DNA of 64,000 bases from Cellulomonas sp. Y8 (GTDB taxonomy: Bacteria; Actinomycetota; Actinomycetes; Actinomycetales; Cellulomonadaceae), in the NCBI RefSeq assembly GCF_008033115.1, contig NZ_CP041203.1, positions 1,922,001-1,986,000 on the forward strand, read 5' to 3'. The notes beneath the pieces were generated by a model. The model searched no databases. It saw only the letters and a program-made list of their open reading frames with translations, and was not told the DNA's origin. Numbering within the stretch: the stretch's first letter is position 1; each line of letters starts with the position of its first letter. The position numbers were made by a program, and so were the translations under genes. Shown here in pieces: positions 1 to 64,000 of this stretch.

Positions 1-243
1 CTGGGGGACGCCGCCGTCGACGTGCCGCCCGCCGCCGAGCTCGCGGCCGCCGTCCGGGGCGCGCTGCCGATCGCCGAGGTGCACGAGCTGCCGCGGCTGC
101 GTGACCTGGACCTGCGCCTCGCCCGCTACGAGATGCGGCTCGAGGACGCGCTGAGCCGCCTGACCGACCGGTACATCGACCGGCTCGCCCGCGACGTCAC
201 CGAGGGAGGCGTCGACGCGCTCCGCCGTCCTGCCGGCGCGTGA
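1..243 (+). CDS. Hypothetical protein, C-terminal fragment
   Basis: The frame is open from the first base to a TGA at 241-243, leaving the last 80 residues of a protein that begins outside the window. I do not recognise it. The visible part is Ala/Arg/Leu-rich and predicted helical, with a charged stretch around RYEMRLEDALSRL, and no cysteine, membrane segment or catalytic motif. It ends 51 bp before crp on the same strand, so it could be co-transcribed with crp, but the gap is large enough for a separate promoter. Confidence 0.5.
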   Translation: MGDAAVDVPPAAELAAAVRGALPIAEVHELPRLRDLDLRLARYEMRLEDALSRLTDRYIDRLARDVTEGGVDALRRPAGA

Positions 244-294
244 TGAGGCACACTGAGGGGCGTCACATCCCGGCAAGAAGGTGAGGTCCCTCCC

Positions 295-972
295 GTGGAG
301 GACGACGTCGTGCTCACGGCGCCCCTGTTCCAGAACATGGACCCCGAGGCGTCCCGGACGCTGCTCGCGTCGATGGCGCCCGTGCACGTCGCCCGCGGCG
401 AGGTGCTGTTCCACGAGGGCGAGCCGGGCGACCGGCTCTACGTGATCCGCTCCGGCAAGATCAAGCTCGGCCGCCGGTCCTCCGACGGCCGCGAGAACCT
501 CCTCGCCGTGCTCGGCCCCGGCGAGATGTTCGGCGAGCTCTCGCTGTTCGACCCGGGCCCCCGCACCGCCACGGCCACCGGCCTCGCCGACGCCGTGGTG
601 CTCGAGCTCGGCCACCACGACCTCATCCCGTGGCTCGAGCAGAACCCCACCGTCGCCAAGCACCTGCTCGGCGCGCTCGGCCGTCGGCTGCGCCGCACCA
701 ACGACGCCCTGGCCGACCTGGTGTTCTCCGACGTCCCCGGCCGCGTGGCCAAGGCGCTGCTCGACCTGTCGCACCGGTTCGGCCAGCAGACCGACGAGGG
801 CGTCCGGGTCGCGCACGACCTCACGCAGGAGGAGCTGGCGCAGCTCGTCGGCGCGAGCCGCGAGACCGTGAACAAGGCGCTCGCCGACTTCGCCGCCCGC
901 GGCTGGGTCCGGCGCGAGGGCCGCGCGATCGTGCTCCTCGACGTCGACCGGCTGGAGCGCCGCGCCCGCTGA
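295..972 (+). CDS. crp: Crp/Fnr family cAMP-responsive regulator (GlxR/Crp)
   Basis: This is a 225-residue global transcription regulator. An N-terminal cyclic-nucleotide domain (about 8-125) carries the phosphate-binding cassette GELSLFDPGPRTATA near 81-95. A C-terminal winged helix (about 150-215) carries LTQEELAQLVGASRETVNKA near 176-195. It closely resembles mycobacterial Crp (Rv3676) and corynebacterial GlxR in length and motifs. These sense cAMP and control carbon and respiratory genes. The GTG start at 295 has GTGAGG about 9 bases upstream; a GTG at 309 is an alternative. The gene is followed by a strong hairpin shared with convergent ridA. Confidence 0.93.
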   Translation: MEDDVVLTAPLFQNMDPEASRTLLASMAPVHVARGEVLFHEGEPGDRLYVIRSGKIKLGRRSSDGRENLLAVLGPGEMFGELSLFDPGPRTATATGLADAVVLELGHHDLIPWLEQNPTVAKHLLGALGRRLRRTNDALADLVFSDVPGRVAKALLDLSHRFGQQTDEGVRVAHDLTQEELAQLVGASRETVNKALADFAARGWVRREGRAIVLLDVDRLERRAR

Positions 973-999
973 GGCGCCGCACCCCACGCACCGACGGCG

Positions 1000-1041
1000 A
1001 CGGCCCGGCCGCAGCCCCTCACGGGGGCGCGGCCGGGCCGT
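1000..1041. terminator. Bidirectional terminator, crp / ridA
   Basis: A perfect 13-bp inverted repeat (1000-1012 with 1029-1041, arms ACGGCCCGGCCGC and complement) lies between the converging 3' ends of crp and ridA. The loop has a further short GCCCC/GGGGC pairing. There is no clear T-tract, as is usual in high-GC actinobacteria. Confidence 0.75.
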
Positions 1042-1060
1042 CTCGCGTCGGCGGTGGGGC

Positions 1061-1543
1061 TCAGGCCTCGGGCGCGAGCTCCACGACGATCTCGACCTCG
1101 ACCGGCGAGTCGAGGGGCAGCACCGCGACGCCGACCGCCGAGCGCGCGTGCACGCCGGCCTCGCCGAACACCTCGTGCAGCAGCGTGCTGGCGCCGTTGA
1201 TCACGCCGGGCTGGCCGGTGAACGCCGGGTCGCTCGACACGAAGCCGACGACCTTGACGACCCGGACCACCCGGTCCAGGTCGCCGACCAGCGAGGCGAC
1301 GGCCGCGACGGCGTTGAGCGCCGCCGTGCGTGCCAGGTCCTGCGCGGTCTCCGGCGACACCTGGCCGGGGCCGGTGCCCACCTTGCCGGTGACGGGCAGC
1401 TCGCCCGCCACGAACGGCAGCTGGCCGGAGGTGTGCACGTACGCGCCGGTCTGCACCGCGGGGACGTAGGCGGCGACGGGCGCGGCGACCTGGGGCAGCT
1501 CGATGCCGAGCTCCGCCAGCCGCTCGACGACGGCGCCCGTCAC
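1061..1543 (-). CDS. RidA family protein (YjgF/YER057c/UK114)
   Basis: This 160-residue protein belongs to the long actinobacterial form of the RidA family. RidA proteins hydrolyse reactive enamine/imine intermediates released by PLP enzymes. Characteristic stretches are VHTSGQLPFVAGELP in the N-terminal half and GFVSSDPAFTGQPGVINGAS then LPLDSPVEVEIVVEL at the C-terminus. The GTG start overlaps the upstream DUF4177 stop codon (GTGA, 1540-1543), so the two are translationally coupled. The same DUF4177-RidA pair lies near crp in mycobacteria. I cannot tell from sequence whether it is a true imine deaminase. Confidence 0.88.
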   Translation of the reverse strand: MTGAVVERLAELGIELPQVAAPVAAYVPAVQTGAYVHTSGQLPFVAGELPVTGKVGTGPGQVSPETAQDLARTAALNAVAAVASLVGDLDRVVRVVKVVGFVSSDPAFTGQPGVINGASTLLHEVFGEAGVHARSAVGVAVLPLDSPVEVEIVVELAPEA

Positions 1544-1701
1544 TTCTCGCCCGTGGGGCGCTTGAGGTAGGCGACGAGCCCGGTCTCGGACTGCAGGACC
1601 TGGACGAGCTCCCAGCCGTCCTGACCCCACTGGTCGAGGATCGCCTTGGTCGCGTGGACGATGAGGGGGACGGTCGCGTACTCCCACGTGGTGGTGGCCA
1701 T
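1540..1701 (-). CDS. DUF4177 domain-containing small protein
   Basis: This 53-residue protein starts at ATG 1699-1701 and contains TWEYATVPLIVHATKAILD, DGWELVQV and LVAYLKRP. This is the short DUF4177 fold (Y/W-E-Y-x-T-V-P then GWELV). Its role is unknown. The stop overlaps the ridA start by four bases. A TAGGGT -10 box lies only six bases before the ATG, so the transcript is probably leaderless. Confidence 0.85.
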   Translation of the reverse strand: MATTTWEYATVPLIVHATKAILDQWGQDGWELVQVLQSETGLVAYLKRPTGEK

Positions 1702-1707
1702 GGCGCC

Positions 1708-1713
1708 ACCCTA
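1708..1713 (-). promoter_or_regulatory. -10 element for DUF4177-ridA (leaderless)
   Basis: On the minus strand TAGGGT is followed by six bases (GGCGCC) and the ATG at 1701. This spacing places transcription initiation at or next to the start codon, as in actinobacterial leaderless genes. No good -35 is visible. Confidence 0.55.
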
Positions 1714-1734
1714 GCCGTGCCCCGCGGGCGCCGG

Positions 1735-2037
1735 TCAGGCCCCGGCCACCTGCTCCACCGGCTCGGTGCCGAGCAGCTCGTCGTACCAGGACTCCACCTC
1801 GGGCCGCCGGCGGCGCAGCGCGCGCCGCTCCCGCTCGGTCATCCCGCCCCACACGCCGAAGTCGGCGCGCGAGTCGAGGGCGTCGGCCAGGCAGAGCAGC
1901 CTGACGGAGCACCCCGCGCACACGGCCCGGGCGTCGCGCTGCGCGGCGCCCTCCACGAACAGCGCGTCGGGCGCCACTCCCCCGGTGCCGCACTTCGCGT
2001 TCGCCGTCCAGTGCCCGTCGGGCCCTGCGATCGTCAT
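1735..2037 (-). CDS. WhiB family iron-sulfur regulator (WhiB4-like by position)
   Basis: This is a 100-residue WhiB-like protein. Four cysteines (C16, C40, C43, C49; pattern C-X23-C-X2-C-X5-C) would hold a 4Fe-4S cluster. The family turn FGVWGGMTERERR follows, then a basic RRALRRRR DNA-contact tail. WhiB proteins sense redox or NO and act with sigma factors. Position next to a class A PBP and close to crp matches mycobacterial whiB4, so WhiB4-like is an inference from order. ATG 2035-2037 is chosen because AGGGATGG lies upstream; a start 57 bases further out is also open. A 7-bp inverted repeat lies just upstream of this ribosome site. Confidence 0.88.
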   Translation of the reverse strand: MTIAGPDGHWTANAKCGTGGVAPDALFVEGAAQRDARAVCAGCSVRLLCLADALDSRADFGVWGGMTERERRALRRRRPEVESWYDELLGTEPVEQVAGA

Positions 2038-2050
2038 CGAGCCATCCCTA

Positions 2051-2072
2051 CTGTCCCCTGCGAACGGGACAG
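2051..2072. promoter_or_regulatory. Inverted repeat upstream of whiB
   Basis: CTGTCCC at 2051-2057 and GGGACAG at 2066-2072 form a 7-bp palindrome with an 8-base spacer, ending about 14 bases before the whiB start codon. It could be an operator or a 5'-UTR hairpin near the ribosome site; sequence alone does not decide. Confidence 0.4.
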
Positions 2073-2272
2073 CACCGCCCGCGGACCGTCGCACACGACG
2101 CCCCGGAACGGCAGTCCCCCCTGCTGGGCCGACCGTATCGGGTCGATTCGTCCCGTCGCATCCTCCGTTCGGGTTGTTCGACCCGGTCGGCCAGCGACGT
2201 CGCGCGTGTGCAGGTACGGTGCAGGTCCCCCCGGGCCCTGTGGACGACCGGCGGCCGCACGGGGTGCTCCCG

Positions 2273-2278
2273 TACCCT
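2273..2278 (+). promoter_or_regulatory. -10 element for the class A PBP gene (leaderless)
   Basis: TACCCT lies seven bases before the ATG at 2286, and no Shine-Dalgarno sequence fits between, consistent with a leaderless transcript. The -35 region is not recognisable. Confidence 0.45.
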
Positions 2279-2285
2279 GGCGGGC

Positions 2286-4718
2286 ATGGCTCCCTCCCCC
2301 TCGCCGCGCGGGCGGCAGGTCACCGTCGTGCAGGCGCTGGCGCTGCTGCTCGCCTTCGTGCTGACCGCGGGCGTCGGCGGTCTGCTGACCGCCGGGCTCG
2401 TGCTGCCGACCGTCGCCGTCGCGAACACCGCGACCGACCTGAGCGTCGAGGCGTTCGAGGACCTCCCGTCCGAGCTCGAGACCCGGCCGCTCTCCGAGAA
2501 GTCGGTGATGCTGGCCAACGACGGCACGACCGTGCTGGCCGAGTTCTTCTCGGAGAACCGGATCGTCGTGCCGCTGGACCAGGTGTCCGTGCAGATGCAG
2601 AACGCCGTGGTGGCGACGGAGGACAAGCGGTTCTACCAGCACGGCGGCATCGACCCCGCCGGCATGGCGCGCGCGCTGGTCAAGAACCAGGTCAGCGACT
2701 CGACGCAGGGCGCCTCCACGCTGACCCAGCAGTACGTGAAGAACGTGCTCATCGAGACGGCGGTCCGCGACGGCGACCTCGCCGCCGCCGAGGCGGCCCG
2801 GGAGGCCGACGGCACGGAGGGCTACGCGCGCAAGCTGCGCGAGGCGAAGCTCGCCATCGCGCTCGAGAAGCGGATGACGAAGGACCAGATCCTCGAGAAC
2901 TACCTCAACATCGCGCAGTTCGGGGTCGCGACGTACGGCGTGGAGTCCGCCGCGCAGCGCTACTTCAGCAAGTCGGCCGCCGAGCTGACCTACCTCGAGG
3001 CCGCGACGATCGCCGGCATCACGCAGAGCCCGACGGCGTTCGACCCGGTGCGCAACCCCGAGGCGTCGCAGCAGCGTCGCGACCTCGTGCTGCGGCTGAT
3101 GAACGAGCAGGGCTACATCACGCAGGAGGAGTTCGACGCGGGCGTCGCGGCGCCGATCGCGGACACCCTGCACGTGAGCGAGGCCCAGAGCGGCTGCATG
3201 GCGGCCGGCAACGTGGTGCAGGGCTCCGGCTACTTCTGCGACTACGTCACGCACGTCATCCGGAACGACCCCGCGTTCGGCGAGACGGCCGAGGAGCGCG
3301 AGGAGACGCTGTACCGCGGCGGCCTGACGATCACCACGACGCTCGACCCGCGGCTCCAGACGCTCGCCGACACCCAGGTCAAGGCGACGGTCCCGGTCGA
3401 CGACCCCAACGGGGTCGGGTCGGCCATGTCGGTGGTGGAGCCGGGGACCGGCCAGATCAAGGCGATGGCCCAGAACCGGAACTTCAACAACACCGCGGAC
3501 GCGACGGGGCGCGACTCGTCCGTCAACTACAACACCTCGTACTCCTACGGCGGGTCCGGCGGGTTCATGCCCGGCTCGACGTTCAAGCCGTTCACGCTGC
3601 TCGAGTGGCTCAAGACCGGCCACAACCTCAACGAGAGCGTCAACGGCACGGAGCGCACGCTCAACACGAACCAGTTCACGGCGTGCGGGTCGCGCTACCC
3701 GAGCCAGACCTGGAAGGTCGGCAACGCCGAGGGCGGCTCCGGCAACATGTCCGTGATGCAGGCGACCCAGCAGTCCGTCAACCTCGCCTACCTGTCGATG
3801 GCGATGCAGCTGGACCTCTGCAACATCATGGAGGGGGCCAAGCAGCTCGGGGTCACCAGCTCGAACGCCGGTGCCGAGGGCCAGGCCATCGAGGCGAAGC
3901 CGTCCAACGTGCTCGGCTCGGGAGTCACCAGCCCGCTCGCCCTCGCCGGCGCGTACGCCACGTTCGCCTCGGGCGGCATCTACTGCACGCCCATCGCGAT
4001 CACCAACGTGAAGAACGCCGACGGCGCGGACATCCCGATCCCCGACGCCGGCTGCCACCAGGCGATCGACCCGAACGTCGCGGCGGGCATGAACGAGGCG
4101 ATGAGCAACGTCTGGAACGGCACCGGAAGGTCCATCGGACGGCCGTCGTTCTACACGGCCTCCGGCAAGACCGGCACGACGACCAAGAACGAGCACACCT
4201 GGTTCGCGGGATACACCCCGCGCCTGGCGTCGATCGTGTGGGTCGGCTACCCGGACCGCAACGAGCAGATGAAGAACATCACCATCAACGGCAGGTTCGC
4301 TCGGTTCGCGTACGGCGCGACCTACGCGGGCGTCACGTGGAAGAACTTCATGGACGAGGCGCTGAACGACGGCCAGCCGAACCCGGGCTTCTCCGCGCCG
4401 ACCAGCGACCTGCGGTACGGGCGAGCCGTCCCGATCCCCTCGGTCGTGGGCCAGGACCAGAACACGGCGATCGCCACCCTGCAGAACGCCGGGTTCTCCG
4501 CGAGCGTCGGCGGGACGACCGCCTCGGACATCACGCCCGGGTCGGTCGTCAGCCAGAGCCCGTCCGGCAGCGCGCCGGCGGGCAGCTCGATCTCCCTGAC
4601 GCTGTCGAGCGGCCCGGGCGCGCCGGCCGGCGACGGCGGGGGCGGCGGGAACAACGGCGGGAACCCCGGTGGCGGCAACGGCGGCGGCGGCAACGGCGGC
4701 GGGAACAACGGCGGATGA
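2286..4718 (+). CDS. Class A penicillin-binding protein with PASTA domain
   Basis: This 810-residue bifunctional enzyme polymerises and cross-links peptidoglycan. Domains in order are an N-terminal membrane anchor (about 15-48), a GT51 transglycosylase with EDKRFYQHGGIDPAG near 111 and GASTLTQQYVKN, and a transpeptidase with SXXK at S431-K434, SVN at 497-499 and KTG at 628-630. One PASTA domain follows (about 715-780), then a Gly/Asn-rich tail of about 28 residues. All catalytic motifs are present. It is the counterpart of mycobacterial PonA2, with whiB divergent and a metallophosphoesterase downstream. The ATG at 2286 was chosen for its adjacent -10 box. The stop overlaps the next gene (ATGA). 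Confidence 0.93.
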   Translation: MAPSPSPRGRQVTVVQALALLLAFVLTAGVGGLLTAGLVLPTVAVANTATDLSVEAFEDLPSELETRPLSEKSVMLANDGTTVLAEFFSENRIVVPLDQVSVQMQNAVVATEDKRFYQHGGIDPAGMARALVKNQVSDSTQGASTLTQQYVKNVLIETAVRDGDLAAAEAAREADGTEGYARKLREAKLAIALEKRMTKDQILENYLNIAQFGVATYGVESAAQRYFSKSAAELTYLEAATIAGITQSPTAFDPVRNPEASQQRRDLVLRLMNEQGYITQEEFDAGVAAPIADTLHVSEAQSGCMAAGNVVQGSGYFCDYVTHVIRNDPAFGETAEEREETLYRGGLTITTTLDPRLQTLADTQVKATVPVDDPNGVGSAMSVVEPGTGQIKAMAQNRNFNNTADATGRDSSVNYNTSYSYGGSGGFMPGSTFKPFTLLEWLKTGHNLNESVNGTERTLNTNQFTACGSRYPSQTWKVGNAEGGSGNMSVMQATQQSVNLAYLSMAMQLDLCNIMEGAKQLGVTSSNAGAEGQAIEAKPSNVLGSGVTSPLALAGAYATFASGGIYCTPIAITNVKNADGADIPIPDAGCHQAIDPNVAAGMNEAMSNVWNGTGRSIGRPSFYTASGKTGTTTKNEHTWFAGYTPRLASIVWVGYPDRNEQMKNITINGRFARFAYGATYAGVTWKNFMDEALNDGQPNPGFSAPTSDLRYGRAVPIPSVVGQDQNTAIATLQNAGFSASVGGTTASDITPGSVVSQSPSGSAPAGSSISLTLSSGPGAPAGDGGGGGNNGGNPGGGNGGGGNGGGNNGG

Positions 4719-5693
4719 CCCACCCCGTCGCCCGCGCACTGGGCGGCGCCGCGCTCGCCGGCGCCGCTGCGGTCGCCTGGGGCACGCTCGTCGAGTCCCG
4801 CTGGTACGCGCTGCGCGAGGTCACCGTCCCGGTGCTCCCGCACGGCCAGGACCCGCTGCGCGTCCTGCACCTGTCCGACCTGCACCTGACCCCCGGCCAG
4901 CACCGCAAGGTCGACTGGGTCCGCGACCTCGCGTCGCTCCGACCGGACCTGGTGGTGGACACCGGCGACAACTGGGCGCACGTCGAGGCCATGCCCGCGC
5001 TGCTGCGCGCGCTCGAGCCGCACCTGGGGACCCCGGGCGCGTTCGTGTGGGGGTCGAACGACTTCTTCGCGCCGTCGCCCAAGAACCCGGCCCGGTACCT
5101 GCTCCCCGACGCCCGCACGACTCCGCCCCGCCCCCCGGTGGAGCTGCCCTGGCGGGAGCTCGGCAACCGTCTCCGGTCCGCCGGCTGGGTCGACCTGACC
5201 AACCGCCGCGACGAGGTGAAGGCCGGCGGCCGGCGCATCTCGCTCGTGGGCACCGACGACGCGCACCTGGGACCGCGACCGGTTCCCCGCCGCCGGCGGT
5301 CCGGACGACGTCCGCCCGGCGCCCGTGGTCGACGACGCGGGCGTGGCCCGTGCGCCGCACGGCGACGTCGACCTGCACCTGGGCGTCACGCATGCGCCCT
5401 ACCGCCGGGTCCTGGACGCGATGCACGCCGACGGCGCCGACCTCGTGCTCGCCGGGCACACCCACGGCGGCCAGCTCGCGGTGCCCGGCTACGGGGCGCT
5501 CGTCACGAACTGCGACCTCCCCCGGGACCGGGCCAAGGGCCTGCACGGCTGGCCGGGCCCGCGGCCCGACGCCCGCGGCGGCGCGGACTCCACCTGGCTG
5601 CACGTGTGCGCCGGCCTGGGCACGTCGCCGTACGCCCCGGTGCGGTTCGCGTGCCGACCCGAGGCGACGCTGCTGACGCTCGTCGCGGCCTGA
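4715..5693 (+). pseudogene. Metallophosphoesterase, frameshifted
   Basis: This is a calcineurin-like phosphoesterase of about 325 residues with an N-terminal membrane segment. Metal-binding motifs are LHLSDLHL, DTGDNW, GSND and, in the second half, LAGHTHGGQL. The frame breaks at GGG 5269-5271. Deleting one G restores HLDRDRFPAAGG and joins the halves (4715 to about 5270, then on to 5693). The start ATG overlaps the PBP stop (ATGA). Homologues follow ponA2 in mycobacteria (Rv3683), and related YkuE-type enzymes are membrane-associated. All motifs are conserved on both sides of the break, so a sequence error is likelier than decay. Confidence 0.85.
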
Positions 5694-5760
5694 GACGCGA
5701 CGCTCCTCACACTTCGCGCCTCGGGGCCGCCCCGATGCACGACCACCGTCCCGCGTCGGC

Positions 5761-5766
5761 TATGCT
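5761..5766 (+). promoter_or_regulatory. -10 element for tRNA-Pro
   Basis: TATGCT lies 13 bases before the tRNA 5' end, in the right place for a tRNA promoter. The -35 is not clear. Confidence 0.45.
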
Positions 5767-5779
5767 GGGCGGGCTTCAC

Positions 5780-5853
5780 CGGGGTGTGGCGCAGCTTGGT
5801 AGCGCGCCTCGTTCGGGACGAGGAGGTCGTGGGTTCGAATCCCGCCACCCCGA
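5780..5853 (+). tRNA. tRNA-Pro (CGG)
   Basis: This is a 74-nt tRNA. The 7-bp acceptor CGGGGTG pairs with CACCCCG (5846-5852). The anticodon stem CCTCG/CGAGG encloses TTCGGGA, giving anticodon CGG. The T-arm GTGGGTTCGAATCCCGC is canonical. The discriminator is A5853 and CCA is not fully encoded. A 16-bp terminator follows closely. Confidence 0.96.
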
Positions 5854-5863
5854 CCGGTGAGAA

Positions 5864-5899
5864 GACGAAGGCCCGGACCGCTCGGTCCGGGCCTTCGTC
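5864..5899 (+). terminator. Terminator after tRNA-Pro
   Basis: A perfect 16-bp stem (5864-5879 with 5884-5899, arms beginning GACGAAGGCCC) with a four-base loop starts 10 bases after the tRNA. Confidence 0.85.
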
Positions 5900-5930
5900 G
5901 TCCCTCGGGTGCGCGCCGGACCCGGTGCGC

Positions 5931-5998
5931 CGAGATCGGTGCTTCCGCTCGACATCGGTGCTTCCTCCCACCGATCTCGAGTCGGAGCACCGATCTCG
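5931..5998. repeat. Multi-copy palindromic element at a convergent junction
   Basis: Two direct copies of CGASATCGGTGCTTCC (5931-5946 and 5950-5965) are followed by two inverted copies, one short (5970-5979, ACCGATCTCG) and one longer (5984-5998). The element can fold into a long hairpin between tRNA-Pro and the end of the diguanylate cyclase gene. Elements with the same architecture but different sequence occur at 31430 and 39566. Confidence 0.6.
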
Positions 5999-6049
5999 GA
6001 GAACGCCAGGGGCGTACGGCGGCGGCGCACGCCGGGCGGGTGGCGGGCC

Positions 6050-7215
6050 TCAGCAGCCCGCGTGCTGGTCCCGCCGCCCGCCGGGCCGGTCGCTCGAGTG
6101 GTCCCGCACCCCCGGCCCCTGCGGGCCCGGCGCCTGCGGGTCCGCCGCGGGGCGCCGCGCGGCCGCGAGGCCCTCGGTCGCGATCCGGAACCGGTCCCGC
6201 CCCGCCTGCTTCGCCCGGTACAGCGCGATGTCCGCGGGCGGCCAGGGCCGACCCCGCGGGCGCGCCGTCCGTGAGCAGCGCGATGCCGGCGGAGAACGTC
6301 ACGCCGGTGCCTTCCTCGGCCCACTCCGCGCGCAGCGCCCGCAGCATGTTCAGCGCCTGCACCGGCTCGGTGCGCGGCAGGATCAGCACGAACTCCTCGC
6401 CGCCGTACCGGGCCGCGTAGTCGCGGCGCCGCAGGTGCTCGTGGAGCGCGTGCCCGAACCGCTCGAGCACGGCGTCGCCCGCGGCGTGGCCCCGGGTGTC
6501 GTTCACGCGCTTGAAGTGGTCGAGGTCGGCGATGACGACGCAGTCGCCCGGGACGGCCCGGGTCAGCCGCTCCTCGAGGTCGCGACGGTTCGCGAGCGAG
6601 GTGAGGACGTCGGTGCGCGCGTCGGTCCGCAGCCGTCGGCGCACGTCGCGCTGGTAGGCGGTGGCGAGCGCGATCACCTGCGCGGTGCCCCACCAGGTCA
6701 CGGCGTAGATCACGAGCCGCACCACGGCCCTGCCGTCCAGGGGTCGACGCCATCGCGACGTACGCGCCGCACGCGGCCGGCAGCAGCGTGAGCGCCGCGC
6801 GCCCGGGGTGGAACAGGCCCGCGTACACGAAGCACAGCGGGATCAGCCCGACGAAAGCGCTGGCGATGCCGGTGGTGGTGAGGCCGACGGCGGCGAGGGC
6901 GAGCAGGAGCGCGAGCGGGAACGCGAGCGTGCCCCAGCCGTCCCGGTGCCACCGCACCCGCAGGCTCAGGCCCACCAGCGCGAGCATCCCGCCCGACATC
7001 CCCGCGAGGACGGCGAGCCCGTGCCCGTCGACCCCCAGGCACAGCGCGCCGAGGATCACGACCGCCCCGCCGAACAGCAGCAGCACCCGCCCGGCGGCGG
7101 CCGCGCTGCCGCCCGCGCGCGCCCAGGCCGGGACGTGCGCGAGCAGGCGCACGACGACGGGCGCCTCGTGCGGCGCCCGTCCGTGTGCGCGGCGTCCAGA
7201 CGCGACCGGCGGCAT
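6050..7215 (-). pseudogene. Membrane diguanylate cyclase (GGDEF), two frameshifts
   Basis: This encodes a protein of about 387 residues that would make cyclic di-GMP. About six membrane segments (FGGAVVILGALCLGV onward) are followed by a GGDEF domain with LTSLANRRDLEE, IADLDHFKRVND, an RRRD inhibitory site and RYGGEEFVLILPR. The active-site GGEEF is intact. The frame breaks twice. Deleting one C at 6737-6738 gives STPDGRAVVRLVIY, and deleting one G at 6236-6238 gives ALAAADIALYRAKQAGRDRF. The stop is then at 6050-6052. Both repairs restore family sequence, so sequence error is likely. The start at 7215 is the longest plausible. Confidence 0.85.
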
Positions 7216-7321
7216 ACCCGGATGATCGGCTGCCGACCGGGGTCACTTCAGAGGATGGTTGAGATCTGCACCATTTCTCGACGTGATCCCCAGCACGCTC
7301 CCAGGGGGCGCCCCCGGCGGA

Positions 7322-8092
7322 TCAGCGCCAGCGGAACAGCCGCGCCGACAGCGGCACCAGCACGACGGTCCACCCGGCCATCACGAGCAGCTCGCGCACC
7401 GGCACCCCGGCGCCGACCCACCCGTCGAGCATCGCCTGCGATCCCGCGCCCAGCGGCGTCCACGCGGCGACCTGCTGGACGACCTCGGGCATGATCGGCA
7501 GCGGCAGCCACACGCCCGCGAAGAACAGCGACACGAAGTAGACGGTCATCCCGATGCCGGTCGCCGCCCCCGCCGTCGGCGCGCGCGCCGCGATGAGCGA
7601 CCCGACGCCGAACGTGGACGTGGCCGCCAGCAGGAACCCGGCGAGCACGACGCCCGGCCGCTCGGGCGCGCTCACGTCGACGACGAGCATCCCGACCGCG
7701 AGCGCGAGCACGGCCGCCACGAGCAGCGCGGCCACGTTGACGAGGACCTGCGCGACCAGGAGGCGCGAGGGCGGCAGCGGGGTCGTCGACAGGCGGCGGA
7801 GCACCCCGGTGCCGCGGTAGGTGGCGATCGTGATCGGGTAGACGGACAGCGCCACGGTGCCGACGGCCAGCGTCAGGACGATCGGCGTGTAGCCGGTGAT
7901 GCCGTTGATCTGCGACAGCAGCGGGTCGTCCTCGCTGTACGGGGTCGACCCCCACGGCATCGCGAGGCCGAGCACCGCGAGCAGCACCGCGGGGAACAGG
8001 ACGGCGAAGAACACGTTGGACGGCTCGCGCAGGGCGAGGCGCCCCTCGACGGCGGTGACCCGGGCGAGCACCCGGGGGCTGGTCGCGGACAT
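7322..8092 (-). CDS. ABC-2 type exporter permease
   Basis: This is a 256-residue membrane protein of the ABC-2 permease family with about six helices, among them VFFAVLFPAVLLAVLGLAM, IVLTLAVGTVALSVYPITIA, LVNVAALLVAAVLALAVGMLV and MTVYFVSLFFAGVWLPLPI. The motif GTGVLRRLSTTPLPPSRLL is typical of DrrB-like drug and lipid exporters. It begins one base after the stop of the adjoining ATPase gene and is its membrane partner. Substrate unknown. About 106 bp separate its 3' end from the diguanylate cyclase start. Confidence 0.9.
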   Translation of the reverse strand: MSATSPRVLARVTAVEGRLALREPSNVFFAVLFPAVLLAVLGLAMPWGSTPYSEDDPLLSQINGITGYTPIVLTLAVGTVALSVYPITIATYRGTGVLRRLSTTPLPPSRLLVAQVLVNVAALLVAAVLALAVGMLVVDVSAPERPGVVLAGFLLAATSTFGVGSLIAARAPTAGAATGIGMTVYFVSLFFAGVWLPLPIMPEVVQQVAAWTPLGAGSQAMLDGWVGAGVPVRELLVMAGWTVVLVPLSARLFRWR

Positions 8093-8093
8093 G

Positions 8094-9077
8094 TCAGGCC
8101 TCCACGCGGTCGGTCGCGGACGGGGTGGCGGGGCGCGCTGCGGGGTCCGGGTCGACCGGGGCCCCGGTCAGCCGGACGAACGCGTCCTCCAGGGTGCTGC
8201 GCTGCACGCGCAGGTCGTCGGGCCGGACGTCGGCGGCCGCGAGGGCGACCATCACGTCCTGCACCACGTTGCCGGTGCCGCGGACCCGCACGGACCCGTC
8301 GGGCTCGAGGTCGACCGAGCCGACCGACCCGAGGGCGTCGAGCGCGGCCGCGTCGACGGGCGCGGACGGCCGGAAGGTGAGCGTCTGGTCGGCCCCGACC
8401 AGGGCGGCGACCTCGGCGGGGGTCCCCTCGGCGACGACCCGGCCGGCGTCGACCAGCACGACGCGGTCGCAGAGCCGCTCGGCCTCCTCCATGAAGTGCG
8501 TGACGAGCACGATCGTCACGCCGCGCCGCCGCACCCGTTCGACGACGTCCCAGGTGTCCCGGCGCGCCTGCGGGTCGAGGCCGGTGGTGAGCTCGTCGAG
8601 GATCGCGAGCTCCGGGTTGCCCACCAGCGCCAGCGCGATCGACAGCCGCTGCTTCTGGCCGCCGGACAGCGCCCGGAACTGGGTGCCGGCCTTGTCGGCG
8701 AGCCCGAGGTCGCGCAGCAGCTCGTCGGGATCCGCGGGGTCGTCGTAGAAGCAGGCGTACTCCTCGACCGCCTCGCGGACCGTGATCCGCAGGGGCAGCG
8801 CGGACTCCTGCAGCTGCAGCCCGACCCGCTCGCGCAGGGCGGCGCGGTCGGCGGCGGGTCCGGCCGGGTCGAGCCCGAGGACGCGGACCGTGCCGCCGTC
8901 GGGCTCGCGCAGGCCGCCGATCATCTCGACGGTGGTGGTCTTGCCGGCGCCGTTGCGGCCCAGCACGCCGACGATCTCGCCGCGGTGGACGGTCAGGCTG
9001 ACGTCGGCGACGGCGACGGTGCGGCCGTAGCGCTTCTCCAGGTGCTCCGCGTGGATCACGGGGTCTGCTCCGGGCAT
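8094..9077 (-). CDS. ABC exporter ATP-binding protein (DrrA-like)
   Basis: This is a 327-residue nucleotide-binding subunit. Walker A GRNGAGKTT is at 40-48, signature LSGGQ at 137-141, Walker B LAILDE at 157-162, and THFMEEAERLCDRV contains the H-loop. About 90 residues after the ATPase core match the C-terminal extension of DrrA-type exporters (DUF4162-like). It is translated just ahead of its permease (TGACATG junction). GAGGAGGAGATC precedes the ATG at 9077. Likely a drug, lipid or peptide efflux pump; substrate not identifiable. Confidence 0.92.
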   Translation of the reverse strand: MPGADPVIHAEHLEKRYGRTVAVADVSLTVHRGEIVGVLGRNGAGKTTTVEMIGGLREPDGGTVRVLGLDPAGPAADRAALRERVGLQLQESALPLRITVREAVEEYACFYDDPADPDELLRDLGLADKAGTQFRALSGGQKQRLSIALALVGNPELAILDELTTGLDPQARRDTWDVVERVRRRGVTIVLVTHFMEEAERLCDRVVLVDAGRVVAEGTPAEVAALVGADQTLTFRPSAPVDAAALDALGSVGSVDLEPDGSVRVRGTGNVVQDVMVALAAADVRPDDLRVQRSTLEDAFVRLTGAPVDPDPAARPATPSATDRVEA

Positions 9078-9156
9078 GACGGGATCTCCTCCTCGCGTGG
9101 TGCGGGTGGGTCGGGTCGTGCGGGGGGTGTGCGGCGCGCCGCCGGGGCGCGTCGGG

Positions 9157-9927
9157 TCAGCCGCGGCGCGGTGCGATCGAGCGGCGGGTGGCGACCAGCC
9201 AGAAGGCGGCCGCGAGGGCCGCCGTCATGACGGCGGAGGCGGTGAGGACCAGCGCGAGCGGGGTGGCCTCGCCGGTGCTGCCGAACAGGTCGGAGAACGG
9301 GACCCAGTCGTTCGAGTTGCCGACCAGGATCGTCATGGCCAGGGACGGGCCGGCCGTGAGCGGGAGCGTCAGCGTCCCCCACCACCCGCCCGCGACGGCG
9401 TACACGGTGCCGACCAGCAGGCCGCTGACGTAGGCGACGACGAACGTCGCGAGGTAGGCGACGAGCAGGCTGCCGAACGTCACGTCGGGGTCGAACCAGC
9501 CCTGGTCCTGCAGCGACCACTCCCAGCCCATCGCGCCGTACCAGGCGCGCTCGGCCATCAGCCCGCCGGCCATGAGCACGGCGAACGCGACCGCGAGCAC
9601 CCCCGCGGCGGCGAGCGCGCCGCGCACGTAGCTGCGCCGGGTCATGCCGCTCGCGACGTGCACCTGCGGGTACGTGGTGGCGATCCCGATCATGATCGAG
9701 AACGGGAACCAGACCCCGCTCTGCCGGGCGAACCAGATGGTCGAGGTCCCGACGTCGCCGACCGCGTCGACGACCAGGGGCACCGCGACGACCACGACGA
9801 GCACGATCGCCCAGTACCAGAGCGCCACCTGGCCGAACCAGGCGAGCAGGCACGTCGCGGTGCGGAGCACCGGGCCCTGCCGGGTCGCCGGCCGGGCGGG
9901 GAACAGGGTGCGGGTGGTGGTGCTCAT
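9157..9927 (-). CDS. ABC transporter permease
   Basis: This 256-residue membrane protein is the partner of the ATPase at 9924-10844. About six helices are visible, including LLAWFGQVALWYWAIVLVVV, GALAAAGVLAVAFAVLMAGG, LVAYLATFVVAYVSGLLVG and LVLTASAVMTAALAAAFWLV. The motif VHVASGMTRRSYVRGAL recurs in permeases paired with YtrA-type regulators. The ATG at 9927 overlaps the ATPase stop by four bases. Function inferred only from the operon. Confidence 0.85.
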   Translation of the reverse strand: MSTTTRTLFPARPATRQGPVLRTATCLLAWFGQVALWYWAIVLVVVVAVPLVVDAVGDVGTSTIWFARQSGVWFPFSIMIGIATTYPQVHVASGMTRRSYVRGALAAAGVLAVAFAVLMAGGLMAERAWYGAMGWEWSLQDQGWFDPDVTFGSLLVAYLATFVVAYVSGLLVGTVYAVAGGWWGTLTLPLTAGPSLAMTILVGNSNDWVPFSDLFGSTGEATPLALVLTASAVMTAALAAAFWLVATRRSIAPRRG

Positions 9928-10844
9928 CGGGCCCTCCCGAGCTCGCGCGCCGCGTCCGCGGCGCCGTCGGCGGTCAGGTGCACGAACAGGTCCTGCAGCG
10001 GCACCGGCCCCAGGTCCAGGCCGGCGGCCTTCGCGCCCGCGGCCTCGCCGTCCGCGAGCGTCGCGAGCACCGTGGCCTGCACGGTGCCGCCGAGCTGCTG
10101 TCGGCCGAGCACCGTGCGCCCGACGACGAACCGCTCGACCTCGCGGGCCGGCCCCGTCACCGAGACGCCGGTGACCCGCAGGGCGTCCGCGTCCTGCGCC
10201 AGCAGCACCCGCCCGTGGTCCAGGACCACGACGTGCTCGAGCAGCCGCTCGACCTCGCCGATCAGGTGGCTGGACAGCACGATCGTGCGCGGGTGCTCGA
10301 CGTAGTCCTCGAGCAGCGCGTCGTAGAACGCGTACCGCGACGGCGCGTCGAGGCCGAGGTGCACCTCGTCGAGCAGGGTCAGGTCCGCGCGGGCGGCGAC
10401 GCCGAGGACGATGCCGAACGCGGACTTCTGACCGCGGGACAGCTTCTGCGGCTTCGCGCCCGGGTCCAGCTCGAACCGATCCATGAGCCGCTCCGCGACC
10501 TCGCGGGAGAACGCGGGCCGGCAGTCCTCGGTGAACCGGAGGTTCGAGCGCAGGGTCTCGGTGTCGAGCACGTCGCCCGACTCCCGGACCAGCAGCACCC
10601 GTGGCAGGAGGTCGTCGTTCTCCCAGGGGTCCTCGCCGCCGACCAGCACCGCGCCGGACGTCGGCCGGCGGAACGCCGCCGCCACGGACGCGAGCGTCGT
10701 CTTGCCGGAGCCGTTGCGGCCCAGCAGCCCGGTGATGGAGCCGGCCGGGACGGACAGGTCGACCGCGTCGAGGGCGGTCTTCCGGCCGTAGCGCACGGTC
10801 AGACCGCGCGCCTCGAGGCCGAGCGGCCCGGCCGGGGCGGTCAC
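9924..10844 (-). CDS. ABC transporter ATP-binding protein
   Basis: This is a 306-residue ATPase with Walker A GRNGSGKTT at 42-50, variant signature LSRGQ at 135-139 and Walker B LTLLDE at 155-160. It resembles the ATPases of YtrBC-type systems. Both ends overlap neighbours by four bases: GntR upstream and the permease downstream. The three genes therefore form one tightly coupled operon. The C-terminal third is specific to the transporter and has no recognised motif. Confidence 0.9.
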   Translation of the reverse strand: MTAPAGPLGLEARGLTVRYGRKTALDAVDLSVPAGSITGLLGRNGSGKTTLASVAAAFRRPTSGAVLVGGEDPWENDDLLPRVLLVRESGDVLDTETLRSNLRFTEDCRPAFSREVAERLMDRFELDPGAKPQKLSRGQKSAFGIVLGVAARADLTLLDEVHLGLDAPSRYAFYDALLEDYVEHPRTIVLSSHLIGEVERLLEHVVVLDHGRVLLAQDADALRVTGVSVTGPAREVERFVVGRTVLGRQQLGGTVQATVLATLADGEAAGAKAAGLDLGPVPLQDLFVHLTADGAADAARELGRAR

Positions 10845-11233
10845 GACGCCGCCCCGTCCTGCCGGTCACCGGCGGTGCGCGCGGCGTGCGCCCGCAGCCG
10901 GGCGACGACGTCCTCGAGCGGGATGCCCAGCGCGCGGGCGTGGTCGGCCACCGGGTCGACCGTCTCGGCGAAGAAGGTCTCCCGGCCCTCGGCGCGCAGC
11001 CGGTCCGGGGCGCCCGGGGCGACGAACATCCCGACGCCGCGGCGCTTGTACAGGATCCCGTCGTCGACGAGCTGGGCGAACGCCTTCGCGGCGGTGGCCG
11101 GGTTGATGCGGAAGGTGGTGGCGTACTGCGTCGTGCTCATCACCTGCTCCTCGGGCTGGAGGTCGCCGCGCAGGACGTCCTGACGGATCTGGTCGGCGAT
11201 CTGCACGTAGATGGGGTCGCGGCCGTCGAACAC
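10841..11233 (-). CDS. GntR family regulator, YtrA subfamily
   Basis: This is a 130-residue repressor. An N-terminal winged helix starts MFDGRDPIYVQIADQIRQDV and contains INPATAAKAFAQLVDDGILY, the YtrA recognition-helix pattern. The remaining short C-terminal region lacks a large effector domain, as in the YtrA subfamily, whose members usually repress their own ABC operon. It is first in a three-gene operon, and a 28-bp palindrome at 11262-11289 lies upstream. Confidence 0.9.
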   Translation of the reverse strand: MFDGRDPIYVQIADQIRQDVLRGDLQPEEQVMSTTQYATTFRINPATAAKAFAQLVDDGILYKRRGVGMFVAPGAPDRLRAEGRETFFAETVDPVADHARALGIPLEDVVARLRAHAARTAGDRQDGAAS

Positions 11234-11261
11234 GGTCGACCTCCTCTCGTGCTGCGGTTCA

Positions 11262-11289
11262 GTGGTTCGTTACTCCACTAATGAACCAC
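11262..11289. promoter_or_regulatory. Probable YtrA-type operator
   Basis: GTGGTTCGTTA (11262-11272) and TAATGAACCAC (11279-11289) form an inverted repeat matching at 10 of 11 positions with a six-base spacer. The site is AT-rich for this genome and lies about 30 bp before the GntR start codon, fitting autoregulation. Confidence 0.6.
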
Positions 11290-11419
11290 AGGAGCGCGCA
11301 TCGAGGCAAGACCTCGAGTCAGGTTCGCGTTCGAAGCACTTGCTTCTGATTCGCAGCATGTGTACCGTCCTCGATAGCGCTTCGAATCCGAAGCACCACG
11401 GATCGACCGAGGAGTCACC

Positions 11420-12358
11420 ATGAAGGCAGTGCGGTTCTACGAGACCGGCGCGGCGGACGTCCTGCGCCACGAGGACGTCGAGCTGCCGGTCCCCGGCGCC
11501 GGGGAGGTCCGCGTCCGGGTCGCCGGCTCGGCGTACAACCCCGCGGACGGCGGCATGCGGGGCGGCTTCCTGCCGATCCCGATCACGCTGCCGCACATCC
11601 CGGGCTACGACGTGTCCGGCACGGTGGACGCGGTCGGTGCCGGCGTGACCGGCCTGGCGGCAGGCGACCGGGTCGTCGGCTTCCTGCCGATGGCGGCCGA
11701 CGGCTCGGCAGCGGAGTTCGTCGTCGCCCCCGCCGAGGCGCTGGTGCCGGCCCCGACCCGGATCCCGCTCGCCGACGCGGCCGGGCTGCCCTCGGTCGGG
11801 CTCACCGCCTGGCAGGCGCTGTTCGAGGCCGCCGGCCTGGAAGCCGGTCAGCGGGTCCTGGTCAACGGCGCCGGCGGGCCGGTGGGCGGCTACGCCGTCC
11901 AGCTGGCCCACCGCGCGGGCGCCCACGTGATCGCGACCGCCAGCCCGCGCAGCGCCGAGGCCGTCCGGGCCGCGGGCGCGGACGAGGTCGTCGACCACAC
12001 CGCGACGTCCCTTCTGGACGCCGTGACCGAGCCCGTGGACGTCCTGCTCAACCTGGCCCCGGTCACCGAGGAGGGGTTCGCGGCGCTGGCCACCCGGGTC
12101 CGCGACGGCGGGGTCGTCGTGTCCACCACGCCGCGGGTCGCGACCCCGGAGGACCCGGCGCGCGGGGTGCGCGCCGTGACGGTGTACCTGCACCCGGACG
12201 CGGACGTGCTGCGGCAGCTGGTCGCGCTGGTCGACGCGGGCGGGCTGCGCGTCGAGATCGCGCGGCGCGTCCCGCTGGCCGACCTCCCCGCGCTGCACGC
12301 GGAGGCCGACGCCGGCCGCGTGCACGGCAAGGTCGTGGTGGTCCCGGCGGGCGCGTGA
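11420..12358 (+). CDS. NADP-dependent quinone oxidoreductase-like MDR protein
   Basis: This is a 312-residue zinc-free medium-chain dehydrogenase/reductase. The N-terminal GroES-like fold starts MKAVRFYETGAADVLRHEDV. The nucleotide-binding motif is VLVNGAGGPVGGYAVQLA, followed by GADEVVDHT. No zinc-ligand set is visible. Family members reduce quinones or enals with NADPH; the substrate here is unknown. GAGGAG precedes the ATG. The upstream region (11320-11400) is relatively AT-rich and has repeated TTCGAAGC/GAAGCAC words that may be regulator sites. It is divergent from the GntR operon. Confidence 0.88.
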   Translation: MKAVRFYETGAADVLRHEDVELPVPGAGEVRVRVAGSAYNPADGGMRGGFLPIPITLPHIPGYDVSGTVDAVGAGVTGLAAGDRVVGFLPMAADGSAAEFVVAPAEALVPAPTRIPLADAAGLPSVGLTAWQALFEAAGLEAGQRVLVNGAGGPVGGYAVQLAHRAGAHVIATASPRSAEAVRAAGADEVVDHTATSLLDAVTEPVDVLLNLAPVTEEGFAALATRVRDGGVVVSTTPRVATPEDPARGVRAVTVYLHPDADVLRQLVALVDAGGLRVEIARRVPLADLPALHAEADAGRVHGKVVVVPAGA

Positions 12359-12373
12359 GGGCCCCGGACGACG

Positions 12374-12419
12374 GAGGACCCGCCGCCCGGCTCGTGGAGA
12401 GCCGGCGCGGCGGGTCCTC
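12374..12419. terminator. Terminator between the MDR gene and asd
   Basis: A perfect 13-bp outer stem (12374-12386 with 12407-12419, arm GAGGACCCGCCGC) encloses a CCGGCTC/GAGCCGG inner stem, between convergent genes. Confidence 0.8.
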
Positions 12420-12438
12420 GCGCGCGGGGATCGCGCGG

Positions 12439-14850
<2,412 letters not shown>

Positions 14851-14900
14851 CTAGGCCGCGGCGCACCACGCGCCGGCGGTGCGCCCGCATCGCGGGACCG

Positions 14901-15680
14901 TCAGAGCAGCTCGGCCCCGAGCCGCACGATCAGCACCGCGACGACCACCAGGAACACGACTCGCACGAACCCGCTGCCGCGCGCGACGGCGGTCCGCGCG
15001 CCCAGGTAGGAGCCGGCGATGTTCGCGGCCCCCACCACCAGACCGAGCCGCCACAGCGGCGCGCCCTGCGCGGCGAACACGACCAGCGCGCCGAGGTTGG
15101 TCGCGGCGTTGACGATCTTCGCCTGCGCCGACGCCTCGAGGAACGCGTAGCCCAGCACCCCGACCAGCGCGATGACCAGGAACGACCCCGTTCCGGGCCC
15201 GAGCAGCCCGTCGTAGAACCCGATCCCGGCGCCCAGCGCGAGCGCCACCAGCAGGTGGGTGCGTCCCTGCCAGCGCAGCGCGGTGGCCCGGCCGACCTGC
15301 GGCCGCGCGACGGTGTAGACCGCGACGGCCACCAGCGCGACGAGGATCACCGGGACGAACACGTCCTCGGGCAGCAGCGACGCCAGCGCCGCTCCCCCAC
15401 CGGCCCCGACCAGGGCCGCGAGCGCCATCGGCCCCGCGGTCCCCAGCCCGGGCTGGACGCGCCGGTAGTACGTCGCCGCGCTGACGGAGGTGCCCATGAT
15501 CCCGGCGAGCTTGTTCGTCGCGAGCGCCTGCACCGGGCTGATGCCCGGCACCAGCAGCAGGGCGGGCAGCTGCACCAGGCCGCCGCCGCCCACGACGGCG
15601 TCGACCCACCCCGCCGCGAACCCCGCCAGCACGAGGAGCACCACGGTGCCGACCGTGAGCTCGAGGCCCGAGACCGTCAC
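14901..15680 (-). CDS. TauE/SafE family sulfite/anion exporter
   Basis: This is a 259-residue membrane protein with about eight helices. Family motifs are AGWVDAVVGGGGLVQLPALLL near the N-terminus and GFYDGLLGPGTGSFLV in the middle, the internal repeat of TauE/SafE proteins that move sulfite, sulfoacetate or other anions. The GTG start overlaps the tetR stop (GTGA, 15677-15680), so it is co-translated with the TetR gene. With OsmC across the operator, a sulfur or oxidant stress role is likely but inferred. Confidence 0.9.
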   Translation of the reverse strand: MTVSGLELTVGTVVLLVLAGFAAGWVDAVVGGGGLVQLPALLLVPGISPVQALATNKLAGIMGTSVSAATYYRRVQPGLGTAGPMALAALVGAGGGAALASLLPEDVFVPVILVALVAVAVYTVARPQVGRATALRWQGRTHLLVALALGAGIGFYDGLLGPGTGSFLVIALVGVLGYAFLEASAQAKIVNAATNLGALVVFAAQGAPLWRLGLVVGAANIAGSYLGARTAVARGSGFVRVVFLVVVAVLIVRLGAELL

Positions 15681-16318
15681 GCGGCGGTGCGGGGGGTGGT
15701 GCCGGGCACCCGGTGCGCCGCGACCACCGCCGCGCCCGCGTGCCGGAGGGTCGCCGCGACGGAGGCCGCGCGCTCGGCGCCCCCGACGTACCCGGCGACC
15801 ATCGCGCCGTCCCGCAGCACGACCAGCTCCTCGGCGGCGCCGACCGGGTCGTCCAGCCCGAGGTCCGCGAGGAGGTCGGCCGCCGTGCCGACCATCCACC
15901 GCCGGTGCTCCGCGACGACCGCGCGCACCGGGTGGTCCGGGTCCGCGTACTCGGCGGCCGCGTTGATGAACGGGCAGCCCCGGAACCCCGGCCGGCACGA
16001 CTCCGCACCCAGACCCTCCGCGTACCCGCGGAGCACGGCCCCGGCGTCGTCGGGGTGGGCGGCACGGACCGCGTCCAGGGCGGCGCGCTCGGCGGCGGCG
16101 ACGGCGGTCAGCCACGCCACCACCAGGGCGTCCTTGGTCGGGAAGTGCCGGTAGAACGTCACCTTGCTGACCTCGGCCGCCGCGATGACCCGGTCCGCGC
16201 TGACCGCGCGGATGCCGTCGGCGTAGAACAGCCGGGCGGCGGCGTCGAGGACGCGGGCGGCGACCGATGAGGCGGGGCGGGCGTCGGCGGGCGCGGATGC
16301 GGTCGCGGGGGGCGTCAC
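15677..16318 (-). CDS. TetR family repressor of the OsmC/TauE cluster
   Basis: This is a 213-residue repressor. The N-terminal helix-turn-helix is VLDAAARLFYADGIRAVSAD then AAEVSKVTFYRHFPTKDAL, and a larger ligand domain contains a cysteine pair in ESCRPGFRGCPF. Those cysteines could be oxidant-sensing, which is speculative. Start GTG 16318 was chosen because GAGGAGGA lies about seven bases upstream. It is divergent from the OsmC gene with a perfect 20-bp palindrome between them. Confidence 0.9.
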   Translation of the reverse strand: MTPPATASAPADARPASSVAARVLDAAARLFYADGIRAVSADRVIAAAEVSKVTFYRHFPTKDALVVAWLTAVAAAERAALDAVRAAHPDDAGAVLRGYAEGLGAESCRPGFRGCPFINAAAEYADPDHPVRAVVAEHRRWMVGTAADLLADLGLDDPVGAAEELVVLRDGAMVAGYVGGAERAASVAATLRHAGAAVVAAHRVPGTTPRTAA

Positions 16319-16413
16319 GGGGTCCTCCTCCTCGGGGTCGACGCGGCGGTCGGGCGGGCCTGGGCGCTCGCGGGTGAGCCAGTCTGGCACGCGCGGCCGA
16401 TCTGTGGCATACA

Positions 16414-16433
16414 TAGACGTACTAGTACGTCTA
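16414..16433. promoter_or_regulatory. TetR operator, perfect 20-bp palindrome
   Basis: TAGACGTACT followed directly by its reverse complement lies 16 bp before the OsmC gene and 95 bp before the tetR start. Symmetry and position in the divergent region make it the likely TetR binding site controlling both directions. Confidence 0.75.
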
Positions 16434-16449
16434 CCTGGAGGTCGTCCCC

Positions 16450-16875
16450 ATGAGCGCGCTCTACACCGCCACCGCCACCTCGACCGGCGAGGGCCGCGCG
16501 GGAGGCCAGGTCACCAGCGACGACGGCGTCCTCGACCTGACGCTCGCCGTCCCGGCCCCCATGGGCGGCCCCGGCGGCGGCACCAACCCCGAGCAGCTGT
16601 TCGCCGCCGGCTGGGCCGCGTGCTTCCACTCCGCGCTCAAGGGCGTCGCGGCGGCGGCCAAGACGCCGATCCGCGACTCCGCGGTGGTCGCCGACATCGG
16701 CATCCTCCCCAACGGCACCGGCGGCTACACCCTGAGCGCCGCGCTGCACGTCGAGATCGGCGGCGTCGACCAGGCCACGGCGGAGAAGCTCGTCGAGCAG
16801 GCGCACCAGGTGTGCCCGTACTCGAACGCCACCCGCGGCAACATCGACGTCCAGCTGGACACCACCGTCGCCTGA
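16450..16875 (+). CDS. Ohr/OsmC family organic hydroperoxide resistance protein
   Basis: This 141-residue protein fits Ohr peroxidases, which reduce organic hydroperoxides. The two catalytic cysteines are visible in AACFHSALKG and HQVCPYSNATRGN, and the arginine partner is probably in the N-terminal third. It starts MSALYTATATSTGEGRAG. Usual Ohr regulators are MarR-type OhrR; here the neighbour is TetR with an operator just upstream. CTGGAGG precedes the ATG by nine bases. Confidence 0.92.
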   Translation: MSALYTATATSTGEGRAGGQVTSDDGVLDLTLAVPAPMGGPGGGTNPEQLFAAGWAACFHSALKGVAAAAKTPIRDSAVVADIGILPNGTGGYTLSAALHVEIGGVDQATAEKLVEQAHQVCPYSNATRGNIDVQLDTTVA

Positions 16876-16914
16876 CCCCGCAGCCGGCGAGGGCGGCGCC
16901 CCACCGCGCGTTCC

Positions 16915-16962
16915 GCGCCCCGCGCACCGCGCACCGCGTTCCGCGCACCGCGCACCGCGAGC
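16915..16962 (+). repeat. Heptamer tandem repeat
   Basis: About six units of period seven (CCGCGCA, with CCGCGTT and CCGCGAG variants) lie downstream of the OsmC gene, immediately before a long hairpin. They are noncoding. Confidence 0.5.
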
Positions 16963-16970
16963 GCGCACCC

Positions 16971-17013
16971 GACACGTCGAGCGAGTACCCGCCGGGTGCT
17001 CGCTCGACGTGTC
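16971..17013. terminator. 20-bp hairpin downstream of the OsmC gene
   Basis: GACACGTCGAGCGAGTACCC (16971-16990) pairs with 16994-17013 over 20 positions with one G.U pair and a three-base loop. It may terminate the OsmC transcript 95 bp after its stop; no T-tract follows. Confidence 0.55.
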
Positions 17014-17126
17014 CGCTGCCCCCTCGGCGCGCGAACCGCGGGCCTACGCTGGCCACGGGCGGTCACGGGCGGGCGCCGGTCCGGCGCGTCGCGCACCGCG
17101 GGGGGGTGCAGCGGGGTGGGAGCACG

Positions 17127-19661
17127 ATGAGCGGCGGCGGCCGGGACGAGGCCCTGATCGCGGTGCGCCGCTGGCTGGCAGCCGGGCGCGACGTGGTGCT
17201 GCGCGGCGAGCGGGGCATCGGGAAGTCCGCGACGCTCGAGGCCCTGCGCGCCGACCTGTCGGACCGCCGGCTGCCCGGCGTGCTGCTGCGCGCGAGCGGG
17301 CCGGCGCCGTTCGCGGCGGTGCTGGACCACCCCTCGGCGCCGCCGCGCGTCCCGGACGAGACCGGCCTGACCGCCTGGCTGGCGGACGAGCTCACCGCCC
17401 CGCGCAGCGTCCTGCTCGTCGACGACGTGGACCGGCTCGACCCCGGCAGCCTGCGCGTCGTGCAGCGCGCCCTGGTGCGCACCGGCTGCCGGCTCGTCGC
17501 CGCGACCACGGCCGACCTGCTGCGCACCCCGCCCGGCGGACCCCGCGAGCTGCTGGTCGCCCGCGCGCCGGCCGAGGTCCGCGTCCCGCCGCTCGGCCTC
17601 GCGGCGCTGAGCGCGCTCGTGGCGACCGTACTCGGCGGCCAGGCGGACGCCGCGCTCACCAGCGCCCTCCTCGCGCAGTCCGGCGGGAACCCCGGCGCGG
17701 CGGTCGCCCTGCTGTCCGCGGCGCGCGCCACCGGCGCGCTGCGGCGCGAGGCGGGCCGGCACGTCGACGACGGGCGGCTGCTGGAGGTGCCCGCGGACGC
17801 CGTCGCGGCGCTCTTCCTCGCCACCCTGGACGGTGCCCGGGTGGACGCGCTCGAGCGCCTCGCCGTCGTCGGTCCCGTCGCGCCCGCGGCAGCGGCGCAG
17901 CTGGTCGAGCCCGCCCTCCTGGACGACCTGGCGGACCAGGGCCGGGTGGTCGAGAACGAGGCGGGCGGGGCCGACGCCCTGCTCGTCGTCGCGCCTCCGG
18001 CACTGGCCCGGGCGCTCCGGGACCGGGTCGCCCCGCCGCACCGCCGCCGGCTGCTGGCCGCGGCGCGCGCCGCGGTCGGCGACGTCGTCGCCGTCGTCGA
18101 CCCCCCGCGCCCGGACCTGACCGCCCTGCTGGCCCGGGACGCCGCCGGCAGCGCCGACGTCCTGCGGTGGAGCACGCAGGTCGCCGGTGTCGTGCACGAG
18201 CGCGCGGCCGCGGCCGAGGCGGCCGCGCACGCCGCGTGGTCGGCCGACCCGCGGCTGGGTACCGCCACCGCGTACCTGGCCCAGCTCATGCGGCGGCCGG
18301 CACGCGACCAGATCGCCGCCGTGTTCCGCGACACGACCCGGGGCCCGGAGGACACCGACGACGACGCGCTGACGTACCGCTACTACCGCAGCAGGTGGGA
18401 GTCCTGGCGCGGGGACGACGCCCCGGAGAGCCGCGGGGACGACACCGGCACCGGGGGGCGCCCGCCGGGTGCCGAGACCGACGGCCCCGGCCGGCTCGAC
18501 GCCCTCGAGGACCTCAAGCAGCGGCTGGTCACGGAGATCCGGGACGGGCGGTCGCCCGAGGACGTCGCAGCCGCCGACCCGCCGCGCGTCACCGCGACCG
18601 CCTTCCGCGGCGCCCCCGGCCCGCTGACCGCCGCCGCCCTGCTGGAAGCCGGGCGACCCGACCTCGCCCTCGCCGTCCTCGACCGCGCCGACGACGCCGA
18701 CGCCGGGCCGGCCCCCGACGCCGACGAGGTCCGGCACTACCGGATCGCCCTCCGGGGCGAGTGCCTGACGCTCCTCGGCCGGCTCGACGAGGCCGAGCGG
18801 CACGAGCGCCTGCTCCTCAGCGCCGCCTACGACGCGTACGACGCCTTCGGCATCCGGGTGCACGCCACCGTCCTCGCCGAGGTCCTCTGCTTCACCGGCG
18901 AGATCGAGGCCGCCTGGCGGGTGCTCAGCACCGCCCTGCGGCTCGGCCCCGCCGGCCCGATCGAGACGACCTACTACCGCCGCGGCCTGGCCCTCGGGGC
19001 CGTGCTGCAGGTGGGCGCAGGGAACGTCGACCTGGCGCGCGCGCTCCTCCGCGAGCTGGAGAAGACGCCGCGGCTGTACCGGCCCCTGATCCGGTCGCTC
19101 CGCGTGGTCGGCGCGATCGCGGTCGCCGTGGCCGAGGGCGACCGGACGACCGGCGCCGAGATCGCCTGGCGCGCGGGCTCGTCCTACGCGGAGGCGGGGC
19201 TCCGACAGCCGGCGCTCGTGACGTGGGCGTTCGCTCCCCCGCCGTTCACCGCCGAGCGCGCCGCGGCCGTGCGCGCGACCCGGCGCGGCGTCGTGCTCCC
19301 GCTCCTGGACCCGTACCTCGACCTGCAGCTCGCGATCGCCGACCGGGACGCGGCGGCCGTCGCGGCGGCGCTCCCCCGCGTGCAGCCGCGGGTGACCAGC
19401 ACGCTGACCGCCGCGGCGCGCGAGCTGCTCGGCCTGGACGACGGCACGGTCGCGGACCACCGGGCGCGACCGGTCGGCACGGAGCCGCTGTCCGACCGGG
19501 AGCGCGAGGTCGCGGCACTGGGGAGGGACGGGCTCAGCAACCGGCAGATCGCCGAGAAGCTGCACCTGAGCGTCCGCACCGTCGAGAACCACATGAGCCG
19601 GGCGCTGCGGAAGCTCGGCTACCGGGCCCGGGGCGACCTCCGCCGGTGGACGGTGGCCTGA
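17127..19661 (+). CDS. LuxR family regulator with AAA-type ATPase domain
   Basis: This 844-residue regulator has LAL/MalT-like architecture. An N-terminal P-loop is GERGIGKS near 26-33, with Walker B VLLVDDVDRL near 92. A long helical, TPR-like middle includes an acidic linker with DDDALTYRYYRSRWESWRG. The C-terminal LuxR helix-turn-helix is LSDREREVAALGRDGLSNRQ then HLSVRTVENHMSRALRKLGY. Such proteins are usually activators responding to ATP and an unknown inducer. No obvious target operon adjoins it. The ATG at 17127 has GGGAG upstream; a TACGCT -10 candidate is at 17045-17050. Confidence 0.88.
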   Translation: MSGGGRDEALIAVRRWLAAGRDVVLRGERGIGKSATLEALRADLSDRRLPGVLLRASGPAPFAAVLDHPSAPPRVPDETGLTAWLADELTAPRSVLLVDDVDRLDPGSLRVVQRALVRTGCRLVAATTADLLRTPPGGPRELLVARAPAEVRVPPLGLAALSALVATVLGGQADAALTSALLAQSGGNPGAAVALLSAARATGALRREAGRHVDDGRLLEVPADAVAALFLATLDGARVDALERLAVVGPVAPAAAAQLVEPALLDDLADQGRVVENEAGGADALLVVAPPALARALRDRVAPPHRRRLLAAARAAVGDVVAVVDPPRPDLTALLARDAAGSADVLRWSTQVAGVVHERAAAAEAAAHAAWSADPRLGTATAYLAQLMRRPARDQIAAVFRDTTRGPEDTDDDALTYRYYRSRWESWRGDDAPESRGDDTGTGGRPPGAETDGPGRLDALEDLKQRLVTEIRDGRSPEDVAAADPPRVTATAFRGAPGPLTAAALLEAGRPDLALAVLDRADDADAGPAPDADEVRHYRIALRGECLTLLGRLDEAERHERLLLSAAYDAYDAFGIRVHATVLAEVLCFTGEIEAAWRVLSTALRLGPAGPIETTYYRRGLALGAVLQVGAGNVDLARALLRELEKTPRLYRPLIRSLRVVGAIAVAVAEGDRTTGAEIAWRAGSSYAEAGLRQPALVTWAFAPPPFTAERAAAVRATRRGVVLPLLDPYLDLQLAIADRDAAAVAAALPRVQPRVTSTLTAAARELLGLDDGTVADHRARPVGTEPLSDREREVAALGRDGLSNRQIAEKLHLSVRTVENHMSRALRKLGYRARGDLRRWTVA

Positions 19662-19691
19662 CGCCCGAGCGCCGCGCCGCCGCCGCACGCG

Positions 19692-20327
19692 TCAGGGCTG
19701 CAGCGCGTCGTACTCCGCCTCGGCCGCCACGTCGTCGTCGACGTCCAGGCGCAGGTGCGCCAGCAGGGTCTGCAGCGTGCGGAGCACGCTCGCCGCGCGC
19801 TCGCCCCAGGTCGACAGGTAGGAGAACTGCCACCACCACAGCGCCTCGAGGACGTGGCCGCGCTCGTGGTGCCGCAGCCCCTGCAGCAGCGCCCCCGCGA
19901 CCGCCACCAGGTCGCCCGACAGCGTGGACGTGGTCACCTCGCCGCCCAGGACCGGGTCCACCACCTCGGCGTAGTCGTCCACACCGTCGAGCACCTCCGC
20001 CAGCGCGGTGCGCAGCGGCTCGACGTCCGGGTCCGGGCCGACGTCCGGCTCGAACCGGTCCGTCGGCACGACGTCGACGATCGCTCCGAGCCGCGCACCG
20101 ACCGCCAGCACGTCCGAGACGGCGAGCAGCAGCAGCGGGATCGCGGCGTCCGGGTTGCTCCCCGACGCCACCTCCGTGACCGTCGTGAGGAACGCGCGGC
20201 ACTCCCGCGCCGTCGAGTCCGCGACGGCGCGCAGGTCGGCGGCCTCCGGGTCGAGCGCCAGGTCGTCCACCTGGGCCGAGTCGGTCGCCACGCGCAGGTC
20301 GTCCTCGGGTGCGGTCACGGGGGCCAT
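19692..20327 (-). CDS. DUF5063 domain-containing protein
   Basis: This is a 211-residue acidic helical protein of unknown function. Family-like segments are ADSTARECRAFLTTV and HHERGHVLEALWWWQFSYLS. DUF5063 genes commonly follow recR in actinobacteria, as here. The ATG at 20327 has GGAGGGG six bases upstream. A 151-bp gap separates it from recR. It converges with the LuxR gene across 30 bp. Confidence 0.85.
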   Translation of the reverse strand: MAPVTAPEDDLRVATDSAQVDDLALDPEAADLRAVADSTARECRAFLTTVTEVASGSNPDAAIPLLLLAVSDVLAVGARLGAIVDVVPTDRFEPDVGPDPDVEPLRTALAEVLDGVDDYAEVVDPVLGGEVTTSTLSGDLVAVAGALLQGLRHHERGHVLEALWWWQFSYLSTWGERAASVLRTLQTLLAHLRLDVDDDVAAEAEYDALQP

Positions 20328-20478
20328 GCTGCCCCTCCGGATCGCGACACGCCCGCCGGCGGGCCCGACACGCGGGGACTGCGAGCACCGTCGGGGCGAA
20401 CCGGACGGCGCGCGGGCGCCCGCCGAGCGGGCACGTCGGCACCCCGCACCGGGCACGACCCGGGCCGGGGCTCCGGCG

Positions 20479-21078
20479 TCAGGCGCTGATGCGGCGCCGG
20501 CCCTCGAACGCCCGGCCGAGCGTCACCTCGTCCGCGTACTCCAGGTCTCCGCCGACCGGCAGGCCCGACGCGAGCCGGCTGATCGTCAGACCCATCGGCA
20601 CGAGCAGGCGGGCGAGGTAGGTGGCGGTGGCCTCGCCCTCGACGTTCGGGTCCGTCGCCAGGATCACCTCGGTGACGGTACCGTCGGCCAGCCGGGTCAT
20701 CAGGTCCTTGATGCGCAGGTCGTCCGGCCCGACGCCCGCGATCGGGTTGATGGCGCCGCCGAGCACGTGGTACCTGCCGCGGAACTCGCGGGTGCGCTCG
20801 ATCGCGACGACGTCCTTCGGCTCCTCGACCACGCACAGCACCGCCGGCGACCGACGCGGGTCGCGGCAGATGCGGCAGAGGTCCTCCTCCGCCACGTTGC
20901 CGCACTGCACGCAGAACCGGACCTTGGCCTTCACCTCGGTCAGCGCGTCCACCAGGCGGCGCACGTCCGTGGGGTCCGCGGCGAGGATGTGGAACGCGAT
21001 CCGCTGCGCGCTCTTGGGACCGACGCCGGGCAGCCGCCCCAGCTCGTCGATCAGGTCCTGGACCGCGCCCTCGTACAC
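20479..21078 (-). CDS. recR: Recombination mediator RecR
   Basis: This 199-residue protein acts with RecO (and RecF) in gap repair, loading RecA. The N-terminal HhH is [22 protein letters not shown]4 zinc finger, [18 protein letters not shown], is followed by a Toprim domain ([29 protein letters not shown]). GTG 21078 gives the usual 199-residue length and has a TAGGCT -10 seven bases upstream. In related genomes ybaB normally lies between dnaX and recR; here a DUF222-HNH gene does. Confidence 0.95.
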
Positions 21079-21085
21079 GCCGCAC

Positions 21086-21091
21086 AGCCTA
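21086..21091 (-). promoter_or_regulatory. -10 element for recR (leaderless)
   Basis: TAGGCT on the minus strand lies seven bases before the recR GTG, with no Shine-Dalgarno between. Confidence 0.5.
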
Positions 21092-21170
21092 CGTCCCGCC
21101 GCCCACAACCCGCGTCCCCGTGCATCCGCGTCGGAAGACCGGAGCGGGGCGGCTGTGCGGGCCGCTCCGA

Positions 21171-21193
21171 CCCGGCGGTTCGAGACCGCCGGG
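21171..21193 (-). terminator. Terminator after the DUF222-HNH gene
   Basis: A 9-bp stem CCCGGCGGT/ACCGCCGGG with a five-base loop abuts the HNH stop codon. A second hairpin (GGAGCGG...CCGCTCC) lies just beyond. Confidence 0.65.
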
Positions 21194-23107
21194 TCAGAAC
21201 GGGGGTTGTGCGTCGTGGGGGTCGGCGGTGGCGTCGTGGGTCTGCCCCGTGCCCGGCCGGGTCAGGTACCGGTGGCCGGTGGGGGTGAGCCACTCGTAGA
21301 GCCCGGGGCTGATCTGCCGCAGCCGGAAGCCGCCGTCCGTCTTCAGCCGGTGGTGCCTGTGGCAGACCGGGCCGAGGTTGTCCGCGTCGGTGCGGCCCAA
21401 GGGCGCGTCGGGGTCACCACCCGGCTGAGGGTGGAACTCCTGGGTGTGGTCGAGCTCGCAGGCGCAGGCCGGGACCCTGCAGCCGGGTGCGGCGCAGGTC
21501 CTGTCGCGGGTGCGGATCAGGTCCGCCAAGGCGGCGGGTGGTCGATATCGCTCGCGACCGACGTCCAGGACCCGGGCGGTGAGGGGATCGGTGACGATCC
21601 GCTGCCAGACCCCGCCGATCGCCAGGGCCCGAGCCTGCACGGCGTCGATGGAGCCGTGCCCGTCGAGGTGCGCGGGCTGGTCGTCCAGGCCGAGGAGGGT
21701 GGAGGCGGGGACGGTGATCCGGACTTCGGCGCCCGGACGCCCGGAGCAACGGGTGCAGCCGCGGCGGGCAGTCGTGGGTGTGGTCGCGACGGTGCTCGGC
21801 GCGAGTGTGGGTGCTGCCGATCCGCATGCCGCGCTGGAAGCGGTGTCCTCGGCCCGCGCGCTCGGTGCGGTCGCCACGGTGCTGGTCCTGGTCGCGCGGT
21901 CGGTACCGACGCCGGTGCGGGTCTTGACCTCGGTGTCGAGCGCGGGCTCGGTCTCGGAGTCGGTGATCTCGATCGGTGCCTCCGGCGCTCTGAGCAGCGC
22001 AGCTCGGTGCGCTCCGCCGCCTGCGGGGCGCGTGGTGTCGTCGCCTGGCGGGGTGAGGGTGGCGATCGGGATCGGCTCGACCGGCCGCGAGAGCGCCACC
22101 CCGTCCCGGTCGGTGAAGGTCGCCCCGTTCCACGACCGTCGCGGCTCCGGCGGCACCGGCAGGCCCGGGGACAGGTGGACCTCGAACGCCGGCCCGTCCG
22201 ACTCCGGCACGTCGCCGACCACCAGGTCCCGCAGGCCGTCGGCGCGCAGCTGGTCCAAGGTGCGGTCGTCGCCGAGTGCCTTCGCTGTCTTGGCGGCGTG
22301 GGTGAGGACCCCGTCGACCCGGAGCGCGTCCGCCGCGTCGAGGACCAGCCACATCGACGCCATGCCGTCCGGCTGCGGGCGCGGGTGGGAGACCCTCCTG
22401 GTGCGCCGGGCGCGTTCGCGGCGGGCGGCGGCGCCCTCGGGGTCGACCAGCCGGATCTCCCGCTCCACGCGCTGGCGGAGCTCGGCGACCGAGCACTGGT
22501 CGGCGTCCGGCAGGACCGCGTCCTCGACGGCGTGGGCGACCTGGAACGACAGGTCCGCCAAACCCGAGGTCAGGACCTGGGCCTTCGCGGGGTCGAGGTG
22601 CCCGACCTCCAACGCCTCCCGGGTCGCGCCGAGCATGCCGTCGAGCACCAGCGCGCGGTGCACGGTCTTCGTCGCCGTCACCCGCGGCCAGCCCAGGCGC
22701 ATCGCCAGCTCGTCGCCGGCCACGCACGCCTGCGTCGGCGGGGCACCGGCCAGCGGGGACCACTCCGGGCTCATCTCGTCGCGGGAGGCGAGCTCGGCGA
22801 CCATGGCCAGCTTGCGGGCGTGCTGATGACTCTCGACCCGGTCCTGCGCGGCGATCACCTCGACCAGCACCATCGAGGACAGCACGCGCAGGTCCAGCCC
22901 CCGCAACCAGGCATCCAGCACCGGCCCCGGCTCGCAGGAACGGATCGCCTCGACCTGCCGCTGCTCACCCGTCCGAGGCGCCCCACCGGCCGCCACCACG
23001 GGGTCCGGGCCGAAGTCCGTCAAGCAGGTCCCGTCGGGCCCGTAGACCGGCAGCACCACGGAGGCGGCCGGGTCGCCGTCGGGGTGTTCCTGCAGGTCAG
23101 ATGCCAT
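21194..23107 (-). CDS. DUF222 / HNH endonuclease domain protein (13E12-like)
   Basis: This is a 637-residue protein. A long N-terminal DUF222 region (about 90-310, with [20 protein letters not shown]) and a variable Thr/Ala-rich middle precede a C-terminal HNH domain: [20 protein letters not shown] followed by [13 protein letters not shown]. Both zinc-knuckle cysteines and the DH/HH catalytic residues are present. Related proteins are abundant and variable in actinobacterial genomes, often in many copies, and are suspected mobile or nuclease-associated genes. It lies where ybaB is usually found. Confidence 0.88.
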
Positions 23108-23230
23108 GGAACGACACTACCGACGCCCACCGACACGACCCCGGCGACCGACCCCCGCCCTGGGGACGAGGCACGACGACGGCACCTGTGGACGGCTCGG
23201 CGTCCCCTCGATCGGCTCGCCGACCGCGGG

Positions 23231-26200
23231 TCAGTAGCCCTCGTCGACCGGCTCGTCGATGACCGTCGCACCCAGCGCCTGGGCCAGGAGCGGGATGCCG
23301 GACAGGCTGCTGGAGCCGATGTCGGGGTCGTCCATGGACGGCTCGTCGTCGGCCCAGGTCACTCGGGGCGCGGTCGCGACAGCGCCTCCGCCGGCTGCGG
23401 CGGCTCGGGCTGCGGCGCGCACCTGGTCCGCGCCGCTCGTCGGCGCCGACGACGACGGCGAGACGGCCGCAGCCGGGCGTGCGGAGGACCCCGCCGCGTA
23501 CGGGTCCGGGCCCGGGTCGGGGGGAAGTGGGACGTCGCGCGCCCAGTCGTCGTCCGGGGGCTCGGGAGCGCCCGGGTCGTCGGGGTGCGGGTCCCACGGC
23601 GGCGGCGCACCCGGGTCGGTCGGCGCGGGGCGGGCTGCGGGGCGGCCGTTCCCGGCACCGCGCGCGGTCGAGCGCTCCTCCCGGGCGGCGGCGCCACCCG
23701 ATCCGGCGGGGTCCTCGACGCCTCCGCGAGCAGACGCCGCCGCCCTCGGGTCGGCGCCGGTCTCGTCCGCTGCTCCCGCCCGGCTCTCGGCACCGTCGCG
23801 CCCGCGAGCGGCGGACGGGACACCCTGGACGGCGTCGCGACCGCCCGGGCCGCCGTCGCGGCGCGGCCGCTGGTCGCCGTGCGCACGCGGTCCGGCGGGG
23901 GTCTCGCGGTCGGCGCCGCCCTCGGGTCGCGCGCCGACGGGGGCGCTCGTGGTGCCGGACGCGGCGCGGGCGCCTCCGAGCGGAGCCACCACCGGCCACC
24001 CGTCGTCGGACACCGCGACGGCCGGCGCCTGCTCACGCGCCACCCCGGTAGGGGCGATCGCCGGGCCGCCGGGCACCACGGAGGCGTCGGGTCCCGGCGC
24101 CTGCTGCTCCCGCTGGTCGCCGGGGAGGTCGGCCTGACCCTCGCCCGCACCGTGCCGGTCGGCCTGACCCTCGCCCGCACCGTGCCGGTCGGCCTGACCC
24201 GCGTCCCCACCGGGCTGGTCGGCCAGGCGCGCAAACGCACCGGGCTCGTCGGCGAGGCCCGCGTCCCCTCCGGGACGGTCGGCCTGACCCGCACCCGCAT
24301 CGGGGCGGTCGGCCCGCCCCGTGCCGGCCTCGGAGCCGTCGCCGGACGCGTCGTCGGCCTCCGCCTCGCCCTCGCCCACGGATCGATCACCGGCCGCGGG
24401 CGTCACGGTGGCGGAGGACCAGGGATCCGCCGCGTCGGGGTCGTCGTCCGCGGGCGTGTCGACGCCGGACGGACCCGGCGCAGCGGCGTCGTGCGGCGCG
24501 CGCGCCGCCTCCACCGGGCTCGGCACCGGAGCGGGGACGGGCGCCGGTCGACCGGCGTCCCAGGACGCCGCGGCCTCGGCCGCCGACGGCGCGCCGCCTC
24601 CCCGACCCGTGGGCGAGGGCGTCGCGGGACCGGGCCGCCCCACGGCGGGGGCGCCGTCGCCGGAGAGCACCGGCTCGACCTTGACCGTGAACCCGAGCGT
24701 CTCGCGCACGGCCTGCTGGACCAGGTCGGCGTGCGGGCCGGACCGGAACGCCGACGCGAGCCCGGGGGCGCCGAAACCGAGCTTGAGGGTCGTGGCGTCG
24801 AGCTCGACGACCTGAGCGTTCTGGCTGATCAGCACCCATGTGGTCTTCTTGAGCCGGGCCAGGGTGTCCAGGACCTCGGGCCAGCGCCGGCGGAGCATCT
24901 CGGTGTCGCCGCCCCCGGGGGCGCCGGCCTGGCGCTCCGGCGGGGCCACCGGCTCGGCGGTCGGGACGTCGTGCGGGACCGGCGCGCGCTCGGCCGTGGG
25001 GGCGACGGCCGGGGCCGGCCGATCGGCCCCCTCGGCCGACGCGGGAGCGTCCGCCGGACGCCGCTCGCCTGTCGGCGCGGGACCCTCCGCCGGGCCTCGC
25101 TCGTCGGCCGGCACGGGGGCGGCGGGTCGGCGCTCGTCCGCCGGGGCGTCCTCGTCCCCGGTCGGGCCGTCGACGGCACCCACCTCGGCACCGGGAGCTG
25201 ACGAGGTCGACTCCGCGACGTCGTCGACCGCACCGGCTCCGTGCGCCGCGTCCGGGGACACCGGTGCCCGGTCCTCGTCGGCAGCACCCCGCGGCGTCGA
25301 CGCAGCGGTCGACGCCTCGGGCAGCGGGGCCGGCGGCGGCGTCACGACGGCCACCCGCTCGACGGGCGCGGCAGGCGCGAACGCGGGGGCGGCGACAGCG
25401 GCGGGCGGTGCGGCGGGGGCCGTCGGTGCGCCCCCGGGACCCGACGCGACGCGCACGCCCTCGCGCTCCAGCCGGTCGACCCGCGCGCCCAGCCCCGAGG
25501 CGGAGTCGTCGAGCGCGGGCAGGAGCAGGCGAGCCATGAGCAGCTCGAGGTGCAGCCGGGGCGAGGTGGCGCCCGTCATCTCGGACAGCGCGGCGTTGAC
25601 GAGGTCGGCGGACCGGGACAGCTCGGCCGCACCGAGGTGCGCGGCCTGCTGCTGCATCCGCGCCATCTGGTCGCCGGGCACGTCGCGCAGCACCGCCGCC
25701 GCGGCGTCGCCGGAGGCGGCCAGCACGATGAGGTCGCGCAGCCGCTCGAGCAGGTCCTCCACGAACCGCCGCGGCTCGTGGCCGGTCGAGATCACGCGCT
25801 CGACCACGCGGAACGCGCTCGCGCCGTCCCGGGCGGCGACCGCCGCCACCAGGTCGTCCAGGAGCGACGCGTGGGTGTAGCCGAGCAGGGCGACCGCGTC
25901 CTCGTAGACGAGCCCGTCCGGGCCGGAGCCGGCGATGAGCTGGTCGAGCACGGAGAGCGAGTCGCGGACCGAGCCGCCGCCCGCGCGCACCACGAGCGGC
26001 AGCACGCCGGAGCCGACGGTCACGCCCTCGGTGGTGCACAGCTGGTCCAGGTAGCCGACCATGACGTCCGGCGGCACGAGCCGGAACGGGTAGTGGTGCG
26101 TGCGGGACCGGATGGTGCCGATGACCTTGTCGGGCTCCGTCGTCGCGAAGATGAACTTCACGTGCTCCGGCGGCTCCTCGACGATCTTGAGCAGCGCGTT

Positions 26201-26611
26201 GAAGCCCTGCGGCGACACCATGTGCGCCTCGTCGAGGATGAACACCTTGTACCGGTCGCGGGCCGGGGCGAACGTGGCGCGCTCCCGCAGGTCCCGCGCG
26301 TCGTCGACGCCGCCGTGGCTGGCCGCGTCGATCTCCACGACGTCGAGGCTGCCGGGGCCGCCGCGGGCCAGCTCGACGCAGGACTCGCACACGCCGCACG
26401 GGGTTTCGGTCGGGCCCTGCGCGCAGTTGAGGCAGCGGGCCAGGATGCGGGCGGACGTCGTCTTGCCGCAGCCGCGCGGGCCGGAGAACAGGTACGCGTG
26501 GTTGGTCTGCCCCGAGCGCAGCGCCTGCCGGAGCGGCGCGGTGACGTGGTCCTGGCCGACGACCTCCGCGAAGGTCTCGGGCCGGTAGCGGCGGTACAGG
26601 GCTGTCGTCAC
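23231..26611 (-). CDS. dnaX: DNA polymerase III subunits gamma and tau
   Basis: This is the 1126-residue clamp-loader ATPase. Walker A GPRGCGKTT is at 44-52, zinc ligands C63, C72, C75 and C78, DEAHM Walker B, and the sensor ATTEPDKVIGTIRSRTHHYP. Domain III follows. The C-terminal half is a very long Ala/Pro/Asp-rich region containing the tau segment WPEVLDTLARLKKTTWVLIS and seven decapeptide repeats (24127-24336), well beyond the usual 600-800 residues. Start GTG 26611 lies six bases after a TAGAGT -10, so the mRNA is probably leaderless. Confidence 0.95.
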   Translation of the reverse strand: MTTALYRRYRPETFAEVVGQDHVTAPLRQALRSGQTNHAYLFSGPRGCGKTTSARILARCLNCAQGPTETPCGVCESCVELARGGPGSLDVVEIDAASHGGVDDARDLRERATFAPARDRYKVFILDEAHMVSPQGFNALLKIVEEPPEHVKFIFATTEPDKVIGTIRSRTHHYPFRLVPPDVMVGYLDQLCTTEGVTVGSGVLPLVVRAGGGSVRDSLSVLDQLIAGSGPDGLVYEDAVALLGYTHASLLDDLVAAVAARDGASAFRVVERVISTGHEPRRFVEDLLERLRDLIVLAASGDAAAAVLRDVPGDQMARMQQQAAHLGAAELSRSADLVNAALSEMTGATSPRLHLELLMARLLLPALDDSASGLGARVDRLEREGVRVASGPGGAPTAPAAPPAAVAAPAFAPAAPVERVAVVTPPPAPLPEASTAASTPRGAADEDRAPVSPDAAHGAGAVDDVAESTSSAPGAEVGAVDGPTGDEDAPADERRPAAPVPADERGPAEGPAPTGERRPADAPASAEGADRPAPAVAPTAERAPVPHDVPTAEPVAPPERQAGAPGGGDTEMLRRRWPEVLDTLARLKKTTWVLISQNAQVVELDATTLKLGFGAPGLASAFRSGPHADLVQQAVRETLGFTVKVEPVLSGDGAPAVGRPGPATPSPTGRGGGAPSAAEAAASWDAGRPAPVPAPVPSPVEAARAPHDAAAPGPSGVDTPADDDPDAADPWSSATVTPAAGDRSVGEGEAEADDASGDGSEAGTGRADRPDAGAGQADRPGGDAGLADEPGAFARLADQPGGDAGQADRHGAGEGQADRHGAGEGQADLPGDQREQQAPGPDASVVPGGPAIAPTGVAREQAPAVAVSDDGWPVVAPLGGARAASGTTSAPVGARPEGGADRETPAGPRAHGDQRPRRDGGPGGRDAVQGVPSAARGRDGAESRAGAADETGADPRAAASARGGVEDPAGSGGAAAREERSTARGAGNGRPAARPAPTDPGAPPPWDPHPDDPGAPEPPDDDWARDVPLPPDPGPDPYAAGSSARPAAAVSPSSSAPTSGADQVRAAARAAAAGGGAVATAPRVTWADDEPSMDDPDIGSSSLSGIPLLAQALGATVIDEPVDEGY
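24127..24336 (-). repeat. 30-bp in-frame tandem repeat in dnaX
   Basis: Seven 30-bp units (plus strand GGTCGGCCTGACCC...) encode decapeptides of the form GxGQADRPGx. The first two units are identical and the rest are diverged. The period is a multiple of three, so copy-number change keeps the frame. Confidence 0.85.
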
Positions 26612-26617
26612 CCCAGA

Positions 26618-26623
26618 ACTCTA
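26618..26623 (-). promoter_or_regulatory. -10 element for dnaX (leaderless)
   Basis: The minus strand reads TAGAGT, six bases, then GTG of dnaX, a classical actinobacterial leaderless arrangement. Confidence 0.55.
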
Positions 26624-26778
26624 GAGGGGACGGCCGACATCCCGGGACCCCGCCGGGGAGACCTGGGGACCGAGCCCGTCGCGGGATCGAGACGCGTGAG
26701 GAACCGGCCACGCCGCGGCCGCCAGGGCCCCTGACGTGTCATCCATGCGTCACCGCGTCCCACATTCCGGACATGATG

Positions 26779-26807
26779 TTCCATCCCGCGAGACGCACGG
26801 CTAAGTT
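26779..26807 (+). promoter_or_regulatory. Promoter candidate for the first methionine leader ORF
   Basis: TTCCAT (26779-26784) and TAAGTT (26802-26807) are separated by 17 bp in a locally AT-rich stretch about 57 bases before leader ORF 1. Confidence 0.4.
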
Positions 26808-26863
26808 TCGCCGTCATCGCGGGCCACGTCGGCCCGCCCGACGCCCGAGGAGGAGGCAGCCCG

Positions 26864-26950
26864 ATGCGCCAGCACGCCACGACCACCTGCCGCCCCTCGA
26901 TGTGCGCCGCAGCACGGGCCTGCGCCTGTCGCTGTACCACCGCGGCCTGA
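26864..26950 (+). CDS. Cysteine-rich leader peptide upstream of metQ 1
   Basis: This 28-codon ORF starts at ATG 26864 with GGAGGAGG about seven bases upstream, one of the best ribosome sites in the window. Five of 28 codons are cysteine (C9, C14, C20, C22, C24) and two are methionine; the second half contains CAAARACACRC. Coding for scarce sulfur amino acids just before a methionine-uptake gene is the hallmark of an attenuation leader. A C-rich, unstructured-looking 221-bp stretch follows before metQ. No protein homology is claimed; the evidence is position, ribosome site and composition. Confidence 0.62.
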   Translation: MRQHATTTCRPSMCAAARACACRCTTAA

Positions 26951-27172
26951 CCGCGAGCGGTACCGGCGGCCGCCCGAGCCGCCACCCGGGCCACGACCCA
27001 CGCCGCCCCGGCGCCCGGCGCCCGCGCCCCGTCGCCCCCACGCCGCCCCCGGCCCCTCCCCCCGAGGCCGCCGATCTGCTGGCCCGGCGACCCGCACCCC
27101 GCACCACCCCCGACCCCCGCAGCACCCCGACCCGGCACGTCCCCGCCGGGCCCACCCGAGAGGCACACCCCC

Positions 27173-28085
27173 ATGAAGCGCAGACTGACCGCCTGGATCG
27201 CCGCGATCGCCGCCACCGCGTCGCTCGCCGCGTGCGCGTCCGGCGGGCGGCGAGAGCTCGGCCGGTGCCACCGCGACCGCCGACGCGGACAACCGCGTCA
27301 CGGTCCGCGTCGGCGTCACCGACAAGGCCCAGGAGTACTGGACGACGTTCACCGACCTCGCCGCGGACGAGGGCATCGACGTCGAGCTGGTGAACTTCAC
27401 CGACTACACGCAGCCCAACCCGATCCTCAGCTCGGGCGACCTGGAGCTCAACCAGTTCCAGCACCTGCTGTACCTGGCGAACTACAACGTGAACTCCGAC
27501 GACGACCTGCAGCCGATCGGCTCGACGGCGATCTACCAGCTCGGCCTCTACACGACCAAGGGCTACGCCTCCCCGGAGGACGTCCCGGAGGGCGCCGAGA
27601 TCGCCATCCCGAACGACGTGGTGAACCAGGCCCGCGCGCTGCTGGTCCTCCAGTCGGCCGGCCTGATCTCGCTGGTCGACGGCGGCAACGCGTTCTCGAC
27701 GCCCGCCGAGGTCGACGAGGCCGCGTCGAAGGTCAAGGTCGTCCCGGTCGACGCCAACCAGACCGCGGTGCAGCTGCAGAGCCTGGACGGCGCGATCATC
27801 AACAACAACTTCGCGACGGACGCGGGCATCGACCCGACGACGGCGATCTACTCCGACCTCGAGGACACCGACACCGCGCGGCCGTACCTCAACCTCTGGG
27901 TCGCCCGGGCCGAAGACGCCGACAACCCGGTGTTCCAGCAGCTCATCGACATCTACCACTCGCCCGAGGTCACCGACCAGCTGGTGGAGGAGAACGGCGG
28001 CACCGCCGTGGTCGAGGACGTGCCGGCCGAGGAGCTCCAGTCCGACCTCGCCGACCTCGAGGACCTGGTCCGCGAGAACGCCTGA
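27173..28085 (+). pseudogene. metQ: Methionine ABC transporter lipoprotein MetQ, copy 1, frameshifted
   Basis: This is a MetQ/NlpA substrate-binding lipoprotein of about 303 residues. A signal peptide with lipobox SLAAC puts the lipid on C21. The frame breaks at GGG 27245-27247, right after the signal peptide. Deleting one G gives CASGGGESSAGATATADADN and joins to VTVRVGVTDKAQEYWTTFTD and the rest. Hallmarks are VELVNFTDYTQPNPILSSGD, LNQFQHLLYLANYN and DGAIINNNFA. It is highly similar to copy 2. A terminator follows, so it is transcribed apart from metQ2-metN-metI. Error is likelier than inactivation. Confidence 0.88.
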
Positions 28086-28095
28086 GCACCCGGTG

Positions 28096-28131
28096 GACGG
28101 CGCCGACCCCCGCGACGGGGTCGGCGCCGTC
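28096..28131 (+). terminator. Terminator after metQ 1
   Basis: A perfect 15-bp stem (28096-28110 with 28117-28131, arm GACGGCGCCGACCCC) with a six-base loop starts 10 bases after the stop. Confidence 0.85.
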
Positions 28132-28297
28132 GGCGCGCTCGGGAGGGCGCCGCGACCCCGCTCGGTGGCGGGACCACGACCCCGGTGGCACCGTGATCGC
28201 GCGGCACCCGGGTGCCGTGAGACCCGCGGACGCGGCGCTCCCGGCGGGTGCTAGGGTCGCCCGCGTCCGCCCCCGCCCAGGGACAGGAGTCGAGCAC

Positions 28298-28396
28298 GTG
28301 AGCACCCACGCCGCTTCCGAGCGCCGCGCGCAGCCGATGCGCGCCACGGCCGGGGCGTCCTGCGGGCTCATGTGCTGTCGCCAGCGAATGTGCTGA
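28298..28396 (+). CDS. Cys/Met leader peptide upstream of metQ 2
   Basis: This 32-codon ORF starts at GTG 28298 with AGGAG eight bases upstream and ends in SCGLMCCRQRMC before TGA 28394-28396. Four cysteine and two methionine codons fall in the last 12 positions, the usual placement of regulatory codons in attenuation leaders. A TAGGGT -10 candidate lies at 28252-28257. About 270 bp of C-rich sequence with several possible hairpins separates it from metQ 2. Polycysteine leader ORFs are established regulators in mycobacteria; this assignment is by analogy. Confidence 0.72.
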   Translation: MSTHAASERRAQPMRATAGASCGLMCCRQRMC

Positions 28397-28663
28397 CGCT
28401 GCACCCTCGCAGCACGGCCCTCCCGCGGCGGACGTCCCGCCCGGCCCGACGCTCCTGAGCGAGCCGACCGGCCCGACCGGACACCTCCTCCCGGCCCCGA
28501 TCCCCGACGGCCCGCCGTCCGGCCCGGGGCCCCGCCGGACGGCCGAGACCCCGGCGCCGCGGCCTGACCGCACGCCACCGCCCTGCGGGCCCGGCCACCG
28601 GCCCGCACGGGGCTCGCCCCGAGCCGAGCCCCACGCTCAGATCCACCGGAAGGCAGCACCACC

Positions 28664-29563
28664 ATGAAGCGCAGACTGACCGCCGCCCTCGCCGCCCTCG
28701 CCGTGGGCGCCCTGGCCGCCTGCTCCGGCGGCGAGCCCGCGGCCGCACCGACCACGGCCGACCCGGACAACCCGGTGACCGTGCGCGTCGGCGTGACCGA
28801 CAAGTCGAAGGCCTACTGGACCACGTTCACCGACCTGGCGGCCGAGGAGGGCATCGACGTCGAGCTGGTGAACTTCACCGACTACCAGCAGCCGAACACG
28901 GTGCTCAGCGAGGGCCAGCTGGAGCTCAACCAGTTCCAGCACCTGCTGTTCCTCGCGAACTACAACGTCAGCGCGGACGACGACCTCGCGCCCATCGGCG
29001 CGACGGTCATCTACCAGCTCGGCCTGTACACGACCCAGGGCTACGCGTCGCCGGACGAGATCCCGGACGGCGGCGAGGTCGCCATCCCGAACGACCCGAC
29101 CAACCAGGCGCGCGCGCTGCTCGTGCTGCAGTCGGCCGGCCTCATCTCGCTGAAGGACGGCGGCAACGCGCTGTCGACCCCCGCCGAGATCGACCAGGCG
29201 GCGTCCCGCGTGAAGGTCGTCCCCGTCGACGCCAACCAGACCGCGATCCAGCTGCAGGACCTGGACGCCGCCGTCGTCAACAACAACTTCGCCGCCGACG
29301 CGGGCATCGACCCGACCACGGCGATCTACTCCGACCTCGAGGACACGGACACGGCCCGCCCGTACGTGAACATCTGGGTCGCCCGAGCCGAGGACGCCGA
29401 CAACCCGGTGTACGCGGACCTGATCGAGATCTACCACCGCGACGAGGTCATCGGCCAGCTCCTGGACGAGAACCAGGGCACCGCCGTCGAGCAGGACCTC
29501 AGCCCCGAGGAGCTGCAGGCCAGCCTCACGGAGCTCGAGGACCAGGTCCGCGCCGCGGGCTGA
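28664..29563 (+). CDS. metQ: Methionine ABC transporter lipoprotein MetQ, copy 2
   Basis: This 299-residue substrate-binding lipoprotein of the MetNIQ importer has the signal MKRRLTAALAALAVGALAAC with lipid on C20. Mature hallmarks are VRVGVTDKSKAYWTTFTDLA, LNQFQHLLFLANYN, NDPTNQARALLVLQSAGLIS and LDAAVVNNNFA. It binds methionine or related compounds outside the membrane. It heads the metQ-metN-metI operon, with a leader ORF upstream and a 12-bp hairpin between it and metN. It is intact, in contrast to copy 1. Confidence 0.94.
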   Translation: MKRRLTAALAALAVGALAACSGGEPAAAPTTADPDNPVTVRVGVTDKSKAYWTTFTDLAAEEGIDVELVNFTDYQQPNTVLSEGQLELNQFQHLLFLANYNVSADDDLAPIGATVIYQLGLYTTQGYASPDEIPDGGEVAIPNDPTNQARALLVLQSAGLISLKDGGNALSTPAEIDQAASRVKVVPVDANQTAIQLQDLDAAVVNNNFAADAGIDPTTAIYSDLEDTDTARPYVNIWVARAEDADNPVYADLIEIYHRDEVIGQLLDENQGTAVEQDLSPEELQASLTELEDQVRAAG

Positions 29564-29571
29564 CGCACACG

Positions 29572-29605
29572 GTGCGCCGGGCGGCCCGCGGGTCGCCCGG
29601 CGCAC
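29572..29605 (+). terminator. Intra-operon hairpin between metQ 2 and metN
   Basis: A perfect 12-bp stem GTGCGCCGGGCG/CGCCCGGCGCAC (29572-29583 with 29594-29605) begins eight bases after the metQ stop. It may act as a partial terminator or 3'-end stabiliser, giving more binding protein than ATPase and permease. Confidence 0.6.
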
Positions 29606-29679
29606 GACCGCCCGCCGGCGCGACGCCGGCACCCGCCACCCGCACCCCGCGGGCGACCCCCACCCAGGACGGTGACCCG

Positions 29680-30750
29680 ATGACCGCGATGGTCTCCCTG
29701 CGTGACGTGACGAAGGTGTTCGACGGGTCCTCAGGACCCGTGCGCGCCGTCGACGGCGTCACGCTCGACATCGAGCGCGGCGACGTGTTCGGCGTGATCG
29801 GCTACTCCGGCGCCGGCAAGAGCACGCTGGTCCGGCTGATCAACGCGCTCGAGGCCCCGACCTCGGGGCAGGTGGTGGTCGACGGCACCGAGCTCACGGG
29901 GCTCAAGGAGCGGGGCCTGCGCCCCGCCCGCGCCGGGATCGGCTTCATCTTCCAGCAGTTCAACCTGCTGAAGTCCCGCACGGTGGCCGCGAACGTGGCG
30001 TACCCGCTGCGGGTCGCGAAGTGGCCGAAGGCCAAGCGCGAGGCCCGCGTGGCCGAGCTGCTCGAGTTCGTCGGGCTGTCCGACAAGGCCAAGCAGTACC
30101 CCGACCAGCTGTCCGGCGGGCAGAAGCAGCGCGTGGGCATCGCCCGGGCGCTCGCGACGTCGCCGGCCCTGCTGCTCGCCGACGAGGCCACCAGCGCCCT
30201 CGACCCCGAGACGACCAAGGACGTGCTCGACCTGCTCCGCCGGGTCAACCGCGAGCTCGGCGTCACGATCGTGGTCATCACGCACGAGATGTCGGTCGTC
30301 TCCTACCTGTGCAACAAGGTCGCGGTCATGGAGCACGGCAAGGTGGTCGAGGAGGGCGACGTCTACCGCGTGTTCGCGGAGCCCACGCAGCCGATCACCC
30401 GCCGGTTCATCGGCGCCGCCCTGCACGACCGGCCGCGGCCCGACGTCGTCGCCCGGCTGCGCGAGCGGCACGCCGGCCGGATCGTCACGATCGCGATCCG
30501 GGAGAGCGAGGCGACCGCCGGGATCATCGTCACCGAGCGCCTGCGCGCCCACGGGATCGACGGGCACGTGGTGTTCGGCGGCATCACCGAGGTGAACTCC
30601 CGCCCGCTCGGCTCCCTCACGTTCGCGCTGGAGGGTCCGCACGCCGCGATCGACGCGTTCCTCGCCGACCTGCGCGCGCACACCGAGGTCATCGAGCACG
30701 CCCCCGACGGCGACCATGCCGGCCCCGCGAGCAAGGAGGTGGGCGCGTGA
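29680..30750 (+). CDS. metN: Methionine ABC transporter ATP-binding protein
   Basis: This is the 356-residue ATPase of the D/L-methionine importer. Walker A GYSGAGKST is at 41-49, the Q-loop in FIFQQFNLLKSRT, signature LSGGQ, Walker B LLLADEATSALDP and ITHEMSVV. A C-terminal NIL domain (about 270-345, with ITEVNSRPLGSLTFALEG) senses methionine and gives trans-inhibition in homologues. ATG 29680 follows CAGGACGGTG; ATG 29689 is an alternative. The stop overlaps the metI GTG. Confidence 0.95.
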   Translation: MTAMVSLRDVTKVFDGSSGPVRAVDGVTLDIERGDVFGVIGYSGAGKSTLVRLINALEAPTSGQVVVDGTELTGLKERGLRPARAGIGFIFQQFNLLKSRTVAANVAYPLRVAKWPKAKREARVAELLEFVGLSDKAKQYPDQLSGGQKQRVGIARALATSPALLLADEATSALDPETTKDVLDLLRRVNRELGVTIVVITHEMSVVSYLCNKVAVMEHGKVVEEGDVYRVFAEPTQPITRRFIGAALHDRPRPDVVARLRERHAGRIVTIAIRESEATAGIIVTERLRAHGIDGHVVFGGITEVNSRPLGSLTFALEGPHAAIDAFLADLRAHTEVIEHAPDGDHAGPASKEVGA

Positions 30751-31409
30751 ACTCCAACGGCGTCTCCCTGTGGCCCGAGCTCTGGCAGGCGCTCGGCGAG
30801 ACCCTGCAGATGGCGATCGCCGCCCTGGCGATCGGCGGGCTCGCCGGCCTCGTGCTCGGCATCGCGCTCTACGTGACCCGGGCCGGCAACATCCTGGCCA
30901 ACCGCCCGGTGTTCGTCGTGCTCAACGTGCTGGTCAACATCGTCCGGCCGATCCCGTTCATCATCTTCATCACCGCGGTCCGGCCGCTGACCCAGGCGCT
31001 CACCGGGGCGTCCTACGGCGTCGAGGCCGCGATCCCGGCGCTCGCGATCATGGCGACGTTCGCGACCTCCCGCATCGTCGAGCAGAACCTCGTCGCGCTC
31101 GACCCGGGCGTCGTCGAGGCGGCGCGCGCGATGGGCGCCGGCCCGCTGCGGATCATCGCGACCGTGATCGTCCCCGAGACGCTCGGCCCGCTCATCCTGG
31201 GCTTCACATTCCTGTTCGTCGGCATCGTCGACATGACGGCGGTCGCAGGCGCGATCGGCGCCGGCGGCCTCGGCGACTTCGCGATCGTCTACGGGTACCA
31301 GCGGTTCAACGACGTGGTCACGTGGACCGCCGTCGCGGTGATCGTGGTGATGGTCCAGCTCGCCCAGTTCCTGGGCAACTTCCTGGCCCGCAAGGTCCTG
31401 CGCCGCTGA
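30747..31409 (+). CDS. metI: Methionine ABC transporter permease
   Basis: This 220-residue permease has five or six helices. The coupling motif EAARAMGAGPLRIIATVIVP and the family segment VNIVRPIPFIIFITAVRPLT are present. It forms the MetNI channel with the ATPase. The GTG start overlaps the metN stop (GTGA) and is preceded by AAGGAGG. A 2+1 palindromic repeat element follows at 31430. Confidence 0.95.
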   Translation: MNSNGVSLWPELWQALGETLQMAIAALAIGGLAGLVLGIALYVTRAGNILANRPVFVVLNVLVNIVRPIPFIIFITAVRPLTQALTGASYGVEAAIPALAIMATFATSRIVEQNLVALDPGVVEAARAMGAGPLRIIATVIVPETLGPLILGFTFLFVGIVDMTAVAGAIGAGGLGDFAIVYGYQRFNDVVTWTAVAVIVVMVQLAQFLGNFLARKVLRR

Positions 31410-31429
31410 CGCGCCTCGCACCCCGGTCC

Positions 31430-31498
31430 GCGAGGTCGAGGGTTTCCGGCGAGGTCGAGGGTTTCCGCCCGGCGATCTCGGGGAAACCCTCGACCTCG
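31430..31498. repeat. Tandem 19-mer plus inverted copy at a convergent junction
   Basis: Two identical adjacent 19-mers GCGAGGTCGAGGGTTTCCG (31430-31448 and 31449-31467) are followed by a 17-base inverted copy (31482-31498). It lies between convergent metI and the FAD oxidase gene and could form alternative bidirectional terminators. Confidence 0.75.
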
Positions 31499-31505
31499 TC
31501 GGGTT

Positions 31506-32963
31506 CTAGAGCTTCTTGCCCGGGTTGAGGATGTTCCGCGGGTCCAGGACCTGCTTGATGCCGCGCTGGATCGCCAGGACCCGGTCGCCCAGCTCGGCCG
31601 GCAGGGCGGCCCGCTTCTCGGTGCCGATGCCGTGCTCGCCCGTGACGGTGCCGCCGAGCTCGACCGCCAGGCCGAGGATCCGCGCGTGCGCCTCCGCCGC
31701 CGCGGCGACCTGCGCCGGGTCGGCCGGGTCGAACGCGATGACCGGGTGCAGGTTGCCGTCGCCGACGTGGCCGCCGGTGCCGATGGGCAGCCCGACCTGC
31801 GCGGAGATGTCGCCCAGCCGCTCCAGCAGCTCCGGCAGCCGGGTGCGCGGCACCGCGACGTCCCCGTTGATGCTGCCGCCGCGGACCGCTCGCATCGCCG
31901 GGTTGAACGCCCGCCGGGCGCGCAGCAGCGCGTGCAGCCGCTGCTCGTCGTGCGCGACGTCCACCGTCAGGGCGCCGTGCTCCCGGGCGATCGCCTCGTA
32001 GGCCGCGACGTCCTCGACGCCGCCGATCGCCTCGTCGGTGATCGCCAGCAGCATCGCCTCGGCGCCCGCGGGCAGCCCCGCCTCCGGGTCGTACGCGACG
32101 AGCGACGCCAGCACGACGCCGTCCAGCAGCTCCAGCGTCGACGGGCGGTGCGGGCTCGCGATGATCGCGTTCGCCGCCTCCAGCGCGTCGGCGACGGTGG
32201 CGAAGGTCGCGCACACGCCGCGGTCCGGGCCGGGCGCCGGCAGCAGCCCGAGCGTCGCCTCGGTGACGACCGCGAGCGTCCCCTCCGACCCGACGACCAG
32301 CCCCGTGAGGTCGAGCCCCGCCACGGCCTTCACGGTCTCCGGCGACGTCCGGACGACCTCCCCGTCGGCCAGCACGACCTCGAGCGAGCGCACGAAGTCC
32401 CGGGTGACCCCGTACTTCACGCAGCGCATCCCGCCCGCGTTGGTCGCGATGTTCCCGCCGACGGTGCTCTGCGCGTACGACGCCGGGTCCGGCGGGTAGA
32501 AGAGCCCGCGGGCGGCGACGGCGTCGACCAGGTCCTTGGTGACGACCCCCGGCTGGACGACCGCGACCTGGTCGACCGGGTCGATGCGACGGATCTCCGT
32601 CATCCGAGCCGTCGACAGCAGGATCGCGCCCGGGACGGCGTTGGCACCACCGGCGAGCCCGCTGAGCGCGCCCTGCGGCACGACGGGGACCCCGTGGGCG
32701 TGCGCGGCGCGGAGCACGGCGGACACCTCGGCGGTGGTCGACGGCTGCACCAGGGCGACCGGGTCCCCCGTGGGCGGGGTCGCCGAGCCGTCCTGGGACC
32801 GGTCGCGCAGTGCGTCGGGGTCCGTGACCAGCGACCCGGCGGGCAGCGCGGCGCGCAGGTCCGCGACGACGGCCGCGAGCGCGGCGGCGTCCGGCGCGGC
32901 GGCGGGGGCGGACGGACCCGGGCCGGCGGGGCCGGGGTCGACGGGCGTGCGGGTCTCGGTCAC
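31506..32963 (-). CDS. FAD-linked oxidase (GlcD / D-lactate dehydrogenase-like)
   Basis: This 485-residue flavoprotein belongs to the vanillyl-alcohol-oxidase/PCMH superfamily. The N-terminal FAD domain has VPVVPQGALSGLAGGANAVP and SYAQSTVGGNIATNAGGMRC. The C-terminal cap domain has GTGGHVGDGNLHPVIAFDP and VTGEHGIGTEKR. Family members oxidise glycolate, D-lactate or other 2-hydroxy acids; the substrate here is not clear. Start GTG 32963 overlaps the stop of the upstream FMN-dependent dehydrogenase (GTGA), so the two are co-expressed. No iron-sulfur partner gene adjoins it. Confidence 0.92.
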   Translation of the reverse strand: MTETRTPVDPGPAGPGPSAPAAAPDAAALAAVVADLRAALPAGSLVTDPDALRDRSQDGSATPPTGDPVALVQPSTTAEVSAVLRAAHAHGVPVVPQGALSGLAGGANAVPGAILLSTARMTEIRRIDPVDQVAVVQPGVVTKDLVDAVAARGLFYPPDPASYAQSTVGGNIATNAGGMRCVKYGVTRDFVRSLEVVLADGEVVRTSPETVKAVAGLDLTGLVVGSEGTLAVVTEATLGLLPAPGPDRGVCATFATVADALEAANAIIASPHRPSTLELLDGVVLASLVAYDPEAGLPAGAEAMLLAITDEAIGGVEDVAAYEAIAREHGALTVDVAHDEQRLHALLRARRAFNPAMRAVRGGSINGDVAVPRTRLPELLERLGDISAQVGLPIGTGGHVGDGNLHPVIAFDPADPAQVAAAAEAHARILGLAVELGGTVTGEHGIGTEKRAALPAELGDRVLAIQRGIKQVLDPRNILNPGKKL

Positions 32964-34168
32964 GGCAACCCCACGTGCTCGGGGGTGAGCTCGGCGAGGG
33001 ACCGCACGCCGAGCAGGCGCAGGGTCCGGGCGATCTCGGTGGTCAGGATCTCGCCGACGCGGTCGACGCCGCGCTCGCCGCCGGCCATGAGGCCGTACAG
33101 GTAGGCGCGGCCGAGCATGACGGCGCGCGCACCGTGCGCCACCGCGGCGACCACGTCGGCGCCGCTCGAGAAGCCGGTGTCGACGTAGACCTCGGCCCGG
33201 TCGCCGACCGCCTGCACCGTGCCGGGGACGAGGGTCAGCGGCACCGGCGCCCGGTCGAGCTGCCGCCCGCCGTGGTTCGACAGCACGACGGCGTCGGCGC
33301 CCGCGCCGACCACGCGCTCGGCGTCGGCGACGGTCTGCACGCCCTTCACCACGAGCGGCCCGTCCCACTGCTCCCGCACCCACGCCAGGTCGGCGAGCTC
33401 GACGGTCGGGTCGAACATGTGCCCCGCGAGCTCCTCGATCGTCCCCTGCCAGGAGTCGAGCGTCGCGAACCGCAGCGGCTCGGTGGTGAGGAAGTTCAGC
33501 CACCACGACGGGTGCAGCGCGCCGTCGACGACGGTCTTCACCGACAGCGCCGGCGGGATGCTGAACCCGTTCCGGTTGTCGCGCAGCCGCGCGCCGCCCA
33601 CCGGGACGTCGACGGTGATGACCAGCGCCTCGTAGCCCGCGGCCTTCGCGCGCGCCATGAGCTCGGTCGAGGCGCCGCGGTCCTTCCACACGTACAGGCC
33701 GAACCAGTTCCGCCCGTCCGGCGCGGCGGCCGCGAGGTCCTCGATCGACGTCGTGCCCATCGTCGACAGCGTGTACGGGATGCCGGTGCGCGCCGCGGAC
33801 CGGGCCACGGCCCGCTCGCCCTCGTGCTGCATCATCCGCGTGAAGCCGGTCGGGGCGTACAGGAACGGCGCCGCGGCGGGCCGGCCCAGGACCGTCGTCG
33901 ACAGGTCGACCTCGCCGACGTCGCGGAGCACCGACGGCCGGAACTCCACGTCCCGGAGCGTGCGGCGGGCGCGGCGCAGCGACACCTCGGCCTCGGCGGC
34001 GCCGTCCACGTAGTCGAAGATCGACCGCGGGGTCCGGGCCCGCGCGATCGTCCGCAGGTCCCGCACCGTGTACGCCCGGGACAACCGGCGGGCCACCGGG
34101 TCCAGCTCGAGCGGACGCATCCGCAGCAGGGGCCTGAGCTCGGACCAGGTCTGCAGCCGTCGCCGCAC
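32960..34168 (-). CDS. FMN-dependent alpha-hydroxy-acid dehydrogenase (LldD-like)
   Basis: This 402-residue flavoenzyme oxidises L-lactate or a related L-2-hydroxy acid. FMN and active-site motifs are APTGFTRMMQHEGE, LSTMGTTSIEDLA, LVVKGVQTVADAE, VVLSNHGGRQLD and VYVDTGFSSGADVV; the catalytic histidine is in SNHGGRQLD. GTG 34168 follows GAGGAGG; a TACCGT -10 candidate is at 34218-34223. Coupled downstream to an FAD-linked D-type oxidase, suggesting use of both lactate isomers or a glycolate route, by inference. Confidence 0.9.
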   Translation of the reverse strand: MRRRLQTWSELRPLLRMRPLELDPVARRLSRAYTVRDLRTIARARTPRSIFDYVDGAAEAEVSLRRARRTLRDVEFRPSVLRDVGEVDLSTTVLGRPAAAPFLYAPTGFTRMMQHEGERAVARSAARTGIPYTLSTMGTTSIEDLAAAAPDGRNWFGLYVWKDRGASTELMARAKAAGYEALVITVDVPVGGARLRDNRNGFSIPPALSVKTVVDGALHPSWWLNFLTTEPLRFATLDSWQGTIEELAGHMFDPTVELADLAWVREQWDGPLVVKGVQTVADAERVVGAGADAVVLSNHGGRQLDRAPVPLTLVPGTVQAVGDRAEVYVDTGFSSGADVVAAVAHGARAVMLGRAYLYGLMAGGERGVDRVGEILTTEIARTLRLLGVRSLAELTPEHVGLP

Positions 34169-34308
34169 GTGTCGCCTCCTCGCCGGTGGGCCCGGCGGCT
34201 CCGGGCCCCGCCCGGGCACGGTAGCCCCGCGGGCGCGACGGGCGCGGACGCGTCTCAGCGTGCGACGGGCGGTGCCGCACCGGCCGTCGTCCACGCGCCG
34301 CTCGCGGG

Positions 34309-36105
34309 TCAGCCGCCCGCGGCGGCCCGCTCCCGCTCGGCCCGCTCGGCCGCGTTCCGGTGCGCCTGCTCGTTCGCGCTCGCCGCCGGGCCGGGCCCGC
34401 CCTCCGTCACCCCGGGGGCCTCGCCGGCGGCCGGGCCGTCAGCGGAGCCGGGGTCCGCGGGGCCGGGCTCGACCGCGCCCGGGTCCGTCGCGCCGGGGCC
34501 GGTCGGCACCTCGGTCAGCACGCCTTCGGTCACCACCACGCCGTCCGCCGGTCCCGCCGTCGCGCGCGCGCCCGCGCCGCCCGCCGCGCCGTCCGCGGTC
34601 GTCGACGCCGCGCCCGCACCCGTCGCGACGGTCACGGTGCCGGCCTCCGAGCCGCGCACGTCCGCCGCCTGCCCCTCGCCCGCCGGTGTCGTCGTGGCGC
34701 CGTCCGGCCCTGCCGACGGACGCTGCGACACCCCGGCGGGCTCCTGCGTCGTCGCCGCCGGGTCCGCGGCGGGCGCGTCGGGCGCGAGAACGCTTCCTGC
34801 GACCACCAGCGCGGCCGCCACGCCGAGCACCGCGGTCCCGACGACCGCGCCGCGTCGCCGCCGGCGCGCGGTGGCGCCGGCGTCCTCGGCGTCCGCCGGG
34901 CCGGCCGGGTCCGCCGCGCCGCGCTCCGCCGGGTCCGCCGCGCCGCCCGCCGCCGGCTCCGGCCGCAGCCCGACGAGCAGCCGGGGGTCGACGCCGAGCG
35001 TGGGCGCGTCGAGGTCCGCGTCGAGCCGGGCGTCGAGCCCCGCGTCGAGGGGCCCGTCGGGCAGCGGCCCGCTCGGGTGCTCCTCGAGCGCCCCGGGCTC
35101 GGCCGGCCCGCCCGCACCGGGCAGCGAGACGGTGCCCAGCGGCACCGCCGCGGCGCCGATGTCCCCCGTCACCGGCCCGAGGCCGAGCGCGCCCGGGCGG
35201 AGCAGCGCCCGCAGCTCCTCGGCCGCGCCCGCCGCGGTGAGCCGGTCCAGCGGGTCGAGCGCGGTCATCGAGCCGATCAGCTCCGCCCACCGCGGCCCGA
35301 ACCGCTCGGGCAGCGGCACCGGCCGGTGCAGCCGCGCCACCGCGGACGTCAGCGCGTCCCCGGGGAACGCCCGCTCGGCGGTGAGGCACTCGACCAGCAC
35401 CAGCCCGAGCGCGTACACGTCGGACGCCGCGGTGAGGCGACCGCCGGTCGCCTGCTCCGGGCTGAGGTAGGACGGGGTGCCGAGGAGCTCCTGGGTCGCG
35501 GTCGCGGTCTCGTCGGCGCGCACGCGGGCGATGCCGAAATCCGTCAGCTTGGTCCACGAGCCGCCCGCGCCGGACCGGCCGGCCGGGGGCAGCAGGATGT
35601 TGCCGGGCTTCACGTCCCGGTGCACGACGCCCTCGTCGTGGATGTACGCGAGCGCCTCGGCCACGTGCACGCCCACCAGGGCCGCGTCCTCCGCGGACAG
35701 CGGGCCCTCCGCGAGCCGGGCGGCCAGCGACGGCCCGCGCACCAGCTCCATGACGAGGAAGTCCTGCACCTCGCCGCCCGGCAGCTCGGTGGTGCCCGCG
35801 TCGAGCATCATCACGAGGCCGGGGTGTCCGAGCCGGGCGAGCAGCCGCATCTCGGTGCCGTGCCGCTCCTCGTCGTCCGGGCCGCCGGCCGACGGGTGGA
35901 ACACCTTCACGGCCACGTCCCGGGCCAGCACCCGGTCGTGCGCGAGGTAGACCTCGGCCATGCCGCCGCGCCCGAGGCGCTCGCCGAGCGTGTACCGGCC
36001 GCCGAGCACGGCCCCCACGGGGAGCGCCTGCTCCCGGGGGCGCAGCCCGGCTCCGGGCGCGACGCCGAGGGCAGGCGCGGTCGCCTGCTCGGGATGGTCA
36101 CCCAT
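34309..36105 (-). CDS. Transmembrane Ser/Thr protein kinase
   Basis: This is a 598-residue PknB-type kinase. Domain order is the kinase (about 30-290) with GRGGMAEVY, VAVKVF, catalytic VVHRDVKPGN, DFG in TDFGIA and GTPSYLSPEQ. An Ala/Pro/Asp-rich juxtamembrane linker, one membrane helix (GAVVGTAVLGVAAALVVAGS, after RRRRR) and an extracytoplasmic Ala/Gly/Thr-rich tail of about 160 residues follow. There are no PASTA repeats, so it is not the PknB of the division cluster. The kinase core is intact. GAGGAGG lies eight bases before ATG 36105. No phosphatase or substrate gene is adjacent. Confidence 0.92.
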   Translation of the reverse strand: MGDHPEQATAPALGVAPGAGLRPREQALPVGAVLGGRYTLGERLGRGGMAEVYLAHDRVLARDVAVKVFHPSAGGPDDEERHGTEMRLLARLGHPGLVMMLDAGTTELPGGEVQDFLVMELVRGPSLAARLAEGPLSAEDAALVGVHVAEALAYIHDEGVVHRDVKPGNILLPPAGRSGAGGSWTKLTDFGIARVRADETATATQELLGTPSYLSPEQATGGRLTAASDVYALGLVLVECLTAERAFPGDALTSAVARLHRPVPLPERFGPRWAELIGSMTALDPLDRLTAAGAAEELRALLRPGALGLGPVTGDIGAAAVPLGTVSLPGAGGPAEPGALEEHPSGPLPDGPLDAGLDARLDADLDAPTLGVDPRLLVGLRPEPAAGGAADPAERGAADPAGPADAEDAGATARRRRRGAVVGTAVLGVAAALVVAGSVLAPDAPAADPAATTQEPAGVSQRPSAGPDGATTTPAGEGQAADVRGSEAGTVTVATGAGAASTTADGAAGGAGARATAGPADGVVVTEGVLTEVPTGPGATDPGAVEPGPADPGSADGPAAGEAPGVTEGGPGPAASANEQAHRNAAERAERERAAAGG

Positions 36106-36230
36106 CGACGAACCTCCTCGACGTGGAGTACCAGGATCACCGGGGACCCTCGCACGCGCGCGTCGAGACGGGTGACGTCACCTGCACGGGCGACGGCGCC
36201 CGGGCGCCGGTACCGCGCCGGGGAGCCGGC

Positions 36231-37607
36231 TCAGTCCGGCCTGACCTGCGTCTCCGCCAGGACGGAGCGCAGCAGCGGGCGGCTGGTCTCCGTCGCGCCG
36301 AGCACCAGCAGGCACCCGGCCGTGAGGCACGTCACGAGCAGCAGCAGCCCGCTCGGGTCCGTCACGCCCGCCACCCCGAACAGCGGCGACAGCATGACCA
36401 CGGCCGCCGCCGCCGACCCCACGGCCACGAGCAGCATCGGCACCAGCACCTCGCGGCGCCGCACCGAGTCGAGCAGCGCCACCGGCGTGCCCGCCAGGAC
36501 CTGGAGCGCGTACTCCCGGCGCCGGTCCAGCACCGTCGCGGCCTGGGTGATCCCCGCCGAGGCCGCCGCCACCAGGAACGTGATCGCCAGCGTGAGCAGC
36601 GCCCCGCGCATGAGGTCACCCGTGAAGGTCTGCATCTCGGCGACCTCGGCGGCGGACGCGCCGTCGCCCGCCGACCCCGACGCCAGCAGCGGCACCACGG
36701 CCAGCGCGCCCGCGACGAAGCCCGCCAGCCCGAGCCCGCCCACCACCCGCCAGGTCGCCCGCGGGTCGTCGACCAGCCGGCGCGCCGCGAGCAGCTGCGC
36801 GGGCGTCCGGGCCCGGCGCACCCGCAGCCGGCCGACCAGCCCGAGCGCCCACGGCCCGACGAGGTTGAGCGCGGCGAACCCGAGCGCCAGCGACCCGATG
36901 GCGAACGCCACCGCGAAGGCGCCGAGCTGCCCGAGCACCAGGGTCACGACCATGAACAGACCCATCGCGGCCAGCGCCAGCACCGCGCGCACGGCCCGCA
37001 TCCCCGGCGGGGTCTGGCGCCGGGCGACCCCGAGCGGCGACACGACGACCCGGCGCAGCGAGACGACGCCGCTCACGACGGCCAGCACCGGCACCACGAG
37101 GCACGCGGCCGCGAGCACGACCCAGCCCACCCACAGCTCCCCCGCGGAGAACGTCGACCCCTGGAACGGCACCCGCGTCCACACCGGCAGCAGCGCGACG
37201 TACCCGAGCGCACCCGCGACCGCACCCGCCAGCCCCTGCCAGGCGGTCTCGACGACGGTCAGCGCGACCACCTCGCGGGGCGTGACGCCGAGCAGCCGCA
37301 GCGTCGCCAGCCGCGCGTCCCGCCGCGCGACCCCCAGCCGGGCCGCCGACCCGCCGAGCGTGAGCAGCGGCACGACCAGCAGCACGACGGCCGTCCACGC
37401 GAAGACGACGTACGAGTCGCCGTACTCGCGCTGGAAGGCGTCGGCGGGGTCGGCGGCGCGGCCCGCGAAGCCGAGCAGCCCGCCGACCACGGACAGGGTC
37501 AGGGCCGTCATCACGGCGAACGCCGCCACCGCGAGCGCCGTCGTGAGCCGCCCGTCCCGGCCGCCCGCTCGGCGCAGCCGCGGCGCGAGGGCGAGCACGG
37601 CGCTCAC
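36231..37607 (-). CDS. FtsX/MacB-type ABC transporter permease
   Basis: This 458-residue membrane protein has about ten helices in two FtsX-like halves, for example FAVMTALTLSVVGGLLGFAG, AFAIGSLALGFAALNLVGPW and LLLLVTCLTAGCLLVLGATE. The pattern LATLRLLGVTPREV and REYALQVLAGTP is typical of MacB-like permeases that do mechanotransmission rather than transport through the membrane. The GTG start overlaps the ATPase stop (GTGA). Substrate unknown, but peptide or cell-envelope stress export is common for this family. Confidence 0.88.
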   Translation of the reverse strand: MSAVLALAPRLRRAGGRDGRLTTALAVAAFAVMTALTLSVVGGLLGFAGRAADPADAFQREYGDSYVVFAWTAVVLLVVPLLTLGGSAARLGVARRDARLATLRLLGVTPREVVALTVVETAWQGLAGAVAGALGYVALLPVWTRVPFQGSTFSAGELWVGWVVLAAACLVVPVLAVVSGVVSLRRVVVSPLGVARRQTPPGMRAVRAVLALAAMGLFMVVTLVLGQLGAFAVAFAIGSLALGFAALNLVGPWALGLVGRLRVRRARTPAQLLAARRLVDDPRATWRVVGGLGLAGFVAGALAVVPLLASGSAGDGASAAEVAEMQTFTGDLMRGALLTLAITFLVAAASAGITQAATVLDRRREYALQVLAGTPVALLDSVRRREVLVPMLLVAVGSAAAAVVMLSPLFGVAGVTDPSGLLLLVTCLTAGCLLVLGATETSRPLLRSVLAETQVRPD

Positions 37608-38314
37608 CGGGTGCTCCCCTGCGGGGCACGACGCTCGTCCGCCACCACGCGGCCGTCGCGCACCTCGACGCGCCGCCCGCACCACGCCGCCACGCCCGCG
37701 TCGTGCGTCACCACGACCAACGACGCGCCCGCGAGCCGGGTGGTCTCCGTGAGCACCCGCATCACCTCCTGGCCGGTGGCCTGGTCGAGCGCGCCGGTCG
37801 GCTCGTCCGCGAACACCACCTCCGGGCCCGTGATCAGGGCGCGGGCGACCGCCACGCGCTGCGCCTGGCCGCCGGACAGCTCCCCGGGACGCCGGCCCTC
37901 CATCCCCGCGAGGCCCAACGACGCGAGCCACCGGCCCGCCAGCTCCGTGGCCTCCCGGCGGTGCGTGCCGAGCAGCATCGGCGCCAGGGCCACGTTCTCG
38001 ATCGCCGGAAGCTCCGCGAGCAGCTGGCCGAACTGGAAGACGAACCCGTACTGCCGCCGACGCACCAGCGAGCGCTCGCGCTCGTCGAGGTCGTGCAGCC
38101 CGCGCCCCGACAGCGCCACCGTGCCGGCGTCGGGGACGAGGATGCCGGCGAGGCAGTGCAGCAGGGTGGACTTGCCCGATCCGGACGGGCCCATCACCGC
38201 GACCGACTCGCCGGGGGCGACGTCCAGGTCGACGCCGGCGAGCGCGGTCGTCGCGCCGAACTGCTTCACGAGGCCGCGGGCGGACAGCCGGGGGCCGGGG
38301 GTCGTCGTGCTCAT
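37604..38314 (-). CDS. ABC transporter ATP-binding protein (MacB/LolD-type)
   Basis: This 236-residue ATPase is coupled to the FtsX-like permease. Walker A is GPSGSGKST, the Q-loop region QYGFVFQFGQLLAELP, the signature LSGGQAQRVAVARAL and Walker B VVFADEPTGALD, the ADEPTGALD form being diagnostic of the MacB/LolD/FtsE group. ATG 38314 is used. It is first in the two-gene operon, with about 160 bp to the SRP RNA gene upstream. Confidence 0.92.
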   Translation of the reverse strand: MSTTTPGPRLSARGLVKQFGATTALAGVDLDVAPGESVAVMGPSGSGKSTLLHCLAGILVPDAGTVALSGRGLHDLDERERSLVRRRQYGFVFQFGQLLAELPAIENVALAPMLLGTHRREATELAGRWLASLGLAGMEGRRPGELSGGQAQRVAVARALITGPEVVFADEPTGALDQATGQEVMRVLTETTRLAGASLVVVTHDAGVAAWCGRRVEVRDGRVVADERRAPQGSTR

Positions 38315-38476
38315 GCCGCCAGCGTCCCGCCGCGCCGGGGCCGGTCGCGTCGGACCGCGGTCGCGTCCTCGGGGGGCGTCGGCTGCGACCGGGGGCGGAG
38401 GCCGGGTGCCGGGTCCGACCCGGGACGGACGACCTCCGGGCGACCCGCGGGCGGCGCCCTGCCGCGTCCGGGCATG

Positions 38477-38571
38477 CAAGGACCCCCCGCACACCCGCCA
38501 GAGCTCACCTGCCCTTGCTGCCTTCCGGCCCTGGGGGGGTTCAGCGAGATGACGCCGCACGAGGGGTCTGA
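38477..38571 (-). ncRNA. ffs: Signal recognition particle RNA, small bacterial type
   Basis: On the minus strand the conserved SRP hairpin AGGGCCGGAAGGCAGCAAGG lies at the centre, followed by GAGCTCTGGCGGG. Flanks GACCCCTC and GGGGGGTC pair to close the helix. This is the short 4.5S-type RNA that binds Ffh. A TAGGCT -10 lies just upstream. The ends are approximate to a few bases. Confidence 0.9.
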
Positions 38572-38575
38572 CCCC

Positions 38576-38581
38576 AGCCTA
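38576..38581 (-). promoter_or_regulatory. -10 element for SRP RNA
   Basis: TAGGCT on the minus strand lies five to eight bases before the inferred 5' end of the SRP RNA. Confidence 0.5.
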
Positions 38582-38786
38582 ACGCAGCCGGGCCCCGGAT
38601 CCCGACGCGTCGCGTCCCGCCCGACCCCCGGTCGACGCCCGGTCGAGCCACCGGATCACCCGCGCCCGGGGTGCAGGGAGCCCGCTGACCTGTCGATACG
38701 GCTGAGTGCGGCCAGACGTCCCACGACTCGTGTCCGCGCCCCCCGACCTCCCGGCGGCCCCGTCCGCCCCTGCGAAAGGCACCTGC

Positions 38787-39152
38787 GTGGCCACCGTCGA
38801 CCAGACCCTCACCACCGCCATGTCCATCGAGGGCGCGACCGCGGCCGCGCTCGTCGACTTCGACTCCGGGATGCTCCTCGGCTCCGCCGGCGGCGGCATC
38901 GACCTCGACCTGGCGGCGGCCGGCAACACCGACGTGGTGCGCGCCAAGTTCCGCACGCTGGCGTCGCTCGGCCTGTCCGACGGCATCGAGGACATCCTCA
39001 TCACGCTGACGAGCCAGCTGCACCTGGTCCGCCTGCTGCAGAGCGCGCACGGCCAGGGCCTGTTCCTGTACCTCGTGCTCGACCGCAGCCGCGCGAACCT
39101 CGCGATGGCCCGCCGGCAGCTGCTCAACCTCGAGCGCGACCTGGACCTCTGA
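38787..39152 (+). CDS. Roadblock/LC7-like protein 1
   Basis: This 121-residue protein starts at GTG 38787 with GAAAGG eight bases upstream. The pattern MSIEGATAAALVDFDSGMLL then IDLDLAAAGNTDVVRAK resembles Roadblock/LC7 (MglB-like) proteins, which regulate small GTPases. No MglA-type GTPase, DUF742 or nitrate-sensor histidine kinase adjoins it, unlike actinobacterial conservons. It lies 37 bp ahead of a second protein of the same size and kind, suggesting a heterodimer. Confidence 0.75.
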   Translation: MATVDQTLTTAMSIEGATAAALVDFDSGMLLGSAGGGIDLDLAAAGNTDVVRAKFRTLASLGLSDGIEDILITLTSQLHLVRLLQSAHGQGLFLYLVLDRSRANLAMARRQLLNLERDLDL

Positions 39153-39189
39153 GCACCACCGACCGACCGCACGAGGAGGACACCGCGGC

Positions 39190-39561
39190 ATGATCATCCG
39201 CCAGAACGGCCTGCAGGTCGCCGCCACGCTGCGGCACGCCGTCGACGGGATCCGTCGCGTCCTCCTCGTGCAGCGGGACGGGACGCCGTTCAGCGACGAC
39301 GGCCCGGAGGAGGACCGCGACCGGCTCGCCGCCCTCGTCGTCGCCTGCGTCGAGATGGCGCACCACACCGCCGCGGGGGCGTCGCTCACCGGCCTGGCGA
39401 CCTGCACCGTCCGGACCGACGACGGGGCCGTGGTCGCCACGCCCGTGGGCGACCGGTTCGCCCTGGCCGTCGTCACCGAGCCGACGGTCAACCTCGTGCT
39501 GCTGCAGCGGGTCCTGGTGCCGCAGGTCGAGCACCTGCTGGCGCTCGACGGCGGCGCCTGA
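39190..39561 (+). CDS. Roadblock/LC7-like protein 2
   Basis: This 123-residue protein starts MIIRQNGLQVAATLRHAVDG and has VLLVQRDGTPFSDDGPEEDR, then AALVVACVEMAHHTAA and FALAVVTEPTVNLVLLQRVL. This beta-alpha-beta pattern is typical of small Roadblock proteins, with GTPF replacing the usual DG turn. ACGAGGAGGACACC precedes the ATG. It probably pairs with the protein encoded 37 bp upstream. Function not known. Confidence 0.72.
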   Translation: MIIRQNGLQVAATLRHAVDGIRRVLLVQRDGTPFSDDGPEEDRDRLAALVVACVEMAHHTAAGASLTGLATCTVRTDDGAVVATPVGDRFALAVVTEPTVNLVLLQRVLVPQVEHLLALDGGA

Positions 39562-39565
39562 CCCC

Positions 39566-39639
39566 CGCCGAGCGCGGTCGTCCGCGCCGAGCGCGGCAGC
39601 AGGAGGTACCGCGCTCGGCGGGAGCCACCGCGCTCGGCG
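39566..39639. repeat. Four-copy palindromic element at a convergent junction
   Basis: CGCCGAGCGCGG occurs twice direct (39566-39577, 39585-39596) and twice inverted (39609-39620, 39628-39639). It begins five bases after the Roadblock stop and precedes the convergent AAA gene by 27 bp. Two nested or two alternative hairpins are possible. Confidence 0.75.
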
Positions 39640-39666
39640 GCGGGCGGGCCGGCGACGGGCCGTCCG

Positions 39667-40401
39667 TCAGTCGTCCAGGCGGCGCAGGTAGCGCTCCGGC
39701 GCCGCCAGGAACCCGCGCCAGGACCGCACGAGGTCCGCGTCCTCCCACGCCGTCTCCCGCAGCCCCCACTCCCCGACCTCGAGCACGCGCGCCCCGGGGA
39801 GAGCCGCGAGCAGCGGCGAGTGCGTCGAGAGCACCACCTGCGCGCCGTCCGCCAGCAGCCCGCGCAGGTGCGCGAGCAGCGCCAGGCAGCCGGTGAACGA
39901 CAGCGCCGACTCCGGCTCGTCCAGCAGGTACAGCCCGCGCCCACGCATCCGCGACACGGCGATCTCCAGGAACGACTCCCCGTGGGACATCTCGTGGAAC
40001 ACCGGCTCGGGGGGCCCGCCGAACCGCGGGTTCTCCTCGAGGTACGTGTAGAAGCCGTGCATCGTCTCGGCGCGCAGGAAGAAGCCGCGCCGCGACCCTC
40101 CCGGCCCGCGCTCGAGCAGCAGGTGCCGCCACAGCCCCGACTCCGACGGCCGCGTCTCGCTCCGCGCACCCGTCGACCCGCCCTCGGCGCCCGTGCCGAA
40201 GGCCATCGCCAGCGCCTCGACGAGCGTCGACTTCCCCGCGCCGTTCTCCCCCACCAGCACCGTCGCCGGGCCGAGGTCCCAGCCGTCGCGCAGCACCTGC
40301 GCCACGGCGGGCACGCGGGTGAACCACGCGCCCGCGTCGACGGGCTCGCGGTCGTCGGCGCGCACGCGGCGCACGGGCAGGGCGGGACCGGTCAGGCGCA
40401 C
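39667..40401 (-). CDS. AAA/ABC-type ATPase, small OLD-like
   Basis: This is a 244-residue soluble ATPase with Walker A GENGAGKST near 51-59, signature-like SHGES, Walker B GLYLLDEPESALS and STHSPLLAALPG. This arrangement is that of stand-alone AAA_21/AAA_15 ATPases rather than transporter subunits; no permease or nuclease gene adjoins it. Start GTG 40401. Role unknown. Confidence 0.85.
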   Translation of the reverse strand: MRLTGPALPVRRVRADDREPVDAGAWFTRVPAVAQVLRDGWDLGPATVLVGENGAGKSTLVEALAMAFGTGAEGGSTGARSETRPSESGLWRHLLLERGPGGSRRGFFLRAETMHGFYTYLEENPRFGGPPEPVFHEMSHGESFLEIAVSRMRGRGLYLLDEPESALSFTGCLALLAHLRGLLADGAQVVLSTHSPLLAALPGARVLEVGEWGLRETAWEDADLVRSWRGFLAAPERYLRRLDD

Positions 40402-40495
40402 GCGGGACAGCCCACCACACGGGGCCGACAGCCGCGCCGGGACGGCGCCGGCGTGGCGCGACCGGCCCGGTTACCGAGCACGGCCCCGGCTCGGG

Positions 40496-40501
40496 TACCC
40501 T
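40496..40501 (+). promoter_or_regulatory. -10 element for tRNA-Ser
   Basis: TACCCT lies 10 bases before the tRNA 5' end. TTACCG at 40471-40476 could be a weak -35 with 19-bp spacing. Confidence 0.4.
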
Positions 40502-40511
40502 CTTACGGCCG

Positions 40512-40596
40512 GGAGGATTCGCCTAGTGGCCTATGGCGCACGCTTGGAAAGCGTGTTGGGTTCACGCCCTCGGGGGTTCGAATCCCCCATCCTCCG
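40512..40596 (+). tRNA. tRNA-Ser (GGA)
   Basis: This is an 85-nt type II tRNA. Acceptor GGAGGAT pairs with ATCCTCC (40589-40595). The anticodon stem CACGC/GCGTG encloses TTGGAAA, anticodon GGA. A long variable arm and T-arm GGGGGTTCGAATCCCCC are present, with discriminator G40596. It is followed by a hairpin. Confidence 0.96.
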
Positions 40597-40602
40597 CAGG
40601 TC

Positions 40603-40643
40603 GAAGGGCCCGTCACCGCGTCAGCGCAGGTGGCGGGCCCTTC
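40603..40643 (+). terminator. Terminator after tRNA-Ser
   Basis: GAAGGGCCCGTCACC (40603-40617) pairs with 40629-40643 at 14 of 15 positions. It also serves as a barrier to the convergent glyoxalase gene. Confidence 0.75.
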
Positions 40644-40664
40644 GTCATGCCCGGCGCTGGCCGG

Positions 40665-41039
40665 TCACTCCGTCCCGTCGGTGTCCGTCGTCCCCTCGTA
40701 GAGCCCGATCTCGTTGCCCTCGGTGTCGATGAACACCGCCCACCAGCTCGTCTCGCTGATCTCCGCCTTCGGGCGCACGACCCGCCCGCCGAGCTCGGTC
40801 ACCTGGCGCAGCGTGTCGTCGATCGAGTCGACCTCGACGTAGGAGCGCGGCCGGTCGAAGTTCTCGTCCCGCGGCGCGAGCCCCCCGCCGCTGATCTTGT
40901 TCGGGGCCTGCCACATCGGGTAGCCCTCGTAGCCCGGGTACTCCTGGATCTGCCACCCGAACAGGGCGCCGTAGAAGCCCTTCGCCCGGTCGACGTCGTC
41001 GACCGGGATGTCGATGTGCGTGATGTCGCCGTGTGCCAT
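40665..41039 (-). CDS. VOC family (glyoxalase/bleomycin resistance-like) protein
   Basis: This 124-residue protein is a single vicinal-oxygen-chelate unit pair: HIDIPVDDVDRAKGFYGALF, then EYPGYEGYPMWQ and a C-terminal WWAVFIDTEGNEIGLYEG. The pattern is that of actinobacterial VOC proteins of unknown substrate; metal ligands would be the N-terminal His and the late Glu. ATG 41039; a TACGCT -10 candidate lies at 41093-41098. Monocistronic by its spacing. Confidence 0.85.
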   Translation of the reverse strand: MAHGDITHIDIPVDDVDRAKGFYGALFGWQIQEYPGYEGYPMWQAPNKISGGGLAPRDENFDRPRSYVEVDSIDDTLRQVTELGGRVVRPKAEISETSWWAVFIDTEGNEIGLYEGTTDTDGTE

Positions 41040-41101
41040 GCCCACACCCCCGAGACCGGCGACCCCGCGCCGCTGCGGGATCGGCTGCGCCCAGCGTACG
41101 A

Positions 41102-41130
41102 CCGGCCCCCGGCACGCGGTCCGGGGCCGG
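41102..41130 (-). terminator. Terminator after the glycosyltransferase gene
   Basis: CCGGCCCC (41102-41109) and GGGGCCGG (41123-41130) form an 8-bp stem 12 bases past the stop codon. Confidence 0.5.
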
Positions 41131-41142
41131 GCGGGTGGGGCG

Positions 41143-42021
41143 TCAGCCCTTCTTGCGCGGCGCCGCCCCGATCGAGCGCAGCCGGCGCGCCGCCACCGCG
41201 AGCTGCACGTCGCGGTACTGCGCGGCGCGGTGCATCTGGCCGCGCAGGTCGCTGCCCGAAGGGCGGTGCCGCAGGTCGCACGGGACCTCGACGGCGACGA
41301 ACCCCTTGCGCAGCAGGTCGATCGTCATGCCGGTCTCGACGCCCCAGCCGCGGGCGAGCGGCGTCGCGGCCTCGAAGGCCTCGCGGGTCAGGCACCGCAT
41401 GCCGGACAGCGGCTGCGTCGGGGTCCAGCCGGTCAGCGACTGGATCGCGCGTCGGGCCGCGCCGACGACGATGCCCCGCCCGCCGGCGCCCGGCTGGGGC
41501 GGCAGCAGCGCGATCGAGACGTCCGCGGTGCCCTCGAGCACCGGCGGGACGAGCGGGGCGGTGTTGACCGCGGTGTCGCCGAGGTCGCCGTCGATGAACA
41601 GGAGCAGGCGCGGCGGGCGGTCCGGGGCGTCGCGCATGGCGACCACGGCGGCGCCGGTCTCCATCGCGGCGGCCTTGCCGCGGTTGTGCGAGTGCCGCAC
41701 GACGACGGCACCGGCCTCGCGGGCGACGTGCTGGGTGTTGTCCTCGGAGCCGTCGTCGACGACGAGGACCAGGTCGACGTTCGGGATCGCCCGGGCCGAG
41801 CGGACGGTGGCGGCGATGCGGCGGGACTCGTCCTTGGCGGGGATGACCACCGCGACGCGCTGGCGGGACCGGCCGGTGCGGGCGGTCGTCGTGGGCGTCT
41901 CGAGCGGCGCCGGCTGCTGCGGCTGTGACCGCCGGGGCTTGCGCGGGGCCGGCTCCTCCGCCCGGGCAGGGCGGTCGGCGACCGATCGCTCCTCGGTCCT
42001 GTCCTCCGCCTCGCCCGTCAC
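41143..42021 (-). CDS. Family 2 glycosyltransferase
   Basis: This is a 292-residue GT-A fold glycosyltransferase. A disordered Pro/Arg-rich N-terminus of about 50 residues precedes RVAVVIPAKDESRRIAATV, LVVDDGSEDNT, NRGKAAAMETG and the metal site FIDGDLGDT, then GWGVETGMTIDLLRKGFVAV. It resembles actinobacterial proteins related to glucosyl-3-phosphoglycerate synthase and polyprenyl-phosphate transferases; donor and acceptor are not identifiable. No membrane helix. Start GTG 42021 lies seven bases after a TAGGCT -10 box. Confidence 0.88.
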   Translation of the reverse strand: MTGEAEDRTEERSVADRPARAEEPAPRKPRRSQPQQPAPLETPTTTARTGRSRQRVAVVIPAKDESRRIAATVRSARAIPNVDLVLVVDDGSEDNTQHVAREAGAVVVRHSHNRGKAAAMETGAAVVAMRDAPDRPPRLLLFIDGDLGDTAVNTAPLVPPVLEGTADVSIALLPPQPGAGGRGIVVGAARRAIQSLTGWTPTQPLSGMRCLTREAFEAATPLARGWGVETGMTIDLLRKGFVAVEVPCDLRHRPSGSDLRGQMHRAAQYRDVQLAVAARRLRSIGAAPRKKG

Positions 42022-42028
42022 GCGGGTC

Positions 42029-42034
42029 AGCCTA
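42029..42034 (-). promoter_or_regulatory. -10 element for the glycosyltransferase (leaderless)
   Basis: TAGGCT on the minus strand, seven bases before GTG 42021, with no Shine-Dalgarno between. Confidence 0.5.
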
Positions 42035-42156
42035 TCGATCCGGCCGGGCCGCGCGCGCCGTCGGGCCCCGGACACGCGGACGCTGCACACGACGGTCACA
42101 CGGGCGGCGCGGGGCCGTCACCAGCGGGTCCGCCGTGGCGCCCGGTCCCGGGGACG

Positions 42157-42204
42157 CCGCAGGCCGCCCCCGCGCACCGAGGGGTGCGTCGGGGCGGCCT
42201 GCGG
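42157..42204 (-). terminator. Terminator after the DUF5926 gene
   Basis: A perfect 14-bp stem (42157-42170 with 42191-42204, arm CCGCAGGCCGCCCC) begins near the DUF5926 stop codon. Confidence 0.8.
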
Positions 42205-42209
42205 GTGGC

Positions 42210-43034
42210 TCAGCGGAGCGTGACCTGCCGGGCGACGATGCCGGCGCGGGCGCGGCGGGCGTTCGCGTCGAGCGGCTCGGTGTCGGCGAGCGCGGCGGTG
42301 AACTTCGGCGCGAACGCGGTCACGGCCGGCTCGATGTCCTCGGCCTCGCTGCCGCGGGCCAGCTCCCACACCGGGACGACCAGGCCGTTGGACCGGAAGT
42401 AGCCGATGAACTTGGCGCCGTCGAAGCCGGACTCCCGGCGGCCGTGCAGGCGGGCGAGGCCGTCGATGACCTGCTGCTCGTCGTGCGGCTGCGCCCAGCG
42501 CAGGTACTCGCGGGCGCCCATGCGGACCCAGTAGGCGGCGTCCACGGCAGCGAGCTTCTTGGTGTCGACGACGCCCGCGTCGGCCTCCTCGATGGCGGCC
42601 TTCAGGTCGGGCGTCATCTCGGTGTCGGCGGCCACCCAGTAGGCGAAGCTCTCCTCGACCGTCACCTCGAAGGGCACGGTGAGGTCGAGCACGTCCTGCA
42701 GGCGCGGGCCGGGGCCGGCCAGACCGGAGCTCTGCACGGCGGTGCCGGGCTCGGAGTCGAGCGCCTCCAGCAGCGCGGCGGCGAGGTCGCGGCTCGCGTC
42801 GCCGGAGCCGCCCACGACCTGCAGGGCGAGCAGCACGACGCCGTCCGCGCGGTGCAGCGCGGCCCAGCCGTCGGGCAGCACGGTCGTGACCGTGATGTCG
42901 CGCGCGCCGTGCTCGGCGTTCGTGCGGGCGGTCGCGGTGGCGGCGGGCACGAGCTCGCGCAGGGCGACCCAGTCGGGCTCGCCGGGGAGGCCCTCGAAGG
43001 GGCGCAGCACGAAGTCGACGGAGGAAGAGGCCAT
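42210..43034 (-). CDS. DUF5926 family protein
   Basis: This 274-residue protein is recognised from [31 protein letters not shown] and [20 protein letters not shown], with a Glu/Asp-rich composition. Function unknown; the family is conserved in actinobacteria, often beside a family 2 glycosyltransferase as here. Homologues often have a short basic N-terminal leader that is absent from this start. ATG 43034 lies seven bases after a TAGCCT -10. Confidence 0.85.
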
Positions 43035-43041
43035 GCGCACC

Positions 43042-43047
43042 AGGCTA
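43042..43047 (-). promoter_or_regulatory. -10 element for DUF5926 (leaderless)
   Basis: TAGCCT on the minus strand, seven bases before ATG 43034, with no Shine-Dalgarno between. Confidence 0.5.
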
Positions 43048-43131
43048 CCGGGCCGGTCGGCTCCCCGGACGGGCTCGACGCGTCGCGCGCTCGACCAGCC
43101 GCGCGGGGGTCGTCGGTGGCAGGATCGGGCC

Positions 43132-44805
43132 ATGGACCCGCGCGCCGGAACCCCTGCCCAGCCCTCCGACCTCGTGGACGTCGACGCGATGCTCGCCGCG
43201 TACCACGACCGCCGCCCCGACCTGGAGGATCCCGCGCAGCGCGTGGTGTTCGGCACCAGCGGCCACCGCGGCTCGAGCCTCGACGGCGCCTTCAACGAGG
43301 CGCACATCGTCGCGATCACCGCGGCGATCGTCGAGTACCGCCGCGGACAGGGCACCGACGGCCCGCTGTTCATCGGCCGGGACACCCACGGCCTGTCGGA
43401 GCCGGCGTGGCGGACCGCGCTGGAGGTGCTGGCGGCGGCCGGCGTCGAGGTGCGCGTCGACGCCCGCGACTCCTGGACCCCGACCCCCGCCGTGTCGCAC
43501 GCGATCCTGCTGCACAACGGCGCCGCGACCTCCGAGGGCGTGCGCGCGTCCGGCCCCGGCCTGGCCGACGGCATCGTCGTCACCCCGTCGCACAACCCGC
43601 CCCGGGACGGCGGGTTCAAGTACAACCCGCCGCACGGCGGGCCGGCGGGATCCGAGGCCACGAAGTGGATCGCGGACCGCGCCAACGAGCTCCTCGCGAG
43701 CGGCGTCGACCGGGTGGCGCGCGTGAGCGTGGACGCCGCGCTCGCGGCCGACACCACCCGCAAGCACGACTTCCTCGGCGCGTACGTCGACGACCTGACG
43801 CACGTGCTCGACCTGGACGCGATCCGGTCGGCCGGCGTGCGGATCGGCGCGGACCCGCTCGGCGGCGCGTCCGTCGAGTACTGGGGCGCGATCGCGGAGC
43901 GGTACGGCCTGGACCTCACGGTCGTGAACCCGCGGGTCGACCCGCAGTGGTCGTTCATGACCCTCGACTGGGACGGCAAGATCCGGATGGACTGCTCGTC
44001 CCCGTCGGCGATGGCGTCCCTGGTGAACGCCATGCAGGGCGACTCGCCGTTCGACATCGCGACGGGCAACGACGCGGACTCCGACCGGCACGGCATCGTC
44101 ACGCCGGACGCCGGGCTGATGAACCCGAACCACTACCTCGCGGTGGCGATCCGGTACCTGTACTCCGGCGCGCGCCCGGGCTGGCCGGCGGACGCCGCCG
44201 TCGGCAAGACCCTGGTGTCGTCGTCGCTGATCGACCGGGTCGCGTCCGACCTCGGCCGCCGGCTGCTGGAGGTGCCGGTCGGCTTCAAGTGGTTCGTCCC
44301 CGGCCTGCTCGACGGGTCGGTCGGCTTCGGCGGCGAGGAGTCGGCCGGGGCGTCGTTCCTGCGCAAGGACGGCACCGTGTGGACCACGGACAAGGACGGG
44401 ATCATCCTGGCGCTGCTCGCCTCGGAGATCCTCGCGACGACCGGCAAGTCCCCGTCGCAGCACCACGCCGAGCTAGTCGGCCGGTTCGGCGAGTCCTGGT
44501 ACGCCCGGGTGGACGCGCCGGCGACCCTCGAGCAGAAGGCCACCCTCGGGAAGCTGTCGCCGGAGCAGGTGACCGCCACGACGCTCGCGGGCGAGGACAT
44601 CACCGCCAAGCTCACCTCCGCGCCGGGCAACGACGCGGCGATCGGCGGCCTCAAGGTGACGACCGAGAACGCGTGGTTCGCCGCGCGGCCGTCCGGCACG
44701 GAGAACGTCTACAAGATCTACGCCGAGTCGTTCGTGGGCCCCGAGCACCTGACGCAGGTCCAGGAGGCCGCGAAGGACGTCGTGTCGGACGCGCTCGGCG
44801 GCTGA
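43132..44805 (+). CDS. pgm: Phosphoglucomutase (alpha-D-glucose phosphate-specific)
   Basis: This 557-residue enzyme interconverts glucose-1-phosphate and glucose-6-phosphate, linking glycogen and trehalose metabolism with glycolysis. N-terminal [11 protein letters not shown] is followed by the phosphoserine loop [11 protein letters not shown] (S153), the metal loop [10 protein letters not shown], the sugar loop [11 protein letters not shown] and the phosphate loop [12 protein letters not shown]. All key residues are present and length is typical. ATG 43132 follows AGGAT. It is divergent from DUF5926 and followed by a strong terminator. Confidence 0.96.
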
Positions 44806-44812
44806 GGGCGAC

Positions 44813-44846
44813 GCGCCGGCCCGGCTCCTACGAGCCGGGCCGGCGC
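44813..44846. terminator. Terminator between pgm and the MerR gene
   Basis: A perfect 15-bp stem (44813-44827 with 44832-44846, arm GCGCCGGCCCGGCTC) with a four-base loop, between convergent genes. Confidence 0.85.
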
Positions 44847-44851
44847 GGGTC

Positions 44852-45676
44852 TCACGCCTCGGCGACCGGCAGGCAGACCCGGGTCACCCAGGCCGCCGGG
44901 TCGGACTCGGTGACCGGTCCCACCACGTACACGTTGCGCATTGGCCCGGCGACCCGCAGGCCGTGGGTGGCGATCCACTCGCCGAGGTCGGCCATCACCC
45001 CGGAGACCCCGTCGTACGGGCCCCGGAGCTCGGCGACCACGGCGTCGACCGGCGGCTCCTCGACGTAGCGCACGCCGTCCCGGCCGGTGAACTCCCCGGT
45101 CACGTCGAGCTGGACCTCGACGTCCGGGTCGTGGTCGACGAAGCCCTCGTCGTGGAACACGGCAACCGCGGACGCGTCCGGCGCCGGGACCGCCCCGGAC
45201 GACTCGAGCGCGGCCCCGAGGCGCTGCCACAGCAGCCCCTCGTCGCCGTACGCCGGGATCACGGCCCGCAGGGACGCGACGCGTCGGGCGGGCAGGGTGG
45301 TGCGGACAGGGTGGGTGGACATGACGGGTCCTTCCAGATCGGTGAGGAATCGGTCGATGTCCGACAGCCGGCCCTCGGCGAGGGCGATCTCCGCCTCCGC
45401 CGCGCGACGCCGCTCGAGCAGCACCGCCCGCAGCCGCGCCACGTCGTCGAACGGGGCGCAGGCCGTCAGGTCGGCGATCCCCACCCCGGCGTCGCGCAGC
45501 GCCCGGATGCGTCCGGCCGTGCGCAGCAGCGCGGGGTGGTAGCTCCGGTACCCGCTGAACGGGTCGACCCGGGTGGGCGGCAGGACGCCGTGCTCGTCGT
45601 AGTGGCGCAGCATGCGGACGCTGAGCAACGACAGGCGGGAGAACTCGCCGATCGTGAGGAGCCGGGTGTCGGACAT
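44852..45676 (-). CDS. MerR family regulator with GyrI-like effector domain
   Basis: This is a 274-residue regulator. N-terminal MerR helix-turn-helix LLTIGEFSRLSLLSVRMLRH and DPFSGYRSYHP, a coiled-coil dimer helix with LLERRRAAEAEIALAEGRLS, and a C-terminal GyrI/BmrR-like ligand domain (ARRVASLRAVIPAYGDEG to the end) as in multidrug-responsive BmrR. Likely binds a lipophilic cation or drug; the target is unclear. ATG 45676 is chosen over an upstream in-frame GTG. Confidence 0.9.
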   Translation of the reverse strand: MSDTRLLTIGEFSRLSLLSVRMLRHYDEHGVLPPTRVDPFSGYRSYHPALLRTAGRIRALRDAGVGIADLTACAPFDDVARLRAVLLERRRAAEAEIALAEGRLSDIDRFLTDLEGPVMSTHPVRTTLPARRVASLRAVIPAYGDEGLLWQRLGAALESSGAVPAPDASAVAVFHDEGFVDHDPDVEVQLDVTGEFTGRDGVRYVEEPPVDAVVAELRGPYDGVSGVMADLGEWIATHGLRVAGPMRNVYVVGPVTESDPAAWVTRVCLPVAEA

Positions 45677-45760
45677 GTCCACGACTGCACACCCTGCCAC
45701 CGTGTGAGGGTCCAGCCCCGGCCCGCCCGCGTTCGACGCGCGGGCCGGCCGCGGCGCGCC

Positions 45761-45766
45761 TAGCGT
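45761..45766 (+). promoter_or_regulatory. -10 element for the small acidic protein
   Basis: TAGCGT 31 bases before the ATG at 45797, followed by a leader with AAGGAG. Confidence 0.45.
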
Positions 45767-45796
45767 GGGCGGCTCACCCGCAGCGAAGGAGCAGTG

Positions 45797-45961
45797 ATGA
45801 GCGAGGACGTCACGCCGTTCCCCGAGGACTCCCCCGACGCCCTGACCGAGCCGGACGTGGACGAGATCCGCGACGAGGAGGTCTCGGACGAGGAGGTCGC
45901 CCGGTCGATGCCGGACGCCAGCCCGTCCGACCAGGACCCGGGCTCGTACCTCAACCCCTGA
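45797..45961 (+). CDS. Small acidic protein, 54 residues, unknown
   Basis: This short ORF starts ATG 45797 with AAGGAG six bases upstream and a plausible -10. The product is strikingly acidic: DVDEIRDEEVSDEEVARSMP forms the middle. It ends DQDPGSYLNP. No family recognised and likely disordered. Its stop overlaps the 3' end of the convergent DUF998 gene by 11 bases. The ribosome site, promoter and biased composition all support a real gene. Confidence 0.65.
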   Translation: MSEDVTPFPEDSPDALTEPDVDEIRDEEVSDEEVARSMPDASPSDQDPGSYLNP

Positions 45962-46589
45962 GACCGCCCGCCGCGCCGGGCCTCACCAACGACCCGGCGC
46001 GGCGGCGCGACACCCGCAGCGCGAGCACCAGGGCCAGGGGCGCCAGCGACTCAGCGCCCGCCACGGCGCGCTCGGCCAGGCCCTCGACGCCCCCGCCCCG
46101 GGACTGCTCGGCGACGAACCAGGCCAGCAGCGCCAGCAGCGCGGCCGTCGCCGGGACTGCCGCCGCGGGCCGCAGCGGCCACGGTCCGGACCGGCGCGCG
46201 GACGCCGCGGGCCACAGCGCCAGCGCCCCGAACGCCACGGCCGCGGCGACCCCGTGCGCCGACGGGACGCGGTGCAGCGGCAGCAGGCCGACGGCGGCCG
46301 TCGCCACGCCGCCGAGCGCGAGCACGAGGCGGCCTGCCCGCGGCACCCCGCGCAGCCCGGCTGCCGTCCCGACGTGGGCGAGCCCGGTGACCAGGAGGCC
46401 GGCGGTCATCACGCCCGGGCGCGGCACGTCGGCGGTGGCGAGCTCGCTGATCGTGCGGGACACCGGGTCGAACCCGGGCGCCAGCGCCTCGGCGAGCAGC
46501 CACCCGCCGATCATCGCGACGGGTGCGGCGACCGCCGGGACCAGCACCCAGGAGCGCGGGGCGGGGGCGGGGCGGCTCGGGCGGGGCAC
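45951..46589 (-). CDS. DUF998 family membrane protein
   Basis: This is a 212-residue membrane protein with about six helices and the family start PVAMIGGWLLAEALAPGFDP followed by SRTISELATAD. Function unknown. Start GTG 46589 lies six bases after a TAGCGT -10 box. Its C-terminal codons overlap the convergent acidic small protein. Confidence 0.85.
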   Translation of the reverse strand: MPRPSRPAPAPRSWVLVPAVAAPVAMIGGWLLAEALAPGFDPVSRTISELATADVPRPGVMTAGLLVTGLAHVGTAAGLRGVPRAGRLVLALGGVATAAVGLLPLHRVPSAHGVAAAVAFGALALWPAASARRSGPWPLRPAAAVPATAALLALLAWFVAEQSRGGGVEGLAERAVAGAESLAPLALVLALRVSRRRAGSLVRPGAAGGLRG

Positions 46590-46595
46590 CGCCGC

Positions 46596-46601
46596 ACGCT
46601 A
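46596..46601 (-). promoter_or_regulatory. -10 element for DUF998 (leaderless)
   Basis: TAGCGT on the minus strand, six bases before GTG 46589. Confidence 0.5.
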
Positions 46602-46675
46602 GCCCGCGCCGCGGGCGGACGCGCGCCGGGCGCTCCCCGGTCGCGGGCCGGACGACCAGCCGCTAGACCGGAGGC

Positions 46676-47356
46676 ATGACCGGCACCGACGCACCGACCG
46701 CCGTCCTGCTCGACATCGACGGCACGCTCGTCGACTCCAACTTCCTGCACGTGCACGCCTGGGTCCGCGCCTTCGGGGAGGTCGGCCACCCGGTCGACGC
46801 CTGGCGCGTGCACCGGCGGATCGGGATGGGGTCCGGCCGGCTGATCGGCGAGCTGCTCGAGGACGACGCCGACCGGCTCGGGGACGAGGCGAAGGAACGG
46901 CACACCGCGCGGTACGCCGAGCTCGAGGGCCTGCTGCGGCCGTTCGACGGCGCCCGCGACCTCGTGCAGGCCCTGGCCGACCGCGGCGTCCGCGTCGTGC
47001 TGTCGACGTCCGCGGCGCCGGAAGAGCTCGAGAAGCTCCGGGCGGCGCTCGACGTCGACGACCTCGTGCAGATCACCGGCGCCGAGGACGTCGACGAGGC
47101 GAAGCCCGAGCCCGACCTGGTGCACGCCGCGCTCGACCTGGCCGGGGTGCCGGCCGAGCGCGCGGTGTTCGTGGGCGACTCGGTGTGGGACGTCGAGGCG
47201 GCGGTGCGGGCGGGTGTGCCGTGCGTCGGCGTGCTGTCCGGCGGCACCTCGGAGGCCGAGCTGCGCGACGCCGGGGCGGCCGACGTGGTCGAGGACGTCG
47301 CGGCGCTGCTGCGGGACCTCGACGCGACGCCGGTGGGGGCGCTGCTGCGGGGCTGA
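46676..47356 (+). CDS. HAD family phosphatase
   Basis: This is a 226-residue HAD-superfamily hydrolase of the phosphoglycolate/beta-phosphoglucomutase-like group. Motif I DIDGTLVDSN, motif II STSAAPEEL, motif III lysine in EAKPEPDLV and motif IV VFVGDSVWDVEAA are all present. The alpha-helical cap lies at about 20-90. Likely a small sugar-phosphate phosphatase; substrate unknown. Start ATG 46676 lies six bases after TAGACC, so transcription may be leaderless. Confidence 0.9.
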   Translation: MTGTDAPTAVLLDIDGTLVDSNFLHVHAWVRAFGEVGHPVDAWRVHRRIGMGSGRLIGELLEDDADRLGDEAKERHTARYAELEGLLRPFDGARDLVQALADRGVRVVLSTSAAPEELEKLRAALDVDDLVQITGAEDVDEAKPEPDLVHAALDLAGVPAERAVFVGDSVWDVEAAVRAGVPCVGVLSGGTSEAELRDAGAADVVEDVAALLRDLDATPVGALLRG

Positions 47357-47384
47357 CCGCGCCGCCGCGGAGTCGCCGCCCCGC

Positions 47385-47678
47385 TCAGCCGACCGGGTCG
47401 ACCACCAGGTCGCGGTACTCGGGGTGCTCCTCGACGTAGGCGCGCACGAAGGGGCAGCGCGGCTCGATCCGGTCCCCGGCGGCACGCACGGCGTCGAGCG
47501 CCTCGCGGACCAGCGTCGACCCGATGCCGTGACCCTCCTGCCGGGGGTCGACCTCGGTGTGCGTGAACACGACGACGCCGGGGCGCCGCTGGTACTCCGC
47601 GACGCCGAGGACGGTGCCCTCGGCGTCGGTGATCTCGAACCGCTGCTGGTCGGTCACGTCCGTCACGCGCGTCGTCAT
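47385..47678 (-). CDS. GNAT-like N-acetyltransferase, short NATD1 type
   Basis: This 97-residue protein has EITDAEGTVLGVAEYQRRPG, then VVVFTHTEVDPRQEGHGIGS (acetyl-CoA loop) and CPFVRAYVEEHPEYRDLV. This is the compact YjdJ/GNAT-family fold. Function unknown, probably small-molecule acetylation. ATG 47678 lies six bases after a GATACT -10 box. Convergent with the HAD gene. Confidence 0.88.
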   Translation of the reverse strand: MTTRVTDVTDQQRFEITDAEGTVLGVAEYQRRPGVVVFTHTEVDPRQEGHGIGSTLVREALDAVRAAGDRIEPRCPFVRAYVEEHPEYRDLVVDPVG

Positions 47679-47684
47679 GCCCCG

Positions 47685-47690
47685 AGTATC
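47685..47690 (-). promoter_or_regulatory. -10 element for the GNAT gene (leaderless)
   Basis: GATACT on the minus strand, six bases before ATG 47678. Confidence 0.45.
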
Positions 47691-47748
47691 CGCACGGGGC
47701 GCCGGAATGCGCGAGCGACGTGTCGGTGCGGGGTGCGACACTGACCGC

Positions 47749-49176
47749 GTGCTGGGGCCCTACCGCGACGTGCTCTCCCGTCCGGGGGCGCTGGCGTTCT
47801 CCTCCGCCGGGGTGATCGCCCGGCTCCCGATGTCCATGGTCGGCATCGGCATCGTGCTGATGATCGAGGCGCTGTACCACTCGTACGGCCTCGCCGGCAG
47901 CGTGTCCGCGGCGTACGTGCTGGCGCAGGCGATCTGCTCGCCGCAGCTCGCGCGCCTCGTCGACCTGCACGGGCAGGCGCGGGTCATGCGGCCGGCGGTC
48001 GCGGTGTCCGCCACCGCGCTCGTCGGGCTGGTGGCGTGCGCCCTCGCGGACGCGCCGGTGTGGTCGCTCTACGCGACCGCGGTGGTCGTCGGCGCGACCG
48101 TCGGGTCGTTCGGCGCGCTGGTCCGCGCCCGCTGGTCGCACGTGGTCGACGACCCGCGCGCCCTGCACACCGCGTACTCGCTGGAGTCGGCGCTGGACGA
48201 GCTGGTGTTCGTCGTCGGCCCGATCCTCGCGACGACCCTCGCCACCGCCGTCACGCCGTCGGCCGGCCTGATCGTGCCGGTGGTCGGGATGGTGCTGGGC
48301 GGGTTCTGGTTCCTCGGGCAGCGCGCGACCCAGCCGCCGCCGCACCCGCGCGAGGTCGTCACCGCCCCCGACGGCACCCCCGTGCGCCGCCGCTCCGTCA
48401 TGCGGTCCGGCGGGATGATCGTGCTCGCGGTCGTGTTCGTCGCGATGGGCGCGATCTTCGGCGGCACCGATGTCAGCACGGTGGCGTTCGCCGAGGAGTC
48501 CGGCCGCCCCGGGCTCGCGGGAGTCATCCTCGCGGTGTTCGCCTGCGGGTCGATGATCTCGGGCCTGCTCTACGGCGCCCGGCACTGGACGACGCCGCTG
48601 TGGCGCCGGTTCGCGATCGGCATGGTCGCGCTCGCCCTGGGCGCGTCCCTGTTCGTCCTGGTCGACTCGATGGCGATGCTCGCGGTCGTCATGTTCGTCG
48701 CCGGGTTCGCGATCGCGCCGACGCTGATCAACGGGAACGGGCTCGTGCAGGACCTGGTGCCCCGCGAGCGGCTCACCGAGGGGCTGACCTGGGTCGGCAC
48801 CTCGCTCGGCGTGGGGGTGTCGGTCGGGTCGTGGATCGCGGGGCTGCTCATCGACCGGCAGGGGTCGCACGGCGGGTACCTCGTCGTCGTGGGCGCGGCC
48901 GTGCTCGCCGTCGTGGCCGTGCTCGGGTCGCTGCGGGTGCTGCGCGCGGGGACCCCGGGTACCGGTGGGCACGGTGCCGGGGCGGGTGCGGGGGTCGTTG
49001 GCGAGGCGGATTCGGGTGCGACCCTCGACGGCGCGCCCGGTGCGGGAGCGGGCACCGTGGCCGGTGGGCCCGAGGCCGGCGCCGCGACGACGCGCCTCGG
49101 CGACGCCGACGCCGGGGCCGACGGGGCGGCGACACTCGACGCCGACGCCGCGCCCCAGGGCGACGCCCGGCGCTGA
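47749..49176 (+). CDS. MFS transporter
   Basis: This 475-residue protein has about 12 membrane helices, including FSSAGVIARLPMSMVGIGIV, VVVGATVGSFGALVRARWSH and WVGTSLGVGVSVGSWIAGLL. It matches actinobacterial MFS efflux permeases that start YRDVLSRPGALAFSSAG. A hydrophilic Gly/Ala/Asp-rich tail of about 60 residues follows. GTG 47749 lies six bases after GACACT, again suggesting a leaderless mRNA. Substrate unknown. Confidence 0.88.
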   Translation: MLGPYRDVLSRPGALAFSSAGVIARLPMSMVGIGIVLMIEALYHSYGLAGSVSAAYVLAQAICSPQLARLVDLHGQARVMRPAVAVSATALVGLVACALADAPVWSLYATAVVVGATVGSFGALVRARWSHVVDDPRALHTAYSLESALDELVFVVGPILATTLATAVTPSAGLIVPVVGMVLGGFWFLGQRATQPPPHPREVVTAPDGTPVRRRSVMRSGGMIVLAVVFVAMGAIFGGTDVSTVAFAEESGRPGLAGVILAVFACGSMISGLLYGARHWTTPLWRRFAIGMVALALGASLFVLVDSMAMLAVVMFVAGFAIAPTLINGNGLVQDLVPRERLTEGLTWVGTSLGVGVSVGSWIAGLLIDRQGSHGGYLVVVGAAVLAVVAVLGSLRVLRAGTPGTGGHGAGAGAGVVGEADSGATLDGAPGAGAGTVAGGPEAGAATTRLGDADAGADGAATLDADAAPQGDARR

Positions 49177-49216
49177 GCCCACGCCACCCGCGGCGGCGGT
49201 CGCAGCCCCGCGGCCT

Positions 49217-49264
49217 CCGCGCCTCCGCGCCACCGCGCCACCGCGCCACCGCGCCACCGCGCCA
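49217..49264 (+). repeat. Octamer tandem repeat
   Basis: Six units of CCGCGCCA (first unit CCGCGCCT) lie between the MFS gene and the convergent SCO7613-type gene. Noncoding; copy number could vary between strains. Confidence 0.75.
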
Positions 49265-49386
49265 CCGCGAGTGAGCATCAGACACACGTGCGCGCGACGC
49301 GGGCGGGTGGCTCGTCTCGGCAGCGCGCTGCCCGGGAGCCGCACGCAACCCCTCGGTGCCGCTCGCGCGTCAGCGCCGCTCGCGCG

Positions 49387-52300
49387 TCAGCGCAGCACGC
49401 CGCCCGCCGTCGACCGGCCCTCCGCCACCGCCGTCCGGCGGCGCTCCGCGAACACGCCGAGCACGAGCAGCAGCCCGCCCGCCGCCAGCAGGGTCAGCAG
49501 CCACGGCCCGGCGGAGATCGTCCGGCCGAGCTGCGCGGCGAACACGCTGAGCACCGCGACCGGCAACGCGCCCGCGCCGAGGACGAGCGGCGCGCGCAGC
49601 ATCTCCCGCGCCCCCTCGAGCATGAACCCGAGCGCCAGGACGACGACGAGGATCGCGCGCCAGGTCATCGGGTCGGTCCAGATCGCGAGCATCGACGGCC
49701 CGAGGGTCGCCAGGATCCCGGGGGCCAGGGTCGCGACGGAGGTCGTCCGGCCGACGGGCCACGCAGGACGCGGGCCGGCGGGGACGGCCGACGACGCCGG
49801 GGCCCAGCCGGCGGGTGCCCCCGGCGCACCGAGCGGCCCGCGCCCGCCCGGGCCCCGGGCCGCGAGCGCCGCGCGCAGCGCCACCCAGCCCATCGCCGTC
49901 AGCGCGAGGCCGAGCGGCAGCGCGAAGACCTCGACGCGCAGCTCGCGGGGGCTCCACGCGCCGATCGCCCACGCGAGCGCCGCCAGCCAGAGCACCCAGC
50001 CGGGCGGGACGTCGGTGGCGAGCGGCCCGCGCTCCCGCGACGCCTCGGACCGCACCGCGGCGACCGCGAGCGCGAGCAGGCCGAGCTCGACGACCCAGCC
50101 GGTCCAGGTCAGCGCCCAGGACGGCCGCACGGCGACGAGCGCACCGACCGTGAACGCCGCGCTCGCCGGGGCGAGCGCCCAGCGCCGCACCGCCGGGAGG
50201 CGCTCGACGAGCAGCCGCCCCAGCGCGCCGAGCAGCACCGCGCCGACGAGCGACCACAGCAGGGCCGCGCCGAACAGCCGCGCGTTGGCGACGCCGCCGC
50301 CGACGGGCGTGCCCGCCGCGAGGTGCGCCGCCCGGACCGCGCCCGCGAGCGCCGCCGCCGCGCCGCCGACGAGCAGCGGCTCGGTGAGCGCCGCCCAGGC
50401 ACGCGAGCCCGCGGCGCCCGGACGCCGACGGAGGACGCCCGCCAGCACCGCGAGCGCGGCGACGCCGAGCAGCACGGCCGCCCGCACCCCGACGTCCCGG
50501 CCCGCGACGGCGAGCAGCAGCGTCGGCGCCACGAGCAGCGCGACCCCGGCGGCGACGAGCGGCCGCCAGCGGTCGCCCCGGCGGGCGAGCAGCGTGCCGA
50601 CCACGACCGCGGCCAGCGCCGGCGGTGCGGTGTACGCCTCGACGAGCCCGACGCCCCACCAGACCAGGGCGGACCAGACGACGCCGCACCACAGCACCGC
50701 GGCCGGCCACCACGCGAGCCGCCGCTCCGGCCGCAGCGCCACGGCCGTCGCCCCCGCGCCGAGCAGCGCGCAGAGCACGAGCACGGTGTCCGCGCCGGTG
50801 GCCGTGCGGGTGATGCCGAGCAGCAGCGCGACCGCGCCCGTGCCGGCGGCGGCGAGCTCGACCGCGAGCCGCGCGTGGTCGCCGGGGGTCCCGGGTGCGC
50901 GCCGTCGCAGGCGGTCGCCGATCGCGGGGGCGGCCACCGCGGCCGCCGAGGCCAGCACCGCGACGACGGGCAGCAGGACGGGCGACCCGGATCCGGGCAG
51001 GAGCACGGCACCGGCGCAGATGACGACCACCGAGACCGTCGGCAGCACGAGGGCGGCGGCGGTGACCCGCGCCCACGCCGGTACCGGTCGTGTGCGGGTG
51101 TCGAGCAGCAGCACCTCGACCAGCAGCAGCGCGGCCGCCGCGCCGGCTCCCCACCAGGTGCGGTCGACGGCGACGGCCGCGATCGCGAGCACCGCGGGGA
51201 CCAGCGCGACGACCAGCACCCCGAGCCAGGTGTCGTCGGCCACCCGCGGCAGCACGGCGAGCGCCGCCTCGACGACGAGCAGCGCGACCGCGACCCCGCC
51301 GAGCACGCCGGGCCCGTCCCAGCCCGACCACGCGAGCACGGCGGCGAGCACCGCGCCGGCGTAGGCCGTGACGATCCCCACCAGGACCGCGCGGACGTCC
51401 CGCGGCAGCAGGGCGCGCGCCCGGAGCAGCAAGACGACGACGGCGACCGCGCCGACCGCCGTCGTCGGGCGGGACACCCAGGTCAGCAGGGCGAGGAAGG
51501 CGAGCTGGACGAACGCGGCCGTGGCGAGGGTGCCCCGCCACGGGGGTCGCGGGGCGGGGCGCACGAGGGGTGCGCCCGCGGCGTCCGGGACGCCCGCGGG
51601 CCGACCCGCGCCGCCGACCGTCCCCGAGGCGGCGCCGGCCAGCGCCTCGACCCGCGCCGCCGCGGGCACGCGCCGCGCCACCTCGACGAGCGCGGCCGCG
51701 AGCGCCAGCTCGGCGAGCAGCAGCGGGACCGACCACGGCCGCAGCAGCGCGACCGCGACCCAGGCGGCGAGCACGACCCCGACGGGCAGGCACGCCCGGC
51801 CGACGACCACCGCGGCGTGCTGCCGCAGCACCGTGGCGCGGGCCGGGGCGGCGGGGCGCCGGGGGTGGGCGGGCGGCAGGGGCCGGGTCGCCGGTGCGGC
51901 GATGCCGGGGACCGAGCCCGGCGCGCGCGGCACCGCGACCGGCACCGACTCGGCGACCGGCGCGAGCGGCACCCGTCCGACCGCCGCGAGCGCACCCGCG
52001 AGCACGACCGCGGCGAGCACCGGACCGGCGCCCACCCCGAACGAGGTCGTCGCGAACGCGGCGGGGTCGAGCGCCCAGCCGGCGCTGCCCGCGGGCGGGC
52101 GCTCCGGCGCCGTCGGCCCCGACCGCGCCGAGCAGCCCCAGCACCTCGAGCACGCCCACCGCGGTCCCGGGCCCGGTGGCGAGCACGAGGGCCGTCCAGC
52201 CGCCGGCCACCTGGGCGCGGTACGACCGGTCGGCGGCGCGGTCGCCCGGCAGCAGGCGCGGGACCAGCACCAGGAGCGCCCACGCGGCGGCGGCTGCGAG

Positions 52301-53701
52301 CGGGACGGTGCCCAGCGGCGCGGGCAGCACGGACGCGACGGCGACGCCGGCGGACAGCACGACCAGCCCCCCGGCGCCCCACTCCCACGCGGCGGCCGCG
52401 CCCCACGCCGGCCGCTCGGCGGCGGCCTGCAGACGGGTGACGACGGCCGACAGCAGCAGGGCCAGCGCGAACCCGCCCGTCTCCCAGCCGGGCACCGGCT
52501 CCGGCAGCGCGACCGCGGCGAGCAGCGCGGCGCCGACCAGCAGCAGCGCACCGAGGGCGAGCAGCGCGTCGACCATGGCGCCGTCGGTCCCGAACCGCGC
52601 GGCGACGGCGCGGCGGTACCCGGCGCGCACCACCAGCGTCACGAGGGCGGCGGCGAGCAGGGCGAGGTGCCAGCCCCAGGCGCTCGCCACCGCGGCGCCG
52701 ACGCACAGCGGCACCGCGGGCAGCACGAGCACGGCGACGGTCCACGCGCGCACCCGGACGGCGAGACCCGCCGCGGGCAGCCCGAGGCCGACGGCGAGCA
52801 GCAGCGACGCGAGGGCGAGCCACCGGACCGGTCCGTCGGCGAGGAGGGCGATCATCCAGGCGTCGACGACCGCGAGCGCCGCGACCAGCCCACCGACCGC
52901 CTCCGCCGACGACCCCAGCCCGCTCCTGCGCAGCGCGAGCGTGCCCGCGACGGCGGCGGCCGTGGCGACGAGCATCACGGCGACGCGCGGGCCCGGGGCG
53001 TCGGCGAGGAAGAAGAACGCGAACACGAGCGCCGCCGCGGCGACGAGGCCGGCGCCCGCGAGCACGAACAGCCGGGCGACGTCGAAGGGCCGCTCGGGCG
53101 GCACCGGGGCGCCGGGCGCGGGCGGGAACGGCGCACCCGCGCCGGGCGGGACGGCATCGCCGGGGCGAGCGGGTCCGACCGGACCGACCGGACCGACGGG
53201 ACCGCGCGGCGGCAGGCCGACCGCCGGCGCCGACCCGGGCCGGGGCGACGCGGGCGGGCGCGGCCCGCTCGGCGCGACGGGGGCGCCCTGGGCGAGCCCC
53301 CACGTCGCCGGAGCCACCGGACCGGGGCCGGCGGGACGCTCGTGCCCGGGGCGCCACGTCGTCGGCCGGGCGAACCCGGGGTCGACCGGAGCGGCGGCCG
53401 GCGCCTCTGCCGCGGTCGGCCGCGCCCCTGGCGCCCCGGGCCGCGGTGCGCCGGCGTGCGCGCCCTGCCGCGCCCCGGCCCCTGCGCCCTGCCGCGACCG
53501 CGCCGCGTCGATGACGTCCCGACGCGCGTCGAGCGCCCGGGCGGCGGCACGCGACGCGTCCGCGATGCGCACGCCGTCGTCGCCGGCCATCTCCAGCCCG
53601 CACCGCCCGCACCGCGTCGCCGCGAGCGGGGCACCGCAGGCGGCGCACCGCGTGAAGTCGAGCAGCTGGCGCCGCAGCGCGTCGAGGGGGGTCGGTTCCA
53701 C
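49387..53701 (-). pseudogene. SCO7613-type giant membrane protein, frameshifted
   Basis: A protein of about 1437 residues. N-terminal zinc ribbon CAACGAPLAATRCGRCGLEM, a Pro/Ala-rich linker, then some 35-40 hydrophobic helices to the C-terminus, matching SCO7613 C-terminal-domain membrane proteins of actinobacteria. Function unknown. The frame breaks at GGG 52093-52095; deleting one G gives GAGAPAAGSAGWALDPAAFA and restores one gene from GTG 53701 to the stop at 49387. The two halves are otherwise collinear and of uniform codon usage, so sequence error is likely. Confidence 0.82.
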
Positions 53702-53938
53702 GAGCCGAGCGTGCCAGGTCGGGGGGCCACGGGGCGGCTCGTCCACAGTTCCTACCCAGGGTTTCACCACGTCGGACGCCCGCGACGGCCCGCGACCCCC
53801 GCCCGTTCGACGTGCCGACGGACCGCGTCCGCGACAGGGTGGAGCCGTCCCCCGTGACCGACGAGACACCGCCCCCGGGTGGCACGCGGGCAAGTCATGG
53901 GATGAATATGGCCTGACGACAACGACAGGAGTGATCCC

Positions 53939-55711
53939 GTGGCGCGCAGCAGCACGGTGGCCGACCAGCTCGTCGCCCAGGTGGTGGCGGCCGGGGCCAA
54001 GCACATCTACGGCATCGTCGGCGACAGCCTGAACCCGGTGGTGGACGCGGTCCGCCGCGCGCGGGCCGCGGGCGAGGACATCCAGTGGGTGCACGTCCGG
54101 CACGAGGAGGCCGCCGCGTTCGCCGCGGCCGCTGAGGCGGAGATCACCGGCGACCTCGCCGTCTGCGCCGGCTCCTGCGGCCCGGGCAACCTGCACCTCA
54201 TCAACGGCCTGTACGACGCGAACCGCAGCCGGGTCCCCGTCCTCGCGATCGCGTCGCACATCCCGAGCGCGCAGATCGGCACCCAGTACTTCCAGGAGAC
54301 GCACCCGGACCGGCTGTTCGTCGAGTGCTCGGTGTTCTCCGAGATGATCTCGTCCGCCGCGCAGGCGCCGCGGGTCATCCGCAGCGCGATCCACCACGCC
54401 TACGGCGCCCCGGGCGTCGCCGTGCTGACGCTCCCCGGCGACGTCGCGGACCTCGAGGCACCGCCCGCCGGCACCGACACCCTGGCCCGCCCGCGCAAGC
54501 CGCGCGTCGTCCCCGCCGAGGCCGACGTCGCCGCGCTGGCCGCCGCGATCGACGGCGCCAAGAAGGTCACGATCCTGGCCGGCGCGGGCGTCCGCGGGGC
54601 GCACGACGACGTCCTCGCCCTGGCCGACAAGATCGCCGCGCCCGTCGGGCACAGCCTGCGCGGCAAGGAGCACATCCAGTACGACAACCCGTTCGACGTC
54701 GGGATGACCGGCCTGCTCGGGTACGGCGCGCTCCAGGCGTCGATGGACGAGGCCGACCTGCTGATCCTGCTCGGCACCGACTTCCCGTACGACCAGTTCC
54801 TCCCCTCCGACGTCCGCACCGTCCAGGTCGACATCGAGCCGACCCGCCTCGGCCGCCGGACCCGGAACGACCTGGCGGTCGTCGGCGACGTGGGCGAGAC
54901 CGTGCGCGCGCTGCTGCCGCTCGTCGAGCGGAAGAAGTCCCGCCGGTTCCTCGACCAGATGGTCAAGAAGCACGAGAAGGCGATGGGCGGGGTCGTCGGC
55001 GCCTACACCAAGGACGTCGAGCACCACCGCCCGATCCACCCCGAGTACGCCGCGGTCGTCCTCGACGAGGAGGCCGCCGACGACGCCGTGTTCACGGTCG
55101 ACACCGGCATGGGCAACGTCTGGGCCGCGCGGTACCTCACGCCGAACGGCCGCCGCCGGGTCATCGGGTCGTTCCTGCACGGGTCGATGGCCAACGCGGT
55201 GCCGCACGCGATCGGCGCGGCGCTGGCCGCCCGGGACTCCGGCGCCGAGCAGAAGCACGTCGTGGCGATCGCGGGCGACGGCGGCCTGTCGATGCTGCTC
55301 GGCGAGCTCATCACCCTCGTGCACTACGACCTGCCGGTGAAGGTGATCCTGTTCGACAACGCGACGCTCGGCATGGTCCGGCTGGAGATGCTGGTCGACG
55401 GCCTGCCGAGCTACGGCACCGACTCCCCGGCGATCGACTACGCGGCGCTGGGTACCGCGCTCGGCATCCCGTCGGTGCGCGTCGAGGACCCGACCCAGAT
55501 CCGGGCGGCGCTGCGCCAGGCGTTCGCGCACGACGGCCCGGCGCTGGTCGACCTGGTCACGGACCCGCGCGCGCTGTCGATCCCGCCGAAGATCACCCGC
55601 CAGCAGGTCAGCGGGTTCACGGCGGCGATGAGCAAGGAGATCCTCGGCGGCGGCATGGGCGAGGTCATGGCGATGGCCCGCTCGAACCTCCGCAACGTCC
55701 CGCGCCCCTGA
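53939..55711 (+). CDS. Thiamine-pyrophosphate-dependent pyruvate oxidase/dehydrogenase (PoxB-like)
   Basis: This 590-residue enzyme has the three-domain TPP fold. The N-terminal part starts VADQLVAQVVAAGAKHIYGI with catalytic Glu in HVRHEEAAAFA, the middle FAD domain includes TILAGAGVRGAHDD, and the C-terminal TPP site is GDGGLSMLLGELITLV. The C-terminal helix ends NLRNVPRP, comparable to the membrane-association tail of E. coli PoxB. It likely oxidises pyruvate to acetate and CO2. GTG 53939 has AGGAG eight bases upstream. Confidence 0.9.
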   Translation: MARSSTVADQLVAQVVAAGAKHIYGIVGDSLNPVVDAVRRARAAGEDIQWVHVRHEEAAAFAAAAEAEITGDLAVCAGSCGPGNLHLINGLYDANRSRVPVLAIASHIPSAQIGTQYFQETHPDRLFVECSVFSEMISSAAQAPRVIRSAIHHAYGAPGVAVLTLPGDVADLEAPPAGTDTLARPRKPRVVPAEADVAALAAAIDGAKKVTILAGAGVRGAHDDVLALADKIAAPVGHSLRGKEHIQYDNPFDVGMTGLLGYGALQASMDEADLLILLGTDFPYDQFLPSDVRTVQVDIEPTRLGRRTRNDLAVVGDVGETVRALLPLVERKKSRRFLDQMVKKHEKAMGGVVGAYTKDVEHHRPIHPEYAAVVLDEEAADDAVFTVDTGMGNVWAARYLTPNGRRRVIGSFLHGSMANAVPHAIGAALAARDSGAEQKHVVAIAGDGGLSMLLGELITLVHYDLPVKVILFDNATLGMVRLEMLVDGLPSYGTDSPAIDYAALGTALGIPSVRVEDPTQIRAALRQAFAHDGPALVDLVTDPRALSIPPKITRQQVSGFTAAMSKEILGGGMGEVMAMARSNLRNVPRP

Positions 55712-55730
55712 CCCTGCGCCGAGATCGTGG

Positions 55731-56423
55731 TCAGTGCAGGTCGCCGAGGGCGGCGCGGATCTCGCTCGTGATGACGGTCATCGCGCGCTCGGCGGCCTCG
55801 GGGTCGCGGCGGCGGACCGCCTCGGCCACGGCGGCGTGCGCGTCGAGCGCCTCCGCGCGCGGGCGGGAGGGCATGAGGCCGTGCCGGGTCCGACCCGCGA
55901 GGACCTCGGCGACCACCCCGGTGAGCGCGCCGAACATCTCGTTGCGCCCGGCGCGCAGCAGCAGCGCGTGGAACCGCTGGTCGACCTCGAGGAACTCGTC
56001 CAGCCGGCCGGCCTCGCCGAGCTCGCGGAGCCGCGCCATCAGGGCCAGCAGCTCGTCGACCTCCTCGGGGGAGGCGTGCCGGGCGGCGGCCGCCGCGGCG
56101 ACGGGCTCGACGGCCGCGCGCAGCTCCGTGAGCGAGCGCAGCTGACCCAACCTCCCGGGGCCGGCGAGCCGCCACCGGATCACGCGCGGGTCGAACACCA
56201 TCCAGTCGGACGACGGCCGCACGACCAGCCCCACCCGGCGCCGCGACGTCAGCAGCCCGAGCTGCTCGAGCGAGCGCATCGTCTCCCGCGCCACGGTCCG
56301 GGACACCCCGAACCGCTGCTGCAGCTGCTCCAGCGTCAGCACCGTGCCGGCGGGCAGCAACCCGCCGGTGATCTCCGCGCCGATCGCCTCCAGCACCGTG
56401 CTGTGCAGCACCTCGACCGCCAA
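55731..56423 (-). CDS. GntR/FadR family regulator of gluconate genes
   Basis: This 230-residue regulator has a winged helix LTLEQLQQRFGVSRTVARET and a helical FCD effector domain with LRAAVEPVAAAAAARHAS, VDQRFHALLLRAGRNEMFGA and DAHAAVAEAVRRRDPEAAER, whose Asp/His residues bind metal and ligand. Start TTG 56423 is chosen because AGGAGGAG lies eight bases before it; no ATG or GTG fits. Divergent from gntK-gntP with palindromes between, so it probably represses gluconate catabolism. Confidence 0.88.
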   Translation of the reverse strand: MAVEVLHSTVLEAIGAEITGGLLPAGTVLTLEQLQQRFGVSRTVARETMRSLEQLGLLTSRRRVGLVVRPSSDWMVFDPRVIRWRLAGPGRLGQLRSLTELRAAVEPVAAAAAARHASPEEVDELLALMARLRELGEAGRLDEFLEVDQRFHALLLRAGRNEMFGALTGVVAEVLAGRTRHGLMPSRPRAEALDAHAAVAEAVRRRDPEAAERAMTVITSEIRAALGDLH

Positions 56424-56532
56424 CGTGCTCTCCTCCTGCCACCCACGGGGGCGTCCCCTCGACGCGCGACCCCCGGTCGGCCGTGCCAGGGTCGCACACG
56501 GGTCGGGAGCGGCCTCGCTGCTCGCCCCGCGT

Positions 56533-56565
56533 TCACACAGGTGTGATCTTTGGGTTTCAAAGGTC
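56533..56565. promoter_or_regulatory. Gluconate operator region with two palindromes
   Basis: TCACACAGGTGTGA (56533-56546) is a near-perfect palindrome. Overlapping it, GATCTTTG (56545-56552) and CAAAGGTC (56558-56565) form a second inverted repeat, 7 of 8 matching. The region is AT-rich and lies about 100 bp before gntK. One site probably binds the GntR protein; the other could be for a Crp-like factor. Confidence 0.6.
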
Positions 56566-56661
56566 GCATCTTTATGGCACAGTGTCCACACCCTCGGGGC
56601 GGCCCCGGGGGTTGCCGGACGCAGCACCGCCGCCCGGACGACGACGTCAAGGAGGACAGGT

Positions 56662-57222
56662 ATGCCGGAGGTCCAGCACCTCGTGATCATGGGTGTCTCG
56701 GGGTCGGGGAAGACCACGACCGCGCAGATCCTCGCCGACCGTCTCGCCTGGCCGTACGCCGAGGCCGACGAGTTCCACCCCCAGGCCAACATCGACAAGA
56801 TGTCCGCGGGCACCCCGCTGACCGACGAGGACCGCTGGCCGTGGCTGCGCGCCATGCGGGACTGGCTCACCGAGCAGTCCCGCGCCGGCCGGTCGACCAT
56901 CGTCACCTGCTCCGCGCTGCGCGTCGCCTACCGCGACGTGCTGCGCGAGGCCGAGGGCCGCGTCCGGTTCGTGCACCTGCAGGGCACGATCGAGGCGATC
57001 GGCGAGCGGATGTCCGGCCGTGCCGGGCACTTCATGCCGACCTCCCTGCTGCCCTCGCAGTTCCAGACCCTCGAGCCGCTCACCGACGCCGAGGACGGCG
57101 TGCACGTGCCGGTCGAGGTCTCCCCCCAGTCCGTCGCCGACGCCGCCCTGCGCGAGCTCGGCATCGACCCCGCCACCGCACGCGCCGACGCGGCGCCGGC
57201 GACCTCCCCCCAGGAGTCCTGA
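56662..57222 (+). CDS. gntK: Gluconokinase
   Basis: This 186-residue kinase makes 6-phosphogluconate from gluconate and ATP. Walker A GVSGSGKTT near 10-18, substrate segment EADEFHPQANIDKMSAGTPL, WPWLRAMRDWL and CSALRVAYRDVLR. Normal length. AAGGAGG lies six bases before ATG 56662. The stop overlaps the gntP start by one base (TGATG). Confidence 0.95.
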   Translation: MPEVQHLVIMGVSGSGKTTTAQILADRLAWPYAEADEFHPQANIDKMSAGTPLTDEDRWPWLRAMRDWLTEQSRAGRSTIVTCSALRVAYRDVLREAEGRVRFVHLQGTIEAIGERMSGRAGHFMPTSLLPSQFQTLEPLTDAEDGVHVPVEVSPQSVADAALRELGIDPATARADAAPATSPQES

Positions 57223-58625
57223 TGCTCTCCCTCCCGTCCGCAGCACCGCTGCTGCTGGCCGCCGCGGCCGAGGACGCGGCGCCCGCCGTCTCCGACACCC
57301 GGCTGATCGTCGCCGCCGTCGTCGGCATCGCGGTGATCGTCGCGCTGATCGTCTGGGTGAAGCTGCACCCGTTCCTCGCGCTCATGCTCGGCGCCGGCGT
57401 GCTCGCCGTGGCCGCCGGCCTGCCCTACGTCGACGCCTTCACCTCGTTCACGAAGGGGCTCGGCGAGACCGTCGCCGGCGTCGGCATCCTCATCGCCCTC
57501 GGCGCGATCATCGGCAAGATGCTGATCGACTCCGGAGGGGCCGACCAGATCGTCGACTCGATCCTCGCGCGGACGCCGGTCCAGCGGCTCCCGTGGGCGA
57601 TGGCGTTCGCCGCGTTCATCATCGGCATCCCGCTGTTCTTCGAGGTCGGCGTCGTCCTGCTGATCCCGGTCGTCATGCTCGTCGCGCGCCGGTCCAAGGT
57701 GTCGATGATCGTCGTCGGCATCCCGGCCCTCGCCGGCCTGTCCGCGCTGCACGGCCTGGTGCCGCCGCACCCCGGCCCGCTGATCGCGATCGACGCCCTC
57801 GGCGCGGACCTCGGCCTGACCCTCGGCCTCGGACTGCTGGTCGCGATCCCGACCGTCGCGGTCGCCGGCCCGCTGCTCGCCAAGCCGATGGCCCGCTGGG
57901 TCCCGCTCGACCCGCCGACCGAGATCCTCGGCGGCTCGGAGCGCGCGGACGACGCCCGCCGCCCGTCGTTCGCCACCGCGCTGACCGTCGTGCTGCTGCC
58001 GGTCGTCCTCATGCTGGCCCGCACCCTCGCCGAGACCGTCGGGTTCGAGGACTCCGGGTTCGGCCAGGTGCTCGACTTCGTGGGCACCCCCCTGGTCGCG
58101 CTGCTCATCACCGCGCTGGTGTCGCTGGTCCTGCTCGGCACCCGCCAGGGCCGCGACCGCAGCATGGTCAGCAAGCTCGTCGACTCCTCGTTCGCCCCGA
58201 TCGCGAGCATCCTGCTCATCGTCGGCGCGGGCGGCGGCTTCAAGCAGACCCTCGTCGACTCCGGCGTCGGCGACGTCATCGCCAAGGGCCTGGCGAACGC
58301 GCCGATCTCGCCGCTGCTCGCGGCGTGGCTGGTCGCCGTGCTGATCCGCGTCGCCACGGGCTCCGCGACCGTCGCCACCGTCACCGCGGCCGGCATCGTC
58401 GCGCCGCTGGCCGAGGGCCTCTCCCCGACGCACGTCGCGCTCATGGTGCTGGCGATCGGCGCCGGCTCGGTGTTCCTGAGCCACGTGAACGACGCCGGGT
58501 TCTGGCTGGTCAAGGAGTACTTCAAGATGACCGTCGGCCAGACGTTCAAGACCTGGTCGCTCATGGAGTGCGTCCTGTCGGTGACCGCCCTGGTGGTGGT
58601 CCTGCTCCTGAGCCTGGTCATCTAG
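57222..58625 (+). CDS. gntP: Gluconate:H+ symporter, GntP family
   Basis: This 467-residue membrane permease has about 12-14 helices. Family motifs are LHPFLALMLGAGVLAV, IIGIPLFFEVGVVLLIPVVM, ALHGLVPPHPGPLIAI and RVATGSATVATVTAAGIVAP, then FLSHVNDAGFWLVKEYF. It imports gluconate with protons and is coupled to gntK by a one-base overlap. A hairpin terminator follows at 58648. Confidence 0.95.
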   Translation: MLSLPSAAPLLLAAAAEDAAPAVSDTRLIVAAVVGIAVIVALIVWVKLHPFLALMLGAGVLAVAAGLPYVDAFTSFTKGLGETVAGVGILIALGAIIGKMLIDSGGADQIVDSILARTPVQRLPWAMAFAAFIIGIPLFFEVGVVLLIPVVMLVARRSKVSMIVVGIPALAGLSALHGLVPPHPGPLIAIDALGADLGLTLGLGLLVAIPTVAVAGPLLAKPMARWVPLDPPTEILGGSERADDARRPSFATALTVVLLPVVLMLARTLAETVGFEDSGFGQVLDFVGTPLVALLITALVSLVLLGTRQGRDRSMVSKLVDSSFAPIASILLIVGAGGGFKQTLVDSGVGDVIAKGLANAPISPLLAAWLVAVLIRVATGSATVATVTAAGIVAPLAEGLSPTHVALMVLAIGAGSVFLSHVNDAGFWLVKEYFKMTVGQTFKTWSLMECVLSVTALVVVLLLSLVI

Positions 58626-58647
58626 CCTGGGGGTGCGCATTCCGCAC

Positions 58648-58681
58648 GGCCCGGGGACGGCGAGGACGCCGACCCCGGGCC
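58648..58681 (+). terminator. Terminator after gntP
   Basis: GGCCCGGGG then CGGCG (58648-58662) pairs with 58667-58681 with one A.A mismatch and a four-base loop. Confidence 0.75.
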
Positions 58682-58749
58682 GCGCCACCTCAGCCGCGAT
58701 CCAGCAGCCGCCGCCCCGCGCGGCAGCGCCCCGCGGTCGAGGAGGACCC

Positions 58750-60018
58750 GTGCCCAGCGCCAGCACTGCCGTTCCCGTCCCTGCAGGACCCGTCTCCGTC
58801 CGGCGCGGGATCGCCGACCGCTGGCGGGACCTCGGCCGACCACCCCGGCTGATCGGCCTGGACGTCGCCCGCGCGCTCGCCGTCGTCGGCATGGTCGCCG
58901 TGCACGTCGGCCGCGTGCCGGAGCTGACCTGGTCCCGGCCGGCCACCTGGGGCGGGATCTCCCACGGCCACTCCGCGCTCCTGTTCGCGTTCGTCGCCGG
59001 GATCTCCGTCGCCCTGTCGACCGGTCGACGCGACGTCCCGGCCGGTGACCGTCTCCGCACCGCGCGGCTCGCGCTCGTGGGCCGGGCGCTGGTGGTCCTC
59101 GCCATCGGGCTCGTGCTCGAGCTGCTCGGGTCGCCCGCCTCGGTGATCCTGCCCGTGTACGGCGTGCTGTTCGTCGCGCTGACCCCGGTCCTCGGCTGGA
59201 CCCCGCGCCGGCTGGCGGTGGCGGCGGTGACGGTGGCCCTGGTCGGGCCCGCGCTGGTCACCGGGGCGACCACGCTCGCTCTCGGCGGGGCGGGCGGCCC
59301 CGGGATCAGCCTGCTCGTCGTCGGCGTGTACCAGGCGACGACGTGGTGGCCGCTGCTCCTCGCCGGCATGGCGCTCGGGCGCTGCGAGCTGGGCTCGCCC
59401 CGGTTCGCGGCGGGGCTGCTCGTCGGCGGCGTGCTGCTGGCCGTGCTCGGGCACGGTCTCGGCGCCGCGGTCGGCACCGGCGCCGTGAGCGCGGGCGAGG
59501 ACCTCCCGGCGTCGGAGAGCTTCGCGATGGACGCGCAGGGACGCGTGGTCGGTGAGGACGGCGACGCCCAGGAGGAGTCGCCCGGCGCGCTGCCGAGCTA
59601 TCGCGAGCGCCTCCTCGAGGACACCGACCTCGGCACCCTCACCGCAGCCGCCCTGTCCTCGGCGCCGCACTCCGGCGGCACTCTCGAGATCGTCGGCGGC
59701 GGTGGCGTCGCCGCGGCGGTGGTCGGCGCCTGCCTGCTCCTGGGGCGGCCGCTGCGGCCGGTGCTCGTCCCGCTCGCCGCCGTGGGCTCGATGCCCCTGA
59801 CCTGCTACGCCGTGCACGTCGTCTCGCTCGCCGTGCTCATCGCACCGGGCGGCCTGCGGATGCCCCTGCTGGCCGACGACGGGAGACCCACCGGCCACGG
59901 GACCTTCCTGTGGTCGGTCGCCGTGGCGCTCGTGGGCTGCACCGCCTGGGCCCTGACGCTCGGGCGCGGGCCGCTGGAGCGGCTCACCGCCCGCGGGGCC
60001 CGCGCACTGGCCCGCTAG
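58750..60018 (+). CDS. Membrane protein with acyltransferase-like DUF1624/DUF418 domains
   Basis: This 422-residue polytopic membrane protein starts at GTG 58750. RLIGLDVARALAVVGMVAVH is the signature of the heparan-alpha-glucosaminide N-acetyltransferase (DUF1624) N-terminus, followed by about ten helices and a DUF418-like end with GSMPLTCYAVHVVSLAVLIA. A hydrophilic loop of about 70 residues with SPGALPSYRERLLEDTDLGT lies in the middle. Likely an envelope acyltransferase; substrate unknown. GAGGAGGACCC precedes the start. Its TAG stop (60016-60018) overlaps the stop of the convergent gene within CTAG. Confidence 0.82.
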   Translation: MPSASTAVPVPAGPVSVRRGIADRWRDLGRPPRLIGLDVARALAVVGMVAVHVGRVPELTWSRPATWGGISHGHSALLFAFVAGISVALSTGRRDVPAGDRLRTARLALVGRALVVLAIGLVLELLGSPASVILPVYGVLFVALTPVLGWTPRRLAVAAVTVALVGPALVTGATTLALGGAGGPGISLLVVGVYQATTWWPLLLAGMALGRCELGSPRFAAGLLVGGVLLAVLGHGLGAAVGTGAVSAGEDLPASESFAMDAQGRVVGEDGDAQEESPGALPSYRERLLEDTDLGTLTAAALSSAPHSGGTLEIVGGGGVAAAVVGACLLLGRPLRPVLVPLAAVGSMPLTCYAVHVVSLAVLIAPGGLRMPLLADDGRPTGHGTFLWSVAVALVGCTAWALTLGRGPLERLTARGARALAR

Positions 60019-61670
60019 CCCGTACCGGGTCCGCCGGGGCCGGCGACGGACCCGGTACGGGCTCGGCCCAGCGGCTCGAGCGGCGTGGTCGCGGGGCCCT
60101 CCAGGGGCGCGCCGTCCGGGGCGAACCGGCTGCCGTGCAGCGGGCAGTCCCAGGACCGCTCGACCTCGTTCCAGGTCACGACGCCGCCGAGGTGCGTGCA
60201 CACGCCGGACACCCGCCGGGTGACGCCGCCGACGGTGCACACCGCCTCCGGGCGCACCCCCGCGCGCTCGACACCGCCCTGCCCCTCCGGCGGGGCGGCG
60301 CGCGTCCCGGCCCCGGCGCGCGGGGCGGTCCAGCCGCCCGCGAGCCACCGCGCGACCGAGGCGTTCAGCCGCGCGGCGTCCCCGAGCCCGGTGAGCTCGT
60401 GCCGGCCCCACGGCCGCCAGGACTCCGCCCAGCGCGGGGCGCGGTCGTTGAGGATGTCCGCCGCCAGCACGAGCGCGGCGGCCACGGCGGTCGTCATGCC
60501 CCACTTCGCGTAGCCCGTGGCGACGTACAACCGCGGGTCGAGCGGCAGCAGCCGGCCCACCAGCGGCAGCCCGTCGGTCGTCGCGTAGTCCTGCGCCGAC
60601 CACACGTGGGTCAGCTCGGCACCGGGGACGTGCGCCCGGGTCCAGTCGACGAGCGCGCGCACCGACTCCCCCGTCTTGGGCCGCCGGCCCACGGGGTGCC
60701 CCGCGCCGCCGACGAGCAGCAGGTCCGGCACCGCCGCGCCGACCGGGGTCGCGGAACCGCCCGGGACGGCCGGACCCCGCACCAGCCCCGCCCCCGCGAG
60801 GGCCGGCACGGAGCGCACCGACCGGGTGTCGGCGTCGACGGAGAGCGCCATGCTCGTCGGCGGCGGCTCCGGCACCCGGAACGCGCACAGGTACGACCGC
60901 AGGGCGTGCAGCCGCGCGAACGCCCCGCCGCGGTCGAGGATCGGCGTGCCCGTCGCCAGCACCACCGCGTCCGCGGCGACGTCACCCGCCGTGGTCCGCA
61001 GCACCGTGCGCCGGCTCAGCCCGCCGAGCTCGGCGCCGTGGTGCATCCCGAGCACCCGGACCCCCTCGGCGATCCGACCGCCGCGCCCGACGACGTCGGC
61101 GGCGAGGGCGCCCAGCACGTCCAACGGGTCGACCTGCGCCTGGTCCGCGAGGCCGATCGCGCCGGTCACCGGCAGCGGCAGGTCGGTGCGCCGCCGCCAG
61201 CCGACCGGCACCCCGGCGCGTCGGGCGGCCTCGAGCTCCGCCTCGACCCGGGCACGCCCCTCGGCGGTGGTCGCGAAGGTCAGGGCCTCGCGCCGCTGGT
61301 AGGGCACCCCGTGGTCGTCGAGGTAGCGCAGCAGCCAGTCCATGCCCTCGGCGCTGCCCTCGGCGTACGCGGCGACCACGCGGTCCTCGTGGCGCTCGGC
61401 CAGCGAGGCGAGCCGGTCGCCCTGCAGCAGGCTCACCTTCGCCGTGCTGCGCCCGGTGGTGCCCGCGCCGACCGCGCGGGCCTCGAGGACGAGGACCCGG
61501 CAGCCGGCGCGGGTCAGCAGCAGGGCCGTGGTCAGCCCGGTGAGCCCGGCGCCGACCACGACCACGTCGGCAGGCTCGTCGCCGGGGTGCGGCACCTCCC
61601 CCGGCGCGCGGTGGTGCGGGTGGGACGCGGGCTCGCGCCGGTCCCACCACAGCGACGTCCGGGCGACCAC
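60015..61670 (-). CDS. FAD-dependent oxidoreductase with C-terminal Rieske domain
   Basis: This is a 551-residue fusion. The N-terminal DAO-type flavoprotein has VVVVGAGLTGLTTALLLTRA, GAGTTGRSTAKVSLLQGDRL and GYAKWGMTTAVAAALVLAAD. A C-terminal Rieske [2Fe-2S] domain has ligands C491/H493 (CTHLG) and C509/H512 (CPLHGS). Such DAO-Rieske fusions occur in many bacteria, with no settled substrate. GTG 61670 follows GGGAGGG. It lies 24 bases after a YtxH-like gene. The last codons are encoded inside a 15-bp hairpin, and its TAG overlaps the convergent stop. Confidence 0.9.
   Translation of the reverse strand: MVARTSLWWDRREPASHPHHRAPGEVPHPGDEPADVVVVGAGLTGLTTALLLTRAGCRVLVLEARAVGAGTTGRSTAKVSLLQGDRLASLAERHEDRVVAAYAEGSAEGMDWLLRYLDDHGVPYQRREALTFATTAEGRARVEAELEAARRAGVPVGWRRRTDLPLPVTGAIGLADQAQVDPLDVLGALAADVVGRGGRIAEGVRVLGMHHGAELGGLSRRTVLRTTAGDVAADAVVLATGTPILDRGGAFARLHALRSYLCAFRVPEPPPTSMALSVDADTRSVRSVPALAGAGLVRGPAVPGGSATPVGAAVPDLLLVGGAGHPVGRRPKTGESVRALVDWTRAHVPGAELTHVWSAQDYATTDGLPLVGRLLPLDPRLYVATGYAKWGMTTAVAAALVLAADILNDRAPRWAESWRPWGRHELTGLGDAARLNASVARWLAGGWTAPRAGAGTRAAPPEGQGGVERAGVRPEAVCTVGGVTRRVSGVCTHLGGVVTWNEVERSWDCPLHGSRFAPDGAPLEGPATTPLEPLGRARTGSVAGPGGPGTG
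60019..60061. terminator. Hairpin inside the 3' coding end of the Rieske gene
   Basis: A perfect 15-bp stem (60019-60033 with 60047-60061, arm CCCGTACCGGGTCCG). It immediately follows the stop of the plus-strand membrane gene and lies within the last 16 codons of the minus-strand gene, so it is a terminator for the former and coding for the latter. Confidence 0.8.
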
Positions 61671-61693
61671 GACGCCCTCCCGCTCAGGGCCCG

Positions 61694-62026
61694 CTACGCC
61701 CCGGGCGGGGTGACCGGCGTGGTCGGGGTCGTCCCGGCCGGCGGGGTGGTCCGCGTCGCGCCGGTCGTCCCGGTCGCGTCGTCGTCGGACGTGCGCGACA
61801 CGGCGCTCTTCACCGCGTCGACGGCCTTGTCCTTCAGCGCGGCGCCCTGGTCCTTCGCGAACCCGGTGGCCTTCGACTCGAGGTCGTCGACCGTCGACTG
61901 GACCCGCGGGTCGTGCCACGCGTCGGACGCCCAGCCCTTGATCTTCTCGAACTGCGCGCGACCCGCGCGGGTCCCGAGCACGTAGCCCACGCCCGCGCCG
62001 AGGACGAATGCCAGCTTGCCCTTCAT
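61694..62026 (-). CDS. YtxH-like membrane-anchored protein
   Basis: This 110-residue protein starts MKGKLAFVLGAGVGYVLGTR, a single membrane segment with a Gly zipper, followed by AGRAQFEKIKGW, a helical Asp/Lys/Ala region (FAKDQGAALKDKAVDAVKSA) and a Thr/Pro tail. This is the pattern of YtxH or CsbD-like stress-envelope proteins; function unknown. GGGAGGTC lies seven bases before ATG 62026. It is 24 bases upstream of the FAD-Rieske gene, probably an operon. Confidence 0.75.
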   Translation of the reverse strand: MKGKLAFVLGAGVGYVLGTRAGRAQFEKIKGWASDAWHDPRVQSTVDDLESKATGFAKDQGAALKDKAVDAVKSAVSRTSDDDATGTTGATRTTPPAGTTPTTPVTPPGA

Positions 62027-62158
62027 GCCTGACCTCCCGAGATGTCCTGGTGGTCCGATCGAGCCTAGGGGCGGGGGTCGTCGCGCGCCCGGCGAGGCGC
62101 TCGCCGCGCGCGACCGCCCGCGCGGGAGCACAGTGTGCCGCGGAGGGGGTGGTGCCCC

Positions 62159-63568
62159 GTGGCGGAGTCCACGCAGGTGAGCCGGGACCAGCAGCCCGCG
62201 CTCAAGCGCTCGATCGGCCGGACCGTGCTGCTGCTGTTCGTCGTCGGGGACATCCTCGGCGCCGGGATCTACGCGCTCACCGGGACCGTCGCCGCCGAGG
62301 TCGGCGGGGCGATCTGGCTGCCGTTCCTGCTCGCGTTCGTGCTGGCCGCGCTCACCGCGACCGCCTACGCCGAGCTGGTCGCGCGGTACCCGCGGGCGGC
62401 CGGTGCCGCGCTGTACGCGAACCGCGCCTTCCGCCGGCCGTTCCTCACCTTCCTGGTCGCGTTCGCCGTGATGATGTCCGGCATCACCAGCGCGTCGGCC
62501 GCCGCCCGCGCGTTCGGCGGGGACTACCTCGCCGAGCTGCTGCCGTTCGGCGTGCCGACCGTGGTCGCCGCGTGGGTGTTCCTCGGGCTCATCACGCTCG
62601 TGAACGTCCTGGGCGTCTCGGAGTCGGTCCGGGTCAACGTCGTGCTCACGCTGATCGAGGCGACCGGGCTGCTGGTCATCATCGGCATCGGCGTGGTCGC
62701 GCTGGTCCGCGGCGAGGGCGACCCGGGTCGCGCGCTGGAGCTGAACACGGAGGGCGCCGCGTGGATGGGCGTCCTGGGCGGCGCGGCGCTGGCGTTCTAC
62801 GCGCTGCTCGGGTTCGAGGACTCGGTCAACCTCGCGGAGGAGGCGAAGCACCCGCGGCGCGACTACCCGCGGGCGCTGTTCGGCGGGCTCGCGATCGCCG
62901 GCGCCATCTACCTGGCCGTGGCGTTCACCGCGTCGATGCTGGTGGAGACGGACGTGCTCGTCGGGTCGACGGGGCCGCTGCTCGAGGTGGTGAAGGTCGC
63001 CGGGCTGGTCTTCCCCGCGTGGCTGTTCGCGCTCATCGCGCTGCTGGCCGTGATGAACACCGCGCTGATCAACATGATGATGGCCTCGCGCCTGGTCTAC
63101 GGGATGGCCCGGGAGCGGATCATCCCCGCCCTGTTCGGGCGGGTGCAGGCGCGGCGCCGGACCCCGGTGGTCGCGATCGCGTTCACCGTGGTGCTGGCCC
63201 TGACGCTCACCGCGACCGGCGACCTCGGGGACCTCGCGGACACCACCGTCCTGCTCCTGCTGCTGGTGTTCGCGGTGGTGAACGTGGCGGTGCTGGTGCT
63301 GCGCCGCCGCCCCGTCTCGGGCCCCGACGGCGACGACGACGAGCCCGAGCGGGTCGAGGGCGACTCCGCGCGGTCGTTCCGGGCCCCGACCTGGGCGCCG
63401 GTGGTCGGCGCGGTGGTGTCGCTGGTCCTGGCGTCCCCGCTGACCGGGCGGGAGGGGTCGGTGTACCTGCGGGCCGCGGTCCTGCTGGCGATCGGCGTGG
63501 TGCTGTACGTGGTGAACCGGCTGGTGGTGGGGAGGGTCGACGCGGACGACTCCGCGCTGGCAGGCTGA
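62159..63568 (+). CDS. APC family amino acid permease
   Basis: This is a 469-residue permease with about 12 helices. The first is VGDILGAGIYALTGTVAAEV with the G-A-G-I-Y substrate motif. Further signatures are AYAELVARYPRAAGAALYAN, FYALLGFEDSVNLAEEAKHP and ASRLVYGMARERIIPALFGR. A hydrophilic Asp/Glu-rich loop (GPDGDDDEPERVEGDSARSF) precedes the last two helices. Substrate not identifiable. GTG 62159 follows GGAGGGGG by about nine bases. Confidence 0.9.
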   Translation: MAESTQVSRDQQPALKRSIGRTVLLLFVVGDILGAGIYALTGTVAAEVGGAIWLPFLLAFVLAALTATAYAELVARYPRAAGAALYANRAFRRPFLTFLVAFAVMMSGITSASAAARAFGGDYLAELLPFGVPTVVAAWVFLGLITLVNVLGVSESVRVNVVLTLIEATGLLVIIGIGVVALVRGEGDPGRALELNTEGAAWMGVLGGAALAFYALLGFEDSVNLAEEAKHPRRDYPRALFGGLAIAGAIYLAVAFTASMLVETDVLVGSTGPLLEVVKVAGLVFPAWLFALIALLAVMNTALINMMMASRLVYGMARERIIPALFGRVQARRRTPVVAIAFTVVLALTLTATGDLGDLADTTVLLLLLVFAVVNVAVLVLRRRPVSGPDGDDDEPERVEGDSARSFRAPTWAPVVGAVVSLVLASPLTGREGSVYLRAAVLLAIGVVLYVVNRLVVGRVDADDSALAG

Positions 63569-63574
63569 CGACGC

Positions 63575-64000
63575 ATGTCCGACGTGACGTTCCTCGACCG
63601 CGTCGCCGGCACCCTGGCAGCCCTGCCCGGGGTGGAGGCGGTGTCCCTGGGCGGTTCTCGCGCGCACGGCACCGCGCGGCCGGACAGCGACTGGGACCTC
63701 GCCGTGTACTACCGGGGCACGTTCGACCCGCAGCACCTCCGGGACGTCGGCTGGGACGGCCACGTGTTCGAGGTCGGGGGCTGGGGCGGCGGCGTCTTCA
63801 ACGGCGGGGCGTGGCTGACCGTCGAGGGCCGGCGGGTCGACGTGCACTACCGGGACCTCGACGTCGTCGAGCGGGAGGTCGACCGGGCGGGGCGCGGGGA
63901 GTTCGACGTCGAGCCGCTGCTGTTCCACCTCGCCGGGTTCCCCACCTACGTCGTGGTCGCCGAGCTGGCCGGGCACCGGGTGCTGCGCGGCACGCTCCCC
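63575..64000 (+). CDS. Nucleotidyltransferase domain protein, 5' part
   Basis: The frame is open from ATG 63575 to the last base, 142 codons, so the gene continues beyond the window. LGGSRAHGTARPDSDWDLAV is the GSx(n)DxD signature of minimal nucleotidyltransferases, with a third acidic residue likely in RRVDVHYRDLD. Such proteins modify aminoglycosides or other small substrates, or act in toxin-antitoxin pairs; no partner is visible. It starts six bases after the APC permease stop, suggesting co-transcription. Confidence 0.8.
   Translation, partial: MSDVTFLDRVAGTLAALPGVEAVSLGGSRAHGTARPDSDWDLAVYYRGTFDPQHLRDVGWDGHVFEVGGWGGGVFNGGAWLTVEGRRVDVHYRDLDVVEREVDRAGRGEFDVEPLLFHLAGFPTYVVVAELAGHRVLRGTLP

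Follow-up and report, generated by a model that had tools for sequence, protein, structure and literature searches.

We analysed a window of 64,000 nucleotides, the whole stretch of DNA considered here, from Cellulomonas sp. Y8, whose genome is 4.48 Mb on one contig and whose relatives include Cellulomonas hominis, C. pakistanensis and C. triticagri. The forward strand, on which all features lie unless stated otherwise, carries two genes for NlpA/MetQ lipoproteins, metQ1 (27173..28085) and metQ2 (28664..29563), and after these metN (29680..30750; ABC ATPase with a NIL domain) and metI (30747..31409; permease). By Pfam, MetQ2 (PF03180, 8.7e-64) and the body of MetQ1 are clear NlpA/MetQ proteins, MetN matches PF00005 and PF09383, and MetI matches PF00528. 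By NCBIfam, the best matches are MetQ (TIGR00363, 9.3e-42 for MetQ2), MetN (TIGR02314) and MetI (PRK10782.1), all below NCBIfam's own cut-offs. In the present assembly, the reading frame of metQ1 is disrupted at a point between the signal-peptide part and the body; metQ1 has no internal stop in the relatives G005, G065, G055, G023, G030, G057, G071, G075 and G022. The broken frame reflects either a pseudogene in the making or a sequencing error.

We found a short ORF with a Shine-Dalgarno (SD) sequence upstream of each metQ gene. Leader ORF 1 (26864..26950; MRQHATTTCRPSMCAAARACACRCTTAA) is Cys-rich, has 28 codons from an ATG start, including five Cys and one internal Met, and follows two overlapping AGGAGG motifs (26848..26856). 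Leader ORF 2 (28298..28396; MSTHAASERRAQPMRATAGASCGLMCCRQRMC) precedes metQ2-metN-metI and has 32 codons from a GTG start, including four Cys and three internal Met; it ends in LMCCRQRMC and follows an AGGAG (28285..28289) that is seen also in relatives. The distance from SD to start is 8-11 nt for both, and the leader stops lie 222 nt before the ATG of metQ1 (27173) and 267 nt before the ATG of metQ2 (28664). Contiguous Cys codons are limited to one CC pair in leader 2, with none in leader 1. We ranked by Met/Cys score the window's ORFs of 20-40 codons, on either strand, whose SD is at least 4 bases long. Of these 35 ORFs, five have at least 4 Cys, and leaders 1 and 2 take the first and second ranks. 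Hence, the earlier note was right to report two Cys/Met leader ORFs with strong ribosome sites, as borne out by coordinates, SDs and ranks, and the distances that it gave, 220-270 bp 5' of the metQ genes, agree with those measured. Third by the same score is another Cys-rich, SD-led small ORF at 42466-42534 (+).

Start codon, SD and stop of leader 2 are alignable in 15 genus sequences, and start, SD and frame persist through length changes in this alignment. Leader 2 appears as ...CGLMCC(R)QRMC or a close variant in G005, G065, G055, G023, G030, G057, G022 and G062. Leader 1 was visible in six of the 10 genomes with metQ1; in the other four the contig ends too early. The leader 1 peptide is common to G000, G005, G030 and G057, and its SD is kept in the aligned relatives, at a shifted position in G071 and G022. 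In the latter two only the end of leader 1 is kept, in a TGTCGCTGTACC stretch whose DNA is identical in all six genomes. Thus the start codons and Cys runs, on whose conservation in relatives the earlier note had staked its reading, are conserved; two genus leaders (G075 and G013) are poor in sulfur codons. In nine close relatives, the codon differences of leader 2 are 33 non-synonymous and 9 synonymous, and the N-terminal part of the leader peptides varies among relatives. The 33 to 9 ratio argues that strong purifying selection does not act on the full leader 2 peptide; as far as these alignments go, only its end looks to be kept.

The two leaders had been described as unrelated in sequence, apart from their clustered sulfur codons, and as two independent attenuators. 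We found that the G022 leader before metQ1 opens nearly like the leader before metQ2: the best match of its start region is the leader 2 start region (80% over 51, E 3e-8). Since this intermediate links the leaders, two independent origins are unlikely, and both leaders probably derive from one duplicated leader-metQ cassette or have exchanged sequence.

Each leader is preceded by promoter-like words. In the alignment of relatives, the candidate promoter region of leader 1 (26757..26807, by eye) has a -35-like TTCCAT (26779-26784), a GAGAC box (26790-26794) and a -10-like TAAGTT (26802-26807), with a spacing of 17 nt. The candidate promoter region of leader 2 (28218..28257), drawn from the 15-sequence alignment and box counts, has a TGAGAC box (28218-28223) and a -10-like TAGGGT (28252-28257). 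Just 3' of metQ1 is a strong GC-rich hairpin without a U-run (28093..28134; -50.7 kcal/mol including a neighbouring hairpin, z -4.05), a candidate for the transcript end of metQ1. A consensus scan of 26620-28700, this hairpin included, returned no sigma-70 site and no intrinsic terminator. Hence, separate metQ1 and metQ2 transcripts, as suggested before, are plausible from the promoter-like words and the hairpin between them, although the consensus scan was empty. Before leader 1 we also noted GTCCCACATTCCGGAC at about 26758, and an inverted repeat, GCGGGCC-GGCCCGC, at 26815-26840. The repeat reads GCGGACC-GGTCCGC in G005, G030 and G057, and these paired changes make it a candidate hairpin of the transcript's 5' end.

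Upstream regions of met operons were taken from MetN searches of 200 family and 394 class genomes (40 family places, 40 + 28 class loci and 37 genus regions, chosen rather than random), with G571, G299 and G595 excluded for upstream sequence that was too short. We found a short ORF with a Met/Cys score of at least 6, a threshold set after a first scan of the same regions, in 97 of the resulting 142 regions and antisense in 4 of 142; the rate in dinucleotide shuffles is 0.2-5% by group. By group, leaders occur in 34/40 family, 30/37 genus, 15/16 f27, 10/13 f26 and 6/7 f24 regions, in one of nine of a mixed group (G482, with almost the Cutibacterium peptide) and in none of the 11 f5 regions; the single hit among nine f34 regions (G376, no Met) was dropped as chance, leaving 96. 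Further loci under the threshold look like leaders by eye (G075, G013, G455, G098, G104, G137, L031 and the metQ1 leaders of G071 and G022); they enter some composition, codon and box tallies and are not among the 97. The leader type, a short ORF with Met-Cys codons at its end that lies some 100-400 nt 5' of a met transporter operon, is present in four family groups and Cutibacterium. Named carriers are Cutibacterium modestum and C. porci (MTAAFSHTVDADLRAASMMMCRPCCLRMLGTC) and Pengzhenrongella frigida; a comparable ORF was not found in C. aerilata, a Dermacoccus and two MAGs.

In f26, the leader lies before a metN-first operon, and none was found before three sampled metQ-first operons (G363, G611 and G575). 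Since f26 peptides such as MTTTSNRTLATEAITTPGARCMCRMCAF match metL of Streptomyces lividans (MSTTSDRTPATEATTTPGARCMCRRMCAF), f26 is very likely Streptomyces. Within about 1500 nt of 30 cysD loci (the L189 flank is shorter), no leader reached a score of 6; cysD is usually inside an operon, so this result is a specificity control and no proof that cys genes lack leaders. Judged by sequence, the Met/Cys leader family is widespread in actinobacteria, wider than the earlier note supposed, and its members are probable sulfur-amino-acid sensors.

TGAGAC/GTCTCA boxes stand 5' of the leaders in 14 of 35 genus regions (2.05 expected), 11 of 15 f27 regions (2.08) and 7 of 37 family regions (2.35), and in none of the 10 f26 and 6 f24 leader upstream regions. 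In the genus and f27 these boxes are likely the operator of some regulator; an operator common to all leaders was rejected, since the box is absent in f26 and f24 and weaker in the family. By eye, a palindrome like GTCCGCTATTCGGAC precedes most f26 leaders (L160-L168).

In 38 representatives, Cys makes up 14.7% and Met 10.7% of the last 26 residues of the leaders. Met-Cys pairs number 42 vs 15.2 in residue shuffles (reached in 0 of 2000 shuffles), and Cys-Met pairs are depleted (5 vs 15.2). Met-Cys is present in 91 of 106 leaders, and an internal Met in 105 of 106. As the leaders were picked by Met/Cys content, these composition figures are in part circular, which does not apply to the TGT and CGA counts below. 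For Cys, the codon is TGT in 58 of 140 cases in 36 leader representatives vs 3 of 85 in the 31 window ORFs called genes, about a tenfold enrichment of a rare codon (p 2e-11, kinship not corrected); third positions of the other leader codons are still 86% G+C. TGT is favoured before C (35/58 vs 22/82 for TGC). The Arg codon before Met is CGA in 65 of 100 cases, compared to 11 of 398 Arg codons elsewhere in the leaders and 50 of 898 among the window genes. These biases mark a codon- or nucleotide-level constraint, and the surplus of rare TGT among the Cys codons fits the codon-level sensing suggested earlier.

The spacers between leader and gene, 26951..27172 after leader 1 (C 0.586, G 0.275) and 28397..28663 after leader 2 (C 0.513, G 0.311), are both candidate Rho-loading regions; we take C-rich, G-poor sequence at the leader stop to be such a region from the general properties of rut sites. 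Among 200-nt pieces of the window on either strand, the two spacers rank in the top 0.03% and 0.2%, and of 18 upstream intergenic regions in the window, that of metQ2 has the highest C-over-G, tied with the one at 8094-9077 (-). C exceeds G in the spacer of 102/102 leader loci, a T5 run occurs in one of the 102, and in all 91 comparisons the spacer bias is above that of the sequence preceding the leader. In 96 loci, the C-G skew, about -0.05 over the final 40 nt of the leader, rises to +0.17 in the first 20 nt past the stop and holds near this level for 200 nt, so that the bias begins at the stop codon; another stretch of positive skew lies 60-100 nt before the leader stop. Over 160 nt, C-G is 0.180 in the 96 leader loci vs 0.062 in 30 leaderless loci. 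The leaderless controls are also C > G, more weakly (24 of 30), as are five family or genus loci without a scored leader (G100, G109, G164, L022 and L023). Hence, the loci have the C-rich, G-poor untranslated stretch expected of a Rho-dependent attenuator, a feature that is weaker in the leaderless controls.

Of the marks of an amino-acid leader attenuator, we found the conserved SD-led short ORF upstream and the clustered Met and Cys codons before met genes; the intrinsic terminator and alternative antiterminator of the classical form were not found. A classical terminator/antiterminator was therefore rejected, with no U-run in the spacers and no terminator-like site in 26620-28700. A riboswitch or other Rfam element, SAM riboswitches included, was rejected as well, since there was no match at the gathering score and, at E <= 5, two irrelevant weak matches.

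We consider it likely that both ORFs are translated leaders that attenuate the metQ1 and metQ2-metN-metI transcripts in response to Met- and Cys-tRNA charging, with Rho as the most probable means. The ORFs, the conservation of sulfur codons before met operons, the codon biases, the spacer composition and the lack of a U-run terminator are observed; that Cellulomonas sp. Y8 translates the leaders, that they sense tRNA charging, in which direction they act and that Rho takes part are inferences. The leaders would act in cis, leader 1 on the metQ1 transcript and leader 2 on the metQ2-metN-metI transcript. When charged Met-tRNA or Cys-tRNA is scarce, the ribosome would slow on the Met/Cys codons near the leader end, and the state of the downstream RNA would permit transcription into the transporter genes. 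When both tRNAs are plentiful, the ribosome would leave at the leader stop and expose the C-rich spacer, and transcription would be terminated, most likely by Rho. Leader 2 would sense both Met and Cys, and leader 1, its paralogue before the duplicated metQ1, may have drifted towards Cys. As to the earlier idea that Cys codons control methionine uptake, leader 2 has Met codons alongside its Cys codons and so would not read out Cys alone.

A leader ribosome could instead open an RNA structure that hides the metQ start region. This has been proposed for mycobacterial polycysteine uORFs; in the accessible text, pairing of the uORF with downstream RNA in M. smegmatis hides the SD, and Cys-dependent ribosome speed controls downstream translation. 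Some folding is present here: around the leader stop, folding is somewhat more stable than in shuffles (mean z -1.08; 10 of 36 below -2), and a hairpin GCTGC-loop-GCAGC just past the leader 2 stop (28398..28413) keeps its arms in 14 of 15 rows, with a loop that varies in length and sequence. Folds of the whole leaders are unremarkable (z -1.33 and -0.41). A stem GUCAGC/GCUGAC at the leader 2 stop follows its pattern in 14 of 15 rows, three with a C-A mismatch, and is not claimed because no compensatory double change was seen. However, in 30 loci, a ribosome placed at the first late Cys codon and one placed at the stop give the same mean unpaired probability of the first-gene SD region (0.51 each), and SD accessibility shifts by more than 0.15 in 7 of 30, four of them in the expected direction. 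Equal accessibility at both positions speaks against SD sequestration, which we rejected. Duplexes between leader end and spacer are no better than shuffles (mean z -0.06; 0 of 36 below -2), so that long-range pairing of this kind was rejected too, and the gap of 100-400 nt between leader and gene is long. Control at the level of metQ translation therefore seems unlikely to us.

The conserved words, TGTC and CGAATGTG, might also be part of a riboswitch, a protein site or some other RNA element in which the ORF is incidental. TGT before C, CGA before ATG, the excess of Met-Cys and the depletion of Cys-Met do suggest a nucleotide-level constraint beyond amino acids; yet no Rfam family fits, the leader end forms no excess of duplexes with the spacer, and genus leaders of differing length retain the start codon, the SD and the frame, so that we hold such an element to be rather improbable. 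It is very improbable that the product of the ORFs is itself a functional Cys-rich microprotein, for instance a metal-binding one, that belongs to the transporter operon. In its favour, these Cys-rich, translated-looking ORFs always adjoin the transporter, but the leader peptides have no Pfam or NCBIfam family (one Pfam match, E 0.059, far under its cut-off), their N-terminal part is variable with more non-synonymous than synonymous differences, and a bias towards rare codons would not be expected in a gene with an abundant product.

Control by Met- and Cys-tRNA charging can be set beside the sulfur physiology of the host, in whose genome we found no match for CysD or PAPS reductase and five strong Cys/Met-metabolism PLP enzymes. 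Methionine and other organic sulfur compounds that are taken up may be turned into cysteine by reverse transsulfuration; given this and the lack of CysD and PAPS reductase matches, a Cys readout on a methionine importer would be physiologically sensible. In the genus, a strong PAPS reductase match is absent in 16 of 19 genomes with a close MetQ (E <= 3e-124) vs 10 of 62 others, where four of the 16 have short weak matches over the Pfam cut-off and the association is largely one clade, so that kinship inflates the contrast. A close MetQ and missing PAPS reductase in most of one clade suggest that sulfate assimilation was lost there and that imported organic sulfur is relied on. Met-Cys leaders also occur in family genomes with CysD, such as G081, G082 and G084; hence, sulfate auxotrophy is not the general cause.

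More tentatively, and with rather less confidence than we have in tRNA-dependent attenuation at this locus, we propose that the leaders form a class-wide actinobacterial sensor of two amino acids. Tandem Met-Cys stalls one codon apart would act as an OR gate, giving the same RNA outcome for a shortage of either tRNA, tuned by the rare codons TGT and CGA and coupled to Rho. In sulfate non-assimilating Cellulomonas, the cassette would have been duplicated with metQ, and the second copy would have become a Cys-biased reader of methionine import.

Rho-dependent leader attenuation is known from tnaC of E. coli, which senses free tryptophan through an arrest peptide. As in tnaC, a ribosome held at the leader end would cover the rut region adjoining the stop; unlike tnaC, the window leaders are proposed to respond to codon starvation and not through an arrest peptide. 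The tnaC case is named in the accessible part of a 2005 survey (PMC1262725), which describes leader peptides with Cys codons for cys operons in Mycobacterium and P. acnes and for cbs in B. longum, proposes Rho for them, and reports no conserved RNA structures upstream of methionine operons in Actinobacteria. The window leaders resemble the Cys leaders described there in having Cys codons near the stop and no conserved terminator. Mycobacterial polycysteine uORFs (Canestrari et al. 2020) are described, in the text that we could access, as leaderless, with contiguous Cys runs, before cysteine genes (PMC13236596, PMC9094748 and PMC9031893). They share with the window leaders a short ORF with Cys codons upstream of sulfur genes and, as proposed here for the window, Cys-codon sensing; in contrast, the window leaders are mixed Met-Cys, SD-led and before a methionine importer.

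The nearest published relative is metL of S. lividans TK24, so the Met/Cys element is not unique to the window. In the accessible part of PMC8079986, metL lies before metNIQ, is leaderless with a 5' end mapped by RNA-seq, and is labelled methionine-dependent, with its methionines and threonines pointed out; hairpins lie downstream, with no clear or typical intrinsic terminator. That part of the text makes no mention that we found of the Cys codons of metL. Like metL, as given there (ending CMCRRMCAF), the window leaders are short ORFs with Met and Cys codons clustered near the end, before a methionine importer; unlike metL, they are SD-led, two in number, and one is Cys-skewed. In the openly accessible literature, as far as it could be consulted, we found no description of a dual Met/Cys leader family. 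New here are the joint retention of Met and Cys codons, the TGT enrichment, CGA before Met, and the C-rich spacer that starts at the stop without a U-run terminator.

A leader peptide is usually taken to sense a single amino acid, and here Met and Cys codons are kept together, in this order and beside a rare Arg codon, before methionine importers. These joint Met-Cys codons suggest that imported methionine serves actinobacteria as a cysteine source and that its import is regulated on both amino acids. If this is true, the published methionine/threonine-dependent description of metL would be revised, and the gap left by the 2005 survey, which found no RNA control of methionine genes in Actinobacteria, would be filled. 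The leaders would also offer a testable case of leader attenuation without intrinsic terminators in high-GC bacteria.
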